Below, piece by piece: positions 1 through 64,000 of a stretch of DNA of 64,000 bases. Source of the stretch: a bacterium. GTDB taxonomy: Bacteria > UBA10199 > 2-02-FULL-44-16 > JAAZCA01. The position numbers were made by a program, and so were the translations under genes. The number at the start of each line of letters is the position of its first letter. Position 1 is the stretch's first letter. The stretch covers positions 186,001-250,000 of the forward strand of contig JAJZQH010000002.1 of assembly GCA_021810905.1 (NCBI GenBank), given 5' to 3'. The notes under the pieces are model-generated. The model ran no database searches, was not told the origin of the DNA, and worked only from the letters and a program-made list of their open reading frames with translations.

Positions 1-393
1 GTACGTTGCCTTGGATGTCTCGGATTCCCAGACTTCGACCTGCCTGATTGGAAGATTGAATCCCTGCGCCATGTTGAAGAGCAGCTTCGCGATATTCTCT
101 GCGGTCGGATTTACGTCCAGTTTGCGGAAGCGCTCGCCCGCATTCTCCAGCGCTGCCGTGAGCGGGTCGTCTTTGCAGAGCAGCGTAGTGTGGTCGAGGT
201 TCTCGGCGATCCATTCGCCTATCGTCTCCTTGAGGCGATCGAAGTGAATTACCATCCCGTGTTCGTCAAGCGTCTCTTTCCCCAGTACAAAGGTAACTCT
301 GGCGGTATGGCCGTGCAGGTTCCCGCACCGGCCTGCATCGTTCATAAGCCTGTGTCCGTAACAGAAGGTAAATGTCTTGGAGACGGTATACAT
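1..393 (-). CDS. queD: QueD / 6-pyruvoyl-tetrahydropterin synthase family protein (partial)
   Basis: The minus strand reads open from an ATG at 391-393 to the window edge (131 codons, no stop seen). The product matches the 6-pyruvoyl-tetrahydropterin synthase/6-carboxytetrahydropterin synthase fold. Visible are YGHRL with a zinc-ligand His, GRCGNLHGH, which carries the catalytic Cys and the other two zinc His, LDHTTL with the Asp-His pair, and a terminal WESETSKATY like the family's C-terminal Glu motif. QueD makes 6-carboxy-tetrahydropterin from 7,8-dihydroneopterin triphosphate in queuosine synthesis. Family length is about 120-140 residues, so nearly the whole gene is here. A folate/biopterin role cannot be excluded without its neighbours. 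It is divergent from the secreted-protein cluster at 655. Confidence 0.85.
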   Translation of the reverse strand, partial: MYTVSKTFTFCYGHRLMNDAGRCGNLHGHTARVTFVLGKETLDEHGMVIHFDRLKETIGEWIAENLDHTTLLCKDDPLTAALENAGERFRKLDVNPTAENIAKLLFNMAQGFNLPIRQVEVWESETSKATY

Positions 394-536
394 GTCAGCC
401 CTCAAACGCAGCGCCTATAGCATTTTCCGGACAACATCAATCGTCAAAAGATTGGCGGCACATGGCGCGCTTATCGAATTGAGAATGATGTGAGCGCATA
501 ACATGCTGATAAACAAAGTCAAATAATCATCCGTTA

Positions 537-552
537 TGGCACGCATATTGCT
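537..552 (+). promoter_or_regulatory. Sigma-54 (-24/-12) promoter
   Basis: TGGCAC, five bases, TTGCT: a consensus RpoN promoter with GG and GC ten bases apart. It lies about 100 bp upstream of the start at 655 and points into the first secreted-protein gene. A near-identical site precedes 2825. Confidence 0.75.
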
Positions 553-654
553 TCTTCTATAGATTGAACAATTTTTGAGGTGGCAGGTCCAGGCAATTGC
601 GTTTATTATGGATCACAATCTTTGCGGCAAACGACTGAAGGAGGAGATCATAAG

Positions 655-1530
655 ATGAAGCGTTTATTCTGTGCAGCTGCCGTGCTCATTGCCTTCCTCA
701 GCGTCTCTCTCCATGCGCGGGCTGAGTTGAATAATACGGCATTCTCAAAAAACCCCGACGATTACTGGGCAAGGATCGCGGTCTCCGGAGACAAGTTTAC
801 CATCAGCGTCGGCGGGAAATTCGCATCTGACTCTATTACCTTCGATCAGTTACTCACGTTCGGCGATTTCTGGAACGGACCCGCGACATGTCAATTCCCT
901 TCATTAAAAACAATTGGTAGCTGCCTCTGTTACCAGTGGGTGGGCAGCAGCCTTCAGAAAAATGTCGACTGTCTTAACGCGGCAAAGGAATTCTATCCGC
1001 TGAAAATTATTCCGTGGACGATAGTGGCGGCAGATCCAAAAGCCAACCTCCCATTGATGAAATCCACATGCGAGGCGGGCGATGATGCGCAGTCGTTCAA
1101 GTGCGCATTGCCAGGGAGCTTTGATACGCAGGGCAAGACCGCGGATCAGATAACCGACGATGCCATTGCCGCCATATCGAACAATTTATATTTTTCATCG
1201 CACAGGGGTTTTGCATTCTGGGCAATAGATTCCAGCAAGGCCCTCTCAGTCAGTCCCATACTCGACGTGCCGGCAATGCTCAAGAACGCAAGGCTTGCGG
1301 ACGAGGCAGCGGCGAAGAAGGCCGAAGAGGAAGCCGCGGCAGCCGCCGCATCATCAGCAGCAGCTGAAGAGCAGCAGAACCAGCAGACCGCGGGCGAAAA
1401 CGTCGTACATCTGCGCACCTTTGACGAGGGCGGGATGTGCACCTTGATGCCCGCGGCATCGCCGAACCCGGCGATGTTCATGTTGCTGGCGTCGGCCCTG
1501 GCGCCGATGATCTTCAGGCGCAGGAGATGA
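655..1530 (+). CDS. Exported protein with Cys-containing C-terminal sorting tail
   Basis: 291 residues. The start at 655 is chosen because AAGGAGGAG sits just upstream and a clean signal peptide follows (MKRLFCAAAVLIAFLSVSLHARA); an in-frame start at 580 would bury it. The N-terminal part (after FSKNPDDY) resembles segments in the proteins at 1602 and 2825 (pattern FSK.P.DY...V.GDK), so it may be a shared unnamed domain; it has several Cys pairs. A region rich in Ala and Glu/Gln, residues about 220-250, looks like a helical spacer. The end is GGMCTLMP, a hydrophobic helix, then RRRR, the layout of MYXO-CTERM-like surface-sorting signals. No TSP3 repeats are present. Function unknown; surface attachment is inferred from the tail. 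First gene of a run of five, behind a sigma-54 promoter. Confidence 0.85.
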   Translation: MKRLFCAAAVLIAFLSVSLHARAELNNTAFSKNPDDYWARIAVSGDKFTISVGGKFASDSITFDQLLTFGDFWNGPATCQFPSLKTIGSCLCYQWVGSSLQKNVDCLNAAKEFYPLKIIPWTIVAADPKANLPLMKSTCEAGDDAQSFKCALPGSFDTQGKTADQITDDAIAAISNNLYFSSHRGFAFWAIDSSKALSVSPILDVPAMLKNARLADEAAAKKAEEEAAAAAASSAAAEEQQNQQTAGENVVHLRTFDEGGMCTLMPAASPNPAMFMLLASALAPMIFRRRR

Positions 1531-1601
1531 GAGGTGGACGTAACCGAGACTTTAAAGTATAAAGAAAGACACAAACGAGGGGGATTTGAAAGGAGATGGG
1601 T

Positions 1602-2567
1602 ATGAAGAGATTTTTTATTATTATGGCTGTGCTTTTCTCCGTAGGGTTTGCGTATATATCTGATGCTGTATCATTTTGTTCAGCACCGGGTATGTTTTCT
1701 TCCAATGCCAGCGATTTCTTCGGAACGGTGATTGTTTATCCGGACGTCCAGGCTTATCAAACCGTCGTGTATGGAAGACTGGCTCCTGGAAAGCATTTTA
1801 AGGATCTCAAGCCGCTTGTATCGCTCTTAAGTGTAAAAAACACACTTGATCCAACCCTGCAAAAATATTTTATGGAACTTGCGGAACAAAGAATATTTTT
1901 GTGGAGAACTGGTTCTCAGGTTACGACATTGAGTTCGTGCAAGCCAATACCAACCAAGGATGCCGATACAAAAGGGGAACTTTTTAGCTGTGTGCGGTTC
2001 TGGCTGGATGAGACCGGTGGAAAGAATACGATCAATGAGAGGATAGATGGTTTAATAGCAGATGATAAGTCGCAGAATTATGAGTATTGGTTCAGTCTTG
2101 CGGAGAAGGCGTGTGAAAGTTCAAAATTAACAGCAGATGTTTTTTATGCGCCAGGCAAATCTGATAAAGACGCTGATAGCGTTCCCGACATAATTGACAA
2201 CTGTCCCGACGTCCCCAACTTCTCCCAGGAAGACACTGACGCCGATGGCGTAGGCGATGCGTGTAAGCCGGCAGCTGCAGGTGCTGACGCCGACGCAGAC
2301 GGCGTGCCGGATTCTATCGACAAGTGCCCGGATGTTGCGGCCGATGCCTCGACCTTGGGCTGTCCGTCCGATCAGATCTGCATGAACCTCGGGTATTCAA
2401 AAGCAGGCGACGCGGAAACTACTACAACGACCACTTCAAGCGGCGCCGAAAGCGGCGGCAAGGGCGGCTGCGGCAGTCAGCTGGTTCCGGGCTCATCGGC
2501 CAATGCGATTTCAATGCTGTTCTTTGCCGCGGCGATCGTGCCGCTGGTCTGGAGGCGGAGGAAATAA
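1602..2567 (+). CDS. Exported TSP3-repeat protein with C-terminal sorting tail
   Basis: 321 residues. AGGAG at 1591-1595 is six bases from the ATG at 1602, favoured over the ATG at 1596, which would abut it. There is a signal peptide, then a domain of about 170 residues that begins SSNASDFFG and resembles the unit in the neighbours. Two thrombospondin type-3-like calcium repeats follow (DKDADSVPD..DNCPDV and DADADGVPD..DKCPDV), then a Thr/Ser/Gly-rich linker. The tail is GGCGSQLVPG, a hydrophobic helix and WRRRK. It lies 71 bp after the previous gene with no terminator between, so probably co-transcribed from the promoter at 537. A rho-independent terminator follows. Likely a surface protein; binding partner unknown. 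Confidence 0.85.
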   Translation: MKRFFIIMAVLFSVGFAYISDAVSFCSAPGMFSSNASDFFGTVIVYPDVQAYQTVVYGRLAPGKHFKDLKPLVSLLSVKNTLDPTLQKYFMELAEQRIFLWRTGSQVTTLSSCKPIPTKDADTKGELFSCVRFWLDETGGKNTINERIDGLIADDKSQNYEYWFSLAEKACESSKLTADVFYAPGKSDKDADSVPDIIDNCPDVPNFSQEDTDADGVGDACKPAAAGADADADGVPDSIDKCPDVAADASTLGCPSDQICMNLGYSKAGDAETTTTTTSSGAESGGKGGCGSQLVPGSSANAISMLFFAAAIVPLVWRRRK

Positions 2568-2621
2568 CGCAAGGGATTGCCACGCCACGACCTTTGATCG
2601 TGGCTCGCAATGACACACATT

Positions 2622-2655
2622 AAAAAGGCCCTGCCGCAAAACGGCAGGGCTTTTT
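2622..2655 (+). terminator. Rho-independent terminator
   Basis: Nine-base-pair GC-rich stem (2628-2636 with 2642-2650), five-base loop, T tract after and A tract before. Ends the 655-2567 transcription unit. Confidence 0.9.
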
Positions 2656-2756
2656 CGTGGTGACAAGGCTCCCCGCATTGCCCTCCATTTTCACCGCATG
2701 CAAATCTGCACGATCGCCAACTTGTTGTTCTTAGGGTTATTTATATTTTCAATCAA

Positions 2757-2772
2757 TGGCACGATAATTGCT
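2757..2772 (+). promoter_or_regulatory. Sigma-54 (-24/-12) promoter
   Basis: TGGCAC, five bases, TTGCT, with GG and GC ten bases apart, 53 bp upstream of the start at 2825. Same core as the site at 537, which suggests joint RpoN control of these exported proteins. Confidence 0.75.
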
Positions 2773-2824
2773 GATTATAACCGGAACGGAGGAATGTCTC
2801 ACCGTTCTGGAGGCAATCGAATAT

Positions 2825-4708
2825 ATGAAGAACAAATTGATGATGATGCTAATCGCGGCGCTGGCCGCAACGCTTACGGCTGCCGCAGCCCATGCTGATT
2901 TCAGCCTTGGCGGCGGCTTTGGCGATATGGCAAGCGATGCGCAACATTCGGTTGAGCAACAGCTCAACAATGCAGCCGAGGCGGTGAATAATATCGGCTA
3001 TTTTTCGAAAGACCCGGCAGACTTCGGCGTCGTCCAGGTCAAAAACCTGGGCCTGGTCTTCTATGGGAAGCTCGCAGGCAGCAATACTTGGAATGACCTG
3101 CCCACCAGATACATGAATGAAGTGATCACGGTCTGCAATCAGGACACTAAGCATTGCACGGATTACAAATTCGAAAATCCCAAGATCGCGGTCGTCCTCT
3201 ATCTGCAGTCTCCGCCCTACACGCATCCTGCTCCGCAGAGCGATGGCGGAGATTGTTGGGTTGTGCAGGACGACAAGGGACAGGCCGTCGTCGGTCTCTG
3301 GTCTGGAAATTTCGGACTCGGTTACAGCTACGACTGTTCGTCCAATACCACGGCGAGCAATTCCCCCAAGCCATACACCATTCCTGTCTACGTGCCGTTC
3401 AGCGATTGTCGTCCGTTCTGGGATAAGCAGAAATTTACCTGCACGATCGAATCCAAATTTCTTCCGGACATTCAACAGCTCCGGGATCCCAATTATTATA
3501 ATGCCCGGATCTCCTTTATCAGCGGGCCGGACTGGGTCACGGGAACCCACTACGGTGAAAAGCACGAAATGCTGGAGCAGTATCCCCAGAGCATGATCCT
3601 CTCGCTCAACGATCTTCTCACGACGACCAAAGATGGAGACGGCGACACGATTCCGGATGCGTGGGACAACTGCGCCGAAGTCGCCAACAATCAGATGATG
3701 CCGCCGAAATATGATGATTACTGGCATCAGCAGGACTCCGACTTCGACGGCGTGGGCGATGCGTGCGACAAGTGCAACGACCTCTGGGATCCGACCAACC
3801 AGTGCGTTCCCCCTCCCCAAATGCCTAAGACAGAGGATGAGGCCACAAAGAAGCTCTACTTCTCGCAGAAGGAAAAGGACTACGGCATCGTGATAACCGG
3901 AGATAAAGTCGTCTTCTTCGCGATGTTCGGGGCTACCAAGCAGTTGAGCGATTTTCCAGAGGTCGCCGGCAAGCGCATCGGCGTGTTCTCCGCATGGAAT
4001 GATGAAAACGGAAATTACAGGGAACATTGCAGTTTCCCTGCCCTGGACTGGAAAAATGAGAACGGCGACCTGGACTGGGTCGACAACCCGATCAAGCTTT
4101 CATGCCTGGGCATCAAGAAAGACAAGGGCGTCATGTGCACGGCGCCACTGGATCAGGTCGCACAATCGTTCGAAATATCTGTGGACGAGTTCAAGGCAGC
4201 GTTCGAGGCCCATGATGATAACCTCCGGTTCTTCTTCGGCGGGGGGCTTGAATACGCGCTCCCCAGTTATAAGAGCCCGTTCGTCACCATCAAGGCACTG
4301 CGCGAGGCTGCCGAAAAATCAAAGGACAAGGACGACGACGGGATACCGGATAAGTGGGACGATTCCATAGATGACCCAGGAAAGACATCTTCTCCCAGTG
4401 ATCCTGATGACAGCGCGACTCCACAGGGGGTATCCGCCGACGATTCAGACGAGACAGGCGACAACATGGACGACAAGGATGGAGACGGCATATCTGACGA
4501 CGCCGATGCATGTCAGGAGGATGCGGGTTCCTTCAGCTTTGACCCTGCAAAGAACGGTTGCCCAGGCGCGAATTTGAATGCTTCCGAAACTTCGGGGTCA
4601 GCTGACAACGGCGGATGCACCCTGGCCCCGACGGCCACTATAGACCCCGCAGCGCTCGTACTCATTGCGGCGGCGTTGGCGCCGATAATTTTGAGGCGCA
4701 AGCCATAA
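2825..4708 (+). CDS. Large exported protein with two copies of an unnamed domain, TSP3 repeats and sorting tail
   Basis: 627 residues. The start at 2825 has GGAGG 11 bases upstream and gives a direct signal peptide (MKNKLMMMLIAALAATLTA). The protein holds two related halves. One begins YFSKDPADFGVVQV, the other YFSQKEKDYGIVITGDKV. Each runs roughly 200-260 residues, and each ends in a DxDxD calcium-binding stretch (KDGDGDTIPDAWDNC; KDKDDDGIPDKWDD). More Asp-rich repeats follow (DDKDGDGISDDADAC). The C-terminus is GGCTLAP, a hydrophobic helix and LRRKP. Architecture and composition make it a paralogue of the proteins at 655 and 1602. It has its own sigma-54 promoter and terminator. Function not recognised; a calcium-stabilised surface protein is inferred. 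Confidence 0.85.
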   Translation: MKNKLMMMLIAALAATLTAAAAHADFSLGGGFGDMASDAQHSVEQQLNNAAEAVNNIGYFSKDPADFGVVQVKNLGLVFYGKLAGSNTWNDLPTRYMNEVITVCNQDTKHCTDYKFENPKIAVVLYLQSPPYTHPAPQSDGGDCWVVQDDKGQAVVGLWSGNFGLGYSYDCSSNTTASNSPKPYTIPVYVPFSDCRPFWDKQKFTCTIESKFLPDIQQLRDPNYYNARISFISGPDWVTGTHYGEKHEMLEQYPQSMILSLNDLLTTTKDGDGDTIPDAWDNCAEVANNQMMPPKYDDYWHQQDSDFDGVGDACDKCNDLWDPTNQCVPPPQMPKTEDEATKKLYFSQKEKDYGIVITGDKVVFFAMFGATKQLSDFPEVAGKRIGVFSAWNDENGNYREHCSFPALDWKNENGDLDWVDNPIKLSCLGIKKDKGVMCTAPLDQVAQSFEISVDEFKAAFEAHDDNLRFFFGGGLEYALPSYKSPFVTIKALREAAEKSKDKDDDGIPDKWDDSIDDPGKTSSPSDPDDSATPQGVSADDSDETGDNMDDKDGDGISDDADACQEDAGSFSFDPAKNGCPGANLNASETSGSADNGGCTLAPTATIDPAALVLIAAALAPIILRRKP

Positions 4709-4732
4709 TCTAACCAGTTGAAATTAATGATC

Positions 4733-4765
4733 AAAAAGCCCTGCTCTGCGAGCGGGGCTTTTTTT
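4733..4765 (+). terminator. Rho-independent terminator
   Basis: AGCCCTGCTC stem with one G-T wobble, TGC loop, then seven Ts. Ends the gene at 2825-4708. Confidence 0.9.
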
Positions 4766-4839
4766 CTCGCAACTTTTTCCGAACTCTGCCGATAACGAAA
4801 GTGGAGGGGCGTGCGCAAGCATCCAGGAGCGCTAAATTT

Positions 4840-5643
4840 ATGAAAAAACTACTCACAATGATCTTCGTAGTCGCAGTGATCGCCCTGACCGCGGCCCAGG
4901 CCTATGCCTTCGACACCGACGCCGACGGCATTGACGACGCAAACGACAACTGCCTCACCGTCAAGAACGGCAATTGTTCTCAAAATCTGCTTAACTGCGA
5001 CATAGACGGCGACGGCACCGTCACTCCAGAAGAGGAGCTCGGCGGTTATCAGAAGAACTGGAACAAGGACGCAGACAAGATCGGCGATGCATGCCAGGAC
5101 TATGACGGCGACGGCATAATGGATTATCTGGACAACTGCCCTGGCGTGGACAACCCCTCACAGAATGCCGATGCGTGCAGCGACAAAGATAACGACCTGA
5201 TCGCCGATGCGAAAGACAACTGTATTGATACGCCCAATCCGCAGCAGGAGGACAGGGATCTGGACGGAGTCGGCGACTTTTGCGACAACTGCCGCCTGGT
5301 GGCGAATCCGGATCAGCTCGATTCAAACGACGACAACTTTGGCGATGCCTGCACTGAAGACGAGGACGCTGATCAGATCCCGAACAAGGACGACAATTGC
5401 CCCCTGCTCTTCAACCCCGGCCAGGAGGATGGCGATAACGACGGCGTTGGCGATGCCTGCGACGCCCCGGTGGATACGAGCGCGTCCCCGGCCCCGGTAA
5501 CTACGGCCCCGGTAGCGCTGAACCACAACAGCAGCTGTTCCCTCATGGCCGGCGCAATGGCCAGCGCGGACGCTTATGGAATTTCGGCCCTTATACTCAT
5601 GACCTCGGGCCTCATACTGGCGCTCCGCCGCAAGGCCAAATAA
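4840..5643 (+). CDS. Exported TSP3-repeat protein with sorting tail
   Basis: 267 residues from the ATG at 4840 (GGAG ten bases upstream; upstream ATG at 4801 would place charged residues before the signal peptide). After the signal peptide almost the whole mature protein is thrombospondin type-3-like repeats: DTDADGIDDANDNC, DYDGDGIMDYLDNCPG, DKDNDLIADAKDNC, DRDLDGVGDFCDNC, DEDADQIPNKDDNCP and DGDNDGVGDACDAP. An EF-hand-like DIDGDGTVTPEEE lies between the first two. These bind calcium and stiffen extracellular stalks. A Pro/Ala/Thr linker leads to SSCSLM, a hydrophobic stretch and LRRKAK. It lacks the unnamed N-terminal domain of its neighbours, so may be a pure spacer or stalk protein. Confidence 0.87.
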   Translation: MKKLLTMIFVVAVIALTAAQAYAFDTDADGIDDANDNCLTVKNGNCSQNLLNCDIDGDGTVTPEEELGGYQKNWNKDADKIGDACQDYDGDGIMDYLDNCPGVDNPSQNADACSDKDNDLIADAKDNCIDTPNPQQEDRDLDGVGDFCDNCRLVANPDQLDSNDDNFGDACTEDEDADQIPNKDDNCPLLFNPGQEDGDNDGVGDACDAPVDTSASPAPVTTAPVALNHNSSCSLMAGAMASADAYGISALILMTSGLILALRRKAK

Positions 5644-5755
5644 TTTGAAAAAACCGCGCAACCTTTGACTATGCCTGCCGAAAATGATTAAGAGGCATCG
5701 GGGGAGCATTAAGGGCATCTGTCAAAATGTCAGAGGCCCTGAGAGGGCACAAGTC

Positions 5756-6595
5756 ATGAAGGCTCCCAGGTTGTTACTAGCGGTTCTCATCGCGGTTATT
5801 TTCTCCGCGCCCGCAATCCTGTACGCTCAGTGCACCGTCAAAGAGTTCGGCGTCGATTATCTGGATTCCGATTGCGACCAGATCATCGACAACACCGATA
5901 TGAACGATGCGGACAACGACGGAGTGCCGGACGGAGATTGGGTGGACAATTGCCGGTTTGCACCTAACGGCGACTGTTCCAAGGACCCTCTCTTCTGCGA
6001 CGTAGACATGACCTGCCTGCAGCCGAACCCTCCACCAAACTGCACGCCGACCCAGAAAGAGATAGATGTAGGATATCAGGCGGACTGGAATACCAACGGC
6101 GTGGGCGACGCGTGCGACGATTCAGACAATGACGGAGTTGCCGACTATCTGGATAATTGCAAGACGCTGTTCAATCCGAATCAGGGTGAGAATGATTGCA
6201 CGGACTCTGACAAGGATTTTTTTGAGGACTCCATCGATAACTGTCCGTATATCTACAATCCGAAACAGGAAGATACCGACAAGGACGGCGTCGGCGACTG
6301 GTGCGACAACTGCCGCATGATCTCAAATCCCGCACAGAACGCATCCGCATGCCCTGACGGCAGCGGCTCCACAAGCGGTAGCACTGCCGATGGCACGCAG
6401 CCGAGCCCGTCACAATCTCCGGCCACGGGAAATGCCGTCGTAAATGGCTCGCCAGGACCTGGTCCCGAGACGATTCAGGGCAACGGCATTGGAGAAGGCG
6501 GTTGCGCCCTGTGCGCCGGACAGGGCGGTTCCCCCTACGCGGCCGTCGCATTTCTCCTGGCAGCGATGCTTTTGCTCCGCGCGCGAAGAACTTGA
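5756..6595 (+). CDS. Exported TSP3-repeat protein with sorting tail
   Basis: 279 residues. The ATG at 5756 is followed at once by a signal peptide (MKAPRLLLAVLIAVIFSAPA), so the in-frame ATG at 5684 is not used. The mature part carries Asp-rich calcium repeats (DADNDGVPDGDWVDNC, DSDNDGVADYLDNC, DSDKDFFEDSIDNCP, DTDKDGVGDWCDNC), then a Ser/Gly/Pro-rich linker. The tail is GGCALCAGQGG, a hydrophobic helix and RARR. No terminator separates it from the gene at 4840, so the two probably form one unit. Surface-anchored calcium-binding role inferred from architecture only. Confidence 0.87.
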   Translation: MKAPRLLLAVLIAVIFSAPAILYAQCTVKEFGVDYLDSDCDQIIDNTDMNDADNDGVPDGDWVDNCRFAPNGDCSKDPLFCDVDMTCLQPNPPPNCTPTQKEIDVGYQADWNTNGVGDACDDSDNDGVADYLDNCKTLFNPNQGENDCTDSDKDFFEDSIDNCPYIYNPKQEDTDKDGVGDWCDNCRMISNPAQNASACPDGSGSTSGSTADGTQPSPSQSPATGNAVVNGSPGPGPETIQGNGIGEGGCALCAGQGGSPYAAVAFLLAAMLLLRARRT

Positions 6596-6596
6596 A

Positions 6597-6732
6597 TGAA
6601 CCAGAATCCAGAATTCAGAAGCCAGAATTCAGAAGTTATTTGAAGAGGTAGGCAAGCTGTTGTGGGCTTATTCAGATGTCATTCTGAATTCTGACTACTG
6701 ACTTCTGGCTTCTGAATTTCGGCTTCTGCCTT
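6597..6732 (-). repeat. Palindromic repeat A, copy 1
   Basis: Two arms of iterated seven-base words (CAGAATC, CAGAATT, CAGAAGC, and their complements ATTCTGA, CTTCTGG) enclose a core at about 6635-6681. That core is nearly the reverse complement of 19229-19278 (copy 2). It fills the gap before metH. Confidence 0.85.
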
Positions 6733-6770
6733 TGGTTGCATCCAGCTGAACTCTCAGCTATGTCACCCGC

Positions 6771-9278
6771 ATGGCTTCCCTATTAGATGAGATCATCTCC
6801 TCCAGGCCTTTTGTCTTTGACGGCGCCATGGGCACAATGCTGGCGTCGCTTGGCGGGGCTGCCGCATGCAATGAAGAGCTCTGCATTTCGAATCCCCGCA
6901 TAGTCGCGGAAGTTCATCGCGCTTATTTTGAGGCCGGCTCGGATGCCGTGACCACGAACACGTTCGGCGCCTCGCGCGTCGTGCTCGCCGATCACGGTCT
7001 GGCTGATCGCGTGCGGGAGATCAACCTTGCCGCGGTTGCAATCGCCAGGGATGAGGCAGGGAGGGTGAAGGGACGCAAGTGCCTCGTGGCCGGCGAACTC
7101 GGCCCGACCTCCAAATTGCCTACGCTCGGGCACATCAGCTTTGAAGAACTGTTTTCAGCCTATGTGGAACAGACGACGGCGCTTTTGGATGGCGGCGTGG
7201 ACATGTTCGTGATCGCTACATGCCAGGACGCGCTGCAGGCAAAGGCGGCAGCTGCGGCAGTGCGCACAGTGCAGGCGCAGAGGGACCTCGACCTCCCCAT
7301 TCTCATCTCGATGACGATAGAGCAGGTCGGTACCATGCTGCTCGGAACCGAGCTCCAGGCCGCGCTCGCCGCCGTTGCGCCGTACCGTCCGGCCGCGTTT
7401 GGCATCAACTGCGCGACGGGCCCCGAAGCGATGGAAGAGCACATCGCAGCGCTGGCCGAGGATTCCGCGTTCCCGATCATATGCCGGCCAAACGCGGGCA
7501 TGCCGCAGAACGTCGGAGGCCGCCCGGTCTATCCGCTTTCGCCGGACGATTTCGGCAAAACGCTTGCTGAATATACGAGGCGATTCGGGATCTCGATCGT
7601 TGGCGGCTGCTGCGGAACAACGCCCGCTCATATTGCGGCGCTGGTAAAACAACTTCGGCCGGCAACGCCAGCAAAGCAAGCAAGGCGTAAAAGGCCCGAT
7701 ATGGTTTCGTCGCTTTATACCGCGGTGAGCCTGGATCAGGAACCGAAGCCGTTCATTATAGCCGAGCAGACCAACGTTAACGGGTCGAAAAAATTCCGCG
7801 AGCTGCTCCTTGCGGATGACTTCGATGCGATGGCAGAAGTGGGCAGGAAGGCGGCGGACGGGGCGCACGCCCTCGACGTCTGCGTGGCGTATGCAGGCCG
7901 CAGCGAGGCCGACGACATGGCCGAGCTGGTTCGAAGGCTGACGCTTAAGGCCGACGTAGCTCTCATGATAGATTCTACGAGCCCTGTCGCCATCGAATCA
8001 GCGCTGTCGCGAATTGCGGGCCGTTCGATCATCAATTCGATCAACCTGGAGGACGGTGGCGCGAAGGCGAGCAAGGCGCTAGCCCTCGCCGCGCGCTACG
8101 GAGCCGCCGTTGTGGCGCTTGCCATAGACGAACAAGGCATGGCGCGCACCGCAGACGCAAAGTTCGCTGTTGCAAAGCGGCTCGTAAATATTGCCGCCGA
8201 ATCCGGGCTTGATGCGCGCGACCTGCTGGTGGACCCGCTCACCTTCACGCTGGCCAGCGGAGATCCGAGCCTCAAGACCGCGGCAATCGAGACGCTCAAT
8301 GCGATAACTGTGATCAAGCGCGAGATCCCCGGCGTGCGCACGCTGCTCGGCGTGAGCAATATATCCTACGGCCTGCCGCCGCACGGCAGGCAGATGCTTA
8401 CGAGCGTATTCCTCAATCGCGCAATAGAGGCGGGGCTCGACGCCGCCATAATAAATCCCCTCAGGGTTACGCCTCTGGATCGAATTCATCCTGACGCGGT
8501 AAAGCTCTGCATGCGGCTGATAGACGATGACGATTCAGAGGGCGATCCTCTGGCCATGTTCCTGGAATACATCTCAGGCGAGCAGACTCAGGAGGATTCC
8601 ACCGAGTGGATCGAACCCGCTACTCCCGCTGAGGCCGTGAGAAGCCGCGTTATCGAGGGGAGCCGAGAGATGCTCTCCGAACTGGTCTCCGCGCTGCTCG
8701 AGGAGATGAGCCCGTCCGACGCAATCAACAAGGTGCTTTTGCCCTCTATGCAGGAGGTGGGACAGCGTTTCGGCGCCGGCCGCATGCCTCTGCCGTTCGT
8801 GCTCCAGTCAGCCGAGGTCATGCGCGCGGCGATAGATCTCATCTCCCCGCATATGAAGGCCCACGAGCGCGTGCATCGCGCGACGATCGTGCTGGCGACG
8901 GTTCGCGGAGACGTGCACGACATCGGCAAGAATCTCGTGGAGGCGATACTGGCCAACAACGGCTTCCGCGTAATCAATCTCGGAATCAGGCAGCCGGCCT
9001 CCGCGATTATCGAGGCTGCCAGGGCTCAGAAGGCAGACGCCATAGGGCTTTCCGGGCTGCTCGTCTCATCGACCGAGGTGATGCGCGAAGACCTGGCGCT
9101 CTTTCGCGAGGCAGGGCTTAGCGTGCCCGTGCTGTGCGGCGGGGCGGCGCTAACGCAAAATTTCGTCGATGAGGTCCTGGCCCGGGCCTATGGGGGCGAC
9201 GTGAGCTATTGCGCGGATGCGTTCGCGGGGCTTAGCGAGATGGAAAGGATCGCAAAGAAATATTCCCCTCCTTTGTAA
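6771..9278 (+). CDS. metH: Cobalamin-dependent methionine synthase, catalytic and cobalamin-binding part
   Basis: 835 residues. Transfers a methyl group from 5-methyltetrahydrofolate through cobalamin to homocysteine. Domains in order: homocysteine-binding barrel, about 1-290, with DGAMGTML and zinc ligands in NCATGP and GGCCGTTP; pterin-binding barrel, about 320-590, with EQTNVNGSKKF; helical cobalamin cap, about 620-710; and B12-binding Rossmann domain with DVHDIGKNLV, whose His replaces the lower cobalamin ligand. The reactivation domain that normally completes MetH (about 1200 residues) is absent and is encoded by the next gene. The last residues SPPL and the TAA stop come from a palindromic repeat (9263-9347), so the C-terminus has been remade by that insertion. 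Confidence 0.93.
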   Translation: MASLLDEIISSRPFVFDGAMGTMLASLGGAAACNEELCISNPRIVAEVHRAYFEAGSDAVTTNTFGASRVVLADHGLADRVREINLAAVAIARDEAGRVKGRKCLVAGELGPTSKLPTLGHISFEELFSAYVEQTTALLDGGVDMFVIATCQDALQAKAAAAAVRTVQAQRDLDLPILISMTIEQVGTMLLGTELQAALAAVAPYRPAAFGINCATGPEAMEEHIAALAEDSAFPIICRPNAGMPQNVGGRPVYPLSPDDFGKTLAEYTRRFGISIVGGCCGTTPAHIAALVKQLRPATPAKQARRKRPDMVSSLYTAVSLDQEPKPFIIAEQTNVNGSKKFRELLLADDFDAMAEVGRKAADGAHALDVCVAYAGRSEADDMAELVRRLTLKADVALMIDSTSPVAIESALSRIAGRSIINSINLEDGGAKASKALALAARYGAAVVALAIDEQGMARTADAKFAVAKRLVNIAAESGLDARDLLVDPLTFTLASGDPSLKTAAIETLNAITVIKREIPGVRTLLGVSNISYGLPPHGRQMLTSVFLNRAIEAGLDAAIINPLRVTPLDRIHPDAVKLCMRLIDDDDSEGDPLAMFLEYISGEQTQEDSTEWIEPATPAEAVRSRVIEGSREMLSELVSALLEEMSPSDAINKVLLPSMQEVGQRFGAGRMPLPFVLQSAEVMRAAIDLISPHMKAHERVHRATIVLATVRGDVHDIGKNLVEAILANNGFRVINLGIRQPASAIIEAARAQKADAIGLSGLLVSSTEVMREDLALFREAGLSVPVLCGGAALTQNFVDEVLARAYGGDVSYCADAFAGLSEMERIAKKYSPPL

Positions 9279-9347
9279 GGAGGGGATAGGGAAGGTAGAT
9301 CTTGATCTACCACTCCCTTACCCTCCCCTTACAAAGGGGAGGGAATT
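9263..9347. repeat. Palindromic repeat E, copy 1, at the metH split
   Basis: Long near-perfect palindrome: CCCCTCCTTTGTAAGGAGGGG and a GGTAGATC..GATCTACC centre, closing with CCCCTTACAAAGGGGAGGG. Closely matches 34195-34273. It supplies the metH stop codon and a Shine-Dalgarno-like GGGGAGGG for the next gene. Confidence 0.9.
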
Positions 9348-9354
9348 GATTATT

Positions 9355-10077
9355 ATGACTACACCTCCATTCTTCAATACAAGAGTTCTTCCAGACATCC
9401 CTATTGAGGAAGTTGAGAAACTCATAGATCACGAGGCACTCTTTGCAGGGCGCTGGCAGCTGAGGCAGGGCGCCGACGCGGCGCAATGGGAGAGGATGAG
9501 GCGCGAAAAAGCGGAACCGATACTGGCGCGCCTCATGTCCGGCCCGCGCTCCAGCGGCATGATGACCCCTAAGCTCGTGTACGGTCATTTCAAATGCTGC
9601 AAGCTCGGCAACGGCCTCGTTGTAGAAGGCGGCACGCGCTCATTCAAGTTTGATTTCCCGAGGGAGAGGCAGCTTCCGCATCGCTGCCTTGCGGATCTCT
9701 TTGACGCTGGTTTTATCACGATGCAGGTTGCGACCGTTGGCGACGGCGCGGCAAAGGCAGCTGCAGAGCGGTTTGCAGCGGGAATGTACGCAGAGGCGTT
9801 CTACATCAAGGGGCTTGCCGCGGCACTTGCCGAGGCCACAGCGGTCTACGGACACGTGCTGATACGCGAGGAGCTTGGCGTTGCGGTCGATGCAGGGGAA
9901 CGCTTTAGCCCCGGCTATCCTGTTTTTCCAGACCTCATGGACCAGCGCAAGATATTCGCGCTGCTAGCCCCCTCGCGCATAGGAGTTGCGCTCACCGAGA
10001 CGTGCCAGATGGTTCCTGAATATTCCACGTCAGCGATCATATCGATAGATCCGAAGGCCGAGTACTTCAGGCCGTGA
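9355..10077 (+). CDS. Stand-alone MetH reactivation domain (SAM-binding)
   Basis: 240 residues, matching the MetH activation domain that binds S-adenosylmethionine and re-methylates oxidised cob(II)alamin. Key motifs: TPPFFNTRVLPDIPIEEV at the N-terminus as in the linker of intact MetH; RFSPGYPVFPD, the SAM-binding RxxxGYP motif; IGVALTETCQMVPEYSTSA; and a terminal PKAEYF. The start at 9355 begins exactly at the domain border, and GGGGAGGG of repeat E lies about ten bases upstream. It is in a different frame from metH, so it is a separate protein unless ribosomes shift frame within the repeat. It must work in trans on the metH product. Confidence 0.88.
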   Translation: MTTPPFFNTRVLPDIPIEEVEKLIDHEALFAGRWQLRQGADAAQWERMRREKAEPILARLMSGPRSSGMMTPKLVYGHFKCCKLGNGLVVEGGTRSFKFDFPRERQLPHRCLADLFDAGFITMQVATVGDGAAKAAAERFAAGMYAEAFYIKGLAAALAEATAVYGHVLIREELGVAVDAGERFSPGYPVFPDLMDQRKIFALLAPSRIGVALTETCQMVPEYSTSAIISIDPKAEYFRP

Positions 10078-10084
10078 CAGATAC

Positions 10085-10250
10085 ATGGCACGCATCGTCC
10101 GTCGCATTCGTCTCGCTACCGCTCGTCGCCTCAAACGCCGGCTCCTCGCTGGGCTTTCGTCGGCCGGGTCTATTAGAGGCTGCTGAATCCGGCCTCCTCG
10201 AGCCCCGCTACGACGAATGCGACGGACGATGCGTAGCGATGTATACAAAT
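10085..10250 (-). repeat. Variable-arm palindrome F, copy 1
   Basis: Perfect 23-bp inverted arms (10090-10112 with 10212-10234) enclose a core about 100 bases long. On the minus strand the core reads AGCCGGCGTTTGAGGCGA and GAGGAGGCCGG. It is homologous to the cores at 12161-12308 and 16579-16727, whereas the arms are unrelated in sequence. Confidence 0.88.
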
Positions 10251-10310
10251 ACGATGGGCGATAAGATACCTCCTTGACACCATCTCTCTATAGGATAGCC
10301 ATTGAACTCG

Positions 10311-11663
10311 ATGGCTTCCAATCCAGAAACAGCAGAGCGTCCTGCGCGCGACTCGGCGCCGGATTTGACATCCAGGCGCGTAGTTGTCGTTGGCGGGGGT
10401 ATCGCCGGACTCACTGCCGCTTACTACCTCAAGAAGCGCGGTGCGTCGGTTGAGCTCATTGAGCGCGAGCCCTCTGTCGGTGGCATGGTGCGCAGCTCGC
10501 TGCGTGACGAACGCTACATCGTCGAGCTGGGTCCCCAGGCCTTCGCTTCGTCGTCAGATGCAATATCTTCGCTCGCGCGCGAACTATCCATCAATAATCT
10601 GATAGCAGGCGACGCCGGCGTCCCGTCCGAGAGATATGCATTCAGCAAAGGGCGGATACAGAAAGTCCCAGTCGGAGCGCTTTCGTATCTGAAAAGCGCG
10701 CTCGTTCCCGGGATTTCTAAATTCAAGGCGTTGAAGACGCGTTTTCTCTCGAAGGATGAAGAACCGTCGGGCTCTCTCGCTTCGTTCGTGAGCAGGCGCT
10801 TCGGTTCGATACCGCCCGAGGTATTGCTCGATCCATTCACGTCAAACGCGTGGGCCTGCGATTGTGAAAAAATCGAGGCTCAGGGCGCCGCGGCTTCGCT
10901 GGGCACGCGCATGCCGGGGCTGCTCTCTTTCAAGTGGGGCATGGGCACTCTCACGGCAAGGCTAGAGGAAATCCTGCGCGGTTCTATTCGTACGGGGCTC
11001 TGTGCGAGCGCCATAGAGCGCAACCCCGCTGGCGGATTCTGCGTGCTGATGGATCATGGCCGAAAGGCGCTTGATGCGGACGCCGTTATCCTGGCAACTC
11101 CGTCGCACGTTGCGTCGCAGCTGGTCGGAGCGATCGACGCCGGCATGGGATCTAAGCTTTCGGAGATTTCATACGTACCCCTTGCCGTGGCGCATCTTTC
11201 GTTCAAGGCAGCCGACATACCGACTCCTCTCGAAGGCGCGGGTTTCGTGGTGCCGAGGAGCGAGGGGTCAAGACTTCTTGCTGCCGTATTTCCCTCCAAG
11301 CTCTTTCCGGGCCGCTGTCCTTCCGGTGAGGAGATGATAGCATGCTATGCCGGAGGCGCGCTCGACGAGAGTGCCGTGGAGCTCTCCGATTCCGAATTGA
11401 TCGAAATCGCAACTGCAACGCTGAACGCGGCGCTTGGCATCACAGGGAAGCCTCGCTTCAGCTATGTCAAACGCTGGCTCCACGCGGTGCCGCAGTTCAC
11501 GATGGGACATGCGTCGCGCATCTCAGAAATAGAAAAGGCCTTGGAATCTGCGCCAGGTTTATTCCTCACGGGCGGATACGTTGCGGGGCCCACGATGGCG
11601 AACGCCATCCTCCACGCGCGCGGCACAGCAAACCGCTCGACCGCATTCCTGAAAACTCTTTAA
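10311..11663 (+). CDS. hemY: Protoporphyrinogen/coproporphyrinogen oxidase, HemY type
   Basis: 450 residues from the ATG at 10311 (a TTG at 10302 is possible). An FAD-dependent oxidase of late haem synthesis that oxidises the porphyrinogen ring. Evidence: N-terminal dinucleotide-binding VVVVGGGIAGLTAAYYL, EREPSVGGMVRS, the LGPQAF motif typical of PPO, DPFTSNAWACD (like DPF..GVYAGD), and the C-terminal FAD motif LFLTGGYVAGPTMANAI. Length fits the 430-480 residues of the family. The unusual Asn-Ala-Trp in place of the common Gly-Val-Tyr suggests some divergence. No haem neighbours are visible here; it stands alone between two variable-arm palindromes. Confidence 0.85.
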   Translation: MASNPETAERPARDSAPDLTSRRVVVVGGGIAGLTAAYYLKKRGASVELIEREPSVGGMVRSSLRDERYIVELGPQAFASSSDAISSLARELSINNLIAGDAGVPSERYAFSKGRIQKVPVGALSYLKSALVPGISKFKALKTRFLSKDEEPSGSLASFVSRRFGSIPPEVLLDPFTSNAWACDCEKIEAQGAAASLGTRMPGLLSFKWGMGTLTARLEEILRGSIRTGLCASAIERNPAGGFCVLMDHGRKALDADAVILATPSHVASQLVGAIDAGMGSKLSEISYVPLAVAHLSFKAADIPTPLEGAGFVVPRSEGSRLLAAVFPSKLFPGRCPSGEEMIACYAGGALDESAVELSDSELIEIATATLNAALGITGKPRFSYVKRWLHAVPQFTMGHASRISEIEKALESAPGLFLTGGYVAGPTMANAILHARGTANRSTAFLKTL

Positions 11664-11686
11664 TTTAATCCCGCGAAAAAAATAAA

Positions 11687-12097
11687 TCAGCCGAGCGCCA
11701 CCGCTGCGGCCTTGATGAACGGATAGGCGCGCTCAGTCGCGAGCCCCAGGCCAAACCACAGCGGCGCATCGGCGATGCGGATGAGCCCGCCAAGCGAACC
11801 CTTTCCAGAATAATTCCACGGGCACGCATTCAGGCGTGAGAGCCCCAGCCCGGCGAGATATTGCACGACAAAGAACGCGGCCATGTATACGGCGCCCCTG
11901 CCGTACCACGGCATCGAAGAGACTCTCATGGCGATCAAAGGAAAGAGGATCGCGCCGAGACCGCAGAGAGGAAAGAGCACGAGCGACGCCTCCCCATTGA
12001 GGTCCAGCCTACGGGCGACGATAGATTTTTTGGCCACCGTGATAATAAGCGAGGCCAGAAGTCCCAGCATCCCGAAGAGCAACAAGCGTATTATCAT
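11687..12097 (-). CDS. Small integral membrane protein (putative ABC-transporter type IV / CmpB-like)
   Basis: 136 residues. GGAGGG lies five bases before the ATG at 12095-12097, which decides the start. It has about four hydrophobic segments. The C-terminal part, CPWNYSGKGSLGGLIRIADAP followed by LWFGLGL, looks like the W.YS...NL.G.I...APLWF signature of the 'putative ABC-transporter type IV' membrane family. That family has no firmly known function, and no ATPase gene is adjacent. Transcribed towards hemY, convergent with it; a variable-arm palindrome lies just upstream. Confidence 0.7.
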   Translation of the reverse strand: MIIRLLLFGMLGLLASLIITVAKKSIVARRLDLNGEASLVLFPLCGLGAILFPLIAMRVSSMPWYGRGAVYMAAFFVVQYLAGLGLSRLNACPWNYSGKGSLGGLIRIADAPLWFGLGLATERAYPFIKAAAVALG

Positions 12098-12160
12098 TAA
12101 TCCCTCCGCTGAAAGAACCGTCCAACAACGCGTCGTAATAATTTTCGGGTTACACCTGGC

Positions 12161-12308
12161 AATGCGGTTGAGCCCGAGCACATTCCGAGGTGCTCGGAGG
12201 ACGCCGCTTTCTAAGCCTCTAATAACGCGGCGTCCGGAGGGCAGCCGAGGAGCCGGCGTCTGAGGCGACGAAGGCGTACCTCGGAATGTGCTCGGGCTCA
12301 ACTGCATT
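12161..12308 (+). repeat. Variable-arm palindrome F, copy 2
   Basis: Perfect 25-bp arms (12167-12191 with 12278-12302), extending to 31 bp with one mismatch. Inside is an inner stem GGACGCCGC..GCGGCGTCC and the family motif AGCCGGCGTCTGAGGCGA. The inner stem differs from that of copies 1 and 3 on both sides at once. Confidence 0.9.
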
Positions 12309-12325
12309 ATCGCGTTTTGCCCGAG

Positions 12326-15300
12326 CTAGTTTTTTCTCGCGTTGCTCGCCTGTCGCATGCGCTCCATGAAGGCCTCCAGCCGCATGCGGTTGTGCGTGGG
12401 CTTTAGTCCCTCGTAGATCAACGTGAGCTTCGGTATGTGCGGCCAGTCCTTGTCGATCTGCGCCAGCACCGAGCCGACTACGAGTCCGTAAGTGCAGTGG
12501 AAAGTTATGACACTTATGATTCCGTCCGCTCCGGCGTGCAGCTGTTCGAGGATCGCCGCAACAGAACCGGTGAGGCCCGCGGGAAGTTTCATGTCCATGT
12601 ATGGCGCGAGAAGGCGCTTCGCGCGTTTGAAATCCAGCGGCACCTCATAGTCGAGGTCGTTGCTGAATATTTCGCGCACCTCGCGCTCCAGCTTCCCCAC
12701 CAACCCGCGTAATACGAGCGCCTGCGCAAGGTTGCCGACGTTGCGATGGCGTATTGCCGCACCGGTGCGCTGGCGCGATTCGTATTTGACGAATTCGGTC
12801 ATGGTCGGAGGAATCATAACCACTCCTCCCATGCGCTCTATGTCGCGGAAGAGATCCGCGTTGGCGAAGTCGCAGATGCGCGTATAGTAGTCACCTGTTA
12901 TTCCGATCTTCACGCGTTTATTCGTCCTGTCGACTGCAACTTCCGCGAGCTTATTCCTTGCGGCGGAGAGCCCGTCCACCGGTCTGCCCTCGTGGATGTG
13001 CTTCATCAGGATCTCGAGCGCGATCGCGTTGGCGCGATCGGCGGAGCCCGGCTCCTTTTCGTATGCCCTGCGCTCCAGGTGCATCTGCATGAGAAAATCC
13101 ATGCCGCGCATCATTCGCCAGTATGCGCACAGCGATCTCAGATAAGACCATCCCGCAGCTTTGCCAGCCGATGCCATCACGTCTTCAACGCGAGTGAAAA
13201 TGGGCAGGTCCACGCCCGCGCGCTCGGCAGCGAGCCGCATCTGTGCGCCGAACTGCGCTACCCGGCACGTGCCTGCCTCCGGCATGTAATAACATACGTC
13301 GGACTTCCCCTTTTCGCGCATGGCCACTTTGAGGTAATCGCCCAGCATGAGCACGTATGGGTGGCATTCGCCGCTTCCGGAATACAGCGCTCCGAGGCGT
13401 GCAGACTCGTCGTCCGGCAGGGGCGTTAGCTCGGCGTCGAGTCCCAGCGAGCGGATCGCCGCGGCGAAAGCGAGGCTGTGCGCGGAGAAGTTGGGCATGT
13501 ACACGCGGCGCATGCCGCGCGGCGGAACAAACGGGCTGCGCGTCCGATTTTCAACAGCGGGTGCGTCCGCGATAGAATCGAGAAAAGCCTCGATGCGCGT
13601 CTCAAGGCCTACGGCGGAGCTGTGTTCATCTACCTCAAGTATCAACATCGGCTTTTTCCCGACGATGTCGCGCACAAAACTTGTTGTGAACGAATCCGGT
13701 CCACAGCCGAAGCTCGTTATCATCACTGTGTAGAGGTTTTCGGTTTTAGCGGCTATCTGTGCGGCAGCGAGTATCTCCTTGCCGTGCGACCAGAACATCG
13801 TGCGATAAGCCGCCGAGTATGCGCCGGAGTCGTCTACCAGCATGTCCTGTGTGAGCACCACTTCGCCGCGTGATTCGAGAAGTTCCGCCGCTCCGAGCGA
13901 GAGCCTCTTGTCGCATACGTTATAATCCTTACCCAGGATCACAAATGCGCGCGGAATTCCGCCATTCTTGATCTCAGCGAGCGTGCGCCGTCCAATGCGC
14001 GAGAGCTCGGAGCGGACGTTTTGCAGCTCTTGCACGGCGGATTTCCAAGCCTTGCGCCCCGCGCTGCGTGCGTGTCCCAGCTTCGAAGCGAGATTCTCCA
14101 TCTCGCGCGCCTCGCTTCTCGGGTCCAGCTTCCAGTTGACGACGGGATTGAGTATGGGCGTCGATACGACAGGCCGCGCGAGTTCCGAAAGCCCCTGGAC
14201 GTAGGGACAATGCGCGGTATCCTTATTGTGCGAATCCCTGCCCGTTATCACGAACGACGGGACGAATATGAAATCCACACCCTTTGACTCGAGCCACTGC
14301 AGGTGCGAGCAGAACGCTTTTATAGGCAGGCAGGTCTCGACTACCAGGCGTTTGAGACCTTCCGAGAGGATCGCGCTGTCCGTTGGAGGCGAGAGCACGA
14401 CTTCGCAACCCAGCGATTCGAAGAACGTGCGCCACGCCGGAAACATGTCGAACGCAAACATGGCGCGCGGGATTCCGACGCGCACTCGTGCGTTCGTAAC
14501 GTCGTGCGTTGGTACGTTCGTGCGTTCGTGCGCTCGCAAAACCTGTCCAGATTTACGATCGCACGAGAGTACGATCGCACCAACGCACGGCGTGTCGCCG
14601 AACATGAGCCGTTCGCGCCGCTTCAAAAGCGACTCTCCGCAGCGGGTTGGCTGCTTCGTATCAGTATCCCACTTTCCGCATCTGCCTCCGAATTTCAGCG
14701 GCTCGTCGCCGCCGGTCACGGTGATCGTGCAGCGGTTCGGGCATTCCTCGCAGATTTCCCGTCGCAACTCCATCGAAGCCGCGTTCTCCATGGAGAAGCG
14801 GCTCTCCGCGAACTTTCCCGAGCGCCGCGCATCCATCGCGGCTATCGCCACTCCTATGGCGCCGGAGATGCAGCCCTCCGCCGATGTGTTCACTCGCCGA
14901 GAAAGAGATTTCTCAAGCGCCGATACAACAGCACGATTTTTGGCGACACCTCCGAGGAAGAGAACGCGCTCGCCGATAGCGTGGCCGGATATGACCTTTT
15001 CGGAATAATTAGCGACAACGCTCATCGCCAGCCCGGCCACGAGATCGCGCCTGGAAAATCCTCGCTGCTGCTGAGAGACGAGGTCCGATTCCATGAATAC
15101 GGTGCAGCGCGCGCCGAGTTCTGCGGGATGTTCGCTCGAAAAAGCCAGATCCGAAAATTCCCGATCGAGCTCTATTTCCAGGCGAGCGGCCTGCTCCTGT
15201 AGAAACGCGCCGGTACCGGCGGCACAGACGCGGTTCATCGCAAAGTGCACGGGCCTGGTTCCATCGAGCCTCATGAACTTCGCATCCTGACCGCCGATTT

Positions 15301-16555
15301 CAATGACGGTATCGCAGCCCGGCATGAGAAACGCGGCAGCGCGCGCCTGGGCCGTGATTTCGTTCTGAACAACGTCGGCGCGGAAGAGTTTTCCTATGAA
15401 ATGCCTTCCGCTGCCGGTGACTCCAACTCCAGACACGCGCAGCGCGGGGCGCGAGGCAGCTATCTCCGAGATCATCGCGCGCAGCGCATCCAGCGGTCTG
15501 CCTTCCGAGAATCGATAGTCGGAAAATTCAAGTCCGCCGGGGCCGATTGCCGCGATCTTTACGGATACGGAGCCGACGTCGATGCCGAGATATGTCCCGT
15601 CTATGTCGAGTCCCGCAAAATTCGCATTGAGCGGCGCCTCTCGCGGAGCCGTCAACCTCCTGCCCGCGTGGCCTGAAATGAGCGGCTTTGCATTTTCTTC
15701 CGCCACAGGTCTGAATTTTTTTACCAGCGCAGCGATGGAGATTGCTTCGGATGCGCCCTCTCTTGCGGAGATGAGCGCCGCGCCTATCGCGCCCATCACC
15801 TTGAAATAACGCGGCACGATAAGTTCTTCTTCCGAAATGCAGAGTAGTTTTCGGAAAGCGGCGATAAGCCCCTGGTTTGCGGCGACGCCGCCTTGGAAAG
15901 CGATCGGCCTCGGCAGCGTCTTGCCGCGCACGAGGTTCGAGAGATAGCTTCGCGCAAGGGCCTCGTTGAGGCCGGCGACGATATCAGCAAGCGGCCTGCC
16001 CTCCTGCTGGTGGTGCGTCATGTCGGTTTTTGCAAAGACCGCGCACCGGCCCGCTATCGGTACGGCATCCCTGGAATCCTTTGCAAGCGAGGCGAAATCT
16101 TCGATGGAGAGGCCGAGCCGCGCGGCCTGCTGGTCGAGGAATGCGCCGGTGCCCGCGGCGCACAGTTCGTTGAGGCTGAAGTGCTTGACCGCCAGAGAAC
16201 CATCGCGCGGCGATTGTTCGAACGTGATGAGCTTCGAATCCTGGCCGCCGATCTCTATGATGGTGCGTATTTCAGGATGTATGAAGGATGAAGCCGATGC
16301 GTGCGCGGAGATCTCGTTCACCGAAGTAGCGGACATTGCTCCGGCGACCAGCCCTCGTCCGCTCCCGGTTACTCCGGCGCTGAGATACGATGAGCCTGGG
16401 AATTCATCCGCGCACTCGCGAAGGAGATTTGACAGCGCCACGAACGGCCTGCCGGCAACGCGCACCCAGCGCTCGAAGCGCACCTCCATCGACTCGTCGA
16501 GGAGTACGACCTTGAGCGATATGGAACCGAGATCTATGCCGAGATGAAAGCGCAT
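12326..16555 (-). CDS. Giant CoA-substrate-specific activase: two BadF/HgdC ATPase domains plus HgdB-like region
   Basis: 1409 residues. The start at 16555 begins exactly at the first ATPase domain; an in-frame ATG at 16600 would read through palindrome F. Two ASKHA ATPase modules: the first with GIDLGSISLKV, GVTGSGR, IGGQDSK and CAAGTGAFLDQQ; the second with GIDVGSVSVKI, GVTGSGRHF, IGGQDAK and CAAGTGAFLQEQ. The conserved Cys of each CAAGTG would hold the bridging 4Fe-4S cluster. A Cys-rich stretch (CEECPNRCTIT), a DUF2229-like region and a dehydratase-B-like C-terminus follow. The family drives low-potential electrons into 2-hydroxyacyl-CoA dehydratases or benzoyl-CoA reductases at ATP cost; the partner enzyme is not in the window. 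Residues about 655-692 are encoded by a palindromic repeat inserted in frame. Confidence 0.88.
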   Translation of the reverse strand: MRFHLGIDLGSISLKVVLLDESMEVRFERWVRVAGRPFVALSNLLRECADEFPGSSYLSAGVTGSGRGLVAGAMSATSVNEISAHASASSFIHPEIRTIIEIGGQDSKLITFEQSPRDGSLAVKHFSLNELCAAGTGAFLDQQAARLGLSIEDFASLAKDSRDAVPIAGRCAVFAKTDMTHHQQEGRPLADIVAGLNEALARSYLSNLVRGKTLPRPIAFQGGVAANQGLIAAFRKLLCISEEELIVPRYFKVMGAIGAALISAREGASEAISIAALVKKFRPVAEENAKPLISGHAGRRLTAPREAPLNANFAGLDIDGTYLGIDVGSVSVKIAAIGPGGLEFSDYRFSEGRPLDALRAMISEIAASRPALRVSGVGVTGSGRHFIGKLFRADVVQNEITAQARAAAFLMPGCDTVIEIGGQDAKFMRLDGTRPVHFAMNRVCAAGTGAFLQEQAARLEIELDREFSDLAFSSEHPAELGARCTVFMESDLVSQQQRGFSRRDLVAGLAMSVVANYSEKVISGHAIGERVLFLGGVAKNRAVVSALEKSLSRRVNTSAEGCISGAIGVAIAAMDARRSGKFAESRFSMENAASMELRREICEECPNRCTITVTGGDEPLKFGGRCGKWDTDTKQPTRCGESLLKRRERLMFGDTPCVGAIVLSCDRKSGQVLRAHERTNVPTHDVTNARVRVGIPRAMFAFDMFPAWRTFFESLGCEVVLSPPTDSAILSEGLKRLVVETCLPIKAFCSHLQWLESKGVDFIFVPSFVITGRDSHNKDTAHCPYVQGLSELARPVVSTPILNPVVNWKLDPRSEAREMENLASKLGHARSAGRKAWKSAVQELQNVRSELSRIGRRTLAEIKNGGIPRAFVILGKDYNVCDKRLSLGAAELLESRGEVVLTQDMLVDDSGAYSAAYRTMFWSHGKEILAAAQIAAKTENLYTVMITSFGCGPDSFTTSFVRDIVGKKPMLILEVDEHSSAVGLETRIEAFLDSIADAPAVENRTRSPFVPPRGMRRVYMPNFSAHSLAFAAAIRSLGLDAELTPLPDDESARLGALYSGSGECHPYVLMLGDYLKVAMREKGKSDVCYYMPEAGTCRVAQFGAQMRLAAERAGVDLPIFTRVEDVMASAGKAAGWSYLRSLCAYWRMMRGMDFLMQMHLERRAYEKEPGSADRANAIALEILMKHIHEGRPVDGLSAARNKLAEVAVDRTNKRVKIGITGDYYTRICDFANADLFRDIERMGGVVMIPPTMTEFVKYESRQRTGAAIRHRNVGNLAQALVLRGLVGKLEREVREIFSNDLDYEVPLDFKRAKRLLAPYMDMKLPAGLTGSVAAILEQLHAGADGIISVITFHCTYGLVVGSVLAQIDKDWPHIPKLTLIYEGLKPTHNRMRLEAFMERMRQASNARKN
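14484..14590. repeat. Iterated-word palindrome C, copy 1, in frame inside the activase gene
   Basis: Eight-base words GTGCGTTC, GTAACGTC, GTGCGTTG, GTACGTTC, then loop AAAACCTGTCCAGATTT, then complementary ACGATCGCACG words. No stop codon in the activase frame. Loop shared with copies at 21171, 21751, 23235 and 38515. Confidence 0.88.
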
Positions 16556-16578
16556 GGTGTCCAATGTAAAAAAACCGC

Positions 16579-16727
16579 GCGCTGTCTGAGCGGAATGCAT
16601 GTTGAGCGCGCCTAGAGGAGGCCGGGTTCAGCAGCCGTATAATAATTCCGGCCGACGTAAGGCAGGCGGCGAGCCGGCGTTTGAGGCGAGCTGCCGGCGC
16701 TCAACATGCATTCCGCTCAGACAGCGC
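16579..16727 (+). repeat. Variable-arm palindrome F, copy 3
   Basis: Perfect 31-bp arms (16579-16609 with 16697-16727) around a core with GAGGAGGCCGGG, an inner GGCCGG..CCGGCC stem and GAGCCGGCGTTTGAGGCGA. It occupies the whole gap between the two minus-strand genes on either side. Confidence 0.92.
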
Positions 16728-16757
16728 ATAGTAAATAGAATGTGTACAGTAGCACTA

Positions 16758-19109
16758 CTACTGCGAACTGTATTCCAGCAATTCTTCTTCGCCCCTGAGC
16801 ACGCGCAGGGCGCCGCTCACTAGGGCCGCGGTTTCGGATTCTCCGGGGTAGACAAAGACCGGGGCGATGTGATCCACGTGCGCCTTTATGAAGCGCGTGA
16901 GCTTGCGGCAAATGGCAAGCTCGCCGGTGAGCGCTATGGCGTTTACCCTGCCGGACATGGCCGCCGCGAGCGCGCCGATCTCTTTTGTCACCTGATATCC
17001 CATGGCTTCTATAGCGCGGATCGCCGCTTCATCGCCGCTGCCCACGCGCCGGTCTATCTCCGCGGCATCGGAGACGCCGAGATATGCGAGCAGTCCGCCG
17101 GCGCTCCTGATCTTATGCAAGACCGATTTTTCGGTGGCGCCTTCTGCAAAGCACATCCTCACTACGTCCACGGTAGGAAGCGATCCGGCGTTCAGCGCCG
17201 AGAAAGGCCCGTCGCCGTCGAGCGCGTTGTTCACGTCAACAACCTTGCCCTGTTTGTGCGCTCCAACCGAAGTCCCTTCTCCCATGTGCGCAACGATGGC
17301 GTTGATTTTGTCGTGCCTCTTCCAGAGGTTTTTCGCGACGCGGCGAACGACCGCCTTCTGGTTCGATGCGTGGAAGATGCTGGAGCGCCTGATCTCCGGC
17401 AGTCCCGTGTAGCGCGCGAGCTCTTCCATCTCGTCTACGGCCACCGGATCCACGATGAACGCGTCGATGTCGTTGGCCTCGGCGATTTCATATGCGATGG
17501 CCGCGCCCCAGTTGGAGGGATGCTGGCGCCAGGCGTGTTGTTCGATGTCATCTATCAGCGCGGTGGTCACGCGATATGTGCCGCCGGGCAGAGGGTGGAG
17601 AAATCCGCCGCGGCCGACCACTGCATTGACCGTGGAGAGGTCGATGCGGTGCTCCGCAAGGCGCTCAGAAATCGCGTTTTTCAACGCGTTGAGCTGAATC
17701 GTTCGTTCGTCGTCAGACATCACGCGCTGCAGCTGATGAGGGATGCTCGTCTCGAACACCGGCACGTCGTCGTCGAAGATCGCGATCCTCGTGGCGAGCT
17801 GGCTGGGGCAGACGGACAGCACCCTGAAGCTGGGCAACTCCCTGGGGCGTATCATGGCGCCTATTCCGCCGCCTATCAGCGCGGGCAAGACCCAGCCCAG
17901 CCCGTGATGATGCAGCGGCAGCGCGGTGAAAAACGCGTCAAAACCGGCCGCCTCAAATCCACCCGTGCGAATAGCGCTCAGCGTCCCCACGAGGCCCGCG
18001 CCTATGACCGCCCCCCTCCAGGTGTTGCGGTTTTCAAAGGCCGGTCCCGCAAGACAGAGGATCACGAGCACCATCACCACCGGGTAGAGTGCCAGAAGCA
18101 CCGGAAGAGCGACATTCACGATTGTCTCGACGCCTGCGTTTGAGAGCACGAGGCTTATTGCCGCTGTAGCGATGCAGAGCGCCTTGTAGTTCAGTTTTCC
18201 GTAAGAGAGCTTGTTGAAGTATTCCGCGCAGAGCGTAGTGAGTCCTACCGCTGTAGTGAGGCAGGCCATGGATACCGCTGTCCCCAGGGCCGCGCTCCCC
18301 GCGCCTCCGCCGAGCTGGCGAGCTATGAACGTGAGCAGTCCGGTACGCGTAAATTCTCCCGGCACAGCGCTGGACGTTGCGCCAAGGTATATGAGCCCGC
18401 AGTAGATGACGGCCAGCGTACCCGTGGAGATGAGCCCTGCCTTGATGATCACGCTCATCTGTTTTCGTTTTTCAAAGAGCCCCTTGCTGCGCAGTTCGTT
18501 GAGGATGATGATTCCGAAGATCGTAGCGCCGATGAGGTCCATCGTCTGATACCCCTCGACGATGCTCCGGCCGAACGGATTCGGCGTTTCAGTCGCTGCC
18601 AGCGGAGCGATGGGGTGAATGATGCCCCTCACGATGAGGTATGCGAGTGATGCGAGGAGTATCGGAGTCAGGATCTTGCCGATCCTGTCCACCACGGCCA
18701 GCGGGTTGAGCGTAAACGCCAGCACCACGCCGAAGTAGATGAATGAAAAGAGCCATGAGCCCACCCACGGTATATTCGGAGCGATGCCGAGTTCATAGGT
18801 GGTGGCGCAGGTGCGGGGTATCGCGAAGAGCGGGCCTATGGCGAGTATGGCCAGGACGGAGAGTATTTTGCCGAAGACCGGGTTCACGCGGCGTGCGATG
18901 TGGTCTATTCCGCCCTCTGCCTTTGCCACGGCCAGAAGGCCCATCAGCGGAAGTCCTACTCCGGTGAGCAGAAAGCCGAGGCCGGACCACTCGAAGCGGT
19001 CGCCGAACATCCTGCCAAGCGCCGGTGGGAATATGAGATTGCCGGCTCCAAAGAAGATCGCAAAGAGCGCGAAGCCGAGGACGATTACGTTTTTTCTGGA
19101 ATATGTCAT
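16758..19109 (-). CDS. Fusion of BrnQ-type branched-chain amino acid carrier and butyrate kinase
   Basis: 783 residues. Residues about 1-435 are a BrnQ/LivII Na+ (or H+) coupled branched-chain amino acid transporter: ALFAIFFGAGNLIFPPALG at the N-terminus and roughly twelve hydrophobic segments. Residues about 440-783 are butyrate/branched-chain fatty acid kinase of the acetate-kinase fold: VVGRGGFLHPLPGGTYRV, FIVDPVAVDEM, HASNQKAVVRRVAK, AHMGEGTSVGAHKQG, ALTGELA and VYPGESETAAL. The kinase makes ATP from acyl phosphate. Together they suggest uptake of Leu/Ile/Val and ATP gain from the isovalerate, 2-methylbutyrate or isobutyrate made from them. The start at 19109 matches the family N-terminus; a TTG at 19127 has a GGGAAG upstream and is an alternative. 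The reading frame is unbroken across the junction. Confidence 0.9.
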   Translation of the reverse strand: MTYSRKNVIVLGFALFAIFFGAGNLIFPPALGRMFGDRFEWSGLGFLLTGVGLPLMGLLAVAKAEGGIDHIARRVNPVFGKILSVLAILAIGPLFAIPRTCATTYELGIAPNIPWVGSWLFSFIYFGVVLAFTLNPLAVVDRIGKILTPILLASLAYLIVRGIIHPIAPLAATETPNPFGRSIVEGYQTMDLIGATIFGIIILNELRSKGLFEKRKQMSVIIKAGLISTGTLAVIYCGLIYLGATSSAVPGEFTRTGLLTFIARQLGGGAGSAALGTAVSMACLTTAVGLTTLCAEYFNKLSYGKLNYKALCIATAAISLVLSNAGVETIVNVALPVLLALYPVVMVLVILCLAGPAFENRNTWRGAVIGAGLVGTLSAIRTGGFEAAGFDAFFTALPLHHHGLGWVLPALIGGGIGAMIRPRELPSFRVLSVCPSQLATRIAIFDDDVPVFETSIPHQLQRVMSDDERTIQLNALKNAISERLAEHRIDLSTVNAVVGRGGFLHPLPGGTYRVTTALIDDIEQHAWRQHPSNWGAAIAYEIAEANDIDAFIVDPVAVDEMEELARYTGLPEIRRSSIFHASNQKAVVRRVAKNLWKRHDKINAIVAHMGEGTSVGAHKQGKVVDVNNALDGDGPFSALNAGSLPTVDVVRMCFAEGATEKSVLHKIRSAGGLLAYLGVSDAAEIDRRVGSGDEAAIRAIEAMGYQVTKEIGALAAAMSGRVNAIALTGELAICRKLTRFIKAHVDHIAPVFVYPGESETAALVSGALRVLRGEEELLEYSSQ

Positions 19110-19187
19110 GCGCGCTGCATTACCCAAAAACTTCCCTGCAGTCCAAGGAAAACGATGATGGCAAGCAACGGTTATAATTACTCAGGT

Positions 19188-19346
19188 AGCCGGAACCCAG
19201 AAGCGAGAATTCAGGAATCAGAATTCAGAATGACATCTGAATAAGCCCCAACAGCTTGCCGACCTCTTCGAGTAACTGACCTGACTCGGAAACATTGCCG
19301 TGACATCCTCATTCTGGCTTCTGAATTCTGTATTCTGGATTCTGAG
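19188..19346 (+). repeat. Palindromic repeat A, copy 2
   Basis: Arms of GAATTC-containing seven-base words (TCAGAAT, ATTCTGG) enclose a core whose 19229-19278 part reads TGACATCTGAATAAGCCC.. and matches copy 1 inverted, with a further 35 bases not found there. Lies between brnQ-buk and nuoA. Confidence 0.85.
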
Positions 19347-19360
19347 TAATAATGATTCTG

Positions 19361-19389
19361 TTGTCATGTACTGGAGTAGTTGGTAAACT
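19361..19389 (+). promoter_or_regulatory. Possible sigma-70 promoter of the nuo operon
   Basis: TTGTCA and TAAACT with a 17-base spacer, 42 bases before nuoA. Plausible but match is imperfect. Confidence 0.35.
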
Positions 19390-19430
19390 CCCGCCGATCA
19401 TAACTCCTCATAAAAAGGCATCTTTCCGCC

Positions 19431-19805
19431 ATGGGTCAGGAATTTTTGGCTGTCATCATTCTGCTTATCATCGCGGCCCTGACCGCGGTGGGGATCGTTG
19501 CGGCATCGGCGCTCATAGGGCGCCGCGTTTCTCCAGAGGAGAGAAATATCCCTTATGAATGCGGCCTGGATCCCGCGAGCCGTCCCTTTGGCCGTTTTCC
19601 TATCAAGTTCTTTCTCGTCGGAGTACTTTTCCTCATATTCGACGTGGAGGTCGTCTTTCTCATACCGTGGGCAGCCGCGTTTCGAGGCTCGGCCTCGTTG
19701 GGCAACGGCGCAGTGTTGGCGGTAGAGTTAGTGGTATTCGTTAGTCTGCTTGCCCTGGCACTGGTATTTGCATGGGCAAGAGGCGCGCTGGAGTGGGAAC
19801 GATAA
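19431..19805 (+). CDS. nuoA: NADH-quinone oxidoreductase subunit A
   Basis: 124 residues, the usual length. Membrane subunit of Complex I with three transmembrane helices. Diagnostic motifs are the YECGLDP loop with its conserved Cys and [21 protein letters not shown] in helix 2 with its acidic residues. It sits at the quinone-binding junction beside NuoH and NuoB. First gene of a co-directional operon; nuoB starts two bases after the stop. Confidence 0.95.
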
Positions 19806-19806
19806 A

Positions 19807-20301
19807 ATGGCATTCGGATTCGTAACAACTCGAGTAACGGACGTGCTCAACTGGGCGAGACGCTACAGCCTCTGGCCCATGCCCTATGGGACCGCCTGCT
19901 GCGCGATAGAATTCATGGGGCTGATCTCCGGGAGATTCGACATCTCCCGTTTTGGCGCTGAGCTCCTGCGTTTCTCGCCCAGGCAGGCAGATCTCCTGCT
20001 GGTGATGGGTACGATCTCATACAAGCAGGCGCCTATACTCAAGAGGATCTACGCGCAGATGCCGGAGCCCAAGTGGGTGGTGGCCGTTGGCGCATGCGCT
20101 GCGTCCGGAGGTTTTTACAACAACTATCATACGGTGCAGGGCATAGACGAGTTGATACCCGTGGACGTCTACGTGCCGGGGTGTCCTCCGAGGCCGGAAC
20201 AGCTGATGGATGCCCTCGTGAAAATTCAGGATGGAATACTGAAGAGGGATAAAGGCAGAATCCAGAATTCAGAATCCAGAATTCAGAAGGGGGACATATG
20301 A
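19807..20301 (+). CDS. nuoB: NADH-quinone oxidoreductase subunit B
   Basis: 164 residues from the ATG at 19807. Carries the terminal N2 4Fe-4S cluster that hands electrons to quinone. The ligand motifs are present: [11 protein letters not shown] with the adjacent Cys pair, GACAASGG, and [15 protein letters not shown]. After the normal end the protein runs on for about 16 residues ([16 protein letters not shown]) encoded by half of a GAATTC-type repeat, so the tail is not native. The stop overlaps the start of the next gene (ATGA), implying translational coupling. Confidence 0.95.
20254..20290. repeat. Half-arm of repeat A, coding the NuoB tail
   Basis: CAGAATCCAGAATTCAG words as in repeat A, without core or second arm, in frame at the 3' end of nuoB. 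Confidence 0.75.
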
Positions 20302-21176
20302 GGAAAATTCAGAGAACAATGCTGATCGTCTTCATCCTGTGTGCATGGTGCAGCATGGCCTCTGCCGGCGATCTCGATCAGGGGCTCACCCTCATGAAAT
20401 CGGGCCAGCTGGGAGCGGCTGCGGAATTCTTCAACAGCTTCGTGCAAACGCATCCAAAGGACAAGAAACAGACGCCCGAGGCCCTGGCCATGACTGGAAG
20501 GATTCTCGACGCCATGGCCGATTACCTCACTGGCGAGGCGGAAAAGAAGTGCTACTGGGGCAGAAGCAAGGAGCGCTCTCCCGAGTGCATGCGCGCGGAG
20601 GCGGAATCGCTGAACGCAAAGTACGGCGCCGGAGCCTTCCAGTACGAGCACGCCATACTCTACATCTTCTATACCGGGTCGCACTTCAAAGAGCTGCTCT
20701 CCAAATTTCCAAAGAGCAGCTACGCGGCCGAGGCAGAATTCTATCTCCTCCTGCACAACCTGGCTGGCCATCCCGACGTCGTGCTCCCCAGGATCAAGGA
20801 ATATCTCTCCAGCCACAAGCGTGGAGAGTGGAATAGGAGGGCCTTGCTGCTATGGGCGCGCGTAAACGAGGACATCTGGTTCGTGCATCGCAACTGGAGC
20901 TGGGTGCTCTACAACGACCAGGTGTCGCCTGAGGATCTCATGATCCGGGCAGAGCCCTACAGGCAGGAGGCGCTCAGAACGTTCAGGGATCTGATGAAGG
21001 ACAAGGATACCTTCGAGGGCAAGGCCGCGGCTCGCGAGTACGCGTCTCTGGATGCGAATAGCGATGACGGCGTGACGTACAGCATCGTCAACGATTCGAG
21101 TCCGGGCACGCTCGCGGCGTGGGGAGTCGACGCGCCCGCGCAGATGCCGGCGCAAACGAGGGAGCGCAAGCGGTGA
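20298..21176 (+). CDS. Exported helical (TPR-like) protein inside the nuo operon
   Basis: 292 residues with a signal peptide ([23 protein letters not shown]). The mature part starts [21 protein letters not shown], which has the spacing of a tetratricopeptide helix pair, and the rest is predicted mostly helical; a second tetrapeptide-like unit is [21 protein letters not shown]. Not a known Complex I subunit. It overlaps the nuoB stop by four bases, so it is translationally coupled and expressed with the operon. A role in periplasmic assembly or as a lineage-specific accessory is inference. The TGA stop lies at the edge of palindrome B. Confidence 0.8.
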
Positions 21177-21246
21177 ATCGTAAACCGTGAATCGTAAAGA
21201 CCTGAGTGGGGTTGCGATCCACGAATCACGATCCACGAATAACGTA
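21171..21246. repeat. Iterated-word palindrome B, copy 1
   Basis: Words GTGAATCGTAAA, loop GACCTGAGTGGGGTT, then GATCCAC, GAATCAC, GATCCAC, GAATAAC in register of seven. Fills the gap before nuoC; loop shared with copy 2 at 38515 and the C copies. Confidence 0.85.
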
Positions 21247-21250
21247 CAAA

Positions 21251-22999
21251 ATGGCGATAGAGTACATCAAACTGCTTGAGGAGCGGCTTGGCGACGCAGC
21301 CGTCGAGTCGCATTCGTTCCGCGGATTCGAGAGCGCCGTGGTCCGAAGCGGTGCGTGGGAGCGCGCGCTTGAAATCCTCAAGACCGACGGCAAGCTCAAC
21401 ATGCTCACAGATCTGTGCGGCCTCGATCATCCAGGGGAAAAAGACAGATTCGAAGTAGTTGCTCACCTCTATTCCGTTGAAAAGAAGAAGCGCGTGCGGC
21501 TCAAGACGCGATGCCCAGAGGACGACCCGTCGATCTCAACCTCAACGCGCGTCTATCCGGCTGCAGACTGGTTCGAGCGAGAGGCCTTTGACATGTATGG
21601 CATCCGGTTTGATGGGCACCCGAACCTCAAGCGCATACTATGCCATCGCGATTTTGTCGGACACCCCCTGCGAAAAGACTATCCAAAGGAGAAGCGCCAG
21701 CCGTTTTCCACGCCCGACACTCTGATGGACGAGATGGAAATCCTGGATCCGTGCGACCGTCCGATCGTCCGATCGTCCGATCGTAAAATCTTGGACGGTG
21801 TTACGATCGCACGAAGTACGATCGCACGATCGCACGATTCACGGTTTTTGCTCAACATCGGTCCCTCGCATCCTGCTATGCACGGCTGCTTCCGCGTGCT
21901 CGTTGAACTGGACGGGGAGCGCATAAGAAATGCAGTGCCTGAGATCGGATACATGCACCGCTGCTTTGAGAAGGAAGCAGAGGCGCACACCTGGCACCAG
22001 GTGATCGCGTATACGGATCGGTTGAATTACGTATCGCCGATAATGAACAACGCGGGCTACTGCATGGCGGTGGAGCGCCTGCTCGATATCGAAATACCGG
22101 AACGCGCAAAGTGGATACGCATGCTCGCGTGCGAAGTCTCGCGCATATGCGATCACCTCGTTGCGGTGGGCGCAAATCTCGTGGATATCGGAGCGCTCAC
22201 GAATTTCTGGTACCTCTTCAACGCGCGCGAGCAGTTCACCGACTGGATCGAAGCGCTTGCGGGGGCGAGGCTCACGGCTACCTATACGCGCATAGGAGGG
22301 CTTTCGCGCGATATCCCTGCTGGTAGCAACGCGCAGTTGAGATCCTGCATAAAGACGATGCGGCAGGCGATCAAGGACGTGGCCGCGATGACGAAAAAAA
22401 ATCGTATACTCATCGACCGAACGCATGGGATCGGCGCCATCTCCGAAGAAGAGGCGATAACGCGCGGATTTACCGGGCCATGCCTGCGCGCCACCGGCTG
22501 CGCCTACGACGTGCGGCGCGCGCACCCGTACTATTTTTATGACGATATCGAGTGGGACGTGCCGGTGGGAATTCGCGGTGACACCTATGATCGGATCTTC
22601 GTGCGCATGGAAGAGATGGAGCAGTCCGCCCGCATAATCGAGCAGGTCCTGGAGCGCCTGCCGGAGGGCCCGATCATGACGAGCCGCAGGGACGTGGTCC
22701 TGCCGCCGCCGCACGAGGTTTATGGATCAATCGAAGGGATGATGCAGCACTTCAAACTCGCGATGCACGGAATCCATCCGCCCGAAGGAGAGGTCTATTC
22801 GTATACCGAAGCGGCAAACGGGGAACTAGGTTTCTATATAGTATCCGACGGCTGCGAGAGGCCTTATCGCGCAAGGGTGAGGGCGCCATGCTTTCCCATC
22901 TATCAGGCGTTTCCCATGCTGATAAAGGGACATCTCGTAGCTGATGTGGTCGCAATCATGGGTAGTTTGAATATCATCGCAGGGGAGCTGGATAGATAA
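21251..22999 (+). CDS. nuoCD: NADH-quinone oxidoreductase fused subunits C and D
   Basis: 582 residues from the ATG at 21251. Residues 1-168 are NuoC (WFEREAFDMYGIRFDGHPNL, GHPLRKDYP). Residues about 198-582 are NuoD (IGPSHPAMHG, EIGYMHRCFEKEAE, TYTRIGGLSRDIPAG, PPEGEVYSY, ending DVVAIMGSLNIIAGELDR), which with NuoB forms the quinone site. NuoCD fusions are known in enterobacteria. Here the linker, residues about 168-197 (CDRPIVRSSDRKILDG..), is encoded by a palindromic repeat, which points to an independent, recent fusion. The usual NuoD His/Asp quinone-site residues appear in the HPAMHG context. Confidence 0.93.
   Translation: MAIEYIKLLEERLGDAAVESHSFRGFESAVVRSGAWERALEILKTDGKLNMLTDLCGLDHPGEKDRFEVVAHLYSVEKKKRVRLKTRCPEDDPSISTSTRVYPAADWFEREAFDMYGIRFDGHPNLKRILCHRDFVGHPLRKDYPKEKRQPFSTPDTLMDEMEILDPCDRPIVRSSDRKILDGVTIARSTIARSHDSRFLLNIGPSHPAMHGCFRVLVELDGERIRNAVPEIGYMHRCFEKEAEAHTWHQVIAYTDRLNYVSPIMNNAGYCMAVERLLDIEIPERAKWIRMLACEVSRICDHLVAVGANLVDIGALTNFWYLFNAREQFTDWIEALAGARLTATYTRIGGLSRDIPAGSNAQLRSCIKTMRQAIKDVAAMTKKNRILIDRTHGIGAISEEEAITRGFTGPCLRATGCAYDVRRAHPYYFYDDIEWDVPVGIRGDTYDRIFVRMEEMEQSARIIEQVLERLPEGPIMTSRRDVVLPPPHEVYGSIEGMMQHFKLAMHGIHPPEGEVYSYTEAANGELGFYIVSDGCERPYRARVRAPCFPIYQAFPMLIKGHLVADVVAIMGSLNIIAGELDR
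21751..21840. repeat. Iterated-word palindrome C, copy 2, linking nuoC and nuoD
   Basis: Words GTCCGATC x3, loop AAAATCTTGGACGGTGTT, then CGATCGCA words. In frame, no stop; 30 codons. Confidence 0.88.
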
Positions 23000-23020
23000 C
23001 TGCGTACCATCGTACAAACT

Positions 23021-24610
23021 ATGTTCAATATGACTCCAGATAGAAACAGGCGCGCAGGCGAAATCCTCGCAGCTTATCCGCAAAGGCGCGCGGCGATTTT
23101 GCCGCTTCTGTGGCTCGTGCAGGAGCAGGAGGGCGAGATCTCACAAGAGGCGATGGCGTATGTCGCCGAACTTGCGGGAGTAGCAAAGGCCGAGGTCTGC
23201 GAGGTCAAGAGCTTCTACGCGATGTTCAACAGCTCGTGCGTTGGTGCGATCGTGCGATCGTGCGATCGTAACAGCATGGGCGGGTTTTTCGATCGCACGA
23301 TCGCACCAACGCACGAACGCACAGGTTTTGACGAACGCACGAACGCACGATCGCACGATCGCACGATTTGCGCTCACCCCGTGATCTCAAGGCACTTCGA
23401 CGTGCCGCGTATGCACGAACTCAACGTGGCCCGCCAGCACGGCGCATATGTATCGCTCGCAAAGCTCTCGCGCATGAAGCCGGAAGAAGTGGTGGCGCTG
23501 GTCATGGACTCGGGGCTGCGGGGGCGCGGAGGCGCGGGATTTCCCGCGGGCGAGAAGTGGAGGCGCATCGAGCGCAGGGCCGGCGCACCTGTCTATCTCG
23601 TCGTAAACGCGGATGAAGGAGAGCCGGGCGCGTTCAAGGACCGCGCAATAATGGAGCGCGATCCGCATCTGCTCCTGGAGGGCATCGAGATAGCCGCATA
23701 CGCAATCGAAGCAGAGAAGGTATTCGTCTATATCCGCGGAGAGTACGAAGGCCCGCAGCGCATATTCGAGCATGCCCTCGGCGAGGCGTGCGCTGGTGGA
23801 ACGATTCAACGCGACTATGTCATCTGCCGCGGCGCGGGCGCTTACATATGCGGCGAAGAGGGAGCGCTGCTCAATTCCATAGAGGGCCGGCGCGGCGAGG
23901 CGCGCATCAAACCGCCGTACCCGACTCAGGCAGGCCTCTTCGGCTGTCCCACGGTCGTGCAGAACGTGGAGACGCTTGTCTCGCTTCCGTTCATCCTGCG
24001 CGAGGGCGCGATGGCCTTCCGCAGGATAGGCACTCCGCAAAGCCCGGGCACCAAACTCATAAGCATCAGCGGAGACGTGGAGCGCCCCGGCGTGTACGAG
24101 GTGGAGATGGGCACGTCACTGAGCGAGTTCATCTCAGGGCCGGCAGGAGGAGTATCATCAGGCAAAAGGCTCAAGGCCCTCTTTCCGGGCGGCGTATCAG
24201 TGCCGGTGCTCACGGCCCCCGAGGCCCTGACCGCGCGCATAGATTTCGAATCGATCGAGGACGCGGGCTCAAAGCTCGGCACCGGTGGAATGATAGCCAT
24301 TGGCGAGGGCACGTGCATGGTCCGCGTGCTCTCGGATATAGCGCGCTTCTTTGCCGACGAATCGTGCGGGGAGTGCACGCAATGCCGCGAGGGCTGCGGC
24401 TGGATTGCGGGGATCGCGCGCCGCATGGAGCTGGGTCAGGCGAATCGCGACGAGATAAACGTAATGATCGACGCAGCGGACGGCATGAGCGGCCGCACGA
24501 TATGCGCGCTCGCGCATGGTCTGGCCTCAGCCACACTCTCGATCATCGCCAAATTCAGAAATGAGTTCGAACAGCACGTGAAGGAGGGACATTGTCCTTG
24601 TGGTAGATGA
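23021..24610 (+). CDS. nuoF: Truncated NuoE fused to NADH-quinone oxidoreductase subunit F
   Basis: 529 residues. Residues 1-70 match only the N-terminal helical half of NuoE (LLWLVQEQEGEISQEAMAYV, VKSFYAMF). The thioredoxin-like half, whose four Cys bind the N1a 2Fe-2S cluster, is missing; residues about 72-117 come from a palindromic repeat. NuoF then starts (PVISRHFDVPRMHELNVA) and is complete: SGLRGRGGAGFPAG and NADEGEPGAFKDR for FMN/NADH, GAGAYICGEEGALL, and the N3 4Fe-4S ligands in CGECTQCREGC. Electron entry from NADH should work through FMN and N3 without N1a. Whether the chimera is cleaved or made as one chain is unknown. It lies 21 bases after nuoCD. Confidence 0.92.
   Translation: MFNMTPDRNRRAGEILAAYPQRRAAILPLLWLVQEQEGEISQEAMAYVAELAGVAKAEVCEVKSFYAMFNSSCVGAIVRSCDRNSMGGFFDRTIAPTHERTGFDERTNARSHDRTICAHPVISRHFDVPRMHELNVARQHGAYVSLAKLSRMKPEEVVALVMDSGLRGRGGAGFPAGEKWRRIERRAGAPVYLVVNADEGEPGAFKDRAIMERDPHLLLEGIEIAAYAIEAEKVFVYIRGEYEGPQRIFEHALGEACAGGTIQRDYVICRGAGAYICGEEGALLNSIEGRRGEARIKPPYPTQAGLFGCPTVVQNVETLVSLPFILREGAMAFRRIGTPQSPGTKLISISGDVERPGVYEVEMGTSLSEFISGPAGGVSSGKRLKALFPGGVSVPVLTAPEALTARIDFESIEDAGSKLGTGGMIAIGEGTCMVRVLSDIARFFADESCGECTQCREGCGWIAGIARRMELGQANRDEINVMIDAADGMSGRTICALAHGLASATLSIIAKFRNEFEQHVKEGHCPCGR
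23235..23370. repeat. Iterated-word palindrome C, copy 3, inside nuoEF
   Basis: GATCGTGC words, loop AACAGCATGGGCGGGTTTTT, then GATCGCAC, CAACGCAC, GAACGCAC, a second ACAGGTTTTG half-loop, and more GAACGCAC/GATCGCAC words. Octamer register kept throughout; in frame with no stop. Confidence 0.9.
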
Positions 24611-24660
24611 ACTGCGCGAGTGGGTGAATCACGTTAAGTCGTTATAGGGAAGGGCGTGCA

Positions 24661-26673
24661 ATGAATAATTTTAGCGAAAAAGTGAATTTTATCGATCAGG
24701 TTGCGAGCCTTCTTAGGGGGCCATATCGCCCTAATCAATATAAAGATGTAATGCTGCCTTTAACTGTCCTGCGCCGTCTCGATTGCGTGCTGGAGCCGAC
24801 AAAGGAAAAAGTTCTGGAACAGCAGAAAAAGCTCTCTGGTGGAAAAATTAAAAATATCGAACCGATTCTCCGCCGAATAACGAAATTCCCCTTCTTCAAT
24901 ACAAGCCGTTTTACATTCTCAAAGCTCAAGGGTGATTCTACTCATATTGTCGCGAACCTCGTCAACTACATCAAAGGTTTCTCCAGTCGCGCCCGCGAGA
25001 TACTCGATCACTTTGGCTTTGAGGAACACATCGCCAGGCTCGACAAGGCGGATCGCTTATATCTCGTTGTTTCCAAGTTCTGCGAAATCGATCTACATCC
25101 GAATGCAGTCTCAAACATCGAAATGGGCTATATCTTCGAGGAACTCATCAGGCGCTTCAATGAAGCCTCTAACGAAGAGGCGGGCGATCACTTCACCCCG
25201 CGCGAGGTCATTCGCCTGATGGTGAATCTCCTCTTTATGCCGGACAGCGACGTCCTGACGAGAAAAGGAATCATAAAAACCCTGTACGACCCGGCGTGCG
25301 GAACGGGTGGGATGCTCTCAGTTTCCGAAGCATTTGTGCACGAACTCAACCCCGATGCCCGTCTTGAGGTCTTCGGGCAGGATTACAATGCCCAGGCGTA
25401 TGCTATTTGCGGTTCGGACATGATGATAAAAGGACAGGATATTGATCACATTGCTTTTGGAGACAGCTTCACCAGCGATCATTTGCCGCACCACAAGTTC
25501 GACTACATGCTGGCCAATCCGCCATTCGGCGTGGAATGGAAGCCGGAAGAAGATTTCATTCGCAAAGAACACGAAGAACGAGGGTTTGGCGGTCGTTTCG
25601 GCGCGGGGCTTCCGCGCATCAACGACGGTTCGCTTCTTTTTCTCCAGCACATGATCGGCAAGATGAAAAACCTGAAAGATGGAGGCACGCGGCTGGCCAT
25701 AGTCTTCAATGGCTCGCCGCTCTTTACAGGTGGGGCGGGTTCGGGTGAGAGCGAAATCCGGCGCTGGATCATCGAAAACGACTGGCTCGAAGCAATCGTA
25801 GCCCTGCCTGACCAACTTTTCTACAACACCGGAATCTCTACCTATCTCTGGATCGTTACGAATCGTAAGAAACGAAGTCGCAGGGGCAGGATTCAGCTCG
25901 TGGACGGGACTTCTTTTTTCAAGAAGATGCGAAAATCCCTAGGCAACAAACGCAACGAGATCTGCGATAATCAGCGCGATGAAATCGTCCGCCTCTATGG
26001 AGAATTGATAGACGGTGAATATGTGCGCGTATTTGACAATGCCGACTTCGGTTACCGCAGGCTTACGGTAGAGCGCCCGCTTCGACTCAATTTTGTCATC
26101 GACGATGAGCGAATTGAACGTATGAAACAGACTGGCGCATTCGCAAATCTTGCAACCAGCAAAAAGCGTAAGGATTCAAAGGCTGCCGAAGCGGATATCG
26201 CCGAGGGCAAGAAGCTACAGCAGGCTATCATTTCGGTCCTGTCCACCCTCGTATCCAGGGGCGTCATCAAAAATCGCGACAAGTTCGTGAAGATGGTGGA
26301 TGCCGCATTTAAAGCGGCAAAAATCAAGCTGCCTGCCGCAGTTTTCAAGGCAATACTTGCGTCCTTGTCCGAACGCGATGAGACGGCGGACGTCTGCACC
26401 GATGCAAAGGGTAATCCTGAGCCCGATCCTGAGTTGCGCGACTACGAAAACGTGCCTCTGAAGGAAAACGTAGCAGAGTATATGAAGCGCGAGGTCATGC
26501 CGCATGTGCCCGATGCATGGATAGATGAAACAAAGACCAAGATCGGCTACGAGATCAACTTCAACCGCCATTTCTACAAGTACACTCCACCGCGACCGTT
26601 GGAAGAGATCGACGCCGATCTTAAAAAGATAGAGGCGGAGATCGCCGGCATGCTCGGGGAGGTAGCGGGATGA
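24661..26673 (+). CDS. hsdM: Type I restriction-modification system DNA methyltransferase subunit
   Basis: 670 residues. N6-adenine methylase of a type I R-M complex. N-terminal helical HsdM domain, about 1-160; SAM-binding motif I DPACGTGGML at residue 210; catalytic motif IV NPPFG at residue 286. A long C-terminal extension ends in a coiled coil (PLEEIDADLKKIEAEI) that would contact HsdS. First gene of a four-gene cassette lying between nuoF and nuoG, 50 bp after the nuoF stop and on the same strand; base composition is a little more AT-rich than the nuo genes. The stop overlaps hsdS (ATGA). Confidence 0.93.
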   Translation: MNNFSEKVNFIDQVASLLRGPYRPNQYKDVMLPLTVLRRLDCVLEPTKEKVLEQQKKLSGGKIKNIEPILRRITKFPFFNTSRFTFSKLKGDSTHIVANLVNYIKGFSSRAREILDHFGFEEHIARLDKADRLYLVVSKFCEIDLHPNAVSNIEMGYIFEELIRRFNEASNEEAGDHFTPREVIRLMVNLLFMPDSDVLTRKGIIKTLYDPACGTGGMLSVSEAFVHELNPDARLEVFGQDYNAQAYAICGSDMMIKGQDIDHIAFGDSFTSDHLPHHKFDYMLANPPFGVEWKPEEDFIRKEHEERGFGGRFGAGLPRINDGSLLFLQHMIGKMKNLKDGGTRLAIVFNGSPLFTGGAGSGESEIRRWIIENDWLEAIVALPDQLFYNTGISTYLWIVTNRKKRSRRGRIQLVDGTSFFKKMRKSLGNKRNEICDNQRDEIVRLYGELIDGEYVRVFDNADFGYRRLTVERPLRLNFVIDDERIERMKQTGAFANLATSKKRKDSKAAEADIAEGKKLQQAIISVLSTLVSRGVIKNRDKFVKMVDAAFKAAKIKLPAAVFKAILASLSERDETADVCTDAKGNPEPDPELRDYENVPLKENVAEYMKREVMPHVPDAWIDETKTKIGYEINFNRHFYKYTPPRPLEEIDADLKKIEAEIAGMLGEVAG

Positions 26674-27974
26674 AGTTGAGCCCGTATCCAAAATACAAGC
26701 CCTCCGGCGTGGAGTGGTTGGGGGAAGTTCCGGAGGAGTGGGATATTTGCCGTCTGAAATATGTGTCATCCGTAAATGATGACGTTTTGGGAGAAAATAC
26801 CGATCCTGATTTTGAAATGATCTATGTTGACATCAGCGGTGTAGATTCCCTTTCGGGTATTCAGAAAAAAGAATCGATACGATTTGAGAGTGCGCCATCA
26901 CGAGCTAGGCGAAAGGTGTGTAATGGTGACGTGATTGTCTCTACGGTCCGCACCTATCTGCGGGCAATCGTTCCAATCGTTGACCCTGATGATAATTTGA
27001 TTGTATCAACGGGCTTCGCTGTTATTCGTCCCAAAAGCAAAATGGACAGCTCCTTTGCTGCGTATGTATTGCGCGCTCCATATTTTGTAGATTCAGTTGT
27101 CGCCCGTTCTGTTGGCGTTAGTTATCCAGCGATCAATGCAAGTGATTTGCTTGATCTTAGCATCGTCCTCCCTCAGCATACAGAACAGCTCACCATCGCT
27201 GCTTTTCTCGACCGCGAGACTGCACGCATCGACGCGCTTATCGCAAAGAAACTACGGCAGATTGAATTGCTTCAAGAAAAACGCGCAACTCTTATCTCGC
27301 ACGTCCTCACCCACGGTCTCAATATTAACGTCCAACTCAAGGGTTCTGATGTGAAGTGGCTCGGCGAGATTCCTGCCCACTGGAATGTTTTTAGAGCGAA
27401 AGTAGTTTTTTGTGAGGTCAATGAACGATCAAAATCAGGTCAAGAGGAACTTCTCACCGTCTCGCACATAACCGGAGTAACTCGAAGGTCAGGAAAAGAT
27501 GTCAATATGTTTATGGCAGAAACTCTTGAGGGGTATAAGAAATGCGATGCTGGTGATTTGGTCATTAACACAATGTGGGCGTGGATGGGCGCAATGGGTA
27601 TGGCAATGGAGGATGGAATTGTCAGCCCATCCTATAATGTATATCGTTTCAGAAAGCCAAAGCACGATCCGCGCTACTATGATTTATTGTTTAGGACAAA
27701 ACGCTTCATATCTGAGGTTATTTGCCAGTCACAGGGTGTGTGGAGCTCACGTCTTCGACTATATCCGGAATCATTTCTTGAAATTCGCATCCCATGCCCC
27801 CCGCTTGGTGAACAACGCATGATGGTTGAGGCAATTGAGCGCGAAACAGGGCATTTTGAGATTCTGAAACAAAAAATTGAATCTTCAATATCTACCCTCC
27901 GCGAATACCGCATTGCCCTCATTTCGGCTGCTGTGACCGGCAAGATCGACGTGCGCAAGGAGGCATTATTGTGA
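26670..27974 (+). CDS. hsdS: Type I restriction-modification specificity subunit
   Basis: 434 residues with two target recognition domains. The first follows SGVEWLGEVPEEWDI; the second begins at a parallel DVKWLGEIPAHWNVF. Each is followed by a conserved helix (AAFLDRETARIDALIAKKLRQ and the ERETGHFEILKQKIESS region). This layout implies a bipartite DNA target. More AT-rich than its neighbours, as is usual for horizontally moved specificity genes. Coupled to hsdM and fic by four-base overlaps. Confidence 0.92.
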   Translation: MKLSPYPKYKPSGVEWLGEVPEEWDICRLKYVSSVNDDVLGENTDPDFEMIYVDISGVDSLSGIQKKESIRFESAPSRARRKVCNGDVIVSTVRTYLRAIVPIVDPDDNLIVSTGFAVIRPKSKMDSSFAAYVLRAPYFVDSVVARSVGVSYPAINASDLLDLSIVLPQHTEQLTIAAFLDRETARIDALIAKKLRQIELLQEKRATLISHVLTHGLNINVQLKGSDVKWLGEIPAHWNVFRAKVVFCEVNERSKSGQEELLTVSHITGVTRRSGKDVNMFMAETLEGYKKCDAGDLVINTMWAWMGAMGMAMEDGIVSPSYNVYRFRKPKHDPRYYDLLFRTKRFISEVICQSQGVWSSRLRLYPESFLEIRIPCPPLGEQRMMVEAIERETGHFEILKQKIESSISTLREYRIALISAAVTGKIDVRKEALL

Positions 27975-29074
27975 AACCATATGAACCGAACAAGCTGCCG
28001 CTGGACTGCATCGATTGGGAAAAACATGTTTCCCTGATCGGTAAAGCAAATGCCGCGCTCGCAAGATACGACGGCATGCTCCAAAGCATCGTCAATCCAC
28101 GCGTGCTCCTGTCGCCGCTCACGACTCAAGAAGCGGTCCTCTCGTCAAAAATTGAGGGAACGCAGGCAAGCATGGAAGAAGTCCTGGAATATGAAGCAGA
28201 TCCTCGTGAACCGGTCACGCCGGCCAAACAGGCAGACATTCAAGAGATCATAAACTACCGCCGCGCCATGGGACAGGCCGTCGGCAAGCTCAAGAAGCTG
28301 CCTCTCTGTTTGAATTTGCTGAATGAGTTACACAAGGCACTCCTGCAGAGCGTTAGGGGAAAAAACAAGGCGCCCGGCGAATTCAGGCGCGTACAGAACT
28401 ATATTGGACCTGCAGGGTGTAAAATTGAGGAAGCTTCATTTGTGCCTCCATCGCCCGAGCGCGTTGCCCCGGCGATGCACGATTGGGAAAAATATCTTCA
28501 TTACGATGAAAAAGACCGGTTGGTTCAGCTGGCAGTCGCCAAGGCGCAGTTCGAAATAATCCATCCATATCTTGACGGCAATGGCCGCATGGGACGCATG
28601 CTTATCCCGCTTTTTTTGTACGAAAAAAATCTGCTTTCCAGTCCCATGTTCTACCTCAGCGCCTATCTGGAAGGTCATCGGGATGTTTACTATGAACGAT
28701 TGAGGGCGATCTCACGTCAAAACGACTGGAATGGCTGGATTCATTTTTTTCTGACGGCAATTGCCGAGCAAGCCGTTATCAATACCGGTAAGGCCAAAGC
28801 GATCCTGGGGCTCTATGACCGCATGAAGCAGGAAGTTCCCCATATCATTCACTCTCAATATGTGGTGCAGGCAATTGATGCCATGTTTGACCGGCCCATT
28901 TTTCAAACTTCAGATTTCACGGTCAGGTCCAGGATTCCAAAGCAAACTGCTGCCAGGATTTTGAACGATTTGAAAAAACACGGCCTTATCCGTGCCCTTC
29001 GACAAGGCAAGGGGCGGCGGGCGAGTATTATGATATTTCCTGAATTGATAGATATAACGGAAAAAAGTCGTTGA
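27971..29074 (+). CDS. Fic family protein with C-terminal winged helix
   Basis: 367 residues from a GTG start overlapping the hsdS stop. Catalytic Fic motif HPYLDGNGRMGR at residue 198 (AMP transfer from ATP to a hydroxyl side chain). An inhibitory-helix motif SxxxEG (S58 to G63 in LSSKIEGT) precedes it, marking a class II, self-inhibited Fic. The last 60 or so residues (RSRIPKQTAARILNDLKKHG) look like a winged helix-turn-helix, so it may bind DNA and control its own cassette. Fic genes between hsdS and hsdR are seen in other type I loci; their role there is unsettled. Repeated TTGTGTATC boxes lie just downstream, before hsdR. Confidence 0.9.
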   Translation: MKPYEPNKLPLDCIDWEKHVSLIGKANAALARYDGMLQSIVNPRVLLSPLTTQEAVLSSKIEGTQASMEEVLEYEADPREPVTPAKQADIQEIINYRRAMGQAVGKLKKLPLCLNLLNELHKALLQSVRGKNKAPGEFRRVQNYIGPAGCKIEEASFVPPSPERVAPAMHDWEKYLHYDEKDRLVQLAVAKAQFEIIHPYLDGNGRMGRMLIPLFLYEKNLLSSPMFYLSAYLEGHRDVYYERLRAISRQNDWNGWIHFFLTAIAEQAVINTGKAKAILGLYDRMKQEVPHIIHSQYVVQAIDAMFDRPIFQTSDFTVRSRIPKQTAARILNDLKKHGLIRALRQGKGRRASIMIFPELIDITEKSR

Positions 29075-29100
29075 GCCTCATGCATGAGATATAAAATGTT

Positions 29101-29149
29101 TTGTGTATCATAAGATTCAAATTACGATACACAAGCTGGTTTGTGTATC
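29101..29149. promoter_or_regulatory. Three-box operator candidate before hsdR
   Basis: TTGTGTATC at 29101-29109 and 29141-29149 (exactly 40 bases apart, start to start) and its inverse GATACACAA at 29126-29134. The only such array seen here. Placement between fic, with its winged helix, and hsdR suggests control of restriction subunit expression. Confidence 0.5.
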
Positions 29150-29269
29150 ACGGGTGCAACTCAAACAGTGGATGCAACGGAGTTAAAAAGGATTTGGCGA
29201 TTAACCTTATATCTTGTTGATATTACAAGAATTATTATTGTGATGCCCATGTAGCTGGCGAGGTATTCC

Positions 29270-32200
29270 ATGCCGATAGACCACAGGGAGAGGGCGTTTG
29301 AGGCAGCCATCGAACACCACCTGATCACCAGGGGTGGCTTTGAGGCTGGCGATCGCGATGCCTTCCATTTTGAACGCGGCCTGTTCCAGCAAGAGGTCAT
29401 CGCGTTCATTCAGAGCACCCAGCCTAATGAATGGGGATATCTTGCGGACATCCAAAAAGAGAAGGCCGAAGAAACATTGCTGGACGATTTATGCCGTGCC
29501 CTGGGGTCCGAGCATGAGGGTTGTCTTTCGGTCTTGCGACATGGATTCAAGTGTTTCGGAAAACTCTTCCGCGTTGCGTATTTTGCCCCGGCAAGCGGCC
29601 TCAACCCGGACACCCAAAGGCTCTACGATGCAAACCGCCTGACCGTTACGCGCCAGCTCCGATATTCAGCAAAGCATAACAATACCATTGATGTGACTCT
29701 GGCGCTCAACGGCATCCCGATCATCACGGTTGAACTCAAAAATCCCATGTCAGGCCAGACGTGGCGTCATGCGGTCACACAATACAAGAACGACCGCGAT
29801 CCCACAGATCTGATCTTTCAATTCAAGAAGCGAACCCTTGTCCACTTCGCGGTGGACACAGACGAAATTTACATGACTACGCGCATTGCAGGCCGCAGCA
29901 CACATTTTCTGCCTTTCAACAAGGGGTCCGATGGCGGCGCCGGCAACCCGGAAAACCTCGGCGGATATAAGAGCTCTTATCTGTGGGAAGGGGTACTTGA
30001 ACGGCACAGCATTCTGGACATCCTCGCTCGCTTCATTCATCTCCAGATTGATGAAAAGAAATTCGGAGGGAAGACGGTCTGGCGGGAGACGATGATTTTC
30101 CCTCGTTACCACCAGCTCGATTGCGTACGCGCCCTCGTGGCAGATGCGCGAGGTTCTGGCTCCGGAACAAACTATCTTGTGCAACATTCGGCAGGCAGCG
30201 GAAAATCAAACTCAATAGCGTGGCTTGCACATCGCCTGGCAAGTCTCCACACCGAGAAAGACGAGAAGGTTTTCGATTCGATCATCGTGGTGACCGACCG
30301 CGTGGTTCTGGATCAGCAGCTTCAGAATACCATTTACCAGTTCGAGCACAAACAAGGCGTCGTACAGAAGATTGACATCGACTCCACCCAGCTAGCAGCC
30401 GCCCTCAGCTCGGGCGTGCCCATTGTCATCACAACGCTGCAAAAATTTCCTTTTGTGACTGAGAAAATATGCGATTTGCCCGCGCGTCGTTACGCGGTCA
30501 TCGTGGATGAAGCGCACAGTTCTCAAGGTGGCGAGAGCGCCACGGAACTTAAAGGTGTGTTGGCAGGCGCTGCCATAAAAGAAGAGGCAAGAGCGAAGGC
30601 GGAGGAAGACGGGTTGCCCGATTATGAGGAGGAAGTTCTGAAGGCCATGGCCAAGCGAGGCCGACAGCCAAACATCGGCTTCTTCGCATTTACTGCAACA
30701 CCAAAATACAAGACGCTGGAAGTCTTCGGCACCTCCGGACCGGACGGCAAGCCACGGCCTTTTCATCTTTACAGCATGAGGCAGGCCATTGAGGAAGGAT
30801 TTATACTGGACGTGCTCCAAAACTATACAACGTACAAAACGTATTATCGGTTGATCAAATCCATCGAGGACGACCCCAAGGTGGACAAGCGCAAGGCCGC
30901 CCGCGCCTTGGCGCGCTTCATGAGCCTGCATCCACACAATATCGCGCAGAAAACTGAAGTTATGATCGAACACTTCCGCAACTTCACCATGCACAAGATT
31001 GGCGGCAAGGCCAAGGCCATGGTGGTTACGTCCAGCCGTCTCCATGCGGTTAAGTACAAGCAGGAATTTGACAAATACATCTCGGACAAAGGCTACAAGG
31101 GAATCAAGACGCTGGTTGCTTTTTCAGGAACTGTGATCGATCCGGATGCTCCGACTGTGGAATACACGGAAGTCGGCATGAATAAAGGCATCCGTGAAAA
31201 AGAGCTTCCGGAGCGCTTCGCCACCGAAGAGTATCAAGTGTTGCTCGTGGCCGAGAAATACCAGACCGGCTTTGATCAACCATTGCTTCATACAATGTAT
31301 GTGGACAAACGACTTTCGGGAATTCAGGCGGTACAAACTCTATCGCGTCTCAACCGCACGCATCCCGGCAAGGAAGATACGTTTATTCTCGATTTTGTGA
31401 ATGAACCCGAAGAAATTTTGATGGCCTTCCAGCCGTTCTATGAGCGGACGCTCGTCGGCGAGCGCGCCGAACCCAGGCAACTTTACGAACTGCAGGCGAA
31501 GCTGGATTCTCATCAAGTTTACTATGCTGCTGAGATTGAGGAGTTCTGCAAGGTTTTCTACAAACCCAGGCAATATCAGACACCTGCTGACCATGCTCAG
31601 ATGAACGCCTGTATCGATTCGGCCGTCGGTCGATTCAATAAACTTCAGGAAGAACTCCAAGACGAATTTCGCAAGTCATTAGCGGCTTACAGAAACCTTT
31701 ATGGCTTAATGTCTCAAATAATTCCCTTTCAGGACTCCGATCTTGAGAAACTTTATTCGTACATTCGCTTTCTGCTCACCAAATTGCCTATGACAAGCCG
31801 GGGGCCGATCTATAAATTTGATGATGAAGTTACTCTCAAATATTACCGATTACAGAAAATAGGCGAAGGATCAATCAGGCTGGAACCAGGTAAAGAAGAG
31901 CCCATCTCCGGTCCGGTCTCCGTGGGAACGGGTGCAGTCCATGGCGGCGAAATCGAATTGTCAAAACTGATCGATATATTAAATGAACGATTTGGCACAG
32001 AGTTCAAACCGGCGGATCAATTGTTTTTTGACTCCATAAGAGAAGATGCGATTGCCGACTCTGCCTTGCGCCAAGCTGCTCTCGCTAACACGATGGAAAA
32101 TTTTGGTTATGTCTTCAGCAAAGCTTTGGAAGGCATTTTTATAGACCGCATGGAACAAAACGAGGAAATCACAGCCAAGTTCATGAATGAAAAAGAATTC

Positions 32201-32761
32201 AGGGAGATCATATCCTCGAAGCTGCTCCGCGACGTGTATGAGAAAATCAGAGAAGATCGCGGCAATGAACAGTTGGCCGTTGTGCTGCCTTTAGAGCGAG
32301 TTGAGGGGTTTTCCGAAGAACGTTTCAAGTCATGCGTGCCTCTTATGTCGCTTAAAGCAGCGGCAAGCGGATTCGGCGATACGTCTGACGTTCAGTCAGA
32401 GGCGTGGGTTAAACCTAGATCATCGCGAAGGCTTCAGAAGGGTATGTTTGTCGCACAGGTTGTCGGGCACTCGATGGAACCGAGGATACCCGACGGTGCT
32501 TATTGCCTTTTTAAATCACCGGTGGAGGGTAGCCGGACAGGACGTATTTTGCTTGTCCAGCACAGAGATATCCATGATCCGGAAACAGGTGGATCGTATA
32601 CGGTAAAGATATTCGACAGCAGCGATGTTGATAAGGAAAGAGATGAACGAAAAGGGGCAATATATTTGAAGCCTCAGAATCCAGACTTTGAGCCTATAGC
32701 CCTCACTGAGGCCCAAGTGGATGAAATGAGAGTTATTGCTGAATTTGTTGAGGCGCTGTAG
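29270..32761 (+). CDS. hsdR: Type I restriction endonuclease subunit R with C-terminal S24/LexA-like domain
   Basis: 1163 residues. N-terminal nuclease domain with the RecB-type TVELKNPMSG motif; translocase with Walker A HSAGSGKSNSIAWL, VDEAHSSQG, FTATP and TLSRLNRTHPGK. The last 140 or so residues are a different domain: a CVPLMSLKAAASGFG entry, VGHSMEPRIPDG with Ser1068 in the catalytic SM position, and YTVKIF with Lys1113. These are the Ser-Lys dyad motifs of peptidase S24 (LexA, UmuD, phage repressors). Standard HsdR lacks this. It may allow self-cleavage or sensing of damage; that is inference. Ends 15 bp before nuoG. Confidence 0.92.
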   Translation: MPIDHRERAFEAAIEHHLITRGGFEAGDRDAFHFERGLFQQEVIAFIQSTQPNEWGYLADIQKEKAEETLLDDLCRALGSEHEGCLSVLRHGFKCFGKLFRVAYFAPASGLNPDTQRLYDANRLTVTRQLRYSAKHNNTIDVTLALNGIPIITVELKNPMSGQTWRHAVTQYKNDRDPTDLIFQFKKRTLVHFAVDTDEIYMTTRIAGRSTHFLPFNKGSDGGAGNPENLGGYKSSYLWEGVLERHSILDILARFIHLQIDEKKFGGKTVWRETMIFPRYHQLDCVRALVADARGSGSGTNYLVQHSAGSGKSNSIAWLAHRLASLHTEKDEKVFDSIIVVTDRVVLDQQLQNTIYQFEHKQGVVQKIDIDSTQLAAALSSGVPIVITTLQKFPFVTEKICDLPARRYAVIVDEAHSSQGGESATELKGVLAGAAIKEEARAKAEEDGLPDYEEEVLKAMAKRGRQPNIGFFAFTATPKYKTLEVFGTSGPDGKPRPFHLYSMRQAIEEGFILDVLQNYTTYKTYYRLIKSIEDDPKVDKRKAARALARFMSLHPHNIAQKTEVMIEHFRNFTMHKIGGKAKAMVVTSSRLHAVKYKQEFDKYISDKGYKGIKTLVAFSGTVIDPDAPTVEYTEVGMNKGIREKELPERFATEEYQVLLVAEKYQTGFDQPLLHTMYVDKRLSGIQAVQTLSRLNRTHPGKEDTFILDFVNEPEEILMAFQPFYERTLVGERAEPRQLYELQAKLDSHQVYYAAEIEEFCKVFYKPRQYQTPADHAQMNACIDSAVGRFNKLQEELQDEFRKSLAAYRNLYGLMSQIIPFQDSDLEKLYSYIRFLLTKLPMTSRGPIYKFDDEVTLKYYRLQKIGEGSIRLEPGKEEPISGPVSVGTGAVHGGEIELSKLIDILNERFGTEFKPADQLFFDSIREDAIADSALRQAALANTMENFGYVFSKALEGIFIDRMEQNEEITAKFMNEKEFREIISSKLLRDVYEKIREDRGNEQLAVVLPLERVEGFSEERFKSCVPLMSLKAAASGFGDTSDVQSEAWVKPRSSRRLQKGMFVAQVVGHSMEPRIPDGAYCLFKSPVEGSRTGRILLVQHRDIHDPETGGSYTVKIFDSSDVDKERDERKGAIYLKPQNPDFEPIALTEAQVDEMRVIAEFVEAL

Positions 32762-32776
32762 CTGGTATCAAAAGCT

Positions 32777-34210
32777 ATGAAACAAACAATGATCACCCTC
32801 ACTATCGACAACAGAGAAGTTACCGTGCCCAAGGGCACCACTGTGCTTGCGGCGGCGGATATGCTGGGCATCGCCATCCCGCGCTTCTGTCAGCACCCGA
32901 AGCTCGCAACACCCGGCAACTGCAGGATGTGCGTCGTGGAGGTTGAAGGCGCGGCGGATCTTGTTATTTCGTGCAGGGAGCCTGTGCGCGAAGGGATGGT
33001 CGTGCGCACGGATACGCACGAGGTGAGGCGCGCGCGCGCGGACGTTCTGGAGTTCATGCTCCTCAACCACCCGCTCGATTGCCCGGTGTGCGATCAGTCC
33101 GGAGAGTGCGCGCTACAGGAATTTTATTTCGAGCATTCACTCAAGCCCTCGCGTTTCAAAGATCCGAAGGTGCGAAAGGTAAAGGCAAAGAGGATCGGTC
33201 CCCACGTGATGCTCGATGCCGAGCGCTGCGTAGAGTGCACGCGCTGCGTGCGCTTCTGCGATGAGGTGGTGGGCCGACACGAAATCGGCCTCTATAACCG
33301 CGGCGATCGCACCGAAATCGGAGTCGCAGAAGGGCGCGAGTTCTCGAACGCGTATTCGCTCTGCGCAGTGGACATCTGTCCCGTAGGCGCCCTCACCTCG
33401 GTGGATTTCAGGTTTAAAAAGCGCGTGTGGGAGCTGTCGACTTCGCCCACGATATGTACTGGATGCAGCCGCGGGTGCAACGTGTGGCTCGATCACGCGG
33501 ATGGAATTCCGTACCGGATGAGGCCGCGCGAGAACGATGCGGTTAACGGGATGTGGATGTGCGACGCGGGCCGCATGACGTACAAGGCGCTCCTCGATTT
33601 GCGGCGCGTGCTAACACCGCAGATTCCGAACGACGGCGAGACAGTTGCCGTGAGCTGGGATGCGGCGCTTGCCAGGATCAGCGGGCTAGTGGCGAGTAAG
33701 GCCGCATCCGAAGTGGCGGTTATCCTATCCGCGCTCGCGTCCATAGAGGAGAACGAGGCGTTTGCACGCCTGGGCAGGGAAGTTTTATCAGCGAAGCGAC
33801 TGCTCTATTCAGGCGCAACGGAGGACCGCTCGTTTGGAGATGCAATTCTGCGCCGCGCGGAGCTCTCACCAAATCTTGCCGGTGTTTTGAAAATAGCGGA
33901 AGGGCCGGTGCGCGACCTGCCCAGTGGGGCCGGGCTTGTGATCCTCGAAGAACCCACGCCGGACGACCTCATCACCATCGTCGATTCAAGGCCCGCGTGG
34001 ATTCTGCTCGCCGCCTCCATGAGGCCCGCGAGCGCGAGGTGGGCGGACGTCGTGCTCCCGCGCGCAACTCACTTCGAGCAGGGCGGAACGTACGTGAATT
34101 GCGACGGCATCAACCAGAAGAGCGATGCTATTTTTCCGCTGCGCGGGGAATCTGTTTCAGGAATTGAGATCGCAAGGTGGATAGAAGAATGCGGTTCCCC
34201 CCCTTTGTAA
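32777..34210 (+). CDS. nuoG: NADH-quinone oxidoreductase subunit G (short form)
   Basis: 477 residues, much shorter than the 700-900 typical. The N-terminal 2Fe-2S ferredoxin domain has FCQHP..GNCRMCVVEV; then the LDCPVCDQSGECALQ cluster motif, a ferredoxin-like CVECTRCVRFC and AVDICPVGAL, and a 4Fe-4S CTGCSRGCN like that of molybdopterin oxidoreductases. The following pseudo-molybdopterin domain is strongly shortened, but its ending is recognisable (WADVVLPRATHFEQGGTYVN). The final SPPL and stop derive from palindrome E copy 2. An alternative start is the ATG at 32789. Separated from nuoF by the R-M cassette. Confidence 0.93.
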   Translation: MKQTMITLTIDNREVTVPKGTTVLAAADMLGIAIPRFCQHPKLATPGNCRMCVVEVEGAADLVISCREPVREGMVVRTDTHEVRRARADVLEFMLLNHPLDCPVCDQSGECALQEFYFEHSLKPSRFKDPKVRKVKAKRIGPHVMLDAERCVECTRCVRFCDEVVGRHEIGLYNRGDRTEIGVAEGREFSNAYSLCAVDICPVGALTSVDFRFKKRVWELSTSPTICTGCSRGCNVWLDHADGIPYRMRPRENDAVNGMWMCDAGRMTYKALLDLRRVLTPQIPNDGETVAVSWDAALARISGLVASKAASEVAVILSALASIEENEAFARLGREVLSAKRLLYSGATEDRSFGDAILRRAELSPNLAGVLKIAEGPVRDLPSGAGLVILEEPTPDDLITIVDSRPAWILLAASMRPASARWADVVLPRATHFEQGGTYVNCDGINQKSDAIFPLRGESVSGIEIARWIEECGSPPL

Positions 34211-34273
34211 GGGGGAGTTAGAGGGGGTAGATCATGGTCTACCCCTCCCATCCTCCCCTTACAAAGGGGAGGA
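34195..34273. repeat. Palindromic repeat E, copy 2
   Basis: Same palindrome as 9263-9347 (CCCCCTTTGTAAGGGGG..GGTAGATCATGGTCTACC..CCCCTTACAAAGGGGAGG). Provides the nuoG stop; also ends the reading frame in SPPL as in metH. Confidence 0.9.
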
Positions 34274-34319
34274 GAACATCGTAAGTATACTAGGCAACGC
34301 TCAGGAGAATGGGCATAAG

Positions 34320-35582
34320 ATGAACGCAATGGATATCTCAATCGCGGCAGCCAGGGCCGTCGTCATCTTCGGGCTCGTGCTCTCGCTCATACCGGTGCTC
34401 ATCTGGATGGAGCGCAAGGGCGCGGCATACATCCAGGACCGCAGGGGCCCCAACCGCGCGCACATACTGGGTTTCCGCCTTGGCGGGCTCGTGCACATGC
34501 TGGCTGACGCGCTCAAGCTCCTCACAAAGGAAGAGGTGACTGCCGCCGGCGTGATGAAGCCGCTCGTATTCCTGGCCCCGGCCCTGGCCTTTTTCGCCGC
34601 TACTGCAACGGTAGCAGCGGTGCCGTTTTCCGGGCCGATCTCCGTGGCAGGACAGACGCTCACGCTGGAAGTAGCGAATATGAAGGCGGGTCTCGTCTAC
34701 GTCCTGGCGATTTCGTCGCTAGGCGCGTATGCGCTGCTGCTTGCCGGCGTCACCTCACAGACGAGTTATTCATTCCTGGGCGCCATGCGCGCCGCCTCTC
34801 AATTCATAAGTTATGAACTGGCGCTGGGAATGGCAGCGCTCGCGCTCTTCCTCGTCGCGGGATCGCTCTCGCTCACGGATATCGCGGCCGATCAGGGAGC
34901 AGTGCTGTGGCGCTGGAACGCCTTTCGCCAGCCGCTGGCGTTTTTGATCTTCATGGCCGCGCTCTTTGCAGAGGCATCGAGGCTCCCGTTCGATCTGCCG
35001 GAGGGCGATTCGGAGATCGTCGGATATCACGTGGAATACAGCAGCATGCGATTTGCGATGTTCTTCATGGCCGAATACGCGCACATCATCGTTGGCTCCG
35101 CAGTTGTGGCGGCGCTCTTCTTCGGAGGGTGGAATATCCCATTTGCAGATCAGGGGTTGATCGCCGCAAACGCCGAACGCATAGCAGCCGTAGCGTGGCC
35201 GATTGCGGCGGTAGTGCTGATGCTGGCTGGCGCATCGATCGCGCAGAGGTTCAAGAAGAGGTTTGGCGATTTGAGGGATTACGAGCCCGTCATGATCGGA
35301 TTGCCGATGATGATTGCGGGTGTCACTCTCGCAATTCTCTACGCACCGCTGGGCGACGTTATTCTTTCGACCAGGTGGCTGCCGGCTGCGGTGACTTTCG
35401 TACTGGGATTTACAGCGGTGCTCGCGAAGACGTTGCTCATAGCGTCGGTCTTCGTCTGGGTGAGATGGACCTTGCCGCGTTTCAGATACGATCAGGTGAT
35501 GGCATTCGGATGGAAGATACTGCTGCCTGCCGGCATGCTGAATCTCGTCGTAACGGCGGCAATAATGTTGTATCTTGGCTAA
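34320..35582 (+). CDS. nuoH: NADH-quinone oxidoreductase subunit H
   Basis: 420 residues, nine or more membrane helices. Forms the quinone chamber and links the peripheral arm to the proton pumps. Motifs: WMERKGAAYIQDRRGPNRAH in the first loop, KLLTKEE, and the E-rich EASRLPFDLPEGDSEIVGYH loop with YSSMRFAMFFMAEY. Somewhat longer than the usual 330-350 owing to extra C-terminal helices. AGGAG lies about ten bases upstream of the ATG. nuoI, which normally follows, is absent. Confidence 0.95.
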   Translation: MNAMDISIAAARAVVIFGLVLSLIPVLIWMERKGAAYIQDRRGPNRAHILGFRLGGLVHMLADALKLLTKEEVTAAGVMKPLVFLAPALAFFAATATVAAVPFSGPISVAGQTLTLEVANMKAGLVYVLAISSLGAYALLLAGVTSQTSYSFLGAMRAASQFISYELALGMAALALFLVAGSLSLTDIAADQGAVLWRWNAFRQPLAFLIFMAALFAEASRLPFDLPEGDSEIVGYHVEYSSMRFAMFFMAEYAHIIVGSAVVAALFFGGWNIPFADQGLIAANAERIAAVAWPIAAVVLMLAGASIAQRFKKRFGDLRDYEPVMIGLPMMIAGVTLAILYAPLGDVILSTRWLPAAVTFVLGFTAVLAKTLLIASVFVWVRWTLPRFRYDQVMAFGWKILLPAGMLNLVVTAAIMLYLG

Positions 35583-35589
35583 AAGATAC

Positions 35590-35672
35590 AGACGCCAGCA
35601 AGGCTTTATAAACAAGTAATGCTTTTCGTTGCTGGCCTTGCTGGCGTTTCTCGCGTTGCTGGCAGCCTTTGC
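35590..35672. repeat. Repeat G, copy 1, at the place of nuoI
   Basis: GCCAGCAAGG..CGTTGCTGGCCTTGCTGGCG..CGTTGCTGGC palindromic words. About 30 of 37 bases of the right half match 61704-61740. Lies between nuoH and nuoJ. Confidence 0.65.
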
Positions 35673-35686
35673 AGTTGGAGCGATAT

Positions 35687-36224
35687 GATCGAAGCGATAC
35701 TCTTCTATTTTCTTGCGGCGTGCGCGGTCGTCTCCGCCGTGGGCACGATCACGCGCATCAATCCGCTCATGAGCGCGCTCTGGCTCGTGGCGGCGCTGCT
35801 TTCGCTGGCAGGCCTGTATGGTGCGCTCGCGGCGCCGCTCGTGGCGGCGATTCAGGTCATAGTAGCAGCCGGCGCCGTCATGGTTCTCATACTATTCGTG
35901 GTCATGATGACGGACCGCGGTCCGGAGGGGATGAGGCCTCGCGCGATACGCTTCAGCAAGATGCTGGGCGCGCTGGCCGCGGCGTATCTCGCGATAGTCA
36001 TGATCGTGGCGGTCGCCGTGCCGCCGTTCGTAGCTTCGCCCGCCAGCGGCGGTTATTACGAATCGCCGGTGACGCTCGGAGGGTTCGTCGCAGGAAAGTA
36101 TGCCGCCGCGTTCGAGCTCGCTGGCGTGATGCTGCTGGTCGCCGCACTCTCCGTGATCACCATAGCAAAGTGGGGCGAGAGGACGCGATCGGACGATGAT
36201 GATTGCGAGGAGGCGCTGTCATGA
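35687..36224 (+). CDS. nuoJ: NADH-quinone oxidoreductase subunit J
   Basis: 178 residues from the ATG at 35687; upstream in-frame starts fall in a repeat. Membrane subunit with about five helices; QVIVAAGAVMVLILFVVMM is the conserved third helix. The C-terminal tail is acidic (RTRSDDDDCEEALS). The stop overlaps nuoK by four bases. Confidence 0.93.
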
Positions 36225-36526
36225 CCGTTACGTTGCAGCACTATCTCGCGCTGGCAGTGGTCCTCTTTGCGATAGGCGCCACGGGCGCGGTGGTGCGGCG
36301 CAACGTCCTGCAGATCTTCATGTCTATAGAGATAATGTTCGGCGCTGCGGGACTCGCCCTTCTGGCGTTCGCGCGCTGGAACCTGTTGCCTGAGGGGCAG
36401 GCGGTGGTGCTCTTCTTCATTGCGGTCATGGCTGCGGAGGCGGCAGTGGGCCTTTCGCTGGTAGTGGCGCTCTTCCGCAGACGACGTACGCTCTTCGTGG
36501 ACGATATGAGATTGCTCAGAGGGTGA
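36221..36526 (+). CDS. nuoK: NADH-quinone oxidoreductase subunit K
   Basis: 101 residues from the ATGA overlap with nuoJ. Three helices with the conserved Glu pair for proton transfer (FMSIEIMFGAAGLALLAF; VMAAEAAVGLSLVVALFRRR). Standard length for the family. Confidence 0.94.
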   Translation: MTVTLQHYLALAVVLFAIGATGAVVRRNVLQIFMSIEIMFGAAGLALLAFARWNLLPEGQAVVLFFIAVMAAEAAVGLSLVVALFRRRRTLFVDDMRLLRG

Positions 36527-36527
36527 G

Positions 36528-38513
36528 ATGCTGGATCTGATCTACCAACACATAACGCTCCAGGGCCTCATCTGGCTCGTGCCGACGCTTCCTCTCTGCG
36601 GAGCGGCGGGCATAGGTCTTATCGCCATGTTCTGTGCGCGCAGCGAAGGCGCCAAGTTTAGAAATTTCGCCTCTTTCGCGGGCTGCCTCATGCCCGCGCT
36701 GTCATTCGCAGCCTGCGTGGTACTCTTCTTCACGCTCACGGGTTTTGAGGCCACCGAGCCGTCGGCGATAACCGGTCCGCTCTTCCGTTGGGCCGCGCTC
36801 CCCACGCTCTTTGTGGACGTAGGTCTCAAGGTCGACCAACTTTCGCTCGTCATGGCGCTCATGGTCTCGGGCGTGGGCTTGCTCGTCCATATTTATTCCG
36901 TTGGATACATGTGGCACGACGAGGGCTATCTGCGATACTTCGCGCTGCTCAATCTGTTTCTGTTTTTCATGCTGCTGCTCGTTCTCGCAGACAACCTGGT
37001 CGTCATGTTTGTGGGCTGGGAGGGCGTTTCGCTCTGTTCGTGGCTGCTCATCAGCTTCTGGTTTGAAGACGCGGCAAAGGCGCGCGCAGGTGCAAAGGCG
37101 TTTATCGTCAACCGAATCGGCGACGCGGGATTTCTGCTCGGGATGTTTTTGATCTACGGCGCCATGTCCGCGGCAGGGGCGCCGGCGGAATCGGGGTATT
37201 TTAATTTCGAGAGCATGCAGCGCTACGGGATCTATTTCGTACCGGTCGCCACCGCGATATCGCTGCTGCTCTTTGCTGGCGCAATCGGCAAGTCCGCACA
37301 GATACCGCTCTACGTCTGGCTCCCCGACGCAATGGCGGGCCCCACTCCTGTTTCGGCGCTGATCCACGCGGCGACGATGGTCACGGCCGGCGTGTACATG
37401 GTGGTGAGGCTCAACTTCATATTCGTGCTCTCGCCGATCGCGCTTGAGACTATCGCCGTCATAGGAGCTGCTACCGCCATATTCGCTGCGATACTGGGGC
37501 TCGCGGAGACCGACCTCAAGAAGATACTCGCTTATTCCACGATCTCGCAGATAGGCTACATGTTCCTCGCGGTTGGAGTCGGGGCATTCACCGTTGCGAT
37601 CTTTCACCTCGTGACCCATGCCTTTTTCAAGTCGCTGCTATTCCTCACCGCCGGCAGCGCGATCACGGCCCTCTCCGGCGAGCAGGATATCCGCCGCATG
37701 GGCGGTCTGAAGAGACGTATGCCCATCACCGCGTGGTCCTTCGTGATGGGCTCGGCGGCGCTCGCTGGAATCGCGCCCGCGTCCGGTTTTTTCAGCAAAG
37801 ACGCGATCCTATGGCAGGCCTACGAGCGAGGGCACGGAGCGCTCTGGGCTATGGGGTTTCTGGGAGCGGGCCTGACCGCATTCTACATATTTCGCGCAGC
37901 CGGCTCAGTCTTCTTCGGAGAGAGCGCAACTTCGGCCGAGCGATACAAGCGCGCGGCCGAGCCGCCATTTTCAATGGTAGTGCCGATAATGCTCCTGGCC
38001 ACGCTGGTCGCGTTTGCCGGAATACTCGGCGTTCCTCTTGCGTTCGGCGGAAGCAACATGCTGTGCACGTGGCTTGGCGGGCTCATACCATCGGAGCTTT
38101 CGCGTGCGCCCTCGGAGGGCTCGCGCGGAGTCGAGATAGTTCTCATGGCCGTAACGCTGCTCTGGTCGCTGCATTTTTCCGTACTGGGCTGGCTCATCTA
38201 CGCGCAGAAGCGCGACTGGCCGCAGCGCGTCGCCAGGCGCGTAGCGCCGCTGGCGAGGCTCGTATCGAAACGCTTCTACGTGGATGAAATTTACGACCGC
38301 ACGATCGTTCGTCCGCTGATTTGGATCTCGCGAAAGATACTCTGGCAGGGTATCGACGATACGGTCGTGGACGGGATCGCGGTGGAGGGCACGGCCCGGG
38401 CTGCCGGCCTCTTCGGAGCGCTGGCGTCTGCCGCAGAGACCGGAATACTGCAGCACTATCTGCTCTACTTTTTGATTGGAGCGGTGCTTATTGTCGGATT
38501 TGTCACTCTATAA
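36528..38513 (+). CDS. nuoL: NADH-quinone oxidoreductase subunit L
   Basis: 661 residues. Antiporter-like proton-pumping subunit at the distal end of the membrane arm. Motifs: GVGLLVHIYSVGYM, FVGWEGVSLCSWLLISFW with the key Glu, WLPDAMAGPTPVSALIHAAT with helix-7 Lys/His context, and a C-terminal lateral helix region. Starts immediately after nuoK. Confidence 0.95.
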   Translation: MLDLIYQHITLQGLIWLVPTLPLCGAAGIGLIAMFCARSEGAKFRNFASFAGCLMPALSFAACVVLFFTLTGFEATEPSAITGPLFRWAALPTLFVDVGLKVDQLSLVMALMVSGVGLLVHIYSVGYMWHDEGYLRYFALLNLFLFFMLLLVLADNLVVMFVGWEGVSLCSWLLISFWFEDAAKARAGAKAFIVNRIGDAGFLLGMFLIYGAMSAAGAPAESGYFNFESMQRYGIYFVPVATAISLLLFAGAIGKSAQIPLYVWLPDAMAGPTPVSALIHAATMVTAGVYMVVRLNFIFVLSPIALETIAVIGAATAIFAAILGLAETDLKKILAYSTISQIGYMFLAVGVGAFTVAIFHLVTHAFFKSLLFLTAGSAITALSGEQDIRRMGGLKRRMPITAWSFVMGSAALAGIAPASGFFSKDAILWQAYERGHGALWAMGFLGAGLTAFYIFRAAGSVFFGESATSAERYKRAAEPPFSMVVPIMLLATLVAFAGILGVPLAFGGSNMLCTWLGGLIPSELSRAPSEGSRGVEIVLMAVTLLWSLHFSVLGWLIYAQKRDWPQRVARRVAPLARLVSKRFYVDEIYDRTIVRPLIWISRKILWQGIDDTVVDGIAVEGTARAAGLFGALASAAETGILQHYLLYFLIGAVLIVGFVTL

Positions 38514-38514
38514 A

Positions 38515-38606
38515 GATCGTTGATCGTGGTTCGTGATTCGTGGTTCGAAACCCGCTCAGGTTTTTACGATCCGCGATCCGCGATCCACGAGTCACGATCC
38601 ACGAGA
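38515..38606. repeat. Iterated-word palindrome B, copy 2
   Basis: Seven-base words ATCGTGG, TTCGTGA, TTCGTGG, then loop AACCCGCTCAGGTTTTT (the inverse of copy 1's loop), then GATCCGC, GATCCAC words. Occupies the nuoL-nuoM gap. Confidence 0.87.
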
Positions 38607-38619
38607 GAGCCATCAAGGC

Positions 38620-40200
38620 ATGGACACGATACTTGATACAATCGCATCGATCCTGAGCCGGCACATGCTCAGCGCGGCGATATTTCTGCCGCTGCTTGCG
38701 GCGCTGGTCACTGCGGCTATCCCTTCGCGCAGCGAGAAGGCCATACGCTCCTTCGCGCTCGCCGCGTCGCTGGCCACGCTCGCCCTGTGCGCCATTGTCT
38801 TCGCGCGCGTCAAGGGCACCGGTGAGTTTGAACTCATGGAGACCGTGTCGTGGATGCCGTCGCTGGGAATTCGCTATCGCGTGGGAGTGGACGGCGCGTC
38901 TGCGATGCTAATGCTCATGACAGCACTCCTCGGCACCGCCGGCATCCTGGCTTCGTGGCGCGAGATTGCGGCGCGGGTGAGTCTCTTCCACGTCCTCATA
39001 CTGATCGCCGAGTGCAGCCTGCTCGGCGTCTTCGCGGCGATCGACATGTTCCTCTTCTTCGTATTCTGGGAGGCAGTGCTCGTGCCGATGTATTTCATCA
39101 TCGGAATATGGGGGAGCGGCAACAGCTCCGCCGCTGCAATCAAATTCGTCATCTTCACCATGGCTGGAAGCGTGCTGCTGCTCATAGGCATACTCTATGC
39201 CGGCGGCGCTGCAGGATCGTTCGACCTGGTGGAGTGGCTTAGGCACAGGTTCAGCGCGCGCGAGCAGCTCTGGCTCTTTGCGGCGTTCGCCATAGGATTC
39301 GCGGTTAAGGTGCCGATAGTGGGCCTGCACACGTGGCTTCCGGACGCGCATTCCGAAGCGCCGACGGCGGGGAGCGTGCTGCTGGCCGGCGCGCTGCTCA
39401 AGATGGGCGGATACGGTTTCTTCAGGATAGCGATGCCTCTCTTTCCCGTGGCCGTGGCGCAGTATGCGCCGATATTCCTCACGCTCGCCGTGATCGGCGT
39501 GATCGCCGGGGCTTTGCTGGCCATGGTACAGACGGATTTGAAACGGCTCATCGCGTATTCTTCCATCTCGCACATGGGCTTTGTGATGCTCGGGCTCTGG
39601 GCGCTAGACGGGCAGGCTGCCGCGGGCGCGGTGCTCGGCATGGTCAACCACGGGCTGGTGACGGGCGCGCTCTTCCTCATAGCCGGCATGCTCTACGAGA
39701 GGAGGAAGACGCGAATGATCGCGGACTTCGGCGGGAGCGGAAGGTCGATGCCGATGATAGCCGTGGCGTTCGTGTTCATGTCGCTCGCCTCCATGGGCCT
39801 TCCCGGACTGAACTGGTTTGCGAGCGAGTTTTTGATCCTGCTGGGCGCGTTTCAGACCAGGACCGCTTTCGCCGCAATCGCTGTAACGGGCGTTGTCCTG
39901 ACGGCTGCATATTTTTTGTGGGCGATACAGAGAATTTTCATGGGGCCGCTCGCGCATGAGGAAGAGCGAAAGATGTGGGACCTGCGCGCCAGGGAATATG
40001 CCGTTCTGCTTCCGATAGCGGCGCTCGTCATCATGATAGGCGTGAAGCCGCAGGCGGCGCTCAAAAAGATCTGGAAGCCGTCGGAGGCATTTGTCTCCCT
40101 TTCAAAAAGAGTGGAGATGATCGTCCCTGCGGGAGTGTCATCGCTGACTCCCAATGACCAAATCCCAATGACGAATGAAATAACAATATGGAATCGCTGA
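38620..40200 (+). CDS. nuoM: NADH-quinone oxidoreductase subunit M
   Basis: 526 residues. The ATG at 38620 fits the family N-terminus; an in-frame upstream ATG at 38533 would read through palindrome B. Antiporter-like pump: FFVFWEAVLVPMYFIIGIWG with the conserved Glu, KVPIVGLHTWLPDAHSEAPT and SSISHMGFVMLGL. The last 20 or so residues (LTPNDQIPMTNEITIWNR) are hydrophilic and encoded by an AATGACC-type repeat, so not native. Overlaps nuoN by 13 bases. Confidence 0.95.
   Translation: MDTILDTIASILSRHMLSAAIFLPLLAALVTAAIPSRSEKAIRSFALAASLATLALCAIVFARVKGTGEFELMETVSWMPSLGIRYRVGVDGASAMLMLMTALLGTAGILASWREIAARVSLFHVLILIAECSLLGVFAAIDMFLFFVFWEAVLVPMYFIIGIWGSGNSSAAAIKFVIFTMAGSVLLLIGILYAGGAAGSFDLVEWLRHRFSAREQLWLFAAFAIGFAVKVPIVGLHTWLPDAHSEAPTAGSVLLAGALLKMGGYGFFRIAMPLFPVAVAQYAPIFLTLAVIGVIAGALLAMVQTDLKRLIAYSSISHMGFVMLGLWALDGQAAAGAVLGMVNHGLVTGALFLIAGMLYERRKTRMIADFGGSGRSMPMIAVAFVFMSLASMGLPGLNWFASEFLILLGAFQTRTAFAAIAVTGVVLTAAYFLWAIQRIFMGPLAHEEERKMWDLRAREYAVLLPIAALVIMIGVKPQAALKKIWKPSEAFVSLSKRVEMIVPAGVSSLTPNDQIPMTNEITIWNR
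40148..40190. repeat. AATGACC-word repeat at the nuoM/nuoN overlap
   Basis: TCCCAATGACCAAA then TCCCAATGACGAAT: a 14-base unit (two 7-base words) that encodes the NuoM tail and leads into the nuoN start. Only one arm is present. Confidence 0.6.
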
Positions 40201-41675
40201 CATACATCGACTGGCCCGTGACGATTCGCTCGATTGCGCCGTTGCTTGCGCTGCTGGGCGGAGCCATGCTTTCGCTCATCTTCGCAGCGCTGCCAGGAAA
40301 CAAATCGTGGAGGTTGGAGTTCTGGGCTTCGATCGCGGGATTTGCGGCTGCGATAATTTCTTCCTGGTTGCTGTGGCCGCAATCCGGCAAAGGCGCCTTC
40401 GCAACCATCGCGACAGGCAGGCTTTCGCAGGCCGGCATACTCATAGTCACGATATCGGCCATGTTCGCGGCATTCGTATCGCCCTCATACATGGAAGCCA
40501 GAAGAGAGGCCAGACCCGGCTATTACGGGCTCATCGCGTTTACCGCCTTTGGAATGGCGGCGGTGGCCTCGGCCGCGGATCTAGTGACGTTGCTCATCTC
40601 AATCGAAACCATGTCGCTCGCCGTTTATGCGCTTGCCGGTTTCATGCGCGGCCGTCCTGCGTCCGTGGAGGGCGCGCTCAAATATTTTATTACCGGCGCA
40701 TTCGCCGCCGCGTTCCTCTGCATGGGCATTGCATTTATCTTCGGAAGCGCTGGGACCACCGACCTTAGGATCATCGCGGAGCGAGCGGTTAGCGCCGCCG
40801 CAGATTCGAGGCACATATTCCTCTTCGGCCTTGCGATGGTCGCGGTTGGGCTTTCATTCAAGGTTGCCGCGGCCCCGTTCCACGCATGGGCGCCGGACGC
40901 CTATGACGGAGCGCCTACTCCGGTGACCCTGCTCATGGCGACCGGCGTAAAGGCGGCGGCGCTGATTGCGTTTTTCAGGATCGCATCGGCCATAGGCGTC
41001 GCAGGAGGAGAGCTATGGCACGGCCTGCTGTGGGGACTTGCGGCGCTCACCATCATGTGGGGCAACCTTGCCGCACTCCGCCAGCAGAACATCAAGCGCA
41101 TGCTCGCATGGTCGTCGGTCGCGCACGCGGGTTACATGCTCATGGTCTTTCCGTCCGTATCCGCGAATCCACAGGGCCTGGTGCGCGCCCTGCTCCTCTA
41201 CATAGTCGCATATTCGCTCATGACCGCCGGTGCATTCGCGGCCGTGGGCGCCTTCGGCCTTTCGTCGGGCGAGCCCGCAGACATCGGGCGCTTCTCAGGG
41301 CTCTCCAGAAAGAGACCCGCGCTAGCGGCGGCGCTATCGCTATTCCTCATATCGTTGGCCGGATTTCCGCCGACTCTCGGTTTCTTCGGCAAGTACTATC
41401 TCTTCCTGGCGGTAGTGAGGGCAGGCGACGTGGGGCTCGCGGTCGTTGCGGTTGTGGGGAGCGTGATTTCGGCCTGCTATTATCTCAGGCCGGTTATGGC
41501 GATGTACTTCAAGGATGCCAGGGTGAGGGCGGTTCCAAAAGCTCCGACGGCGGTACCCGCGCATGCCTTCTACGCGGCGGTCGTGGCCGCTATCGTCATA
41601 GCGGCGCTCGCAGTTGCGATCTTCGGCATAATGCCGCAGGACCTCGTGGCGTTTGTCGAGGCATCAGCCCTTTGA
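40188..41675 (+). CDS. nuoN: NADH-quinone oxidoreductase subunit N
   Basis: 495 residues, about 14 helices. Antiporter-like pump: IETMSLAVYALAGF with the conserved Glu, FKVAAAPFHAWAPDAYDGAP, SSVAHAGYMLM and PPTLGFFGKYYLF. Last gene of the operon; its 3' end overlaps by 12 bases the convergent response regulator gene. Confidence 0.95.
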   Translation: MESLTYIDWPVTIRSIAPLLALLGGAMLSLIFAALPGNKSWRLEFWASIAGFAAAIISSWLLWPQSGKGAFATIATGRLSQAGILIVTISAMFAAFVSPSYMEARREARPGYYGLIAFTAFGMAAVASAADLVTLLISIETMSLAVYALAGFMRGRPASVEGALKYFITGAFAAAFLCMGIAFIFGSAGTTDLRIIAERAVSAAADSRHIFLFGLAMVAVGLSFKVAAAPFHAWAPDAYDGAPTPVTLLMATGVKAAALIAFFRIASAIGVAGGELWHGLLWGLAALTIMWGNLAALRQQNIKRMLAWSSVAHAGYMLMVFPSVSANPQGLVRALLLYIVAYSLMTAGAFAAVGAFGLSSGEPADIGRFSGLSRKRPALAAALSLFLISLAGFPPTLGFFGKYYLFLAVVRAGDVGLAVVAVVGSVISACYYLRPVMAMYFKDARVRAVPKAPTAVPAHAFYAAVVAAIVIAALAVAIFGIMPQDLVAFVEASAL

Positions 41676-42056
41676 AGGCCACCTTCCCTCGAATATTTCT
41701 TGCATCAATTTCACAAGCGCATCGAACTCGAACGGCTTGAAAAGAGTCGTGCAGTATGGGTCGGATCTTATGCTCGTATCTTCGACGAGATCGTCCCAGA
41801 CGGTAAGGAAGATGACCGGAGTCTTTGAAGTACGCGGATCGCTGCGCATCTTCTTGAAGACCTCGATTCCGTTCAATCGCGGCATCATTATGTCCAGCAG
41901 CACCATGTCGGGTGGATCCGATTTGGCAAGGATTGCAAGCGCCGTATCGCCGTCCAGCGCTTCTACCACATCGAAACCCTCGAAGGAGAGACGTTGAGCC
42001 GCTGTCTCCAGAAAATCAGCTTCGTCATCGACTATGAGCAGCTTCTTTACCTTCAT
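41664..42056 (-). CDS. Single-domain response regulator
   Basis: 130 residues, CheY-like receiver only. Acidic pocket LLIVDDEADFL, phosphoacceptor Asp in VLLDIMMPR, Thr in FLTVWD and Lys in LFKPFEF. No output domain, so it acts by protein contact or as a phosphorelay step. Its start overlaps the kinase stop by four bases, so kinase and regulator are a cognate pair. Confidence 0.92.
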   Translation of the reverse strand: MKVKKLLIVDDEADFLETAAQRLSFEGFDVVEALDGDTALAILAKSDPPDMVLLDIMMPRLNGIEVFKKMRSDPRTSKTPVIFLTVWDDLVEDTSIRSDPYCTTLFKPFEFDALVKLMQEIFEGRWPSKG

Positions 42057-44362
42057 GTGACCTCCTGCTTGTCTGCGTTATCTTTCAAGGGGAGCAGAAA
42101 ATAAAATCTGCTGCCCCTTCCGACAATGCTCGTCACGCCTATGGAACCACCGTGCTGCTCCACAAGCTGTCTGGAAATGGAGAGCCCGAGTCCTACACCC
42201 TTCTCTCCAGGTCCGTACGTGCGTCCGTATTGATGGAAGCGCTCGAATATGGAAGCCTGCTCTGCAGGCGGAATTCCGACTCCTGTGTCGGTGACCGAGA
42301 CTTCGACGTGAGAGCCGTGCCTTGCAGCAGCTACGGAAACCATTCCGCCTGCGTTCGTAAAGTGTATGGCGTTAGCGATGAGATTGGCGAGCACGTCGCC
42401 GATGGCCTTTGCGTCACAATCGGTCACGATCCGCTCTGCACCGGTTGAAACCTCCAGAATTACGCCCTTGCCGCGCGCCTCTTCTTCGTGAATCGCCACC
42501 TTCTCCTTGACGAGCTGGGCCAAGTCCACGCGCTCGCGACGCAGGCTCACCTTGCCGGCGTCCACCGCAGCCACGTCGAGCAGGTTGTCGATGATGTGGC
42601 TCAGCCGCTTCGTGCTGTTACTGCACATGTTCAACCCGTCTTTCAGTTTGTCTGTGAGGGGACCGGTAACGCCCACCAGCGCATTGGATATCACGTTGGA
42701 TATGATTGCGAGCGGCGTCCGCAGTTCGTGCGATACGTTCGCTATGAGTTCGTACTTGGCTTCGTCGAGTTGTCTCTGCCGCGTTATGTCTCTCATGACG
42801 AGCATGTATCCTATGAATTTGCCTTCATGCTCGACGTTTATCCCTTCAAAGCGCAGTGTGCGCGGGCTCTCTTTTCCAAGCGCTATATCCTGCGTGAGGC
42901 GGGCGCCCCCTCCTTCGCCATGCGCTATAGGATCCATTACACCGCCAAGGAGATTTCGCAGTTCCTGGAGCTCGGGTGTTACGCCGGGAGCGATGCCAAG
43001 CATCTCCTTGGCTGCATTATTGATCAGCATGACTTCGCCGTTCGGTGCGAACATGATGAGTCCTTCGGACATGGCGTCGACCGCCTTCAGGGTCTTCTCT
43101 CGCTCGGATTCCGTATCGGCGCTGGCCTTTTCGTTGTCGTCGAGCATGCTGAAGAGCACGCTCTGGTAGCGTTCTAGTTCCTCAGCGTGATCGCGCAGTT
43201 GATCCAGCAACGCATTCATCTCCCTCATGTCGCGGGCAATACAGACCAGGCCGCGCGATTTTCCCGCGCGATCGTATATCGGAGCAGCGGAAAGGCTTAC
43301 CGGGATGCAGCGTCCGTCTTTTGCCCGCAGTTCCTCGTGGAGGTTTGAGAGTGCGCCGCCGGCGAGCAGCGAAGGCCAACTCCTTCGGTCCATTGGATGG
43401 CCTTCCGCGTGAGGAAACACGGAATCTATGGGCATCGCTGAGAGTTCCGAGGCTCGGTAATCCAGCAGTTCCTCGGCCGCCCTGTTCATGCTGGTGATCT
43501 TTCGATCGTTGTCCAGCACTATCATCGCCTCATTCATTGATCCCAAGATGTTGTCCACAAAATCCCTGGATACCGTCGTTTCGCGGAGCGCGCCGGCCAT
43601 CGCATTGAATGCCTTGGCGACTTCGCCCACTTCGTCGTCGCTTGAGATCTCAAGCGAGACATCTAGGTCGCCCTGGGAGATGCGTTTTGTTCCCGATTCC
43701 AGATCCTTGAGCGGGCGGGTTATCAGCCTGCTCATGTAGAATGACAGCAACATTCCCATTACCATGACCAGCGCGCCGATCGCGAAAGAGACCATGACTG
43801 TGGAGCGTACGGCCGATTTGATCTGCGCCCTGGATACTCCGATGCGTATGAACCCAACCGTCTGCAGGTGCGATTCGCCACGGACCCCTTCTTCGAGGAT
43901 CGATTCCGACAGCTCTTTTTCCTGTTCGTATCTTATTGGCGCCAGGAACTCGTCGATATCAGATCCGCCGAGCTCGGCTGTCCCTCCGAAATAGGCGGCT
44001 GTGGCGCGTAGAGGAGTCGCAAGTCGTGCGGTGCTCAAGCTAAGGTCGGCGTCTACCCTGGAGTTCTGCTTCAGTATGCTGCCGTCGTTTTCATAGGCAG
44101 CCACGAATACTACCCGAGGGTCGTTCATCGCTATGGAAAAAGACTGCTGCAACATCGCCGGCTCGCGGGCGATCATTCCAAGCACGCTGCTGTGCGCGAT
44201 GCTCTGGGCAAGCGAGATCCCGGAATTTCTCTGGTAGGCCTCAAGCGAGTTGCGGTTGTGAAAAGCGAAGTAGAGTACGAACAACCCCGTAAGCACCAGG
44301 ACTATGAAGGCCACGGTGATCATGATGCGGTTTGAAAGGCTTCGTCTTATCGGCGAAATCAA
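42053..44362 (-). CDS. Membrane sensor histidine kinase (HAMP, two PAS, HisKA, HATPase)
   Basis: 769 residues. Two transmembrane helices (about 13-33 and 190-210) bracket a periplasmic sensor. Then HAMP (LITRPLKDLESGTKRISQGD), a PAS domain about 270-385, a second PAS about 430-540, HisKA with SHELRTPLAIISN as phosphorylation site, and HATPase with NLIANAIHF (N box), DTGVGIPP (G1), FERFHQ and GVGLGLSIS (G2). The ABC-type binding protein encoded 14 bases upstream may present the ligand; that is inference from operon order. Confidence 0.93.
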   Translation of the reverse strand: MISPIRRSLSNRIMITVAFIVLVLTGLFVLYFAFHNRNSLEAYQRNSGISLAQSIAHSSVLGMIAREPAMLQQSFSIAMNDPRVVFVAAYENDGSILKQNSRVDADLSLSTARLATPLRATAAYFGGTAELGGSDIDEFLAPIRYEQEKELSESILEEGVRGESHLQTVGFIRIGVSRAQIKSAVRSTVMVSFAIGALVMVMGMLLSFYMSRLITRPLKDLESGTKRISQGDLDVSLEISSDDEVGEVAKAFNAMAGALRETTVSRDFVDNILGSMNEAMIVLDNDRKITSMNRAAEELLDYRASELSAMPIDSVFPHAEGHPMDRRSWPSLLAGGALSNLHEELRAKDGRCIPVSLSAAPIYDRAGKSRGLVCIARDMREMNALLDQLRDHAEELERYQSVLFSMLDDNEKASADTESEREKTLKAVDAMSEGLIMFAPNGEVMLINNAAKEMLGIAPGVTPELQELRNLLGGVMDPIAHGEGGGARLTQDIALGKESPRTLRFEGINVEHEGKFIGYMLVMRDITRQRQLDEAKYELIANVSHELRTPLAIISNVISNALVGVTGPLTDKLKDGLNMCSNSTKRLSHIIDNLLDVAAVDAGKVSLRRERVDLAQLVKEKVAIHEEEARGKGVILEVSTGAERIVTDCDAKAIGDVLANLIANAIHFTNAGGMVSVAAARHGSHVEVSVTDTGVGIPPAEQASIFERFHQYGRTYGPGEKGVGLGLSISRQLVEQHGGSIGVTSIVGRGSRFYFLLPLKDNADKQEVT

Positions 44363-44376
44363 GCGTAACTCCCGCG

Positions 44377-45288
44377 CTATCTGTAGACTTCAACGGCCTC
44401 GGCTACGACCTGCGACGGTATCACGATGCCCATCCTCTTTGCCGCTTTCAAGTTGATGACGATGCCGGACTTTCTTGCCGGGGCATACGGCATAGAAGAT
44501 GGGGCGGCGCCGGATGCAATACGATTTGCCATCTCGGCGGCCTGTCGTCCGTTGTCCTTATAATCGGTAGACAAGGCGGCAAGGGCCCCTTCGCTCACGT
44601 GCTTCTGCGATAGCGCGAATATGGGGACGCCCCGCTTCAATGACGCGGCGAGCATCGCTTCAAAGACTCCCTCCGAGGACGTCACCTGATCCGGAATCAT
44701 GAGCAGCACATCGGAGCGCTCCATAACCGACGATACGTTTCGTATCGCATCGCCCGTGGTCGCGCTAGGCACGGCTACCAGCGTTATGCCCACGCCCGCC
44801 GCGGCCTGTTTCGCCTCATTCATATAGTAGCCGTCGCCGCTGCCCGAGTATAGCACGCCGACCTTTGCCGCTGAAGGCAGTATTCGTTTAATTGAAAGCA
44901 GGGCGGCCCTGGGCGATGCATCCAGGAAGACGCCGGTGATGTTGCGGCCTTCCAGTCCTTCAGTGGCGGGAGACAGTGTCATTGCGAAGACGATCGGCTT
45001 ATGCTGCTCCCGCAGCTTTAAGAACTTCAGGGCATTGGAGCCCATGGCCACTACGACATTGCACGACGATTTTTTTATCGCTTCCATGATCTCACCGGCG
45101 CGCGCAAGGTCTTCGATGAGGACCTGTTCTTCCACCTTGCCGTTGAACGATTGTTTGAAGCCTTCCATCGCCTCCTTGTACGGGCGGATGTCGCTTGAGA
45201 GCACTGCGCATGCCAACTCCGCCTGGGCGAGGCCTGGCAGGATCAGAATAAGTAATAGCAACGACAATGTGTATACGCTATTCTTCAA
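44377..45288 (-). CDS. ABC-type substrate-binding protein (PF04392 family)
   Basis: 303 residues with a signal peptide (MKNSVYTLSLLLLILILPG). Periplasmic-binding fold of the ABC_sub_bind family: AVLSSDIRPYKEAMEGFKQS, ITGVFLDASPRAALLSIKRI, VGVLYSGSGDGYYMNEA, LLMIPDQVTSSEG, FALSQKHVSEGALAALSTDY. No permease or ATPase gene is adjacent; it is followed by a sensor kinase, which suggests sensing rather than transport. Same operon as the TonB receptor. Confidence 0.85.
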   Translation of the reverse strand: MKNSVYTLSLLLLILILPGLAQAELACAVLSSDIRPYKEAMEGFKQSFNGKVEEQVLIEDLARAGEIMEAIKKSSCNVVVAMGSNALKFLKLREQHKPIVFAMTLSPATEGLEGRNITGVFLDASPRAALLSIKRILPSAAKVGVLYSGSGDGYYMNEAKQAAAGVGITLVAVPSATTGDAIRNVSSVMERSDVLLMIPDQVTSSEGVFEAMLAASLKRGVPIFALSQKHVSEGALAALSTDYKDNGRQAAEMANRIASGAAPSSMPYAPARKSGIVINLKAAKRMGIVIPSQVVAEAVEVYR

Positions 45289-45343
45289 GGTGCAGTTCTG
45301 TGGAAAATTTACCGAATCCCAACGCCACTATTTTTCTCCTGCG

Positions 45344-47338
45344 TTAAAATACATATCGCAGCGATCCCCAGAGGTTGAACTGGGGATTTTCAGCAAGCAC
45401 GAAGTTTAATCCAGGATCGAACGCCGGGACCTGCGGCGTGTTGTCGTTGAGTATGTTGTTGGCTGAGACGGCCAGCTCCAGGTGATCCTTGATGGGCCAA
45501 TAGCCCACGCGCGCGTTCAGCAGGTAGACGTCTCCCACGGTGACGACGGGAGCGGTTGCGAAATTCAAGGCGCTCGCGCTTGCCTGGTGATGCCTTATGT
45601 AATCAAAGCTTATGTTGGCGGTGAGACGGCTGCCGAAGAAATATCCCGTGACGCCGGCGTTGGCCTTGTTCTTCGGGTTGCCCAGGTTGGACGCGGAGCT
45701 GAGGTTGCCGTCGATAGCCTTGAAGTCCTCATATGACCAGCTCGCATATGCTGAGAGCCAGTCGAAGGGTCTGCCTTCGACGCCTATCTCTCCCCCTATC
45801 GCCCTTGCTCCACCGCCATTGGCGCTGGATACAAGGAGCGTAGTCGGGTCTGCTATCGCTACTGTGTTGGATATCAAATTGTTGATTCGGTAATAGAAAA
45901 AATCCGCGCGTACGGTGAGTTTCTCGATCGGCTCGATGGTGTTTCCAACTTCAAAGTAGAGTATGCGCTCAGCCTTGAGGTTTGGGTTTCCTACTGTCTG
46001 CGCGGTAGTGAAACCTCTGAACGAGATGGGTGCGGAAAACGAAGTGAAGTATTGAAGCAGGGTCGGCGTACTGAATGCAGTGCCAAAGCCCATGCGCAAG
46101 TTGTATTTAGGGTGGATAAGAAATACAGCGCTGCCGTGCGCGGATATGTTCGTTCCGGCAAAGTCCTTCTGGTAATCCGCGCGCATTCCGCCGGTCAGTA
46201 TGACCTTGTCGAAGAGCCTGGCTTCGTCCTGCAGAAATCCGGCGAAGTTATGCAACGCCGTCACCGTCACATTGTTTCCGTCTACGAATCTGTAGTCGAA
46301 TCCGTAGGTCACAGTGTTTTTAAAATGAGCGCCGACGTCGAATGAGATCGAGTGCCTCACTTCAGAATCGACGGTATCGAGGATCTGCGTTCCCACATCG
46401 AAGGTCCTGCTGGAGATGTAGTCGCGCCACCAGTAGGTCTGCACGTTGATTTCGCCGGCGCTGCCCAGGTCGAAGACCGCCCTCCCATCCAACAGGCCGC
46501 GGCGGTCTTCCCACGTACTCAGTCCGCCGAACTGAATCCTGTCCGTTCCCTGTGTGAAGGCGCCGGTAAGTTCGAGTTTGGCTATTTTCGCAGGCTCGAA
46601 TGAAAATCTGCTCATGAGGGAGAGGTTCTCCAGGTCTTTCGTATTTCCATCGTTATTAGCGTCGGAAAATTCGTTAGACCTCTGGTAGGTGCCGGATACT
46701 TTGTACCTGTAGCCGTCCGCGAACTTGCCCGCGTTGATGAAGTCGCCCTCTGCCTGGAAGAAGCGGCCGCCGCCGCCCTCAAGAAGCGTGCGAGTCTCCG
46801 CAGGATCGTACGTTATGATGTTTATTATGCCGAGCATCGCCCTGTTTCCGTAGAGCGACGACATGGGCCCCTTGATGACCTCCACGCGCTTTATGTCGGC
46901 GAGGGGAATGGGCAAAAGCGACCAGAGCGTTCCGCCCAGGAACTCGAGGTAGAATGTGCGGCCGTCAAGAAAGACGGCCATTCGGTCGCTCTGGGTGAGA
47001 GACGTTGCAAAACCGCGCGCCGACGCCTGCGTATCCGCCGCGGTGATTGTGACTACGTCCATCCCAGGAACCTTGCGGAGCACTTCGCCCAGATTCCTGG
47101 CACCGGACTGGATGATATCTTCATGCGTTATGATGGTGACGTTTGAAGGGGCCTCGGCGAGTTTGACTTCGCGCTTTGAGGGACCGGTGACCAGCTCCTC
47201 CGTGGGAAAGTAGATTTGCTCCTCAATTGAGGTGACAGGAGCTTCGGGTTCAATGGACGATGATGTCTCCGCCGCGCTTGAAAAAGGAATCATCGCCGCG
47301 AGCAGAAACATCAATGTCGATGCGGCCGAAAACCTCAT
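45344..47338 (-). CDS. TonB-dependent outer membrane receptor
   Basis: 664 residues from the ATG at 47336-47338, which has a GGGGG stretch six bases upstream; starts at 47344, 47365 and 47392 are also in frame. Signal peptide, then a TonB-box/plug region (VTIITHEDIIQSGARNLGEV, VEVIKGPMSSLYGNRAM), then a beta-barrel of alternating strands ending in LWGSLRYVF with the terminal Phe that outer membrane barrels need. Resembles colicin-I/vitamin B12 receptors; ligand unknown. First gene of a four-gene operon with a binding protein, kinase and response regulator. Confidence 0.9.
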   Translation of the reverse strand: MRFSAASTLMFLLAAMIPFSSAAETSSSIEPEAPVTSIEEQIYFPTEELVTGPSKREVKLAEAPSNVTIITHEDIIQSGARNLGEVLRKVPGMDVVTITAADTQASARGFATSLTQSDRMAVFLDGRTFYLEFLGGTLWSLLPIPLADIKRVEVIKGPMSSLYGNRAMLGIINIITYDPAETRTLLEGGGGRFFQAEGDFINAGKFADGYRYKVSGTYQRSNEFSDANNDGNTKDLENLSLMSRFSFEPAKIAKLELTGAFTQGTDRIQFGGLSTWEDRRGLLDGRAVFDLGSAGEINVQTYWWRDYISSRTFDVGTQILDTVDSEVRHSISFDVGAHFKNTVTYGFDYRFVDGNNVTVTALHNFAGFLQDEARLFDKVILTGGMRADYQKDFAGTNISAHGSAVFLIHPKYNLRMGFGTAFSTPTLLQYFTSFSAPISFRGFTTAQTVGNPNLKAERILYFEVGNTIEPIEKLTVRADFFYYRINNLISNTVAIADPTTLLVSSANGGGARAIGGEIGVEGRPFDWLSAYASWSYEDFKAIDGNLSSASNLGNPKNKANAGVTGYFFGSRLTANISFDYIRHHQASASALNFATAPVVTVGDVYLLNARVGYWPIKDHLELAVSANNILNDNTPQVPAFDPGLNFVLAENPQFNLWGSLRYVF

Positions 47339-47419
47339 CAGCATCCCCCGAATACGGTGCTGCATTCTAGATGAGAAGAGCGAAAAAGCCAAGCCATATC
47401 CGAGAGTTGGTGGTCCAGC

Positions 47420-47612
47420 GCCACCATCTCAGCGAGCTCCGTGCGGCCGTCGGGCTCCGTGCCACAAAGTACGCGGACCTTCCGGACTCTCGGCGAATGA
47501 GTCGACATGGAGTTGTTCTCCAATCTTATATCTAACGTTTGAACACCTGCCACCGCGTTCCCGTTCATTCGGCGAGAGTCCGGGAGCCTCGCGTACTCCG
47601 TGGCACGGAGCC
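47420..47612 (+). repeat. Covarying palindrome H, copy 1
   Basis: Stem CCGGACTCTCGGCGAATGA (47482-47500) with 47565-47583, one mismatch; outer stem GGCTCCGTGCCAC with GTGGCACGGAGCC. Internal GTCGACATGGAGTTG and TAACGTTTGAACACC conserved in copy 2. Confidence 0.9.
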
Positions 47613-47683
47613 ACCGTCATGGCGACTGACGGGCTGGGCAACGCATATTGCCGTATGGACAACGGCGGGGGGTTTGCGTTACC

Positions 47684-48433
47684 ATGGCCGCAATGAGCAC
47701 AGCGAGGAAGCAACAGGTAGATATGCCGACCGGGTTGGATGACTTTCTGCTCGAGAAGACGGTGCGCGGCCAGGTGGTTGGAAGCTGGGGATTCAATCCA
47801 GCCGTGGATTTCAGGCGCATGAACGCAGAGGAGACCAACGTCTGGTTCTTCGAACAGGTCTTCAATTTCCTCCGCTCGTTTTTCGGTCTCGTGGTCCCGG
47901 ACAGCCTGGAGATCACCACCTACAACGCCACAAACCAGATCAACAGGGACAACCTCAACCAGATGACCTTTCTCGACGAGCTCATGCTCATCCTCAAGGG
48001 GCTCACCGAACCGATGTGGTGCGTGAGGCTTAACCTCAACATGGTGGGATTCCTTCGCACCGACTGGGACCCGGACAAGCCGGTGAGGCTGCAGATACAG
48101 GAGCCCGCCACGTTTATTATCTGGGGTGGACCGGACGAGAACGGCTTTCAGACGTTCTCGCTTGGATACAAACTATTCGCCGAGCAGAAGGTGGAGGGTG
48201 AGCATGCGCTGTTGTGGTCCATGAACCAGCCACTGTTGGAGAAGGGACTCAAGAAATGGGAAAAGCAGAGCCGGCGGCGCATAGAGGTAGTGGCCTCAAA
48301 TTCAAACGACCTTCCGCTCTACAGACACGGTTTTTCAAAGCCCGCGCCAACCGCCCCGAAACCAAAGCCAGCCCCGAAAGACGAAGGTCCGGTAGTGGAC
48401 AGCATACCGGACCTCGATGAACTGCTCCTGTAA
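47684..48433 (+). CDS. Unrecognised protein between two palindrome H copies
   Basis: 249 residues from the ATG at 47684 (47693 also possible; no clear ribosome site). I do not recognise the family. Soluble, no signal peptide. A folded region of about 190 residues (TGLDDFLLEKTVRGQVVGSW, NATNQINRDNLNQMTFLDEL, DWDPDKPVRLQIQEPATFI) is followed by a Pro/Lys-rich linker (PAPTAPKPKPAPKDEGP) and a short acidic-hydrophobic tail (DSIPDLDELLL) that could be a peptide handle for a partner. GC-rich third positions support a real gene. Both flanks are copies of one long palindrome in the same orientation, so the unit could have moved as a cassette. Confidence 0.75.
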   Translation: MAAMSTARKQQVDMPTGLDDFLLEKTVRGQVVGSWGFNPAVDFRRMNAEETNVWFFEQVFNFLRSFFGLVVPDSLEITTYNATNQINRDNLNQMTFLDELMLILKGLTEPMWCVRLNLNMVGFLRTDWDPDKPVRLQIQEPATFIIWGGPDENGFQTFSLGYKLFAEQKVEGEHALLWSMNQPLLEKGLKKWEKQSRRRIEVVASNSNDLPLYRHGFSKPAPTAPKPKPAPKDEGPVVDSIPDLDELLL

Positions 48434-48454
48434 AGACGCAAGCAACGTGCCCTG

Positions 48455-48632
48455 CGTACGCGGGCTCTCGTGCCATGGAGTGTGGCTCCGTGCCACAGAG
48501 TACGCGGATCACCCCGCCCTCCCGGCGAATGAGTCGACACGGAGTTGAATTCAGCACGTCAGGCTAACGTTGGAGCACTTGGCGATGCGTTCCTGTTCAT
48601 TCGGCGGGAGGGCGGGATAATCCGCTTGCTAT
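48455..48632 (+). repeat. Covarying palindrome H, copy 2
   Basis: Stem CCGCCCTCCCGGCGAATGA (48514-48532) with 48597-48615, keeping the same single mismatch as copy 1. Three base pairs differ from copy 1 on both strands at once. Same orientation as copy 1. Confidence 0.9.
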
Positions 48633-48704
48633 GTGCCGCTTCGCACGTTGGTTTAAGGCAGATCGAGGTTCAAGCCGGTTTCTGTGAAGATTGAGGTCTT
48701 GGAC

Positions 48705-51224
48705 TTATGCTTCCTGCAGGATCTCATTCAACTTCGCCTGCCATTCGTCTTCCGCGAGAACCTCATATTGAAGGATTTTGTCTTTCATCTGCAGCCCGAG
48801 TTCTGTCCAGTTCCGTGATTGAGCCTGTTCCGTGCAGATGTCGAATATTTTGCGCACGTAGTCGGTCTTTTCGTTGTCCTTGAGGTGCAGGCCCTTGGTC
48901 TCTACGACGTACACCCGCTCGTAATTTTTTTCCGTTTCATGGCCGGTCGAGGTAAAGATGAAATCCGGGTAGATGCGATGCTCGCGCCAGCCCTGAATGG
49001 AATAATCTCGACGCGACCGGTTGCGGTACCAGAAGAAAAGCCGCTCCTGGCTCTCCAGATACCATGCAACCGCTTTCTCCGTTTCGTTGAAATCTTCTTC
49101 CGGCACAAAATCGAAGAGGCTCAATTCCAGCGGGCTTCCGTCCTTGCGATTCAGGGTCCTTGACGTCGGTTTGATGGTGATAGTCTTCGGGAAGGTCCAG
49201 TCGAATTCCTTTCCGATGATCAAAAAACGCAGTTCATCATTCTCCAGCATTGCACGGAAAATACCCTCTGCCAGCCGCTCTTTTTCATTTTCGACCTGTT
49301 TGCGCAGTTCCTCGATGAGGAAGACGAAATTATTCGCCAGAAGGCTCTCATCAGCGTTCTTTCGGTGGTGTTCCAGAACGGCGCTTGCGAATTCATGCGC
49401 GCGCCACGGATTGGGCACAATGTCGCCCAGCTGCCTCGTCATGAAGACCGGATCGACATGAATTCCGCCTTCCTTCAGATGATGCACTGCCCGCTGCTCG
49501 ATCACCTCATGCGCATCTTCAGATCGCGTGACGACGTGTTCCAGGTCCTTCTCTTCGATCATGGAAAGGGTGCAGGACTTGACCGGAGCGATATCGACTT
49601 CTTTCCACGGGATCCGCGGCGCGATATCAGTTTCATAGCTTACGGGCCGCCATTTGTTGCCGTCCCGCACCACAAATATCGGGAGGACGGTTCGCGAGGC
49701 CGCCTTCTTGAAACAATCCCGGATCTCGATCTGCCGCTCGGAGGCGTCGCCATCTCCACGTTCGCTTTCAGACGAGATATGACCCTGGAGGTCGCCCAAC
49801 CCCTCTTGCTTGAATCCGGATCTAATGCTGTCCAGAAGCACGCCCGCCTTCAGCTGGAAGCAGAACACATAACTTTCATCCAGCTCGCGAACACCGCTCT
49901 TGCGGGCATAGGGCTGGCGAAGGATGCGTCCGACCAACTGCGTGAGCGCATTTTTCGACGAAGGATTCGTGAGGATGACGAGCACATACGCAAAAGAGCA
50001 GTCCCACCCCTCTTGCAGTGCCTGCTTGGTGATAATGTAGCGTACTTTGCAGTCGCGCGAGAGCAGGCCGCCGACGTCGTCGATCTCTTTGAGCTCGTCC
50101 TTTTCGTTCGTCTTCACCGCGATCTGTTCGGCCGGTACTCCCATGACCCGTATCAGATGCTCTCGCACCTGTTCGGAATGGATCCATCGGCCTCCCTGCT
50201 GGTCTTTTCCCGTGCGCTCCACCTGAATGAGGCAGATCGGACGGATGTAATTGCCCGTGTTGGATTCATATTCTCGAGCCTTTTCAGCGAGGACATCGAG
50301 CTTGTTCGCTCCGGAGAGAAGCGCGTCCTTCCAGTCCGGGCTCGCCTTGTTCACGACGTGCAGGTCGAGCTTGATCATCTCCTCGCGGTGCAGCTCGCGG
50401 CCCGATATATCTATGAGGACGTTGCTCTCCACCGGCGTTGCGGAGAGTTCCGCAATGAGGCACGGGTTGAAGCCGCGCAACGTCTCCTGCGCCCCGTCGC
50501 TGTAGGCCTTGTGCCCTTCGTCCAGGATGATCAGAGGCGAGAGCGTACGCAGCGTATTGCCGAGCGACGTCTTGATCTGGCGTCCCCAGAATCCGCTCTC
50601 TTTTTCGTAGGTGTCGAGATTCGGATAGCGCTTGAGCAGCGCCTCCTGCGCCTTGATGCCGTCTTCAGGCGGAAAGAAGTCCTGAAATCCGCCGCTGTCC
50701 TTGAAGACTTTGAGCGTCTCCTTCGTCTTTCGATTCGACGCCTGGAGCATGAGCATAAGGATGACAAGATTTTCCTTCACGTCCTGCGGCGTGAAGCGAT
50801 CGCTCTTTTCCAGGATCAGCGTATGCCCGCCGCTGGCGATATCGAGGTGCTGGCGATAGGGATGATCGCGGTCTTTCAGGTGCCCGATGGTCTGGCGGTA
50901 GATCTGGGTCGTGGGCACGATCCAGAGCACAAGGCCCGTCCGTTTTTTGCGATAAACAACGTTCGCCAGATCGACGGTCTTGACCGCGAGCAGGGTCTTG
51001 CCGCCGCCGGTCGGTACCTTGAGGCAGAAATTGGGAAGCGGTTGATGGAGTCCGTTCTTGCGTGAGATGTAGCGTCGATGAATTCCAGACTTCTCCCATG
51101 CCTTGACTGGGAAATCGATTTCAAGATCCGGATTGGCCTCCGCCCTCGAACGCCACTCGGCGAGTTGCTCGAGATAGCCCCGGATTTCGCTAAGGGCCCG
51201 TTGTTGGTATTCTTTGAGCTGCAT
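48705..51224 (-). CDS. Type III restriction endonuclease subunit (helicase/nuclease)
   Basis: 839 residues. Superfamily 2 helicase of the type III Res family: LKVPTGGGKTLLAVKT (Walker A), IILDEGHKAYSD (DEGH box), AELSATPVES (motif III) and TQLVGRILRQPYAR (motif VI). The C-terminal region has a nuclease-like core (RIYPDFIF...VYVVETKGLHL, the PD..ExK pattern). Cuts DNA after ATP-driven communication between unmodified sites, but needs a Mod partner. Only the C-terminal remnant of a Mod-like gene remains directly upstream, so the system is probably defective unless another Mod serves it. Confidence 0.88.
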   Translation of the reverse strand: MQLKEYQQRALSEIRGYLEQLAEWRSRAEANPDLEIDFPVKAWEKSGIHRRYISRKNGLHQPLPNFCLKVPTGGGKTLLAVKTVDLANVVYRKKRTGLVLWIVPTTQIYRQTIGHLKDRDHPYRQHLDIASGGHTLILEKSDRFTPQDVKENLVILMLMLQASNRKTKETLKVFKDSGGFQDFFPPEDGIKAQEALLKRYPNLDTYEKESGFWGRQIKTSLGNTLRTLSPLIILDEGHKAYSDGAQETLRGFNPCLIAELSATPVESNVLIDISGRELHREEMIKLDLHVVNKASPDWKDALLSGANKLDVLAEKAREYESNTGNYIRPICLIQVERTGKDQQGGRWIHSEQVREHLIRVMGVPAEQIAVKTNEKDELKEIDDVGGLLSRDCKVRYIITKQALQEGWDCSFAYVLVILTNPSSKNALTQLVGRILRQPYARKSGVRELDESYVFCFQLKAGVLLDSIRSGFKQEGLGDLQGHISSESERGDGDASERQIEIRDCFKKAASRTVLPIFVVRDGNKWRPVSYETDIAPRIPWKEVDIAPVKSCTLSMIEEKDLEHVVTRSEDAHEVIEQRAVHHLKEGGIHVDPVFMTRQLGDIVPNPWRAHEFASAVLEHHRKNADESLLANNFVFLIEELRKQVENEKERLAEGIFRAMLENDELRFLIIGKEFDWTFPKTITIKPTSRTLNRKDGSPLELSLFDFVPEEDFNETEKAVAWYLESQERLFFWYRNRSRRDYSIQGWREHRIYPDFIFTSTGHETEKNYERVYVVETKGLHLKDNEKTDYVRKIFDICTEQAQSRNWTELGLQMKDKILQYEVLAEDEWQAKLNEILQEA

Positions 51225-51227
51225 CGT

Positions 51228-51422
51228 TCACCGTGTCAGTTCATAGATTTCAAATGGCAGTTGCGCAAAATCGATGCGGAAATGATCGAGGTGTTCCTGA
51301 TCCAGATATTTCGTCGGTGCAAAGACGAGCCGGCGTTTGTCCTTCTTGAGAGGCGGCAGGGTCCTGGCCATCTCCAGCGTAAAGGCCAGATCCTTGAGTT
51401 TGGAGGTGTCCGGTTCGTAGCC
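51228..51422 (-). pseudogene. C-terminal remnant of a type III-like DNA methyltransferase
   Basis: 64 codons open in one frame to a TGA four bases before the Res start. The translation (KDLAFTLEMARTLPPLKKDK, LVFAPTKYLDQEHLDHFRID, FAQLPFEIYELTR) resembles the C-terminal end of adenine methylases paired with type III Res proteins. No start codon and no catalytic motifs remain. Two consecutive TAA codons, the first being the stop of the NotI-like gene, sit immediately upstream in the same frame, so the 5' part was replaced by the incoming cassette. Family assignment is by memory of the C-terminal pattern only. Confidence 0.55.
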
Positions 51423-51425
51423 TTA

Positions 51426-52325
51426 TTATATTACACCGAGGGCTGTTTTGACTGCGTAGTCCAGGTCATCTCCTGCAGGCAAATTTGGCCCGGTAACGAA
51501 ACGCGTAGACATATCCTGCAACAGAAAGCGGATATTTCTAACCAATCGGAGTTTTCTTTGCTGCCCGCGTTTCACGGGAGAACCGAGCGCGTATGTGTGA
51601 ACCGAAATAGTCTCCTTGCTACATTGAGTTATTGATGGAAGCTGACCCAATAATGCTTCAAATTTTTGAAAAACAATTTCAGGAATGATGAAGTATAGTC
51701 CTTTGTCTACATAATCCGATTTTGAATACATCAGGCCTTTTCGGATTAACTGCGGGATGAGTCTCTTATGAACATTTGCCCAGTTGAGTCCATGCGCTGA
51801 GGCTGGAATGTCCGCTCCTGGTCTTTTGGGCAGGTTCTTATAACCGTGCCAAGCATCGCGATAGTTGCCTGTGATGTCGATGCTCTGAACTTCAATTCCG
51901 ACATACTTTTTTAAAGATCCATTTTCAATTTTCGCCAAGACCCAATCCATGCTGAGAGATTGTCCGAGCTTGATTTCTTTTCCCGAATTTTGCCCCAGAG
52001 CAACAACGCACTTGCCAATGGTTTTACGGTTTTTGACAAAATCGCTGAACCTGTAAAAGGGGAGGTGCCCGCCAAACGCATCACGTGCTACGCACCTTAT
52101 TGTCTCATAATCATTTGCGTAAAGACGGTTGGGACAGATGATTATCTCGCTGCCGGAACTGCGAACGCTGCACGTTCCATAGATGATGCTCTGATCGTGG
52201 TTGTGCTTTATGCACTTACAGTTTGTAAAGGGACACGCGCCCAGATTCCATAGTGTACGTGCTGTCCGGCTTGTATCATCAGCCGCATAACCGAATATTT
52301 CGGCTAAATCCCTCTTCCCCCTCAT
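51426..52325 (-). CDS. NotI-family type II restriction endonuclease
   Basis: 299 residues from the ATG at 52323-52325 (AGGAG five bases upstream; an ATG at 52346 is alternative). The N-terminal Cys region, ACPFTNCKCIKHNHD..GTCSV..IICPNRLY, fits the metal (Fe)-binding Cys4 motif described for NotI. A PD-(D/E)XK-like core follows (SMDWVLAKI, then VGIEVQSID with the E-x-Q of NotI). Recognition sequence cannot be read from here. AT-rich relative to the window. Gene start overlaps the methylase by about 47 bases, and it is transcribed with the C5-methylase and Vsr genes. Confidence 0.78.
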   Translation of the reverse strand: MRGKRDLAEIFGYAADDTSRTARTLWNLGACPFTNCKCIKHNHDQSIIYGTCSVRSSGSEIIICPNRLYANDYETIRCVARDAFGGHLPFYRFSDFVKNRKTIGKCVVALGQNSGKEIKLGQSLSMDWVLAKIENGSLKKYVGIEVQSIDITGNYRDAWHGYKNLPKRPGADIPASAHGLNWANVHKRLIPQLIRKGLMYSKSDYVDKGLYFIIPEIVFQKFEALLGQLPSITQCSKETISVHTYALGSPVKRGQQRKLRLVRNIRFLLQDMSTRFVTGPNLPAGDDLDYAVKTALGVI

Positions 52326-53529
52326 GGTCACTCCTTCCCCCTTCATTCAAAATATCTATAACCGAGCGGCCAAGCGCGCGGGCCAAAAGTGGTGGAACCG
52401 CATTGCCGACTTGAGTATATTGCTCCGTACGGCTTCCGCGAAAAATATATCTGTCAGGAAATGATTGAATACGTGCAGCCTCGCGTACGCTTAGTACGCG
52501 GTCTTGATAGGGATGAAAGAAACTGCCCCAATGAGGGTCACATTTCGTCAGTATGGTGGAACACAGTTCGTTGGGATGAATACGGCCATATCTCTTTGTG
52601 TGGTCACTTCTTCGTGCCCGTTTGAGCCCGGACGGCAGCAGCTCAAAGGGAATATCCCGCCAGCTGCCTCCCTGAGGTATGTGTTTTAACCTTTCAAGGT
52701 TGATTGGAGTAATTCTGTTACATGAATGATTGTGTAATTCCCTCGATTGTTTTCGCATTAAACGCTGATACTCGCTTGCCGGCGGCTTGTCATAGCGGCT
52801 GGGGTGATCGGCGCCGCCTGCTGTGATTGATGGTAAATCCGATAGCGCATCCCATGCCGAGGTAAAAGGTTTCAATTTATTCTGAAACAACGGCAGGATT
52901 CTAAAACATAGTTCTTTGCCACCGGTAAAATTGGCAACTCCACTTGCATTGTATTCAGGTGCTGGGAAAACGATGCCGCTTTTCAGGCGGGTCGCAAGGA
53001 AGATGGTTCGATAGCGCATTTGAGGCACGCCGTAGTGTGCGGCGAACAAAATTTTGTGACACACTTGGTAGCCCAGATCGTTCAGTGCTTTGTAGACTGT
53101 TTTTACTACTTCTCCTTCAGCAAGTGATACGATCCCTGTCACATTTTCAATGAGGATTGTGCGCGGATAAAGATCGCTGGCAATTCTTAAAAACTCCTTG
53201 AAAAGGTGATTGCGTTTATCGCCGGTGCTACGGACTGGAGCATTAATCGAAAACCCTTGGCAGGGCGGCCCACCTGCGAGCAAATCCAGCTGGCCCCGTT
53301 TCAATCCGATGAGCGAGAGAAGTTTTTTCCCGGAAAGATTTCTTATGTCTGTGTCAACAAATTGAACGTCTGGATGATTAAGCCGGTATGTTTCACCAAA
53401 AACAGGTTCATAATCAGAGGCCAGAAGAACACGGAAGCCGGCCATCTCCAGCCCGCAAGACAGGCCTCCTGCACCAGAGAAAAGATCGATGCAAGTTAGC
53501 GGGCTATTATAACGTTCTCTTCCTGACAT
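52279..53529 (-). CDS. DNA (cytosine-5) methyltransferase
   Basis: 416 residues. Motif I DLFSGAGGLSCGLEMAGF, motif IV GGPPCQGFSINAP with the catalytic Cys, motif VI ILIENVTGI, motif VIII-like QMRYRTIFLATRL, and C-terminal motifs IX-X (LSVREAARIQSFPDRYIF, QVGNAVPPLLARAL). It would protect the DNA from the adjacent NotI-like enzyme. Overlaps the Vsr gene by 23 bases. Confidence 0.93.
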   Translation of the reverse strand: MSGRERYNSPLTCIDLFSGAGGLSCGLEMAGFRVLLASDYEPVFGETYRLNHPDVQFVDTDIRNLSGKKLLSLIGLKRGQLDLLAGGPPCQGFSINAPVRSTGDKRNHLFKEFLRIASDLYPRTILIENVTGIVSLAEGEVVKTVYKALNDLGYQVCHKILFAAHYGVPQMRYRTIFLATRLKSGIVFPAPEYNASGVANFTGGKELCFRILPLFQNKLKPFTSAWDALSDLPSITAGGADHPSRYDKPPASEYQRLMRKQSRELHNHSCNRITPINLERLKHIPQGGSWRDIPFELLPSGLKRARRSDHTKRYGRIHPNELCSTILTKCDPHWGSFFHPYQDRVLSVREAARIQSFPDRYIFRGSRTEQYTQVGNAVPPLLARALGRSVIDILNEGGRSDHEGEEGFSRNIRLCG

Positions 53530-53929
53530 GGTTTATTATCCTCTTTGTTATGCGCCCGTAAGTTGAAATTTTTTTTGCTTCGCATTCCCACACAACAATA
53601 ACGCGCCAGCCTTCTTTTTGCAGTTCTCGCTTTGTGATTTCAAAACGGTGCACGTTGCGCTTCAATTTAGGCATCCAGTAATTGCGGTTTGATTTCGGAA
53701 TGTGTGACTTTGCACAACCGTGCTTATGCCAAAAGCAACCATGCACAAAAATCAGAGACCGGTATTTTGGCAATACAATGTCTGGTTTTCCTGAAATGTC
53801 AGTCCGGTGGAGCGAAAATCTGAAACCTTTTCGATGCAGATAAGAGCGAACCAACAGTTCTGGTTGTGTGTTGACGGAACAGATTCGGCTCATGTTCCAG
53901 CTTCTTTTTTTTACTGACAATGTATCCAT
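53507..53929 (-). CDS. vsr: Very short patch repair endonuclease
   Basis: 140 residues. Nicks beside T:G mismatches created by deamination of 5-methylcytosine. Motifs: MSRICSVNTQPELLVRSYLH, LHRTDISGKPDIVLPKYRSLIFV with the catalytic Asp, and the zinc-site HGCFWHKHGC. A start at 53893 (MSRIC) would suit the family length better. Its presence fits the C5-methylase encoded next to it. Confidence 0.93.
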   Translation of the reverse strand: MDTLSVKKRSWNMSRICSVNTQPELLVRSYLHRKGFRFSLHRTDISGKPDIVLPKYRSLIFVHGCFWHKHGCAKSHIPKSNRNYWMPKLKRNVHRFEITKRELQKEGWRVIVVWECEAKKISTYGRITKRIINHVRKRTL

Positions 53930-54261
53930 TCAATCAAGTAGTATGCATAAGGGAATTCCAGGGACACGGCACTAATTTCTCCCCTGAACATTCCAGTTTT
54001 TTGCCTGCCGCAGTTATCGTTCACTTGTCAATGGCGAACGATGTTGATTTCAGCGCTTATGAAATCATTGAAGAGAAAGTTACAGAAAACATCATAAATA
54101 TCAAGGCAATAACCCCTATCGTACATCTTGGATGATGCGTCCATTTTGTGTATTCAACCAGATTATTGAGACGGCAAATTTGGCTCAAATGCACCGCATT
54201 GAAAATCGCCCGGGTCGTTTTCCTGATCCATTCGATTGAGGCCGCAGCGTACCCTATCCCT
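53930..54261. other. AT-rich stretch without a convincing gene
   Basis: Flank of the NotI-like/Dcm/Vsr cassette. Short open frames on both strands overlap here but none shows a recognisable motif or ribosome site. Probably degraded transferred DNA. Confidence 0.5.
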
Positions 54262-54477
54262 TTATTCACATAACGTACAAAATATATCGAAGCGATAGAG
54301 GCCTCCAATATTCTCGCTTATATGATACGGACGAATTCTTGTATCGAAAAGACAGCGATACCTGTTGCCGCAATTTTTGCAAATTTCGTTTTTGAGCAGC
54401 GAAACCTTGTCTGAGGCAAGTAGTTTCCTGAGTTCATAGAGCGAACTGAAACTGTTATAGTGATAAATATGAATCAT
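54262..54477 (-). CDS. Small hypothetical protein with paired Cys motifs
   Basis: 71 residues. CKNCGNRYRC and a terminal CTLC suggest a small zinc-binding module, but the protein may be a fragment of something longer. No ribosome site seen. Lies in the AT-rich flank of the restriction cassette. Weak evidence that it is real. Confidence 0.3.
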   Translation of the reverse strand: MIHIYHYNSFSSLYELRKLLASDKVSLLKNEICKNCGNRYRCLFDTRIRPYHISENIGGLYRFDIFCTLCE

Positions 54478-54552
54478 TTCCGGGTATCTCTATACATCTC
54501 GACTTTTTACATTTTTCAATTCCCGCATAGAATTTTTTGCTTCGGATTTGGT

Positions 54553-56541
54553 CTATTTCACCTTCGACCCCACTGCCACGTCCTTGAGCGGGGTGAGGAT
54601 CGAGACGGTGGTTTCGTCCGAGGCGGCCAGCAGCATGCCCTGTGATTCTATGCCGCGAAGTTTTGCGGGCTTGAGGTTGGCTACTACTACGATTTTTTTG
54701 CCCACGAGTTCCTCCGGCGCGTAGTGCTGGGCGATGCCAGCCACGATCTGGCGCTCCTCGCTGCCTAGCGAGACCTGCAGCTTGAGCAGCTTGTCCGCGC
54801 CCTCCACGCGTTCTGCGGCGAGCACTTGCGCCACGCGGAGCTGCACGCGTCCGAAGTCGTTGATATCGATTAGTTCAGTCCCCGGGGCAGCTGCTTGAAC
54901 TGGAGCTGTTGATTTCATTTTTTTCTCCTTTCCCGTTCGCTCTGAGATTGTCGAAGGGTGAACCGCTTCCTCTTTCTTCTCTTCGATCCGCATGAAGAGG
55001 GCGCCGGCATCTTTGCTCACCGTGATGGACTGGAGTGCACCCCACATTTTGCGGATATCATTGAGATTCTTAATTTGAGAGATATCCGAGTGCTCTTTAT
55101 ATCCCATGATCTCCCAAATTTTCATTGCAGTGCGCGGCATGAAAGGAAAGAGCAGGGCCGTCGATACCTGCAACGACGATGCGATATCCCAAAGCACATT
55201 ATTTATTCCATCTATTCTTCCAGCCTTGTACATCTCCCACGGCTTGCTCTCGTTGATGTGGCGGTCGGCTGCGGCATATGCTTCCCAGATCGATGCCAGC
55301 GCGCCGTGAAATTCTATTTCGCCCGTCCTGTAATCAAGCGCGCGGCTGACCTTGTCGACAAGATCAAGCGTTTTATCGGCGAGTTCTCCACGATCTCTTG
55401 GACTGACGTTCGGTGGCTTGATGATGCCGTTGCAGTAGCGATTCGCCATGCCTATCGTGCGAGCCACGAGATTTCCGATGCCGTTCGCCAGATCTCCGTT
55501 GTAGCGTTCGATGAAGTGCTCCCACGTAAAGTCCGCGTCGCGGCCGAAGCCGCCCTCGCGCATGAGATAATAGCGCAGCGGATCGGGCCCGAAGCGGTCT
55601 ATCACGTCCATCGGCGTCACCACGTTGCCCAGGGTCTTGCTCATCTTCTCGCCCTTGAGATAGACGAAACCGTGTCCGAATACCGTCTTGGGCAGCGGAA
55701 TGCCGGCGCTCATGAGCATGGCGGGCCAGATGATGCAGTGAAAGCGCGTGATGTCCTTGCCGATCACGTGCACGTCCGCGGGCCACCATTTTGCAAACAG
55801 CGCGTCATCCCAGCCGTAGCCGACCGCGGTGATGTAGTTGATGAGCGCGTCGAACCAGACGTAGACGACGTGGTCGGGATCGTGCGGGACCGGGATTCCC
55901 CAATCGACCGAGGCGCGCGATACGGAGATGTCCTGCAGCCCTTCCCTGAGAAAACTCGTGATCTCGTTGCGCCGTATGTCAGGGAGGATGAACTCGGGGT
56001 TCTTCTCGATGTGATCCAGCAGCCGCTGCTGGTATTTTGTGAGTTTGAAGAAGTAGTTTTCTTCGGCGAGCCACGCGGGTTTTGATTTGTGGTTTGGACA
56101 GAGTCCGTCTACAAGATCTTTCTCGGTGAGGAATGCCTCGCACGATTCGCAATACCATCCTTCGTATTTTTTCAGCTCGATGTCGCCATTGTCCATGATC
56201 GTCCGAAGGAATTTCTGCACACCCTTCTCGTGGCGGGGATCCGACGTCTGGATGAAATCGTCATATGATATGTCGAGTGACTGCCAGATTTTTTCGAAAT
56301 GCGTGCGCATCTGGTCGCAGTACGCCTTGGGCGAGAGCCCTTTTTCGTCCGCGGCCTTCTTCACGTTGATGGAATGTTCGTCGTTGCCCATCTGAAAGTG
56401 TACGTCATCGCCGCACATGCGATGCCAGCGCGCGAGCACGTCCGCGCCTATCTTTTCATATGCGGTGCCTATGTGCGGTGTGCTGTTGACGTAATCGATG
56501 GCGGTAGTGATGTAGAATTTTTCACTGTTTCGGTTTTTCAT
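54553..56541 (-). CDS. metG: Methionyl-tRNA synthetase
   Basis: 662 residues from the ATG at 56539-56541, which gives the usual N-terminus (EKFYITTAIDYVNSTPHIG); the longer frame upstream is read from ricT. Class I synthetase: HIGH-type PHIG, KMSKS-type GEKMSKTLGN, and an insert with CESC and one further Cys (GLCPNHK) near residue 130. The C-terminal 100 or so residues form a tRNA-binding domain (DFGRVQLRVAQVLAAERVEG, KIVVVANLKPAKLRGIESQG). Overlaps ricT by 20 bases; last gene of a minus-strand operon tmk-holB-ricT-metG. Confidence 0.94.
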   Translation of the reverse strand: MKNRNSEKFYITTAIDYVNSTPHIGTAYEKIGADVLARWHRMCGDDVHFQMGNDEHSINVKKAADEKGLSPKAYCDQMRTHFEKIWQSLDISYDDFIQTSDPRHEKGVQKFLRTIMDNGDIELKKYEGWYCESCEAFLTEKDLVDGLCPNHKSKPAWLAEENYFFKLTKYQQRLLDHIEKNPEFILPDIRRNEITSFLREGLQDISVSRASVDWGIPVPHDPDHVVYVWFDALINYITAVGYGWDDALFAKWWPADVHVIGKDITRFHCIIWPAMLMSAGIPLPKTVFGHGFVYLKGEKMSKTLGNVVTPMDVIDRFGPDPLRYYLMREGGFGRDADFTWEHFIERYNGDLANGIGNLVARTIGMANRYCNGIIKPPNVSPRDRGELADKTLDLVDKVSRALDYRTGEIEFHGALASIWEAYAAADRHINESKPWEMYKAGRIDGINNVLWDIASSLQVSTALLFPFMPRTAMKIWEIMGYKEHSDISQIKNLNDIRKMWGALQSITVSKDAGALFMRIEEKKEEAVHPSTISERTGKEKKMKSTAPVQAAAPGTELIDINDFGRVQLRVAQVLAAERVEGADKLLKLQVSLGSEERQIVAGIAQHYAPEELVGKKIVVVANLKPAKLRGIESQGMLLAASDETTVSILTPLKDVAVGSKVK

Positions 56542-57466
56542 GTCTCGATTCCTTGCGCCCGTTGCTGTTGCGATCTCTGCGGCCGCGCTGCCTTCTCTCC
56601 TGGGAGTCCTCCTGAGCCTGGCGGGCTGCGGCAATCGCCGCGTCACGTTCGGCAGGCGGGAGCACGCGGCAGTTGTCGCAGGACGTCCTCGTTTCGCCTC
56701 CACCATAGAGCCGCACTATGCACTCACGCTTGAGCACGTTGTGGCCCGCGACCTTGCCCGGCCCTTCCGGCGTCTCGACCGAGGCGCCGACCTTTGGCAG
56801 GCCCTGGCGGCATTCGTCGTATGCGGCGCATTCGTAGGAGAGGCAGCACTTGAGCTTGTTGCACATGCCGGTGAGCTTGGCCGGGTTAGGCGCGAGCCCC
56901 TGGTGTTTGGCCATCGATATGGAGATGGACTGAAACTGCCGCAGGTGTGTGGAACAGCACGTGGTAAGCCCGCACGGCCCCATGCAGCCCGCGACCTTTG
57001 CCTCGTCGCGGCTCCCGACCTGGCGCATCTCTATGCGCATGTGCAGCAGGCCGGCCAGGTCCTTGACCAGACCCCTGAAGTCGACGCGCTGTTCGGAGAA
57101 GAAGGTGAATACCGCTTTTTTTCCACCCTCGATCACGTCCACCTCGGCGAGCTTCATCGGCAGGTTGTGGGCGCGTATCTTCTCGCGGCAGATGCGGAAG
57201 CATTCCACGGCGCGCTCGCAGATCTGGCGTTCCGCGTCGATCTCCTCAGGCGTGGCCCTGTGCAGTATCTTCCTGGCATTGGCCGATAATTCGCTCTCGT
57301 CTATGGCGTACGGAGGCACGGCGACATAGGCGATGGCCGTACCCCCTTCGGACTCGACCATGACGGCCTCGTCCTTTTTCAGGGACGCATCATCAGTGAT
57401 GAATGTATAGATTTTGCCCGCGTTGCGGAACTGAACCCCCGCTGCGAGCTTAGCTGGTTCGCTCAT
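56522..57466 (-). CDS. ricT: PSP1-domain protein (RicT/YaaT-like)
   Basis: 314 residues. PSP1 C-terminal domain with the Cys-rich motif set: VGSRDEAKVAGCMGPCGLTT, CCSTHL, GMCNKLKCCLSYE, and an iron-sulfur role is known for RicT in Bacillus as part of the RicAFT complex. In many genomes, as here, it lies beside holB and metG/tmk. The C-terminus is a basic, probably disordered tail. ATGA-type overlap with holB. Confidence 0.88.
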   Translation of the reverse strand: MSEPAKLAAGVQFRNAGKIYTFITDDASLKKDEAVMVESEGGTAIAYVAVPPYAIDESELSANARKILHRATPEEIDAERQICERAVECFRICREKIRAHNLPMKLAEVDVIEGGKKAVFTFFSEQRVDFRGLVKDLAGLLHMRIEMRQVGSRDEAKVAGCMGPCGLTTCCSTHLRQFQSISISMAKHQGLAPNPAKLTGMCNKLKCCLSYECAAYDECRQGLPKVGASVETPEGPGKVAGHNVLKRECIVRLYGGGETRTSCDNCRVLPPAERDAAIAAARQAQEDSQERRQRGRRDRNSNGRKESRHEKPKQ

Positions 57467-58446
57467 TGGCGGGAGAGCGTAAACAGAAGCTGCTCAAACA
57501 TCAACTGTTTATTTGCCGAGGTTTCGGCGGCAAGCCTTGTCGCATCGATCTCAGAGAGACATCGTAATGCGTGTTCGGCTGGGCAGGATAAGGCCATGGC
57601 CGCGGCCTCCGGGTGGATGAGCTCCGATTCGCCGCCCACTGCCTGCACGCGCAGGAGGTCGCGATAGAAGCTGGCGAGCAGATCGAAGACGAGCAGGATC
57701 TTGCCCGGATCCAGATCCTTCCATGCCTGGGCGGTCTCGAAGATATCGGCGCTGGACGCCTTCTTCGTGAGGGCGATGAATCGGCCCAGCACGCCTTCAA
57801 CCAACTCTGGGTCGAGTGCCATGGCAGTGCCCATGCTGCCGCCAGCGAGGCGGGCGATTCTCACTGCCTCGCGCTCAGGTATCTCGCGCTGCCTCGCGAT
57901 CTCTGCCGCCAGCTCCGCGTCCGGGATGGGCGAGAAGGCAATGTGTCGGCAGCGCGAGCGGATCGTCGGGAGCAGACGCTGCGGGAACGGCGTTATGAGT
58001 ATGAAGTGCGTCCGTTCCGGAGGTTCCTCGAGGATCTTGAGCAGCGAATTCGCTGCCGCATCCATCATGCGGTCGGCGCCGTCTATCACCGCCACCTTGG
58101 CAGGCGCCTCCAGCGGTTTGAACTGCAGCGATGCCTGCAGCTCGCGCAGCGGATCTATCTTGATGCTCTGGACCGCGCCGCGCTCGGATTCCTCAGGCTC
58201 GATTGTGAAGCGGTCCGGGTGATTGCCGCCGGCGAGCTTGCGGCAGGAGGCGCATTCGCCGCACGGCGCCATGCCACGCGAGCGAGCCTCGGCGCAGAAG
58301 AGCGCAGCCGTGAACGCATCCGCCACCCTGCGCTTGCCTATGCCGCGAGGCCCGGAGAAGATGTACGCATTGGGAACGCGCGCGAATTCGACGGCCCGCT
58401 TGAGCTCCGCAATCTGCCTGCTATGTCCGATGATGGATGGCCACAT
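57463..58446 (-). CDS. holB: DNA polymerase III delta' subunit
   Basis: 327 residues from the ATG at 58444-58446 (MWPSIIGHSRQIAELKRAVE), the family N-terminus. A longer frame to 58503 would start inside palindrome D and add MYQRTNVPKYQRTK. AAA+ clamp-loader subunit: IFSGPRGIGKRRVADAF, zinc-module Cys (CGECASCRKL), LLKILEEPPERTHFILIT and RSRCRHIAFSP. The P-loop is near-canonical (GPRGIGK). Confidence 0.9.
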   Translation of the reverse strand: MWPSIIGHSRQIAELKRAVEFARVPNAYIFSGPRGIGKRRVADAFTAALFCAEARSRGMAPCGECASCRKLAGGNHPDRFTIEPEESERGAVQSIKIDPLRELQASLQFKPLEAPAKVAVIDGADRMMDAAANSLLKILEEPPERTHFILITPFPQRLLPTIRSRCRHIAFSPIPDAELAAEIARQREIPEREAVRIARLAGGSMGTAMALDPELVEGVLGRFIALTKKASSADIFETAQAWKDLDPGKILLVFDLLASFYRDLLRVQAVGGESELIHPEAAAMALSCPAEHALRCLSEIDATRLAAETSANKQLMFEQLLFTLSRQ

Positions 58447-58465
58447 GATTGGTACTCTTGTTTTA

Positions 58466-58568
58466 GTACGTTGGTACTTTGGTACGTTAGTACGTTGGTA
58501 CAACAGCAGTGAATTTTCAGGATATCCAACAAGATTTCGTACTAACGTACTAACGTACTAACGTACGT
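58466..58568. repeat. Iterated-word palindrome D
   Basis: Octamers GTACGTTG, GTACTTTG, GTACGTTA, GTACGTTG on the left, GTACTAAC x3 on the right, with a loop of about 40 bases unlike that of B/C. Overlaps the tmk 3' end. Confidence 0.85.
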
Positions 58569-59225
58569 CTTGTCGCAGAGATTGTTGCACAGAAACTTTT
58601 CCACGGCATCAGCGATGCGCATCTGAATCTCCTCGATGGAGGCCGATGCGTCGATCACTTTGACTCGTCCGGGCTCTGACTTTGCAATGGCAAGGTAACC
58701 CTGTCGAACCCGCTCATGGAATGCCATGGCCTCGCGCTCGAAGCGGTCTTCGTGCGCCGCCTGTCCGCCTGCGGCGATCCGCGCATGCGCGCGTGAGAGG
58801 CCCTCCGATGGCGCGCAATCGAGCAGGATCGTCAATTCCGGCATGAGCCCGCCCGTCGCTATGCGATGAACCTCGGCGAGAGTTGCCGCGTCTATCCTGC
58901 GAGCTGCGCCCTGGTACGCGGTGGTCGCGTCCGCGTATCTGTCGCATAGCACGACCTTGCCCGCGTCGAGCGCGGGGCGGATGACCTCCGCGATGTGCTG
59001 GCATCGCGCGGCCGCGTAGAGCAGAAGCTCCGCGATAGGAGCCATGCCGTCGTGAGAGGCGTCGAGCAGCACTGAGCGTATCCGCTCGCCTATCTGCGTT
59101 CCGCCCGGCTCGCGTGTGAGCACCACCTCGTTGCCCTTGCGCGCAAGATATTCCGCGAGGAGACTGATCTGCGTGGACTTGCCGCATCCCTCTATACCTT
59201 CAAATGTGATGAATGTTCCGGCCAT
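58542..59225 (-). CDS. tmk: Thymidylate kinase
   Basis: 227 residues. Phosphorylates dTMP to dTDP. P-loop FEGIEGCGKSTQISLLAEYL, REPGGTQIGERIR, DRYADATTAYQGAAR and the lid-like ARIAAGGQAAHEDRFE. The last residues TYVSTLVR and the stop are encoded by palindrome D, replacing or extending the native end. First gene of the tmk-holB-ricT-metG operon. Confidence 0.93.
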   Translation of the reverse strand: MAGTFITFEGIEGCGKSTQISLLAEYLARKGNEVVLTREPGGTQIGERIRSVLLDASHDGMAPIAELLLYAAARCQHIAEVIRPALDAGKVVLCDRYADATTAYQGAARRIDAATLAEVHRIATGGLMPELTILLDCAPSEGLSRAHARIAAGGQAAHEDRFEREAMAFHERVRQGYLAIAKSEPGRVKVIDASASIEEIQMRIADAVEKFLCNNLCDKTYVSTLVR

Positions 59226-59352
59226 CGCAAACCGGTCAATACTGGATCGCGCGCCTCGTCACAAGGGTTTTTAGAATAGGTTTTAATGTTCAGCCTGGTT
59301 TTCAATGGCCCAGATTCACTGATGCGGAGAGGCGCGGATGGAGAATAATATC

Positions 59353-59379
59353 TTGACTAAAAAGACCTAAAAGTAGTAT
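59353..59379 (+). promoter_or_regulatory. Possible promoter of the toxin-antitoxin pair
   Basis: TTGACT followed by TAGTAT (15-base spacer) or TATTTG (18), just upstream of the antitoxin. Weak match. Confidence 0.25.
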
Positions 59380-59389
59380 TTGTAGAGGT

Positions 59390-59632
59390 ATGAAATCATC
59401 CATTGCCAAAAAGGCCAGTATTACCCTTCCGGAGGCCCTGGAAGAGGAATTGCGCGCTCAAGCAGAAGCCGAGAGGCGGACGCTCAGCGGGATAGTTCAG
59501 GAGGCGGCGCGTTTCTACCTCAACATCAAGAAATGGGAGGCTCTGCAGCAGGAGCTGATGCCCAAGGGCCGCAAGATGGGCATTCGTACTGAGGCGGACG
59601 CAGATCGCCTCGTACATGGGCTGCGAAAATGA
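59390..59632 (+). CDS. Antitoxin of a PIN-toxin pair (ribbon-helix-helix-like)
   Basis: 80 residues. The N-terminal KKASITLPEALEEELRAQAE has the strand then helix-turn-helix of ribbon-helix-helix DNA binders, and IVQEAARFYLNIKK continues the second helix. It overlaps the toxin gene by four bases (ATGA). Expected to neutralise the toxin and repress the pair. Confidence 0.8.
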   Translation: MKSSIAKKASITLPEALEEELRAQAEAERRTLSGIVQEAARFYLNIKKWEALQQELMPKGRKMGIRTEADADRLVHGLRK

Positions 59633-60039
59633 AAGTCGTCCTCGATACAAACGTGATCATCTCCGGGGTTCTCTTTCCTGGAGGGGCGCCAGACCGAATC
59701 GTGCGAGCGGCGCTCACAAAGCGGATTGATCACGCCACATCTCCCGATCTGCTCACAGAGGTCCGAAGGATATTCGAGAAAAAGTTTGCGCTTCCTAAAA
59801 AGAGGGTCGATGAACTGATCCGGTTGCTCGCAGAATCAGGCGAACTTGTATACCCCACGGAACGAATTGATGTCGTCAAAGCCGATCCGGCCGACAATCG
59901 GGTCCTTGAATGCGCATTCACCGCCAAGACCAATTATATAATCACTGGCGATGAACGCCACCTCCTCAGCCTGAAGAGCTGGAAGGGTATCCGGCTCATC
60001 TCACCCTCAGACTTCGTCGTTGCCGAGGATCTGTTGTGA
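59629..60039 (+). CDS. PIN-domain toxin
   Basis: 136 residues. PIN ribonuclease fold: VVLDTNVIISGVLFPGG with the first acidic residue, TSPDLLTEVRRIFEKKF, KADPADNRVLECAF and TNYIITGDERHLL, giving the usual acidic quartet. Of the 'putative toxin-antitoxin system toxin component, PIN family' type. Followed by a strong hairpin. Confidence 0.88.
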   Translation: MKVVLDTNVIISGVLFPGGAPDRIVRAALTKRIDHATSPDLLTEVRRIFEKKFALPKKRVDELIRLLAESGELVYPTERIDVVKADPADNRVLECAFTAKTNYIITGDERHLLSLKSWKGIRLISPSDFVVAEDLL

Positions 60040-60065
60040 TCCGATGTGGCGGTTTCAGTCAAAAT

Positions 60066-60092
60066 AAAGACCCTGCCGCCCGGCAGGGTCTT
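60066..60092 (-). terminator. Hairpin terminator
   Basis: Perfect 12-bp stem AAGACCCTGCCG (60067-60078 with 60081-60092). The T-rich side (TTTATTTT) lies on the minus strand, so it mainly serves the exported protein gene at 60142; it may stop the toxin transcript too. Confidence 0.75.
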
Positions 60093-60141
60093 GAAGGTCT
60101 TTTGTCATTGCGAACCGCGAAGCGGCTCGGCAATCCCTGGA

Positions 60142-61095
60142 TCACTTCTTCTTCCGCCTGAATCCCATCGGGACGAGGGCGAGCGCCGCGAGCAGCCACG
60201 AGAGCGAGCCTGCCTGCGATGCGGGGATCATGCTGCAACCTGCGCCGTTGTCCGAGAACTTGAGAGAACCTTCGTCGGAACCCGAGGGAAGATCGCCGGA
60301 ACTCTCCTCGGTGAGGTCGTCGTCAGAGCCATCTGTCACCGCCGGGTCGGGCGTCGCCGCGGGGTCAGTCGTCGACGCGTCGTCTCCCGGCAGGACTTTG
60401 AGTTTGCTGGGATCAAGCACATATTTTTTTCCGATAGGCATCTGTATAAGAATCGACGCGCACTTATCTCCCTTACCATCATGATCCTTGTCCGCCTGGT
60501 CGGTATTCGCGACACTCGGGCAGTTGTCCAGATCGTCAGGCGCGCCGTCGCTGTCGCCATCTTCGGCCATGATCGGATCGAGTCCGAACATCTTGTGAGA
60601 GGTCTGGCCTTCGCCCATGGGTATCACGGCCTCGAATTCCAGTATCGCAGAAGCCACGCCATGTGCGTTTGAAGCAGCTGTCGCTTTCTCGACCCATGAG
60701 GAATCAACGCTGCATTTGAACTTGCAGCTTGAGCCGTCGTTACTCAGAGATTCACATTCTACATCGGCCTTTTCATCCGCAGGGGCGCTGAAAAATTTGG
60801 ACCTCAAGGAGATGTTCTTCTCATAATTGATGCATGAGGGTATCCATGGTTTTCCGCTCCAGTTTATCGGCGCCTTCACCGACGCCTTTGGAGCCTCTCC
60901 ATAGATAAAAGTTTTTGTGTCGGATGCAGCGGCTTTGTAATCGTTCATGTCTGCGGACAATACATAGGACTGAATTGTCGTCGTGAAATCCGGTGGATCG
61001 TAGGAAGGGATGTCAACATCTGGCCAAGCCAAGGCCATCCTCGATGCGAAGAGCACAAACAACATGACGCCTGCTATGGAAATAATTCGCTTCAT
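60142..61095 (-). CDS. Exported TSP3-repeat protein with sorting tail (remote sixth member)
   Basis: 317 residues with a signal peptide (MKRIISIAGVMLFVLFASRM). Extracellular domain of about 170 residues with paired Cys, then one thrombospondin type-3-like repeat pair (EDGDSDGAPDDLDNCPSV, DKDHDGKGDKC), an Asp/Ser/Thr/Pro-rich linker, and the tail GAGCSMIPA, hydrophobic helix, FRRKKK. Same architecture as the 655-6595 cluster but some 54 kb away. A -24/-12 type site lies 38 bp upstream. AAAGGAG is present before the ATG. Confidence 0.87.
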   Translation of the reverse strand: MKRIISIAGVMLFVLFASRMALAWPDVDIPSYDPPDFTTTIQSYVLSADMNDYKAAASDTKTFIYGEAPKASVKAPINWSGKPWIPSCINYEKNISLRSKFFSAPADEKADVECESLSNDGSSCKFKCSVDSSWVEKATAASNAHGVASAILEFEAVIPMGEGQTSHKMFGLDPIMAEDGDSDGAPDDLDNCPSVANTDQADKDHDGKGDKCASILIQMPIGKKYVLDPSKLKVLPGDDASTTDPAATPDPAVTDGSDDDLTEESSGDLPSGSDEGSLKFSDNGAGCSMIPASQAGSLSWLLAALALVPMGFRRKKK

Positions 61096-61132
61096 GATAA
61101 TTCTCCTTTATTGTGACTTCATCCGATAAATA

Positions 61133-61148
61133 TGCACGATACATGCCA
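61133..61148 (-). promoter_or_regulatory. Sigma-54-like promoter
   Basis: On the minus strand TGGCAT, five bases, GTGCA, keeping the GG-N10-GC spacing. Two bases off the sites at 537 and 2757, but in front of a gene of the same family. Confidence 0.5.
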
Positions 61149-61297
61149 GAAATTCGTTCTGTTTTTACGTTTAATATCAATACGTTATAATGGAAGCAAA
61201 ACAACGATCGGCGTGTAGATGCCCTAAATCGGGGAATAGAGCCCCCAGCACGGTTTCTCGCTTGCCATCCCGGGAAACATGACCTAGCCCTGCATTT

Positions 61298-61606
61298 ATG
61301 ACAAAGACCGGCGGCATGGACGAAGAGGATATCAGGGCGTTGTTCGATCGCGTCTCAAAGCACTTCGAGGGCGCTGACGAGGGCACGCGCGGCATGTTCG
61401 GCATGCTCGTCGGCGTGGCGCTTCGCTATCGCGACATGCTCGTGCATTCGAGCGGACAGCCGCTCACGGTGGCGGAGACGCGAGGGGCGCTCGACGTGTT
61501 CATGAAGGTCCTGCAGACGCACGAAATACCGCCCGGCCTCGACAAGCGCATCCACGGCCTCGTAGTGCTCTGGCTCGAAGAGCTCCGAGAACGGATACAT
61601 CACTAG
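61298..61606 (+). CDS. Small hypothetical protein
   Basis: 102 residues, helical, no membrane or signal segment (MDEEDIRALFDRVSKHFEGA, TRGALDVFMKVLQTHEIPPG, HGLVVLWLEELRERIHH). GC-rich third positions support coding. Family not recognised. The opposite-strand frame over the same DNA is less convincing. An ATG at 61316 could also serve. Confidence 0.6.
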   Translation: MTKTGGMDEEDIRALFDRVSKHFEGADEGTRGMFGMLVGVALRYRDMLVHSSGQPLTVAETRGALDVFMKVLQTHEIPPGLDKRIHGLVVLWLEELRERIHH

Positions 61607-61667
61607 TGCCACGAGATTTGTCATGCATTCTGCCGGCATACCTCCGCGCGCTCTTGAGCGAATATCA

Positions 61668-61740
61668 GCAGCCAGCAACGAAAATCAAAACCCGTTGAAT
61701 ACGCGTTGCTTGCCTTGCTGGCGTTGTTTACGTTGCCTGC
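61668..61740. repeat. Repeat G, copy 2
   Basis: CAGCAGCCAGCAACG..CGTTGCTTGCCTTGCTGGCG..CGTTGCCTGC; most of the right half matches 35627-35663. Lies upstream of the AsmA-like gene. Confidence 0.65.
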
Positions 61741-61821
61741 AGAAGATTTGTTAACCCCAAATTGATTCGCATCATTATATATGTTACCAACTGTCCTGCG
61801 GATCTTGAGGAGGGGGAGGCC

Positions 61822-64000
61822 TTGCGAACTGCTGTCCTGATCTCTGCGGGCGCTATCATCATCGTCATCGCACTCGCCATCGCGGGTCCGCGCCTCATAC
61901 CTGCAGCCACATACCAGAAGATCGTGCAGGAATCCCTCGTGGAGGGGCTCGACGCGCGCGTGGAGATGGGCGAGTTCCGCTTCAGGATCATCCCTTATCC
62001 CGGTTATACCATCCACGACCTCTCCATCGTCTCCACAAAGCCGCCGTTTCAGGGGATGCCTGTAATACAGGCGAAGACGATCAACGGCTCTCTCTCTTTT
62101 CCGGCGCTCTTGCGCGGAAAGATAGATACCGCGGTTGAGATGCGGGACGTGGCGGTCGATATACGCATGGCATCCGGGATCAGCAATCTGGGGATGATCA
62201 TGGGAATCGAATCCGCTCCGTCTGGAGCGGAAGCGATATCAGTGCCTCCAGCTGCCGCTCCTGCGGCAAGCGGGGCGATGCCGCAGGGCGCTGAACCAAA
62301 GCTGGAATCGATTCCCTCGATGCCCGCACCTGCAATAGAGATGAAGGTCGAGGAGGGCCAGCAACTCCAGCCTGGAACGGCGCAAGCGCCAGCACCGCTG
62401 CAACCTGCGATGCGGGCAATGCCTGCGCCAGCGCCGATAGTACAGCAGCAGACGCTCCCGGCGATACCAGCACCAACTCCAGTTCCAGCTCCAACTCCAT
62501 CAACGATTCCAGCTCCGCCTGCTACAACTACGACTCCCGAGCCGGCGCCAGCCCTGACTCAGCCGACTCCTCCAGCGCCGTCAATTCCTGGGGCAGTACC
62601 TGCGACGCCGCCCGTTCCGACTCCGTCACCGGCCCCAACTGTTCCCGGACTATTGCCTCCAGCGCCCGCTAAGCCCGAACCGGCAGCACCTCTTGGGCCG
62701 CCGGCTTCGGAGTTGATAAAGGAATTCATACTGCGCACGGCCCTGGCCGATCAGCCGGGCGCAGCAGCAGCTCCGGTCAAGGAGGAGAAACGGCTGATCA
62801 TCAGATCGGTCGAAGCAGTGCGTGGCCGCATAACTGTAACTCCAGAGGGCGATGCTCCGCCCGTGACGATCGATAACGTATCGCTCGCTGCAAAGAACAT
62901 CAGCGGGGAGGGTGGATTTATAGCTGATGTGCGGATCACCGGCGCATTCGGAGGCGCGAGACAGCCAAATATAAGCGCCGAGGGGCGTGTGGAAATCGAT
63001 GGCGCACGAAAAGAATTCACGGCAAAGGGGCTCAAACTCTTTATCAACGGCGCTCAATTGGCCGCGGACTTCGCCATGAACTACGGCGTAGCGCCTGCGT
63101 CTTTCGACATCCACGTCGCAACGCCGGATCTCAACCCGGCCGCATTCCAGCCTTTCTTGCCGTTCATGGGCGGCAGGCTTCCGATGGGGCTTTCGTGGCA
63201 GGGAGTTGTGGCGACGGATATCTCGTTCAAGGGCACGCGCGACGCGGGAGAGATCGGCGTGCAGATAGACGCCGGCAGCGCGCGCATCTCTTCAGGCGGA
63301 ATGTTTTCAAAGGAGGCTGGCTTGCCGTTCAAGGCGACGGCTACACTGCTTTCAAAGCCCGAGGCCTTCACAATATCCCAGTGCACGCTCGCGTTCGGCG
63401 ACGACAACATCAACATGAGTGGAGAAATACTGCGCGACGACGTGCTCACCGCAAGGCTATTGGCCGGAGGCCGCGGCCTCAAGCTCACTTCCATACGTTC
63501 GTTCTTTCCATGGCTCGCAAGCGCCGGCGCGCTTGAAGGCGTGGATGCGGACGTATCCGTAGAGGGGCCGCTCAATTCCGATGCGCCTCTTGCGATGGAG
63601 GGTAAATTCACCGCCGCAAAGGCCGAGGTGGCGGGCATAGCGCTCACGGAGGCCAGCGCCGCGTTCTCGCGCGAGGGCGAGGCGATGACGTTTAGCGCCT
63701 TGCGCGGCACGTACGCCGGGGGAACGCTCTCCGGCAACGGATCGATAGCATTTGGCGAAAATCTTAAGCTCGATTTCGACGCTGTCGTAGACGGGATCGA
63801 GGCGGCGGAGATACCGACGCTGCATGGGGCGCTCTCAGGCAAGGCCTCGATAGTTGCGAAGGCTGCAAGCGAAGGTCCTGACGGCGTCGCGCTCGCCAAA
63901 AATCTCGTGCTCTCCGGTTCGCTCGTAATGCCGGAGGGCAAGATATCTTCGTTCGACGGCGCCGGCGGCGTTTTTGCCGCAGATACATGGAAGGCGATCG
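61822..64000 (+). CDS. AsmA-like protein with long proline-rich insert (partial)
   Basis: Open for 726 codons from a TTG at 61822 (GAGGAGGGGG just upstream) to the window edge. One N-terminal membrane helix (ISAGAIIIVIALAIAGPRLI) anchors a periplasmic domain like those of AsmA/DUF748 outer-membrane biogenesis proteins (RVEMGEFRFRIIPYPGYTIH, DLSIVSTKP). From about residue 135 to 300 it is interrupted by a Pro/Ala/Thr-rich low-complexity stretch, then beta-rich repeats resume (GALSGKASIVAKAAS, GTYAGGTLSGNGSIAFGENL). Such proteins are thought to form lipid-transfer bridges; that role is inferred from fold resemblance. Confidence 0.7.
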   Translation, partial: MRTAVLISAGAIIIVIALAIAGPRLIPAATYQKIVQESLVEGLDARVEMGEFRFRIIPYPGYTIHDLSIVSTKPPFQGMPVIQAKTINGSLSFPALLRGKIDTAVEMRDVAVDIRMASGISNLGMIMGIESAPSGAEAISVPPAAAPAASGAMPQGAEPKLESIPSMPAPAIEMKVEEGQQLQPGTAQAPAPLQPAMRAMPAPAPIVQQQTLPAIPAPTPVPAPTPSTIPAPPATTTTPEPAPALTQPTPPAPSIPGAVPATPPVPTPSPAPTVPGLLPPAPAKPEPAAPLGPPASELIKEFILRTALADQPGAAAAPVKEEKRLIIRSVEAVRGRITVTPEGDAPPVTIDNVSLAAKNISGEGGFIADVRITGAFGGARQPNISAEGRVEIDGARKEFTAKGLKLFINGAQLAADFAMNYGVAPASFDIHVATPDLNPAAFQPFLPFMGGRLPMGLSWQGVVATDISFKGTRDAGEIGVQIDAGSARISSGGMFSKEAGLPFKATATLLSKPEAFTISQCTLAFGDDNINMSGEILRDDVLTARLLAGGRGLKLTSIRSFFPWLASAGALEGVDADVSVEGPLNSDAPLAMEGKFTAAKAEVAGIALTEASAAFSREGEAMTFSALRGTYAGGTLSGNGSIAFGENLKLDFDAVVDGIEAAEIPTLHGALSGKASIVAKAASEGPDGVALAKNLVLSGSLVMPEGKISSFDGAGGVFAADTWKAI

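Follow-up and report, generated by a model that had tools for sequence, protein, structure and literature searches.

A BrnQ branched-chain amino acid transporter fused to a butyrate-kinase-like domain that is predicted to be catalytically dead

BrnQ has 12 helices, its C-terminus is expected to lie in the cytosol, and it belongs to the BrnQ/LIVCS branched-chain amino acid:cation symporters (PF05525, TIGR00796). Among the butyrate kinases (Buk; EC 2.7.2.7/2.7.2.14), the T. maritima butyrate kinase 2 (Buk2; PDB 1SAZ, 1X9J; TIGR02707) has the ASKHA fold, and its numbering is used below. In Firmicutes, buk and brnQ are found together in one pathway, as separate genes in that order and with intact kinase active sites. 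The cluster of UBA4845 (L064) runs ptb, the large and small subunits of 2-oxoacid:ferredoxin oxidoreductase, buk and brnQ, and that of a member of Tissierellia (L053) runs oxidoreductase subunits, buk, brnQ and aminotransferase, with no ptb in view. In Acetomicrobium (L083), a brnQ has two buk and two ptb genes in its vicinity, and the kinases of all three loci retain the PHOSPHATE1 motif and Arg214. An intact buk adjoining 2-oxoacid:ferredoxin oxidoreductase and brnQ gives the pathway link a basis, and the connection of Buk and BrnQ with 2-oxoacid oxidation in the original prediction for the present locus has in these separate genes its precedent. Buk is also known to us as a C-terminal fusion partner: a genome (G121) from the phylum of a Desulfobacteraceae MAG (G072) encodes, beside an acetate kinase gene, a 731-aa phosphotransacetylase-like/Buk fusion (L162:2317-4512, minus strand), whose first half appears from a reading of its sequence to be Pta and whose Buk site is intact (NPGSVST, PSRAG).

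In ROK-family repressors (e.g., Lmo0178, 5F7Q) the sugar-kinase-like ASKHA fold serves as a ligand sensor, not as a kinase. Two roles have been described for this family (PMC4856308). In the transceptors CbrA and Amt-histidine kinase, a nutrient transporter is joined to a cytosolic signalling domain (PMC7096432, PMC13022988, PMC5764959). These transceptors and the ROK repressors are the nearest working analogies for the gene described here, though the signalling domain of the former is a histidine kinase where the BrnQ fusion would have an ASKHA pseudokinase, and the latter are soluble DNA-binding sugar regulators whose fold resembles the fused kinase domain only distantly.

The gene lies in a window of 64,000 nucleotides, the whole stretch of DNA that was analysed, from a bacterial genome (G000) assembled in 21 contigs and 99.5% complete. 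Its parts, in window coordinates, are the following.

16758..19109, minus strand: brnQ-buk fusion gene, 783 aa in a single frame with ATG start
17850..19109, minus strand: BrnQ/LIVCS transporter domain, residues 1-420 (PF05525, TIGR00796, all-helical model)
17829..17849, minus strand: short linker, residues 421-427 (sequence and alignment with the G003 fusion, L003)
16761..17828, minus strand: butyrate-kinase-like domain, residues 428-783, predicted catalytically dead (TIGR02707, 1x9j/1saz, fold match)

In translation the frame is open from the ATG (19109) to the stop, 783 codons without an internal stop; taken mechanically, the frame starts at a TTG 18 bases further upstream, but the region of homology starts at the ATG. 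Profile searches matched residues 1-420 to PF05525 (E 2e-119) and TIGR00796 (346.9 bits, cut-off 243.4), and residues 428-783 to TIGR02707 butyr_kinase (395.4 bits, cut-off 289.1, model positions 1-348 of 351), so both halves exceed the curated cut-offs over their full length. The kinase half matches 1x9j/1saz at E 5e-88, with about 43% identity to Buk2. Unlike Buk2 it is fused behind a transporter, and unlike the known BrnQ/LIVCS symporters the protein carries an added C-terminal domain of 355 residues, expected in the cytosol. No known RNA element, such as a T-box, was found near the gene. A query with the whole fusion found no second BrnQ and no second Buk in the genome, its sole other match being an acetate kinase adjoining a phosphoketolase.

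The fusion also occurs in a second genus of this family (G003), with 65% identity over 778 residues and no internal stop, and in both genomes the methionine-synthase genes and a small membrane protein lie on one side and divergent nuo genes on the other. This recurrence with conserved flanks on both sides rules out an assembly artefact without the need for reads, and the fusion of a full-length BrnQ/LIVCS carrier with a full-length Buk domain is confirmed as real. The original prediction had described a complete carrier and a complete kinase in one frame, and had proposed to look for the domain pair in other genomes. Both halves are indeed full-length and the pair recurs in the same neighbourhood; beyond its length, the completeness of the kinase did not hold, as its nucleotide-handling motifs and a catalytic arginine are lost.

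Tandem units of 8 bases (CGTGCGAT/CGTGCGTT), in inverted pairs, occur in the window at 14478-14592, 21749-21847 and 23226-23368, where they sit in frame inside a neighbouring activase ORF and at the nuoC/nuoD and nuoE/nuoF junctions. Because of these in-frame repeats, nuoC-nuoD (21206-22999) and nuoE-nuoF (23021-24610) are each one ORF with a repeat-encoded linker; in G003, nuoC and nuoD are separate ORFs. The strict repeat pattern has 7 occurrences in G000 and none in three related genera. A gene for a type I restriction-modification HsdM-like methylase (24661-26673, plus strand) is situated within the nuo cluster, with the nuoE/F frame on one side and nuoH (34185) on the other; since nuoH directly follows nuoD in G003, the two genera differ here and the stretch is possibly an insertion. 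For the brnQ-buk gene, an origin by repeat expansion as at the nuo junctions was rejected, because inspection of the BrnQ/Buk junction found no such repeat. An origin from the buk-brnQ operons of Firmicutes was rejected as well, because those operons have the opposite gene order and the tree places the fused kinase apart from the kinases of L053 and L064.

Among 46 genomes of the phylum, the fusion is found only in G000 and G003, which provide the two known sequences. A fusion-based search found no BrnQ and no Buk in two further genera of the family (G001, G002), and a member of the same order (G008) has a standalone BrnQ, 61-62% identical to the transporter half of the fusion, and no Buk. No other fusion was found in 395 genomes of the phylum of G072, in 398 genomes of the phylum of Tepidibacter (G050) under a strict E-value, among the best 80 loci of a wider genome-contig search with BrnQ peptides as query (other than those already named), or in the plasmids and viral contigs searched. 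The original prediction did not recall such a fusion as described, and we likewise found no published description of one in the open-access literature, a scope that most subscription papers fall outside.

The kinase half was compared directly with Buk2 and, for both fusions, in an alignment with 60 standalone Buks, namely Buk2 itself and 59 taken from retrieved loci. These comparisons gave the following positions.

17787..17810, minus strand: PHOSPHATE1 loop position, residues 434-441, CPSQLATR in place of NPGSTSTK
17268..17288, minus strand: PHOSPHATE2 loop, residues 608-614, HMGEGTS in place of HxGGG(I/V)S
17190..17192, minus strand: codon 640 (Asn) at the invariant catalytic Arg (Buk2 R214; acetate kinase Arg241), Ser in G003
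16914..16928, minus strand: ADENOSINE motif, residues 728-732, TGELA in place of TGGxA (Buk2 TGGLA)
17610..17612, minus strand: retained Arg500 (Buk2 R74; acetate kinase Arg91)
17520..17522, minus strand: retained His530 (Buk2 H104; acetate kinase His123)
17370..17372, minus strand: retained His580 (Buk2 H154; acetate kinase His180)
16833..16835, minus strand: retained Glu759 (Buk2 E334; acetate kinase Glu384)

The PHOSPHATE1 loop reads CPSQLATR in G000 and CPSQLATH in G003. Four of its positions are restricted to one or two residues in all 60 standalone Buks and altered in the fusions, namely 8 (N/D, replaced by C), 10 (G, by S), 11 (S/G, by Q) and 13 (S/T, by A), and two more are nearly or largely so, namely 12 (T in 59 of 60, replaced by L) and 15 (K in 53 of 60, by R/H). 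Position 214 is R in all 60 and has become N in G000, where PERSGTLP of Buk2 is changed to ALNAGSLP, and S in G003. The second Gly of PHOSPHATE2 (HMGGGIS in Buk2) is Glu in G000 and Asp in G003. The ADENOSINE glycine is Gly in just 46 of the 60, and neither this site nor position 105 (A to P) was given weight, because both vary among the standalone Buks. In a leave-one-out comparison over 46 invariant columns, derived from a first set of 32 Buks, the fusions lose 8 and 9, against 0-4 and mostly none for standalone Buks. Asn7, Ser10, Ser11, Ser12 and Lys14 of PHOSPHATE1 belong to fifteen hallmark residues (PMC4390882), and all five positions are altered together with the Arg241 equivalent in both fusions. 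Acetate kinase of M. thermophila keeps 0.3-0.4% of kcat when R91A or R241A is introduced, and that of P. gingivalis keeps 0.6% (R91A) or 3.9% (R241A) of its activity (PMC6461089). To judge from the residues, any single change might leave trace activity, and in combination they make ordinary kinase function unlikely; since R241A acetate kinase keeps some activity, residual or altered catalysis is possible. Elsewhere Buk has retained its site when joined to a partner by fusion or linkage, as in G121, where the partner is a phosphotransacylase-like pathway enzyme, and the BrnQ fusion differs by losing it.

The original prediction placed an ATP-forming last step on the fusion, which would then be an active bifunctional protein making ATP from branched-chain acyl-phosphate at the membrane beside the importer. 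Such activity would agree with a full-length Buk domain scoring far over the TIGR02707 cut-off and with the Firmicutes operons that join 2-oxoacid oxidoreductase (in L064 also ptb) with buk and brnQ. It would also agree with the POR-type 2-oxoacid oxidoreductases of G000, which answer to the predicted ketoacid oxidoreductase, but these are also present in relatives without the fusion. The predicted phosphate acyltransferase failed to appear: no Pta/Ptb (PF01515) and no PduL (PF06130) was found by profile search in G000 or G003, with positive controls, so there is no enzyme of a known type to supply branched-chain acyl-phosphate. Frames of about 700 aa with PF13607, as in NDP-forming acyl-CoA synthetases, are found in both genomes and, assigned by domain and length only, could make ATP directly from acyl-CoA as an alternative route. 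With the PHOSPHATE1 loop and the catalytic Arg gone in both genera, the ATP-forming role is not supported and we consider it very improbable. Ketol-acid reductoisomerase is kept in the genomes, so no branched-chain amino acid auxotrophy is obvious.

An acyl-CoA dehydratase activase family protein of 1424 aa, with two BcrAD_BadFG stretches and DUF2229, is encoded next to the fusion (12326-16600, minus strand), and a perfect 31-bp inverted repeat (16579-16609 / 16697-16727) lies on the fusion side of its gene. This neighbour had been taken to suit amino acid fermentation. The syntenic G003 locus lacks the gene in the stretch from the fusion to the next conserved gene, so it must have been gained or lost after the two genera split, and its presence here does not testify to a common pathway; as a pathway partner it was rejected because of this absence from an otherwise conserved sister locus.

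On the acyl side, Buk2 R74, H104, D128, H154, H182 and E334 are all kept in the fusions in the 60-Buk alignment; by motif they map to Arg91, His123, Asp148, His180, His208 and Glu384 of acetate kinase. That the acyl/phosphoryl-acceptor side is kept while the nucleotide side is lost suggests that a carboxylate, an acyl-phosphate or a similar ligand is still bound and controls uptake. The kept phosphoryl-acceptor-side His/Arg and Mg-site residues (Asp128/Glu334 equivalents) would also serve an altered enzyme, with another reaction in the cleft such as acyl-phosphate hydrolysis or non-nucleotide phosphoryl transfer, and Entamoeba has a PPi-using acetate kinase with changed nucleotide motifs (PMC4390882). 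We hold this to be improbable, as the fusions lack the second catalytic Arg and carry a thoroughly replaced PHOSPHATE1 loop, and as the genome has no known source of acyl-phosphate other than acetyl-phosphate, which the phosphoketolase would make.

Between G000 and G003 the kinase half is 69.8% identical (dN 0.23, dS 1.38, dN/dS about 0.16) and the transporter half 60.5% (dN 0.31, dS 1.27, dN/dS about 0.25), the ratios being rough because dS is near saturation. The tree joins the two fusion kinases with 100/100 support; their common stem measures 1.01 changes per column and their tips 0.19 and 0.32, that is, much change before the genera split and constraint after. The stronger conservation of the kinase half, together with the long stem and short tips, fits a repurposed pseudoenzyme. 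Were the kinase half a decaying passenger of an accidental fusion, drifting without a role, the loss of invariant residues would be expected, but not its greater conservation than the transporter half, the lack of stops, the low dN/dS, the short tips following a long stem, or the derived C, S, Q, L and A common to both fusions; this explanation is hardly credible and already contradicted by constraint. Elsewhere in the tree, a very long branch leads to a Buk-like domain that follows about 175 extra residues in one open frame of 538 aa (L141:1489-3102, minus strand), perhaps a further Buk of unusual type.

Of 72 sites conserved in 27 standalone BrnQs, the transporter half has retained 70, and residues 1-420 give a confident, all-helical model. 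The full-length model was built from an alignment of BrnQs alone, with the kinase half mostly below pLDDT 55, and the domains were also modelled separately because Buks aligned poorly in the full-length alignment. From five sequences the kinase domain gave a model of moderate confidence (mean pLDDT 69), which in a PDB fold search retrieved butyrate kinases first and acetate kinases next. An intact transporter and a conserved non-transport domain are present in a single chain, as would be expected of a transceptor. Acetate and butyrate kinases form dimers or larger assemblies, and a module for oligomerisation or stability that senses no metabolite is the main competing explanation, one that would account for a kept fold under strong constraint after the loss of catalytic residues. 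Selective keeping of Arg74, His104, Asp128, His154, His182 and Glu334 is unexpected if only the surface mattered, and we regard this structural role as rather unlikely, though deserving of serious weight.

The tail is probably concerned with metabolite sensing or with holding the transporter together, rather than with making ATP. We favour, as on balance likely, a BrnQ symporter with a cytosolic pseudo-butyrate-kinase domain that is kept by selection and most likely senses a metabolite to control uptake. More tentatively, it is quite possible that the former Buk, having abandoned ATP chemistry, still has a branched-chain acyl(-phosphate) or carboxylate as its ligand and provides a metabolite-gated BrnQ with feedback sensing of its own. 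The C-terminal domain would descend from a butyrate/branched-chain-fatty-acid kinase, would be unable to run the kinase reaction at a useful rate, and would be maintained by purifying selection for another role. Placed in the cytosol, as is expected of the BrnQ C-terminus, the domain would be exposed to metabolites inside the cell. The acyl-side residues that remain most likely bind a metabolite from the breakdown of branched-chain amino acids, be it a carboxylate or a compound resembling an acyl-phosphate; the domain would open and close as other ASKHA proteins do, and its state, relayed to the transporter, would act as feedback on uptake. Catalytic death, ligand binding and control of transport are what we infer here, and a role as sensor is suggested by analogy.

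The fusion is also a warning against annotation by family score, because the equivalog model calls Buk despite the lost nucleotide loop and catalytic arginine, and the system is small enough for standard transport and binding assays. If our reading is true, a metabolic kinase would in this case have become a permanent regulatory domain of a secondary transporter, which would be rare. Such a protein would be a counterpart of the ROK repressors that is linked to a transporter, and within this one chain a downstream product may directly determine uptake.
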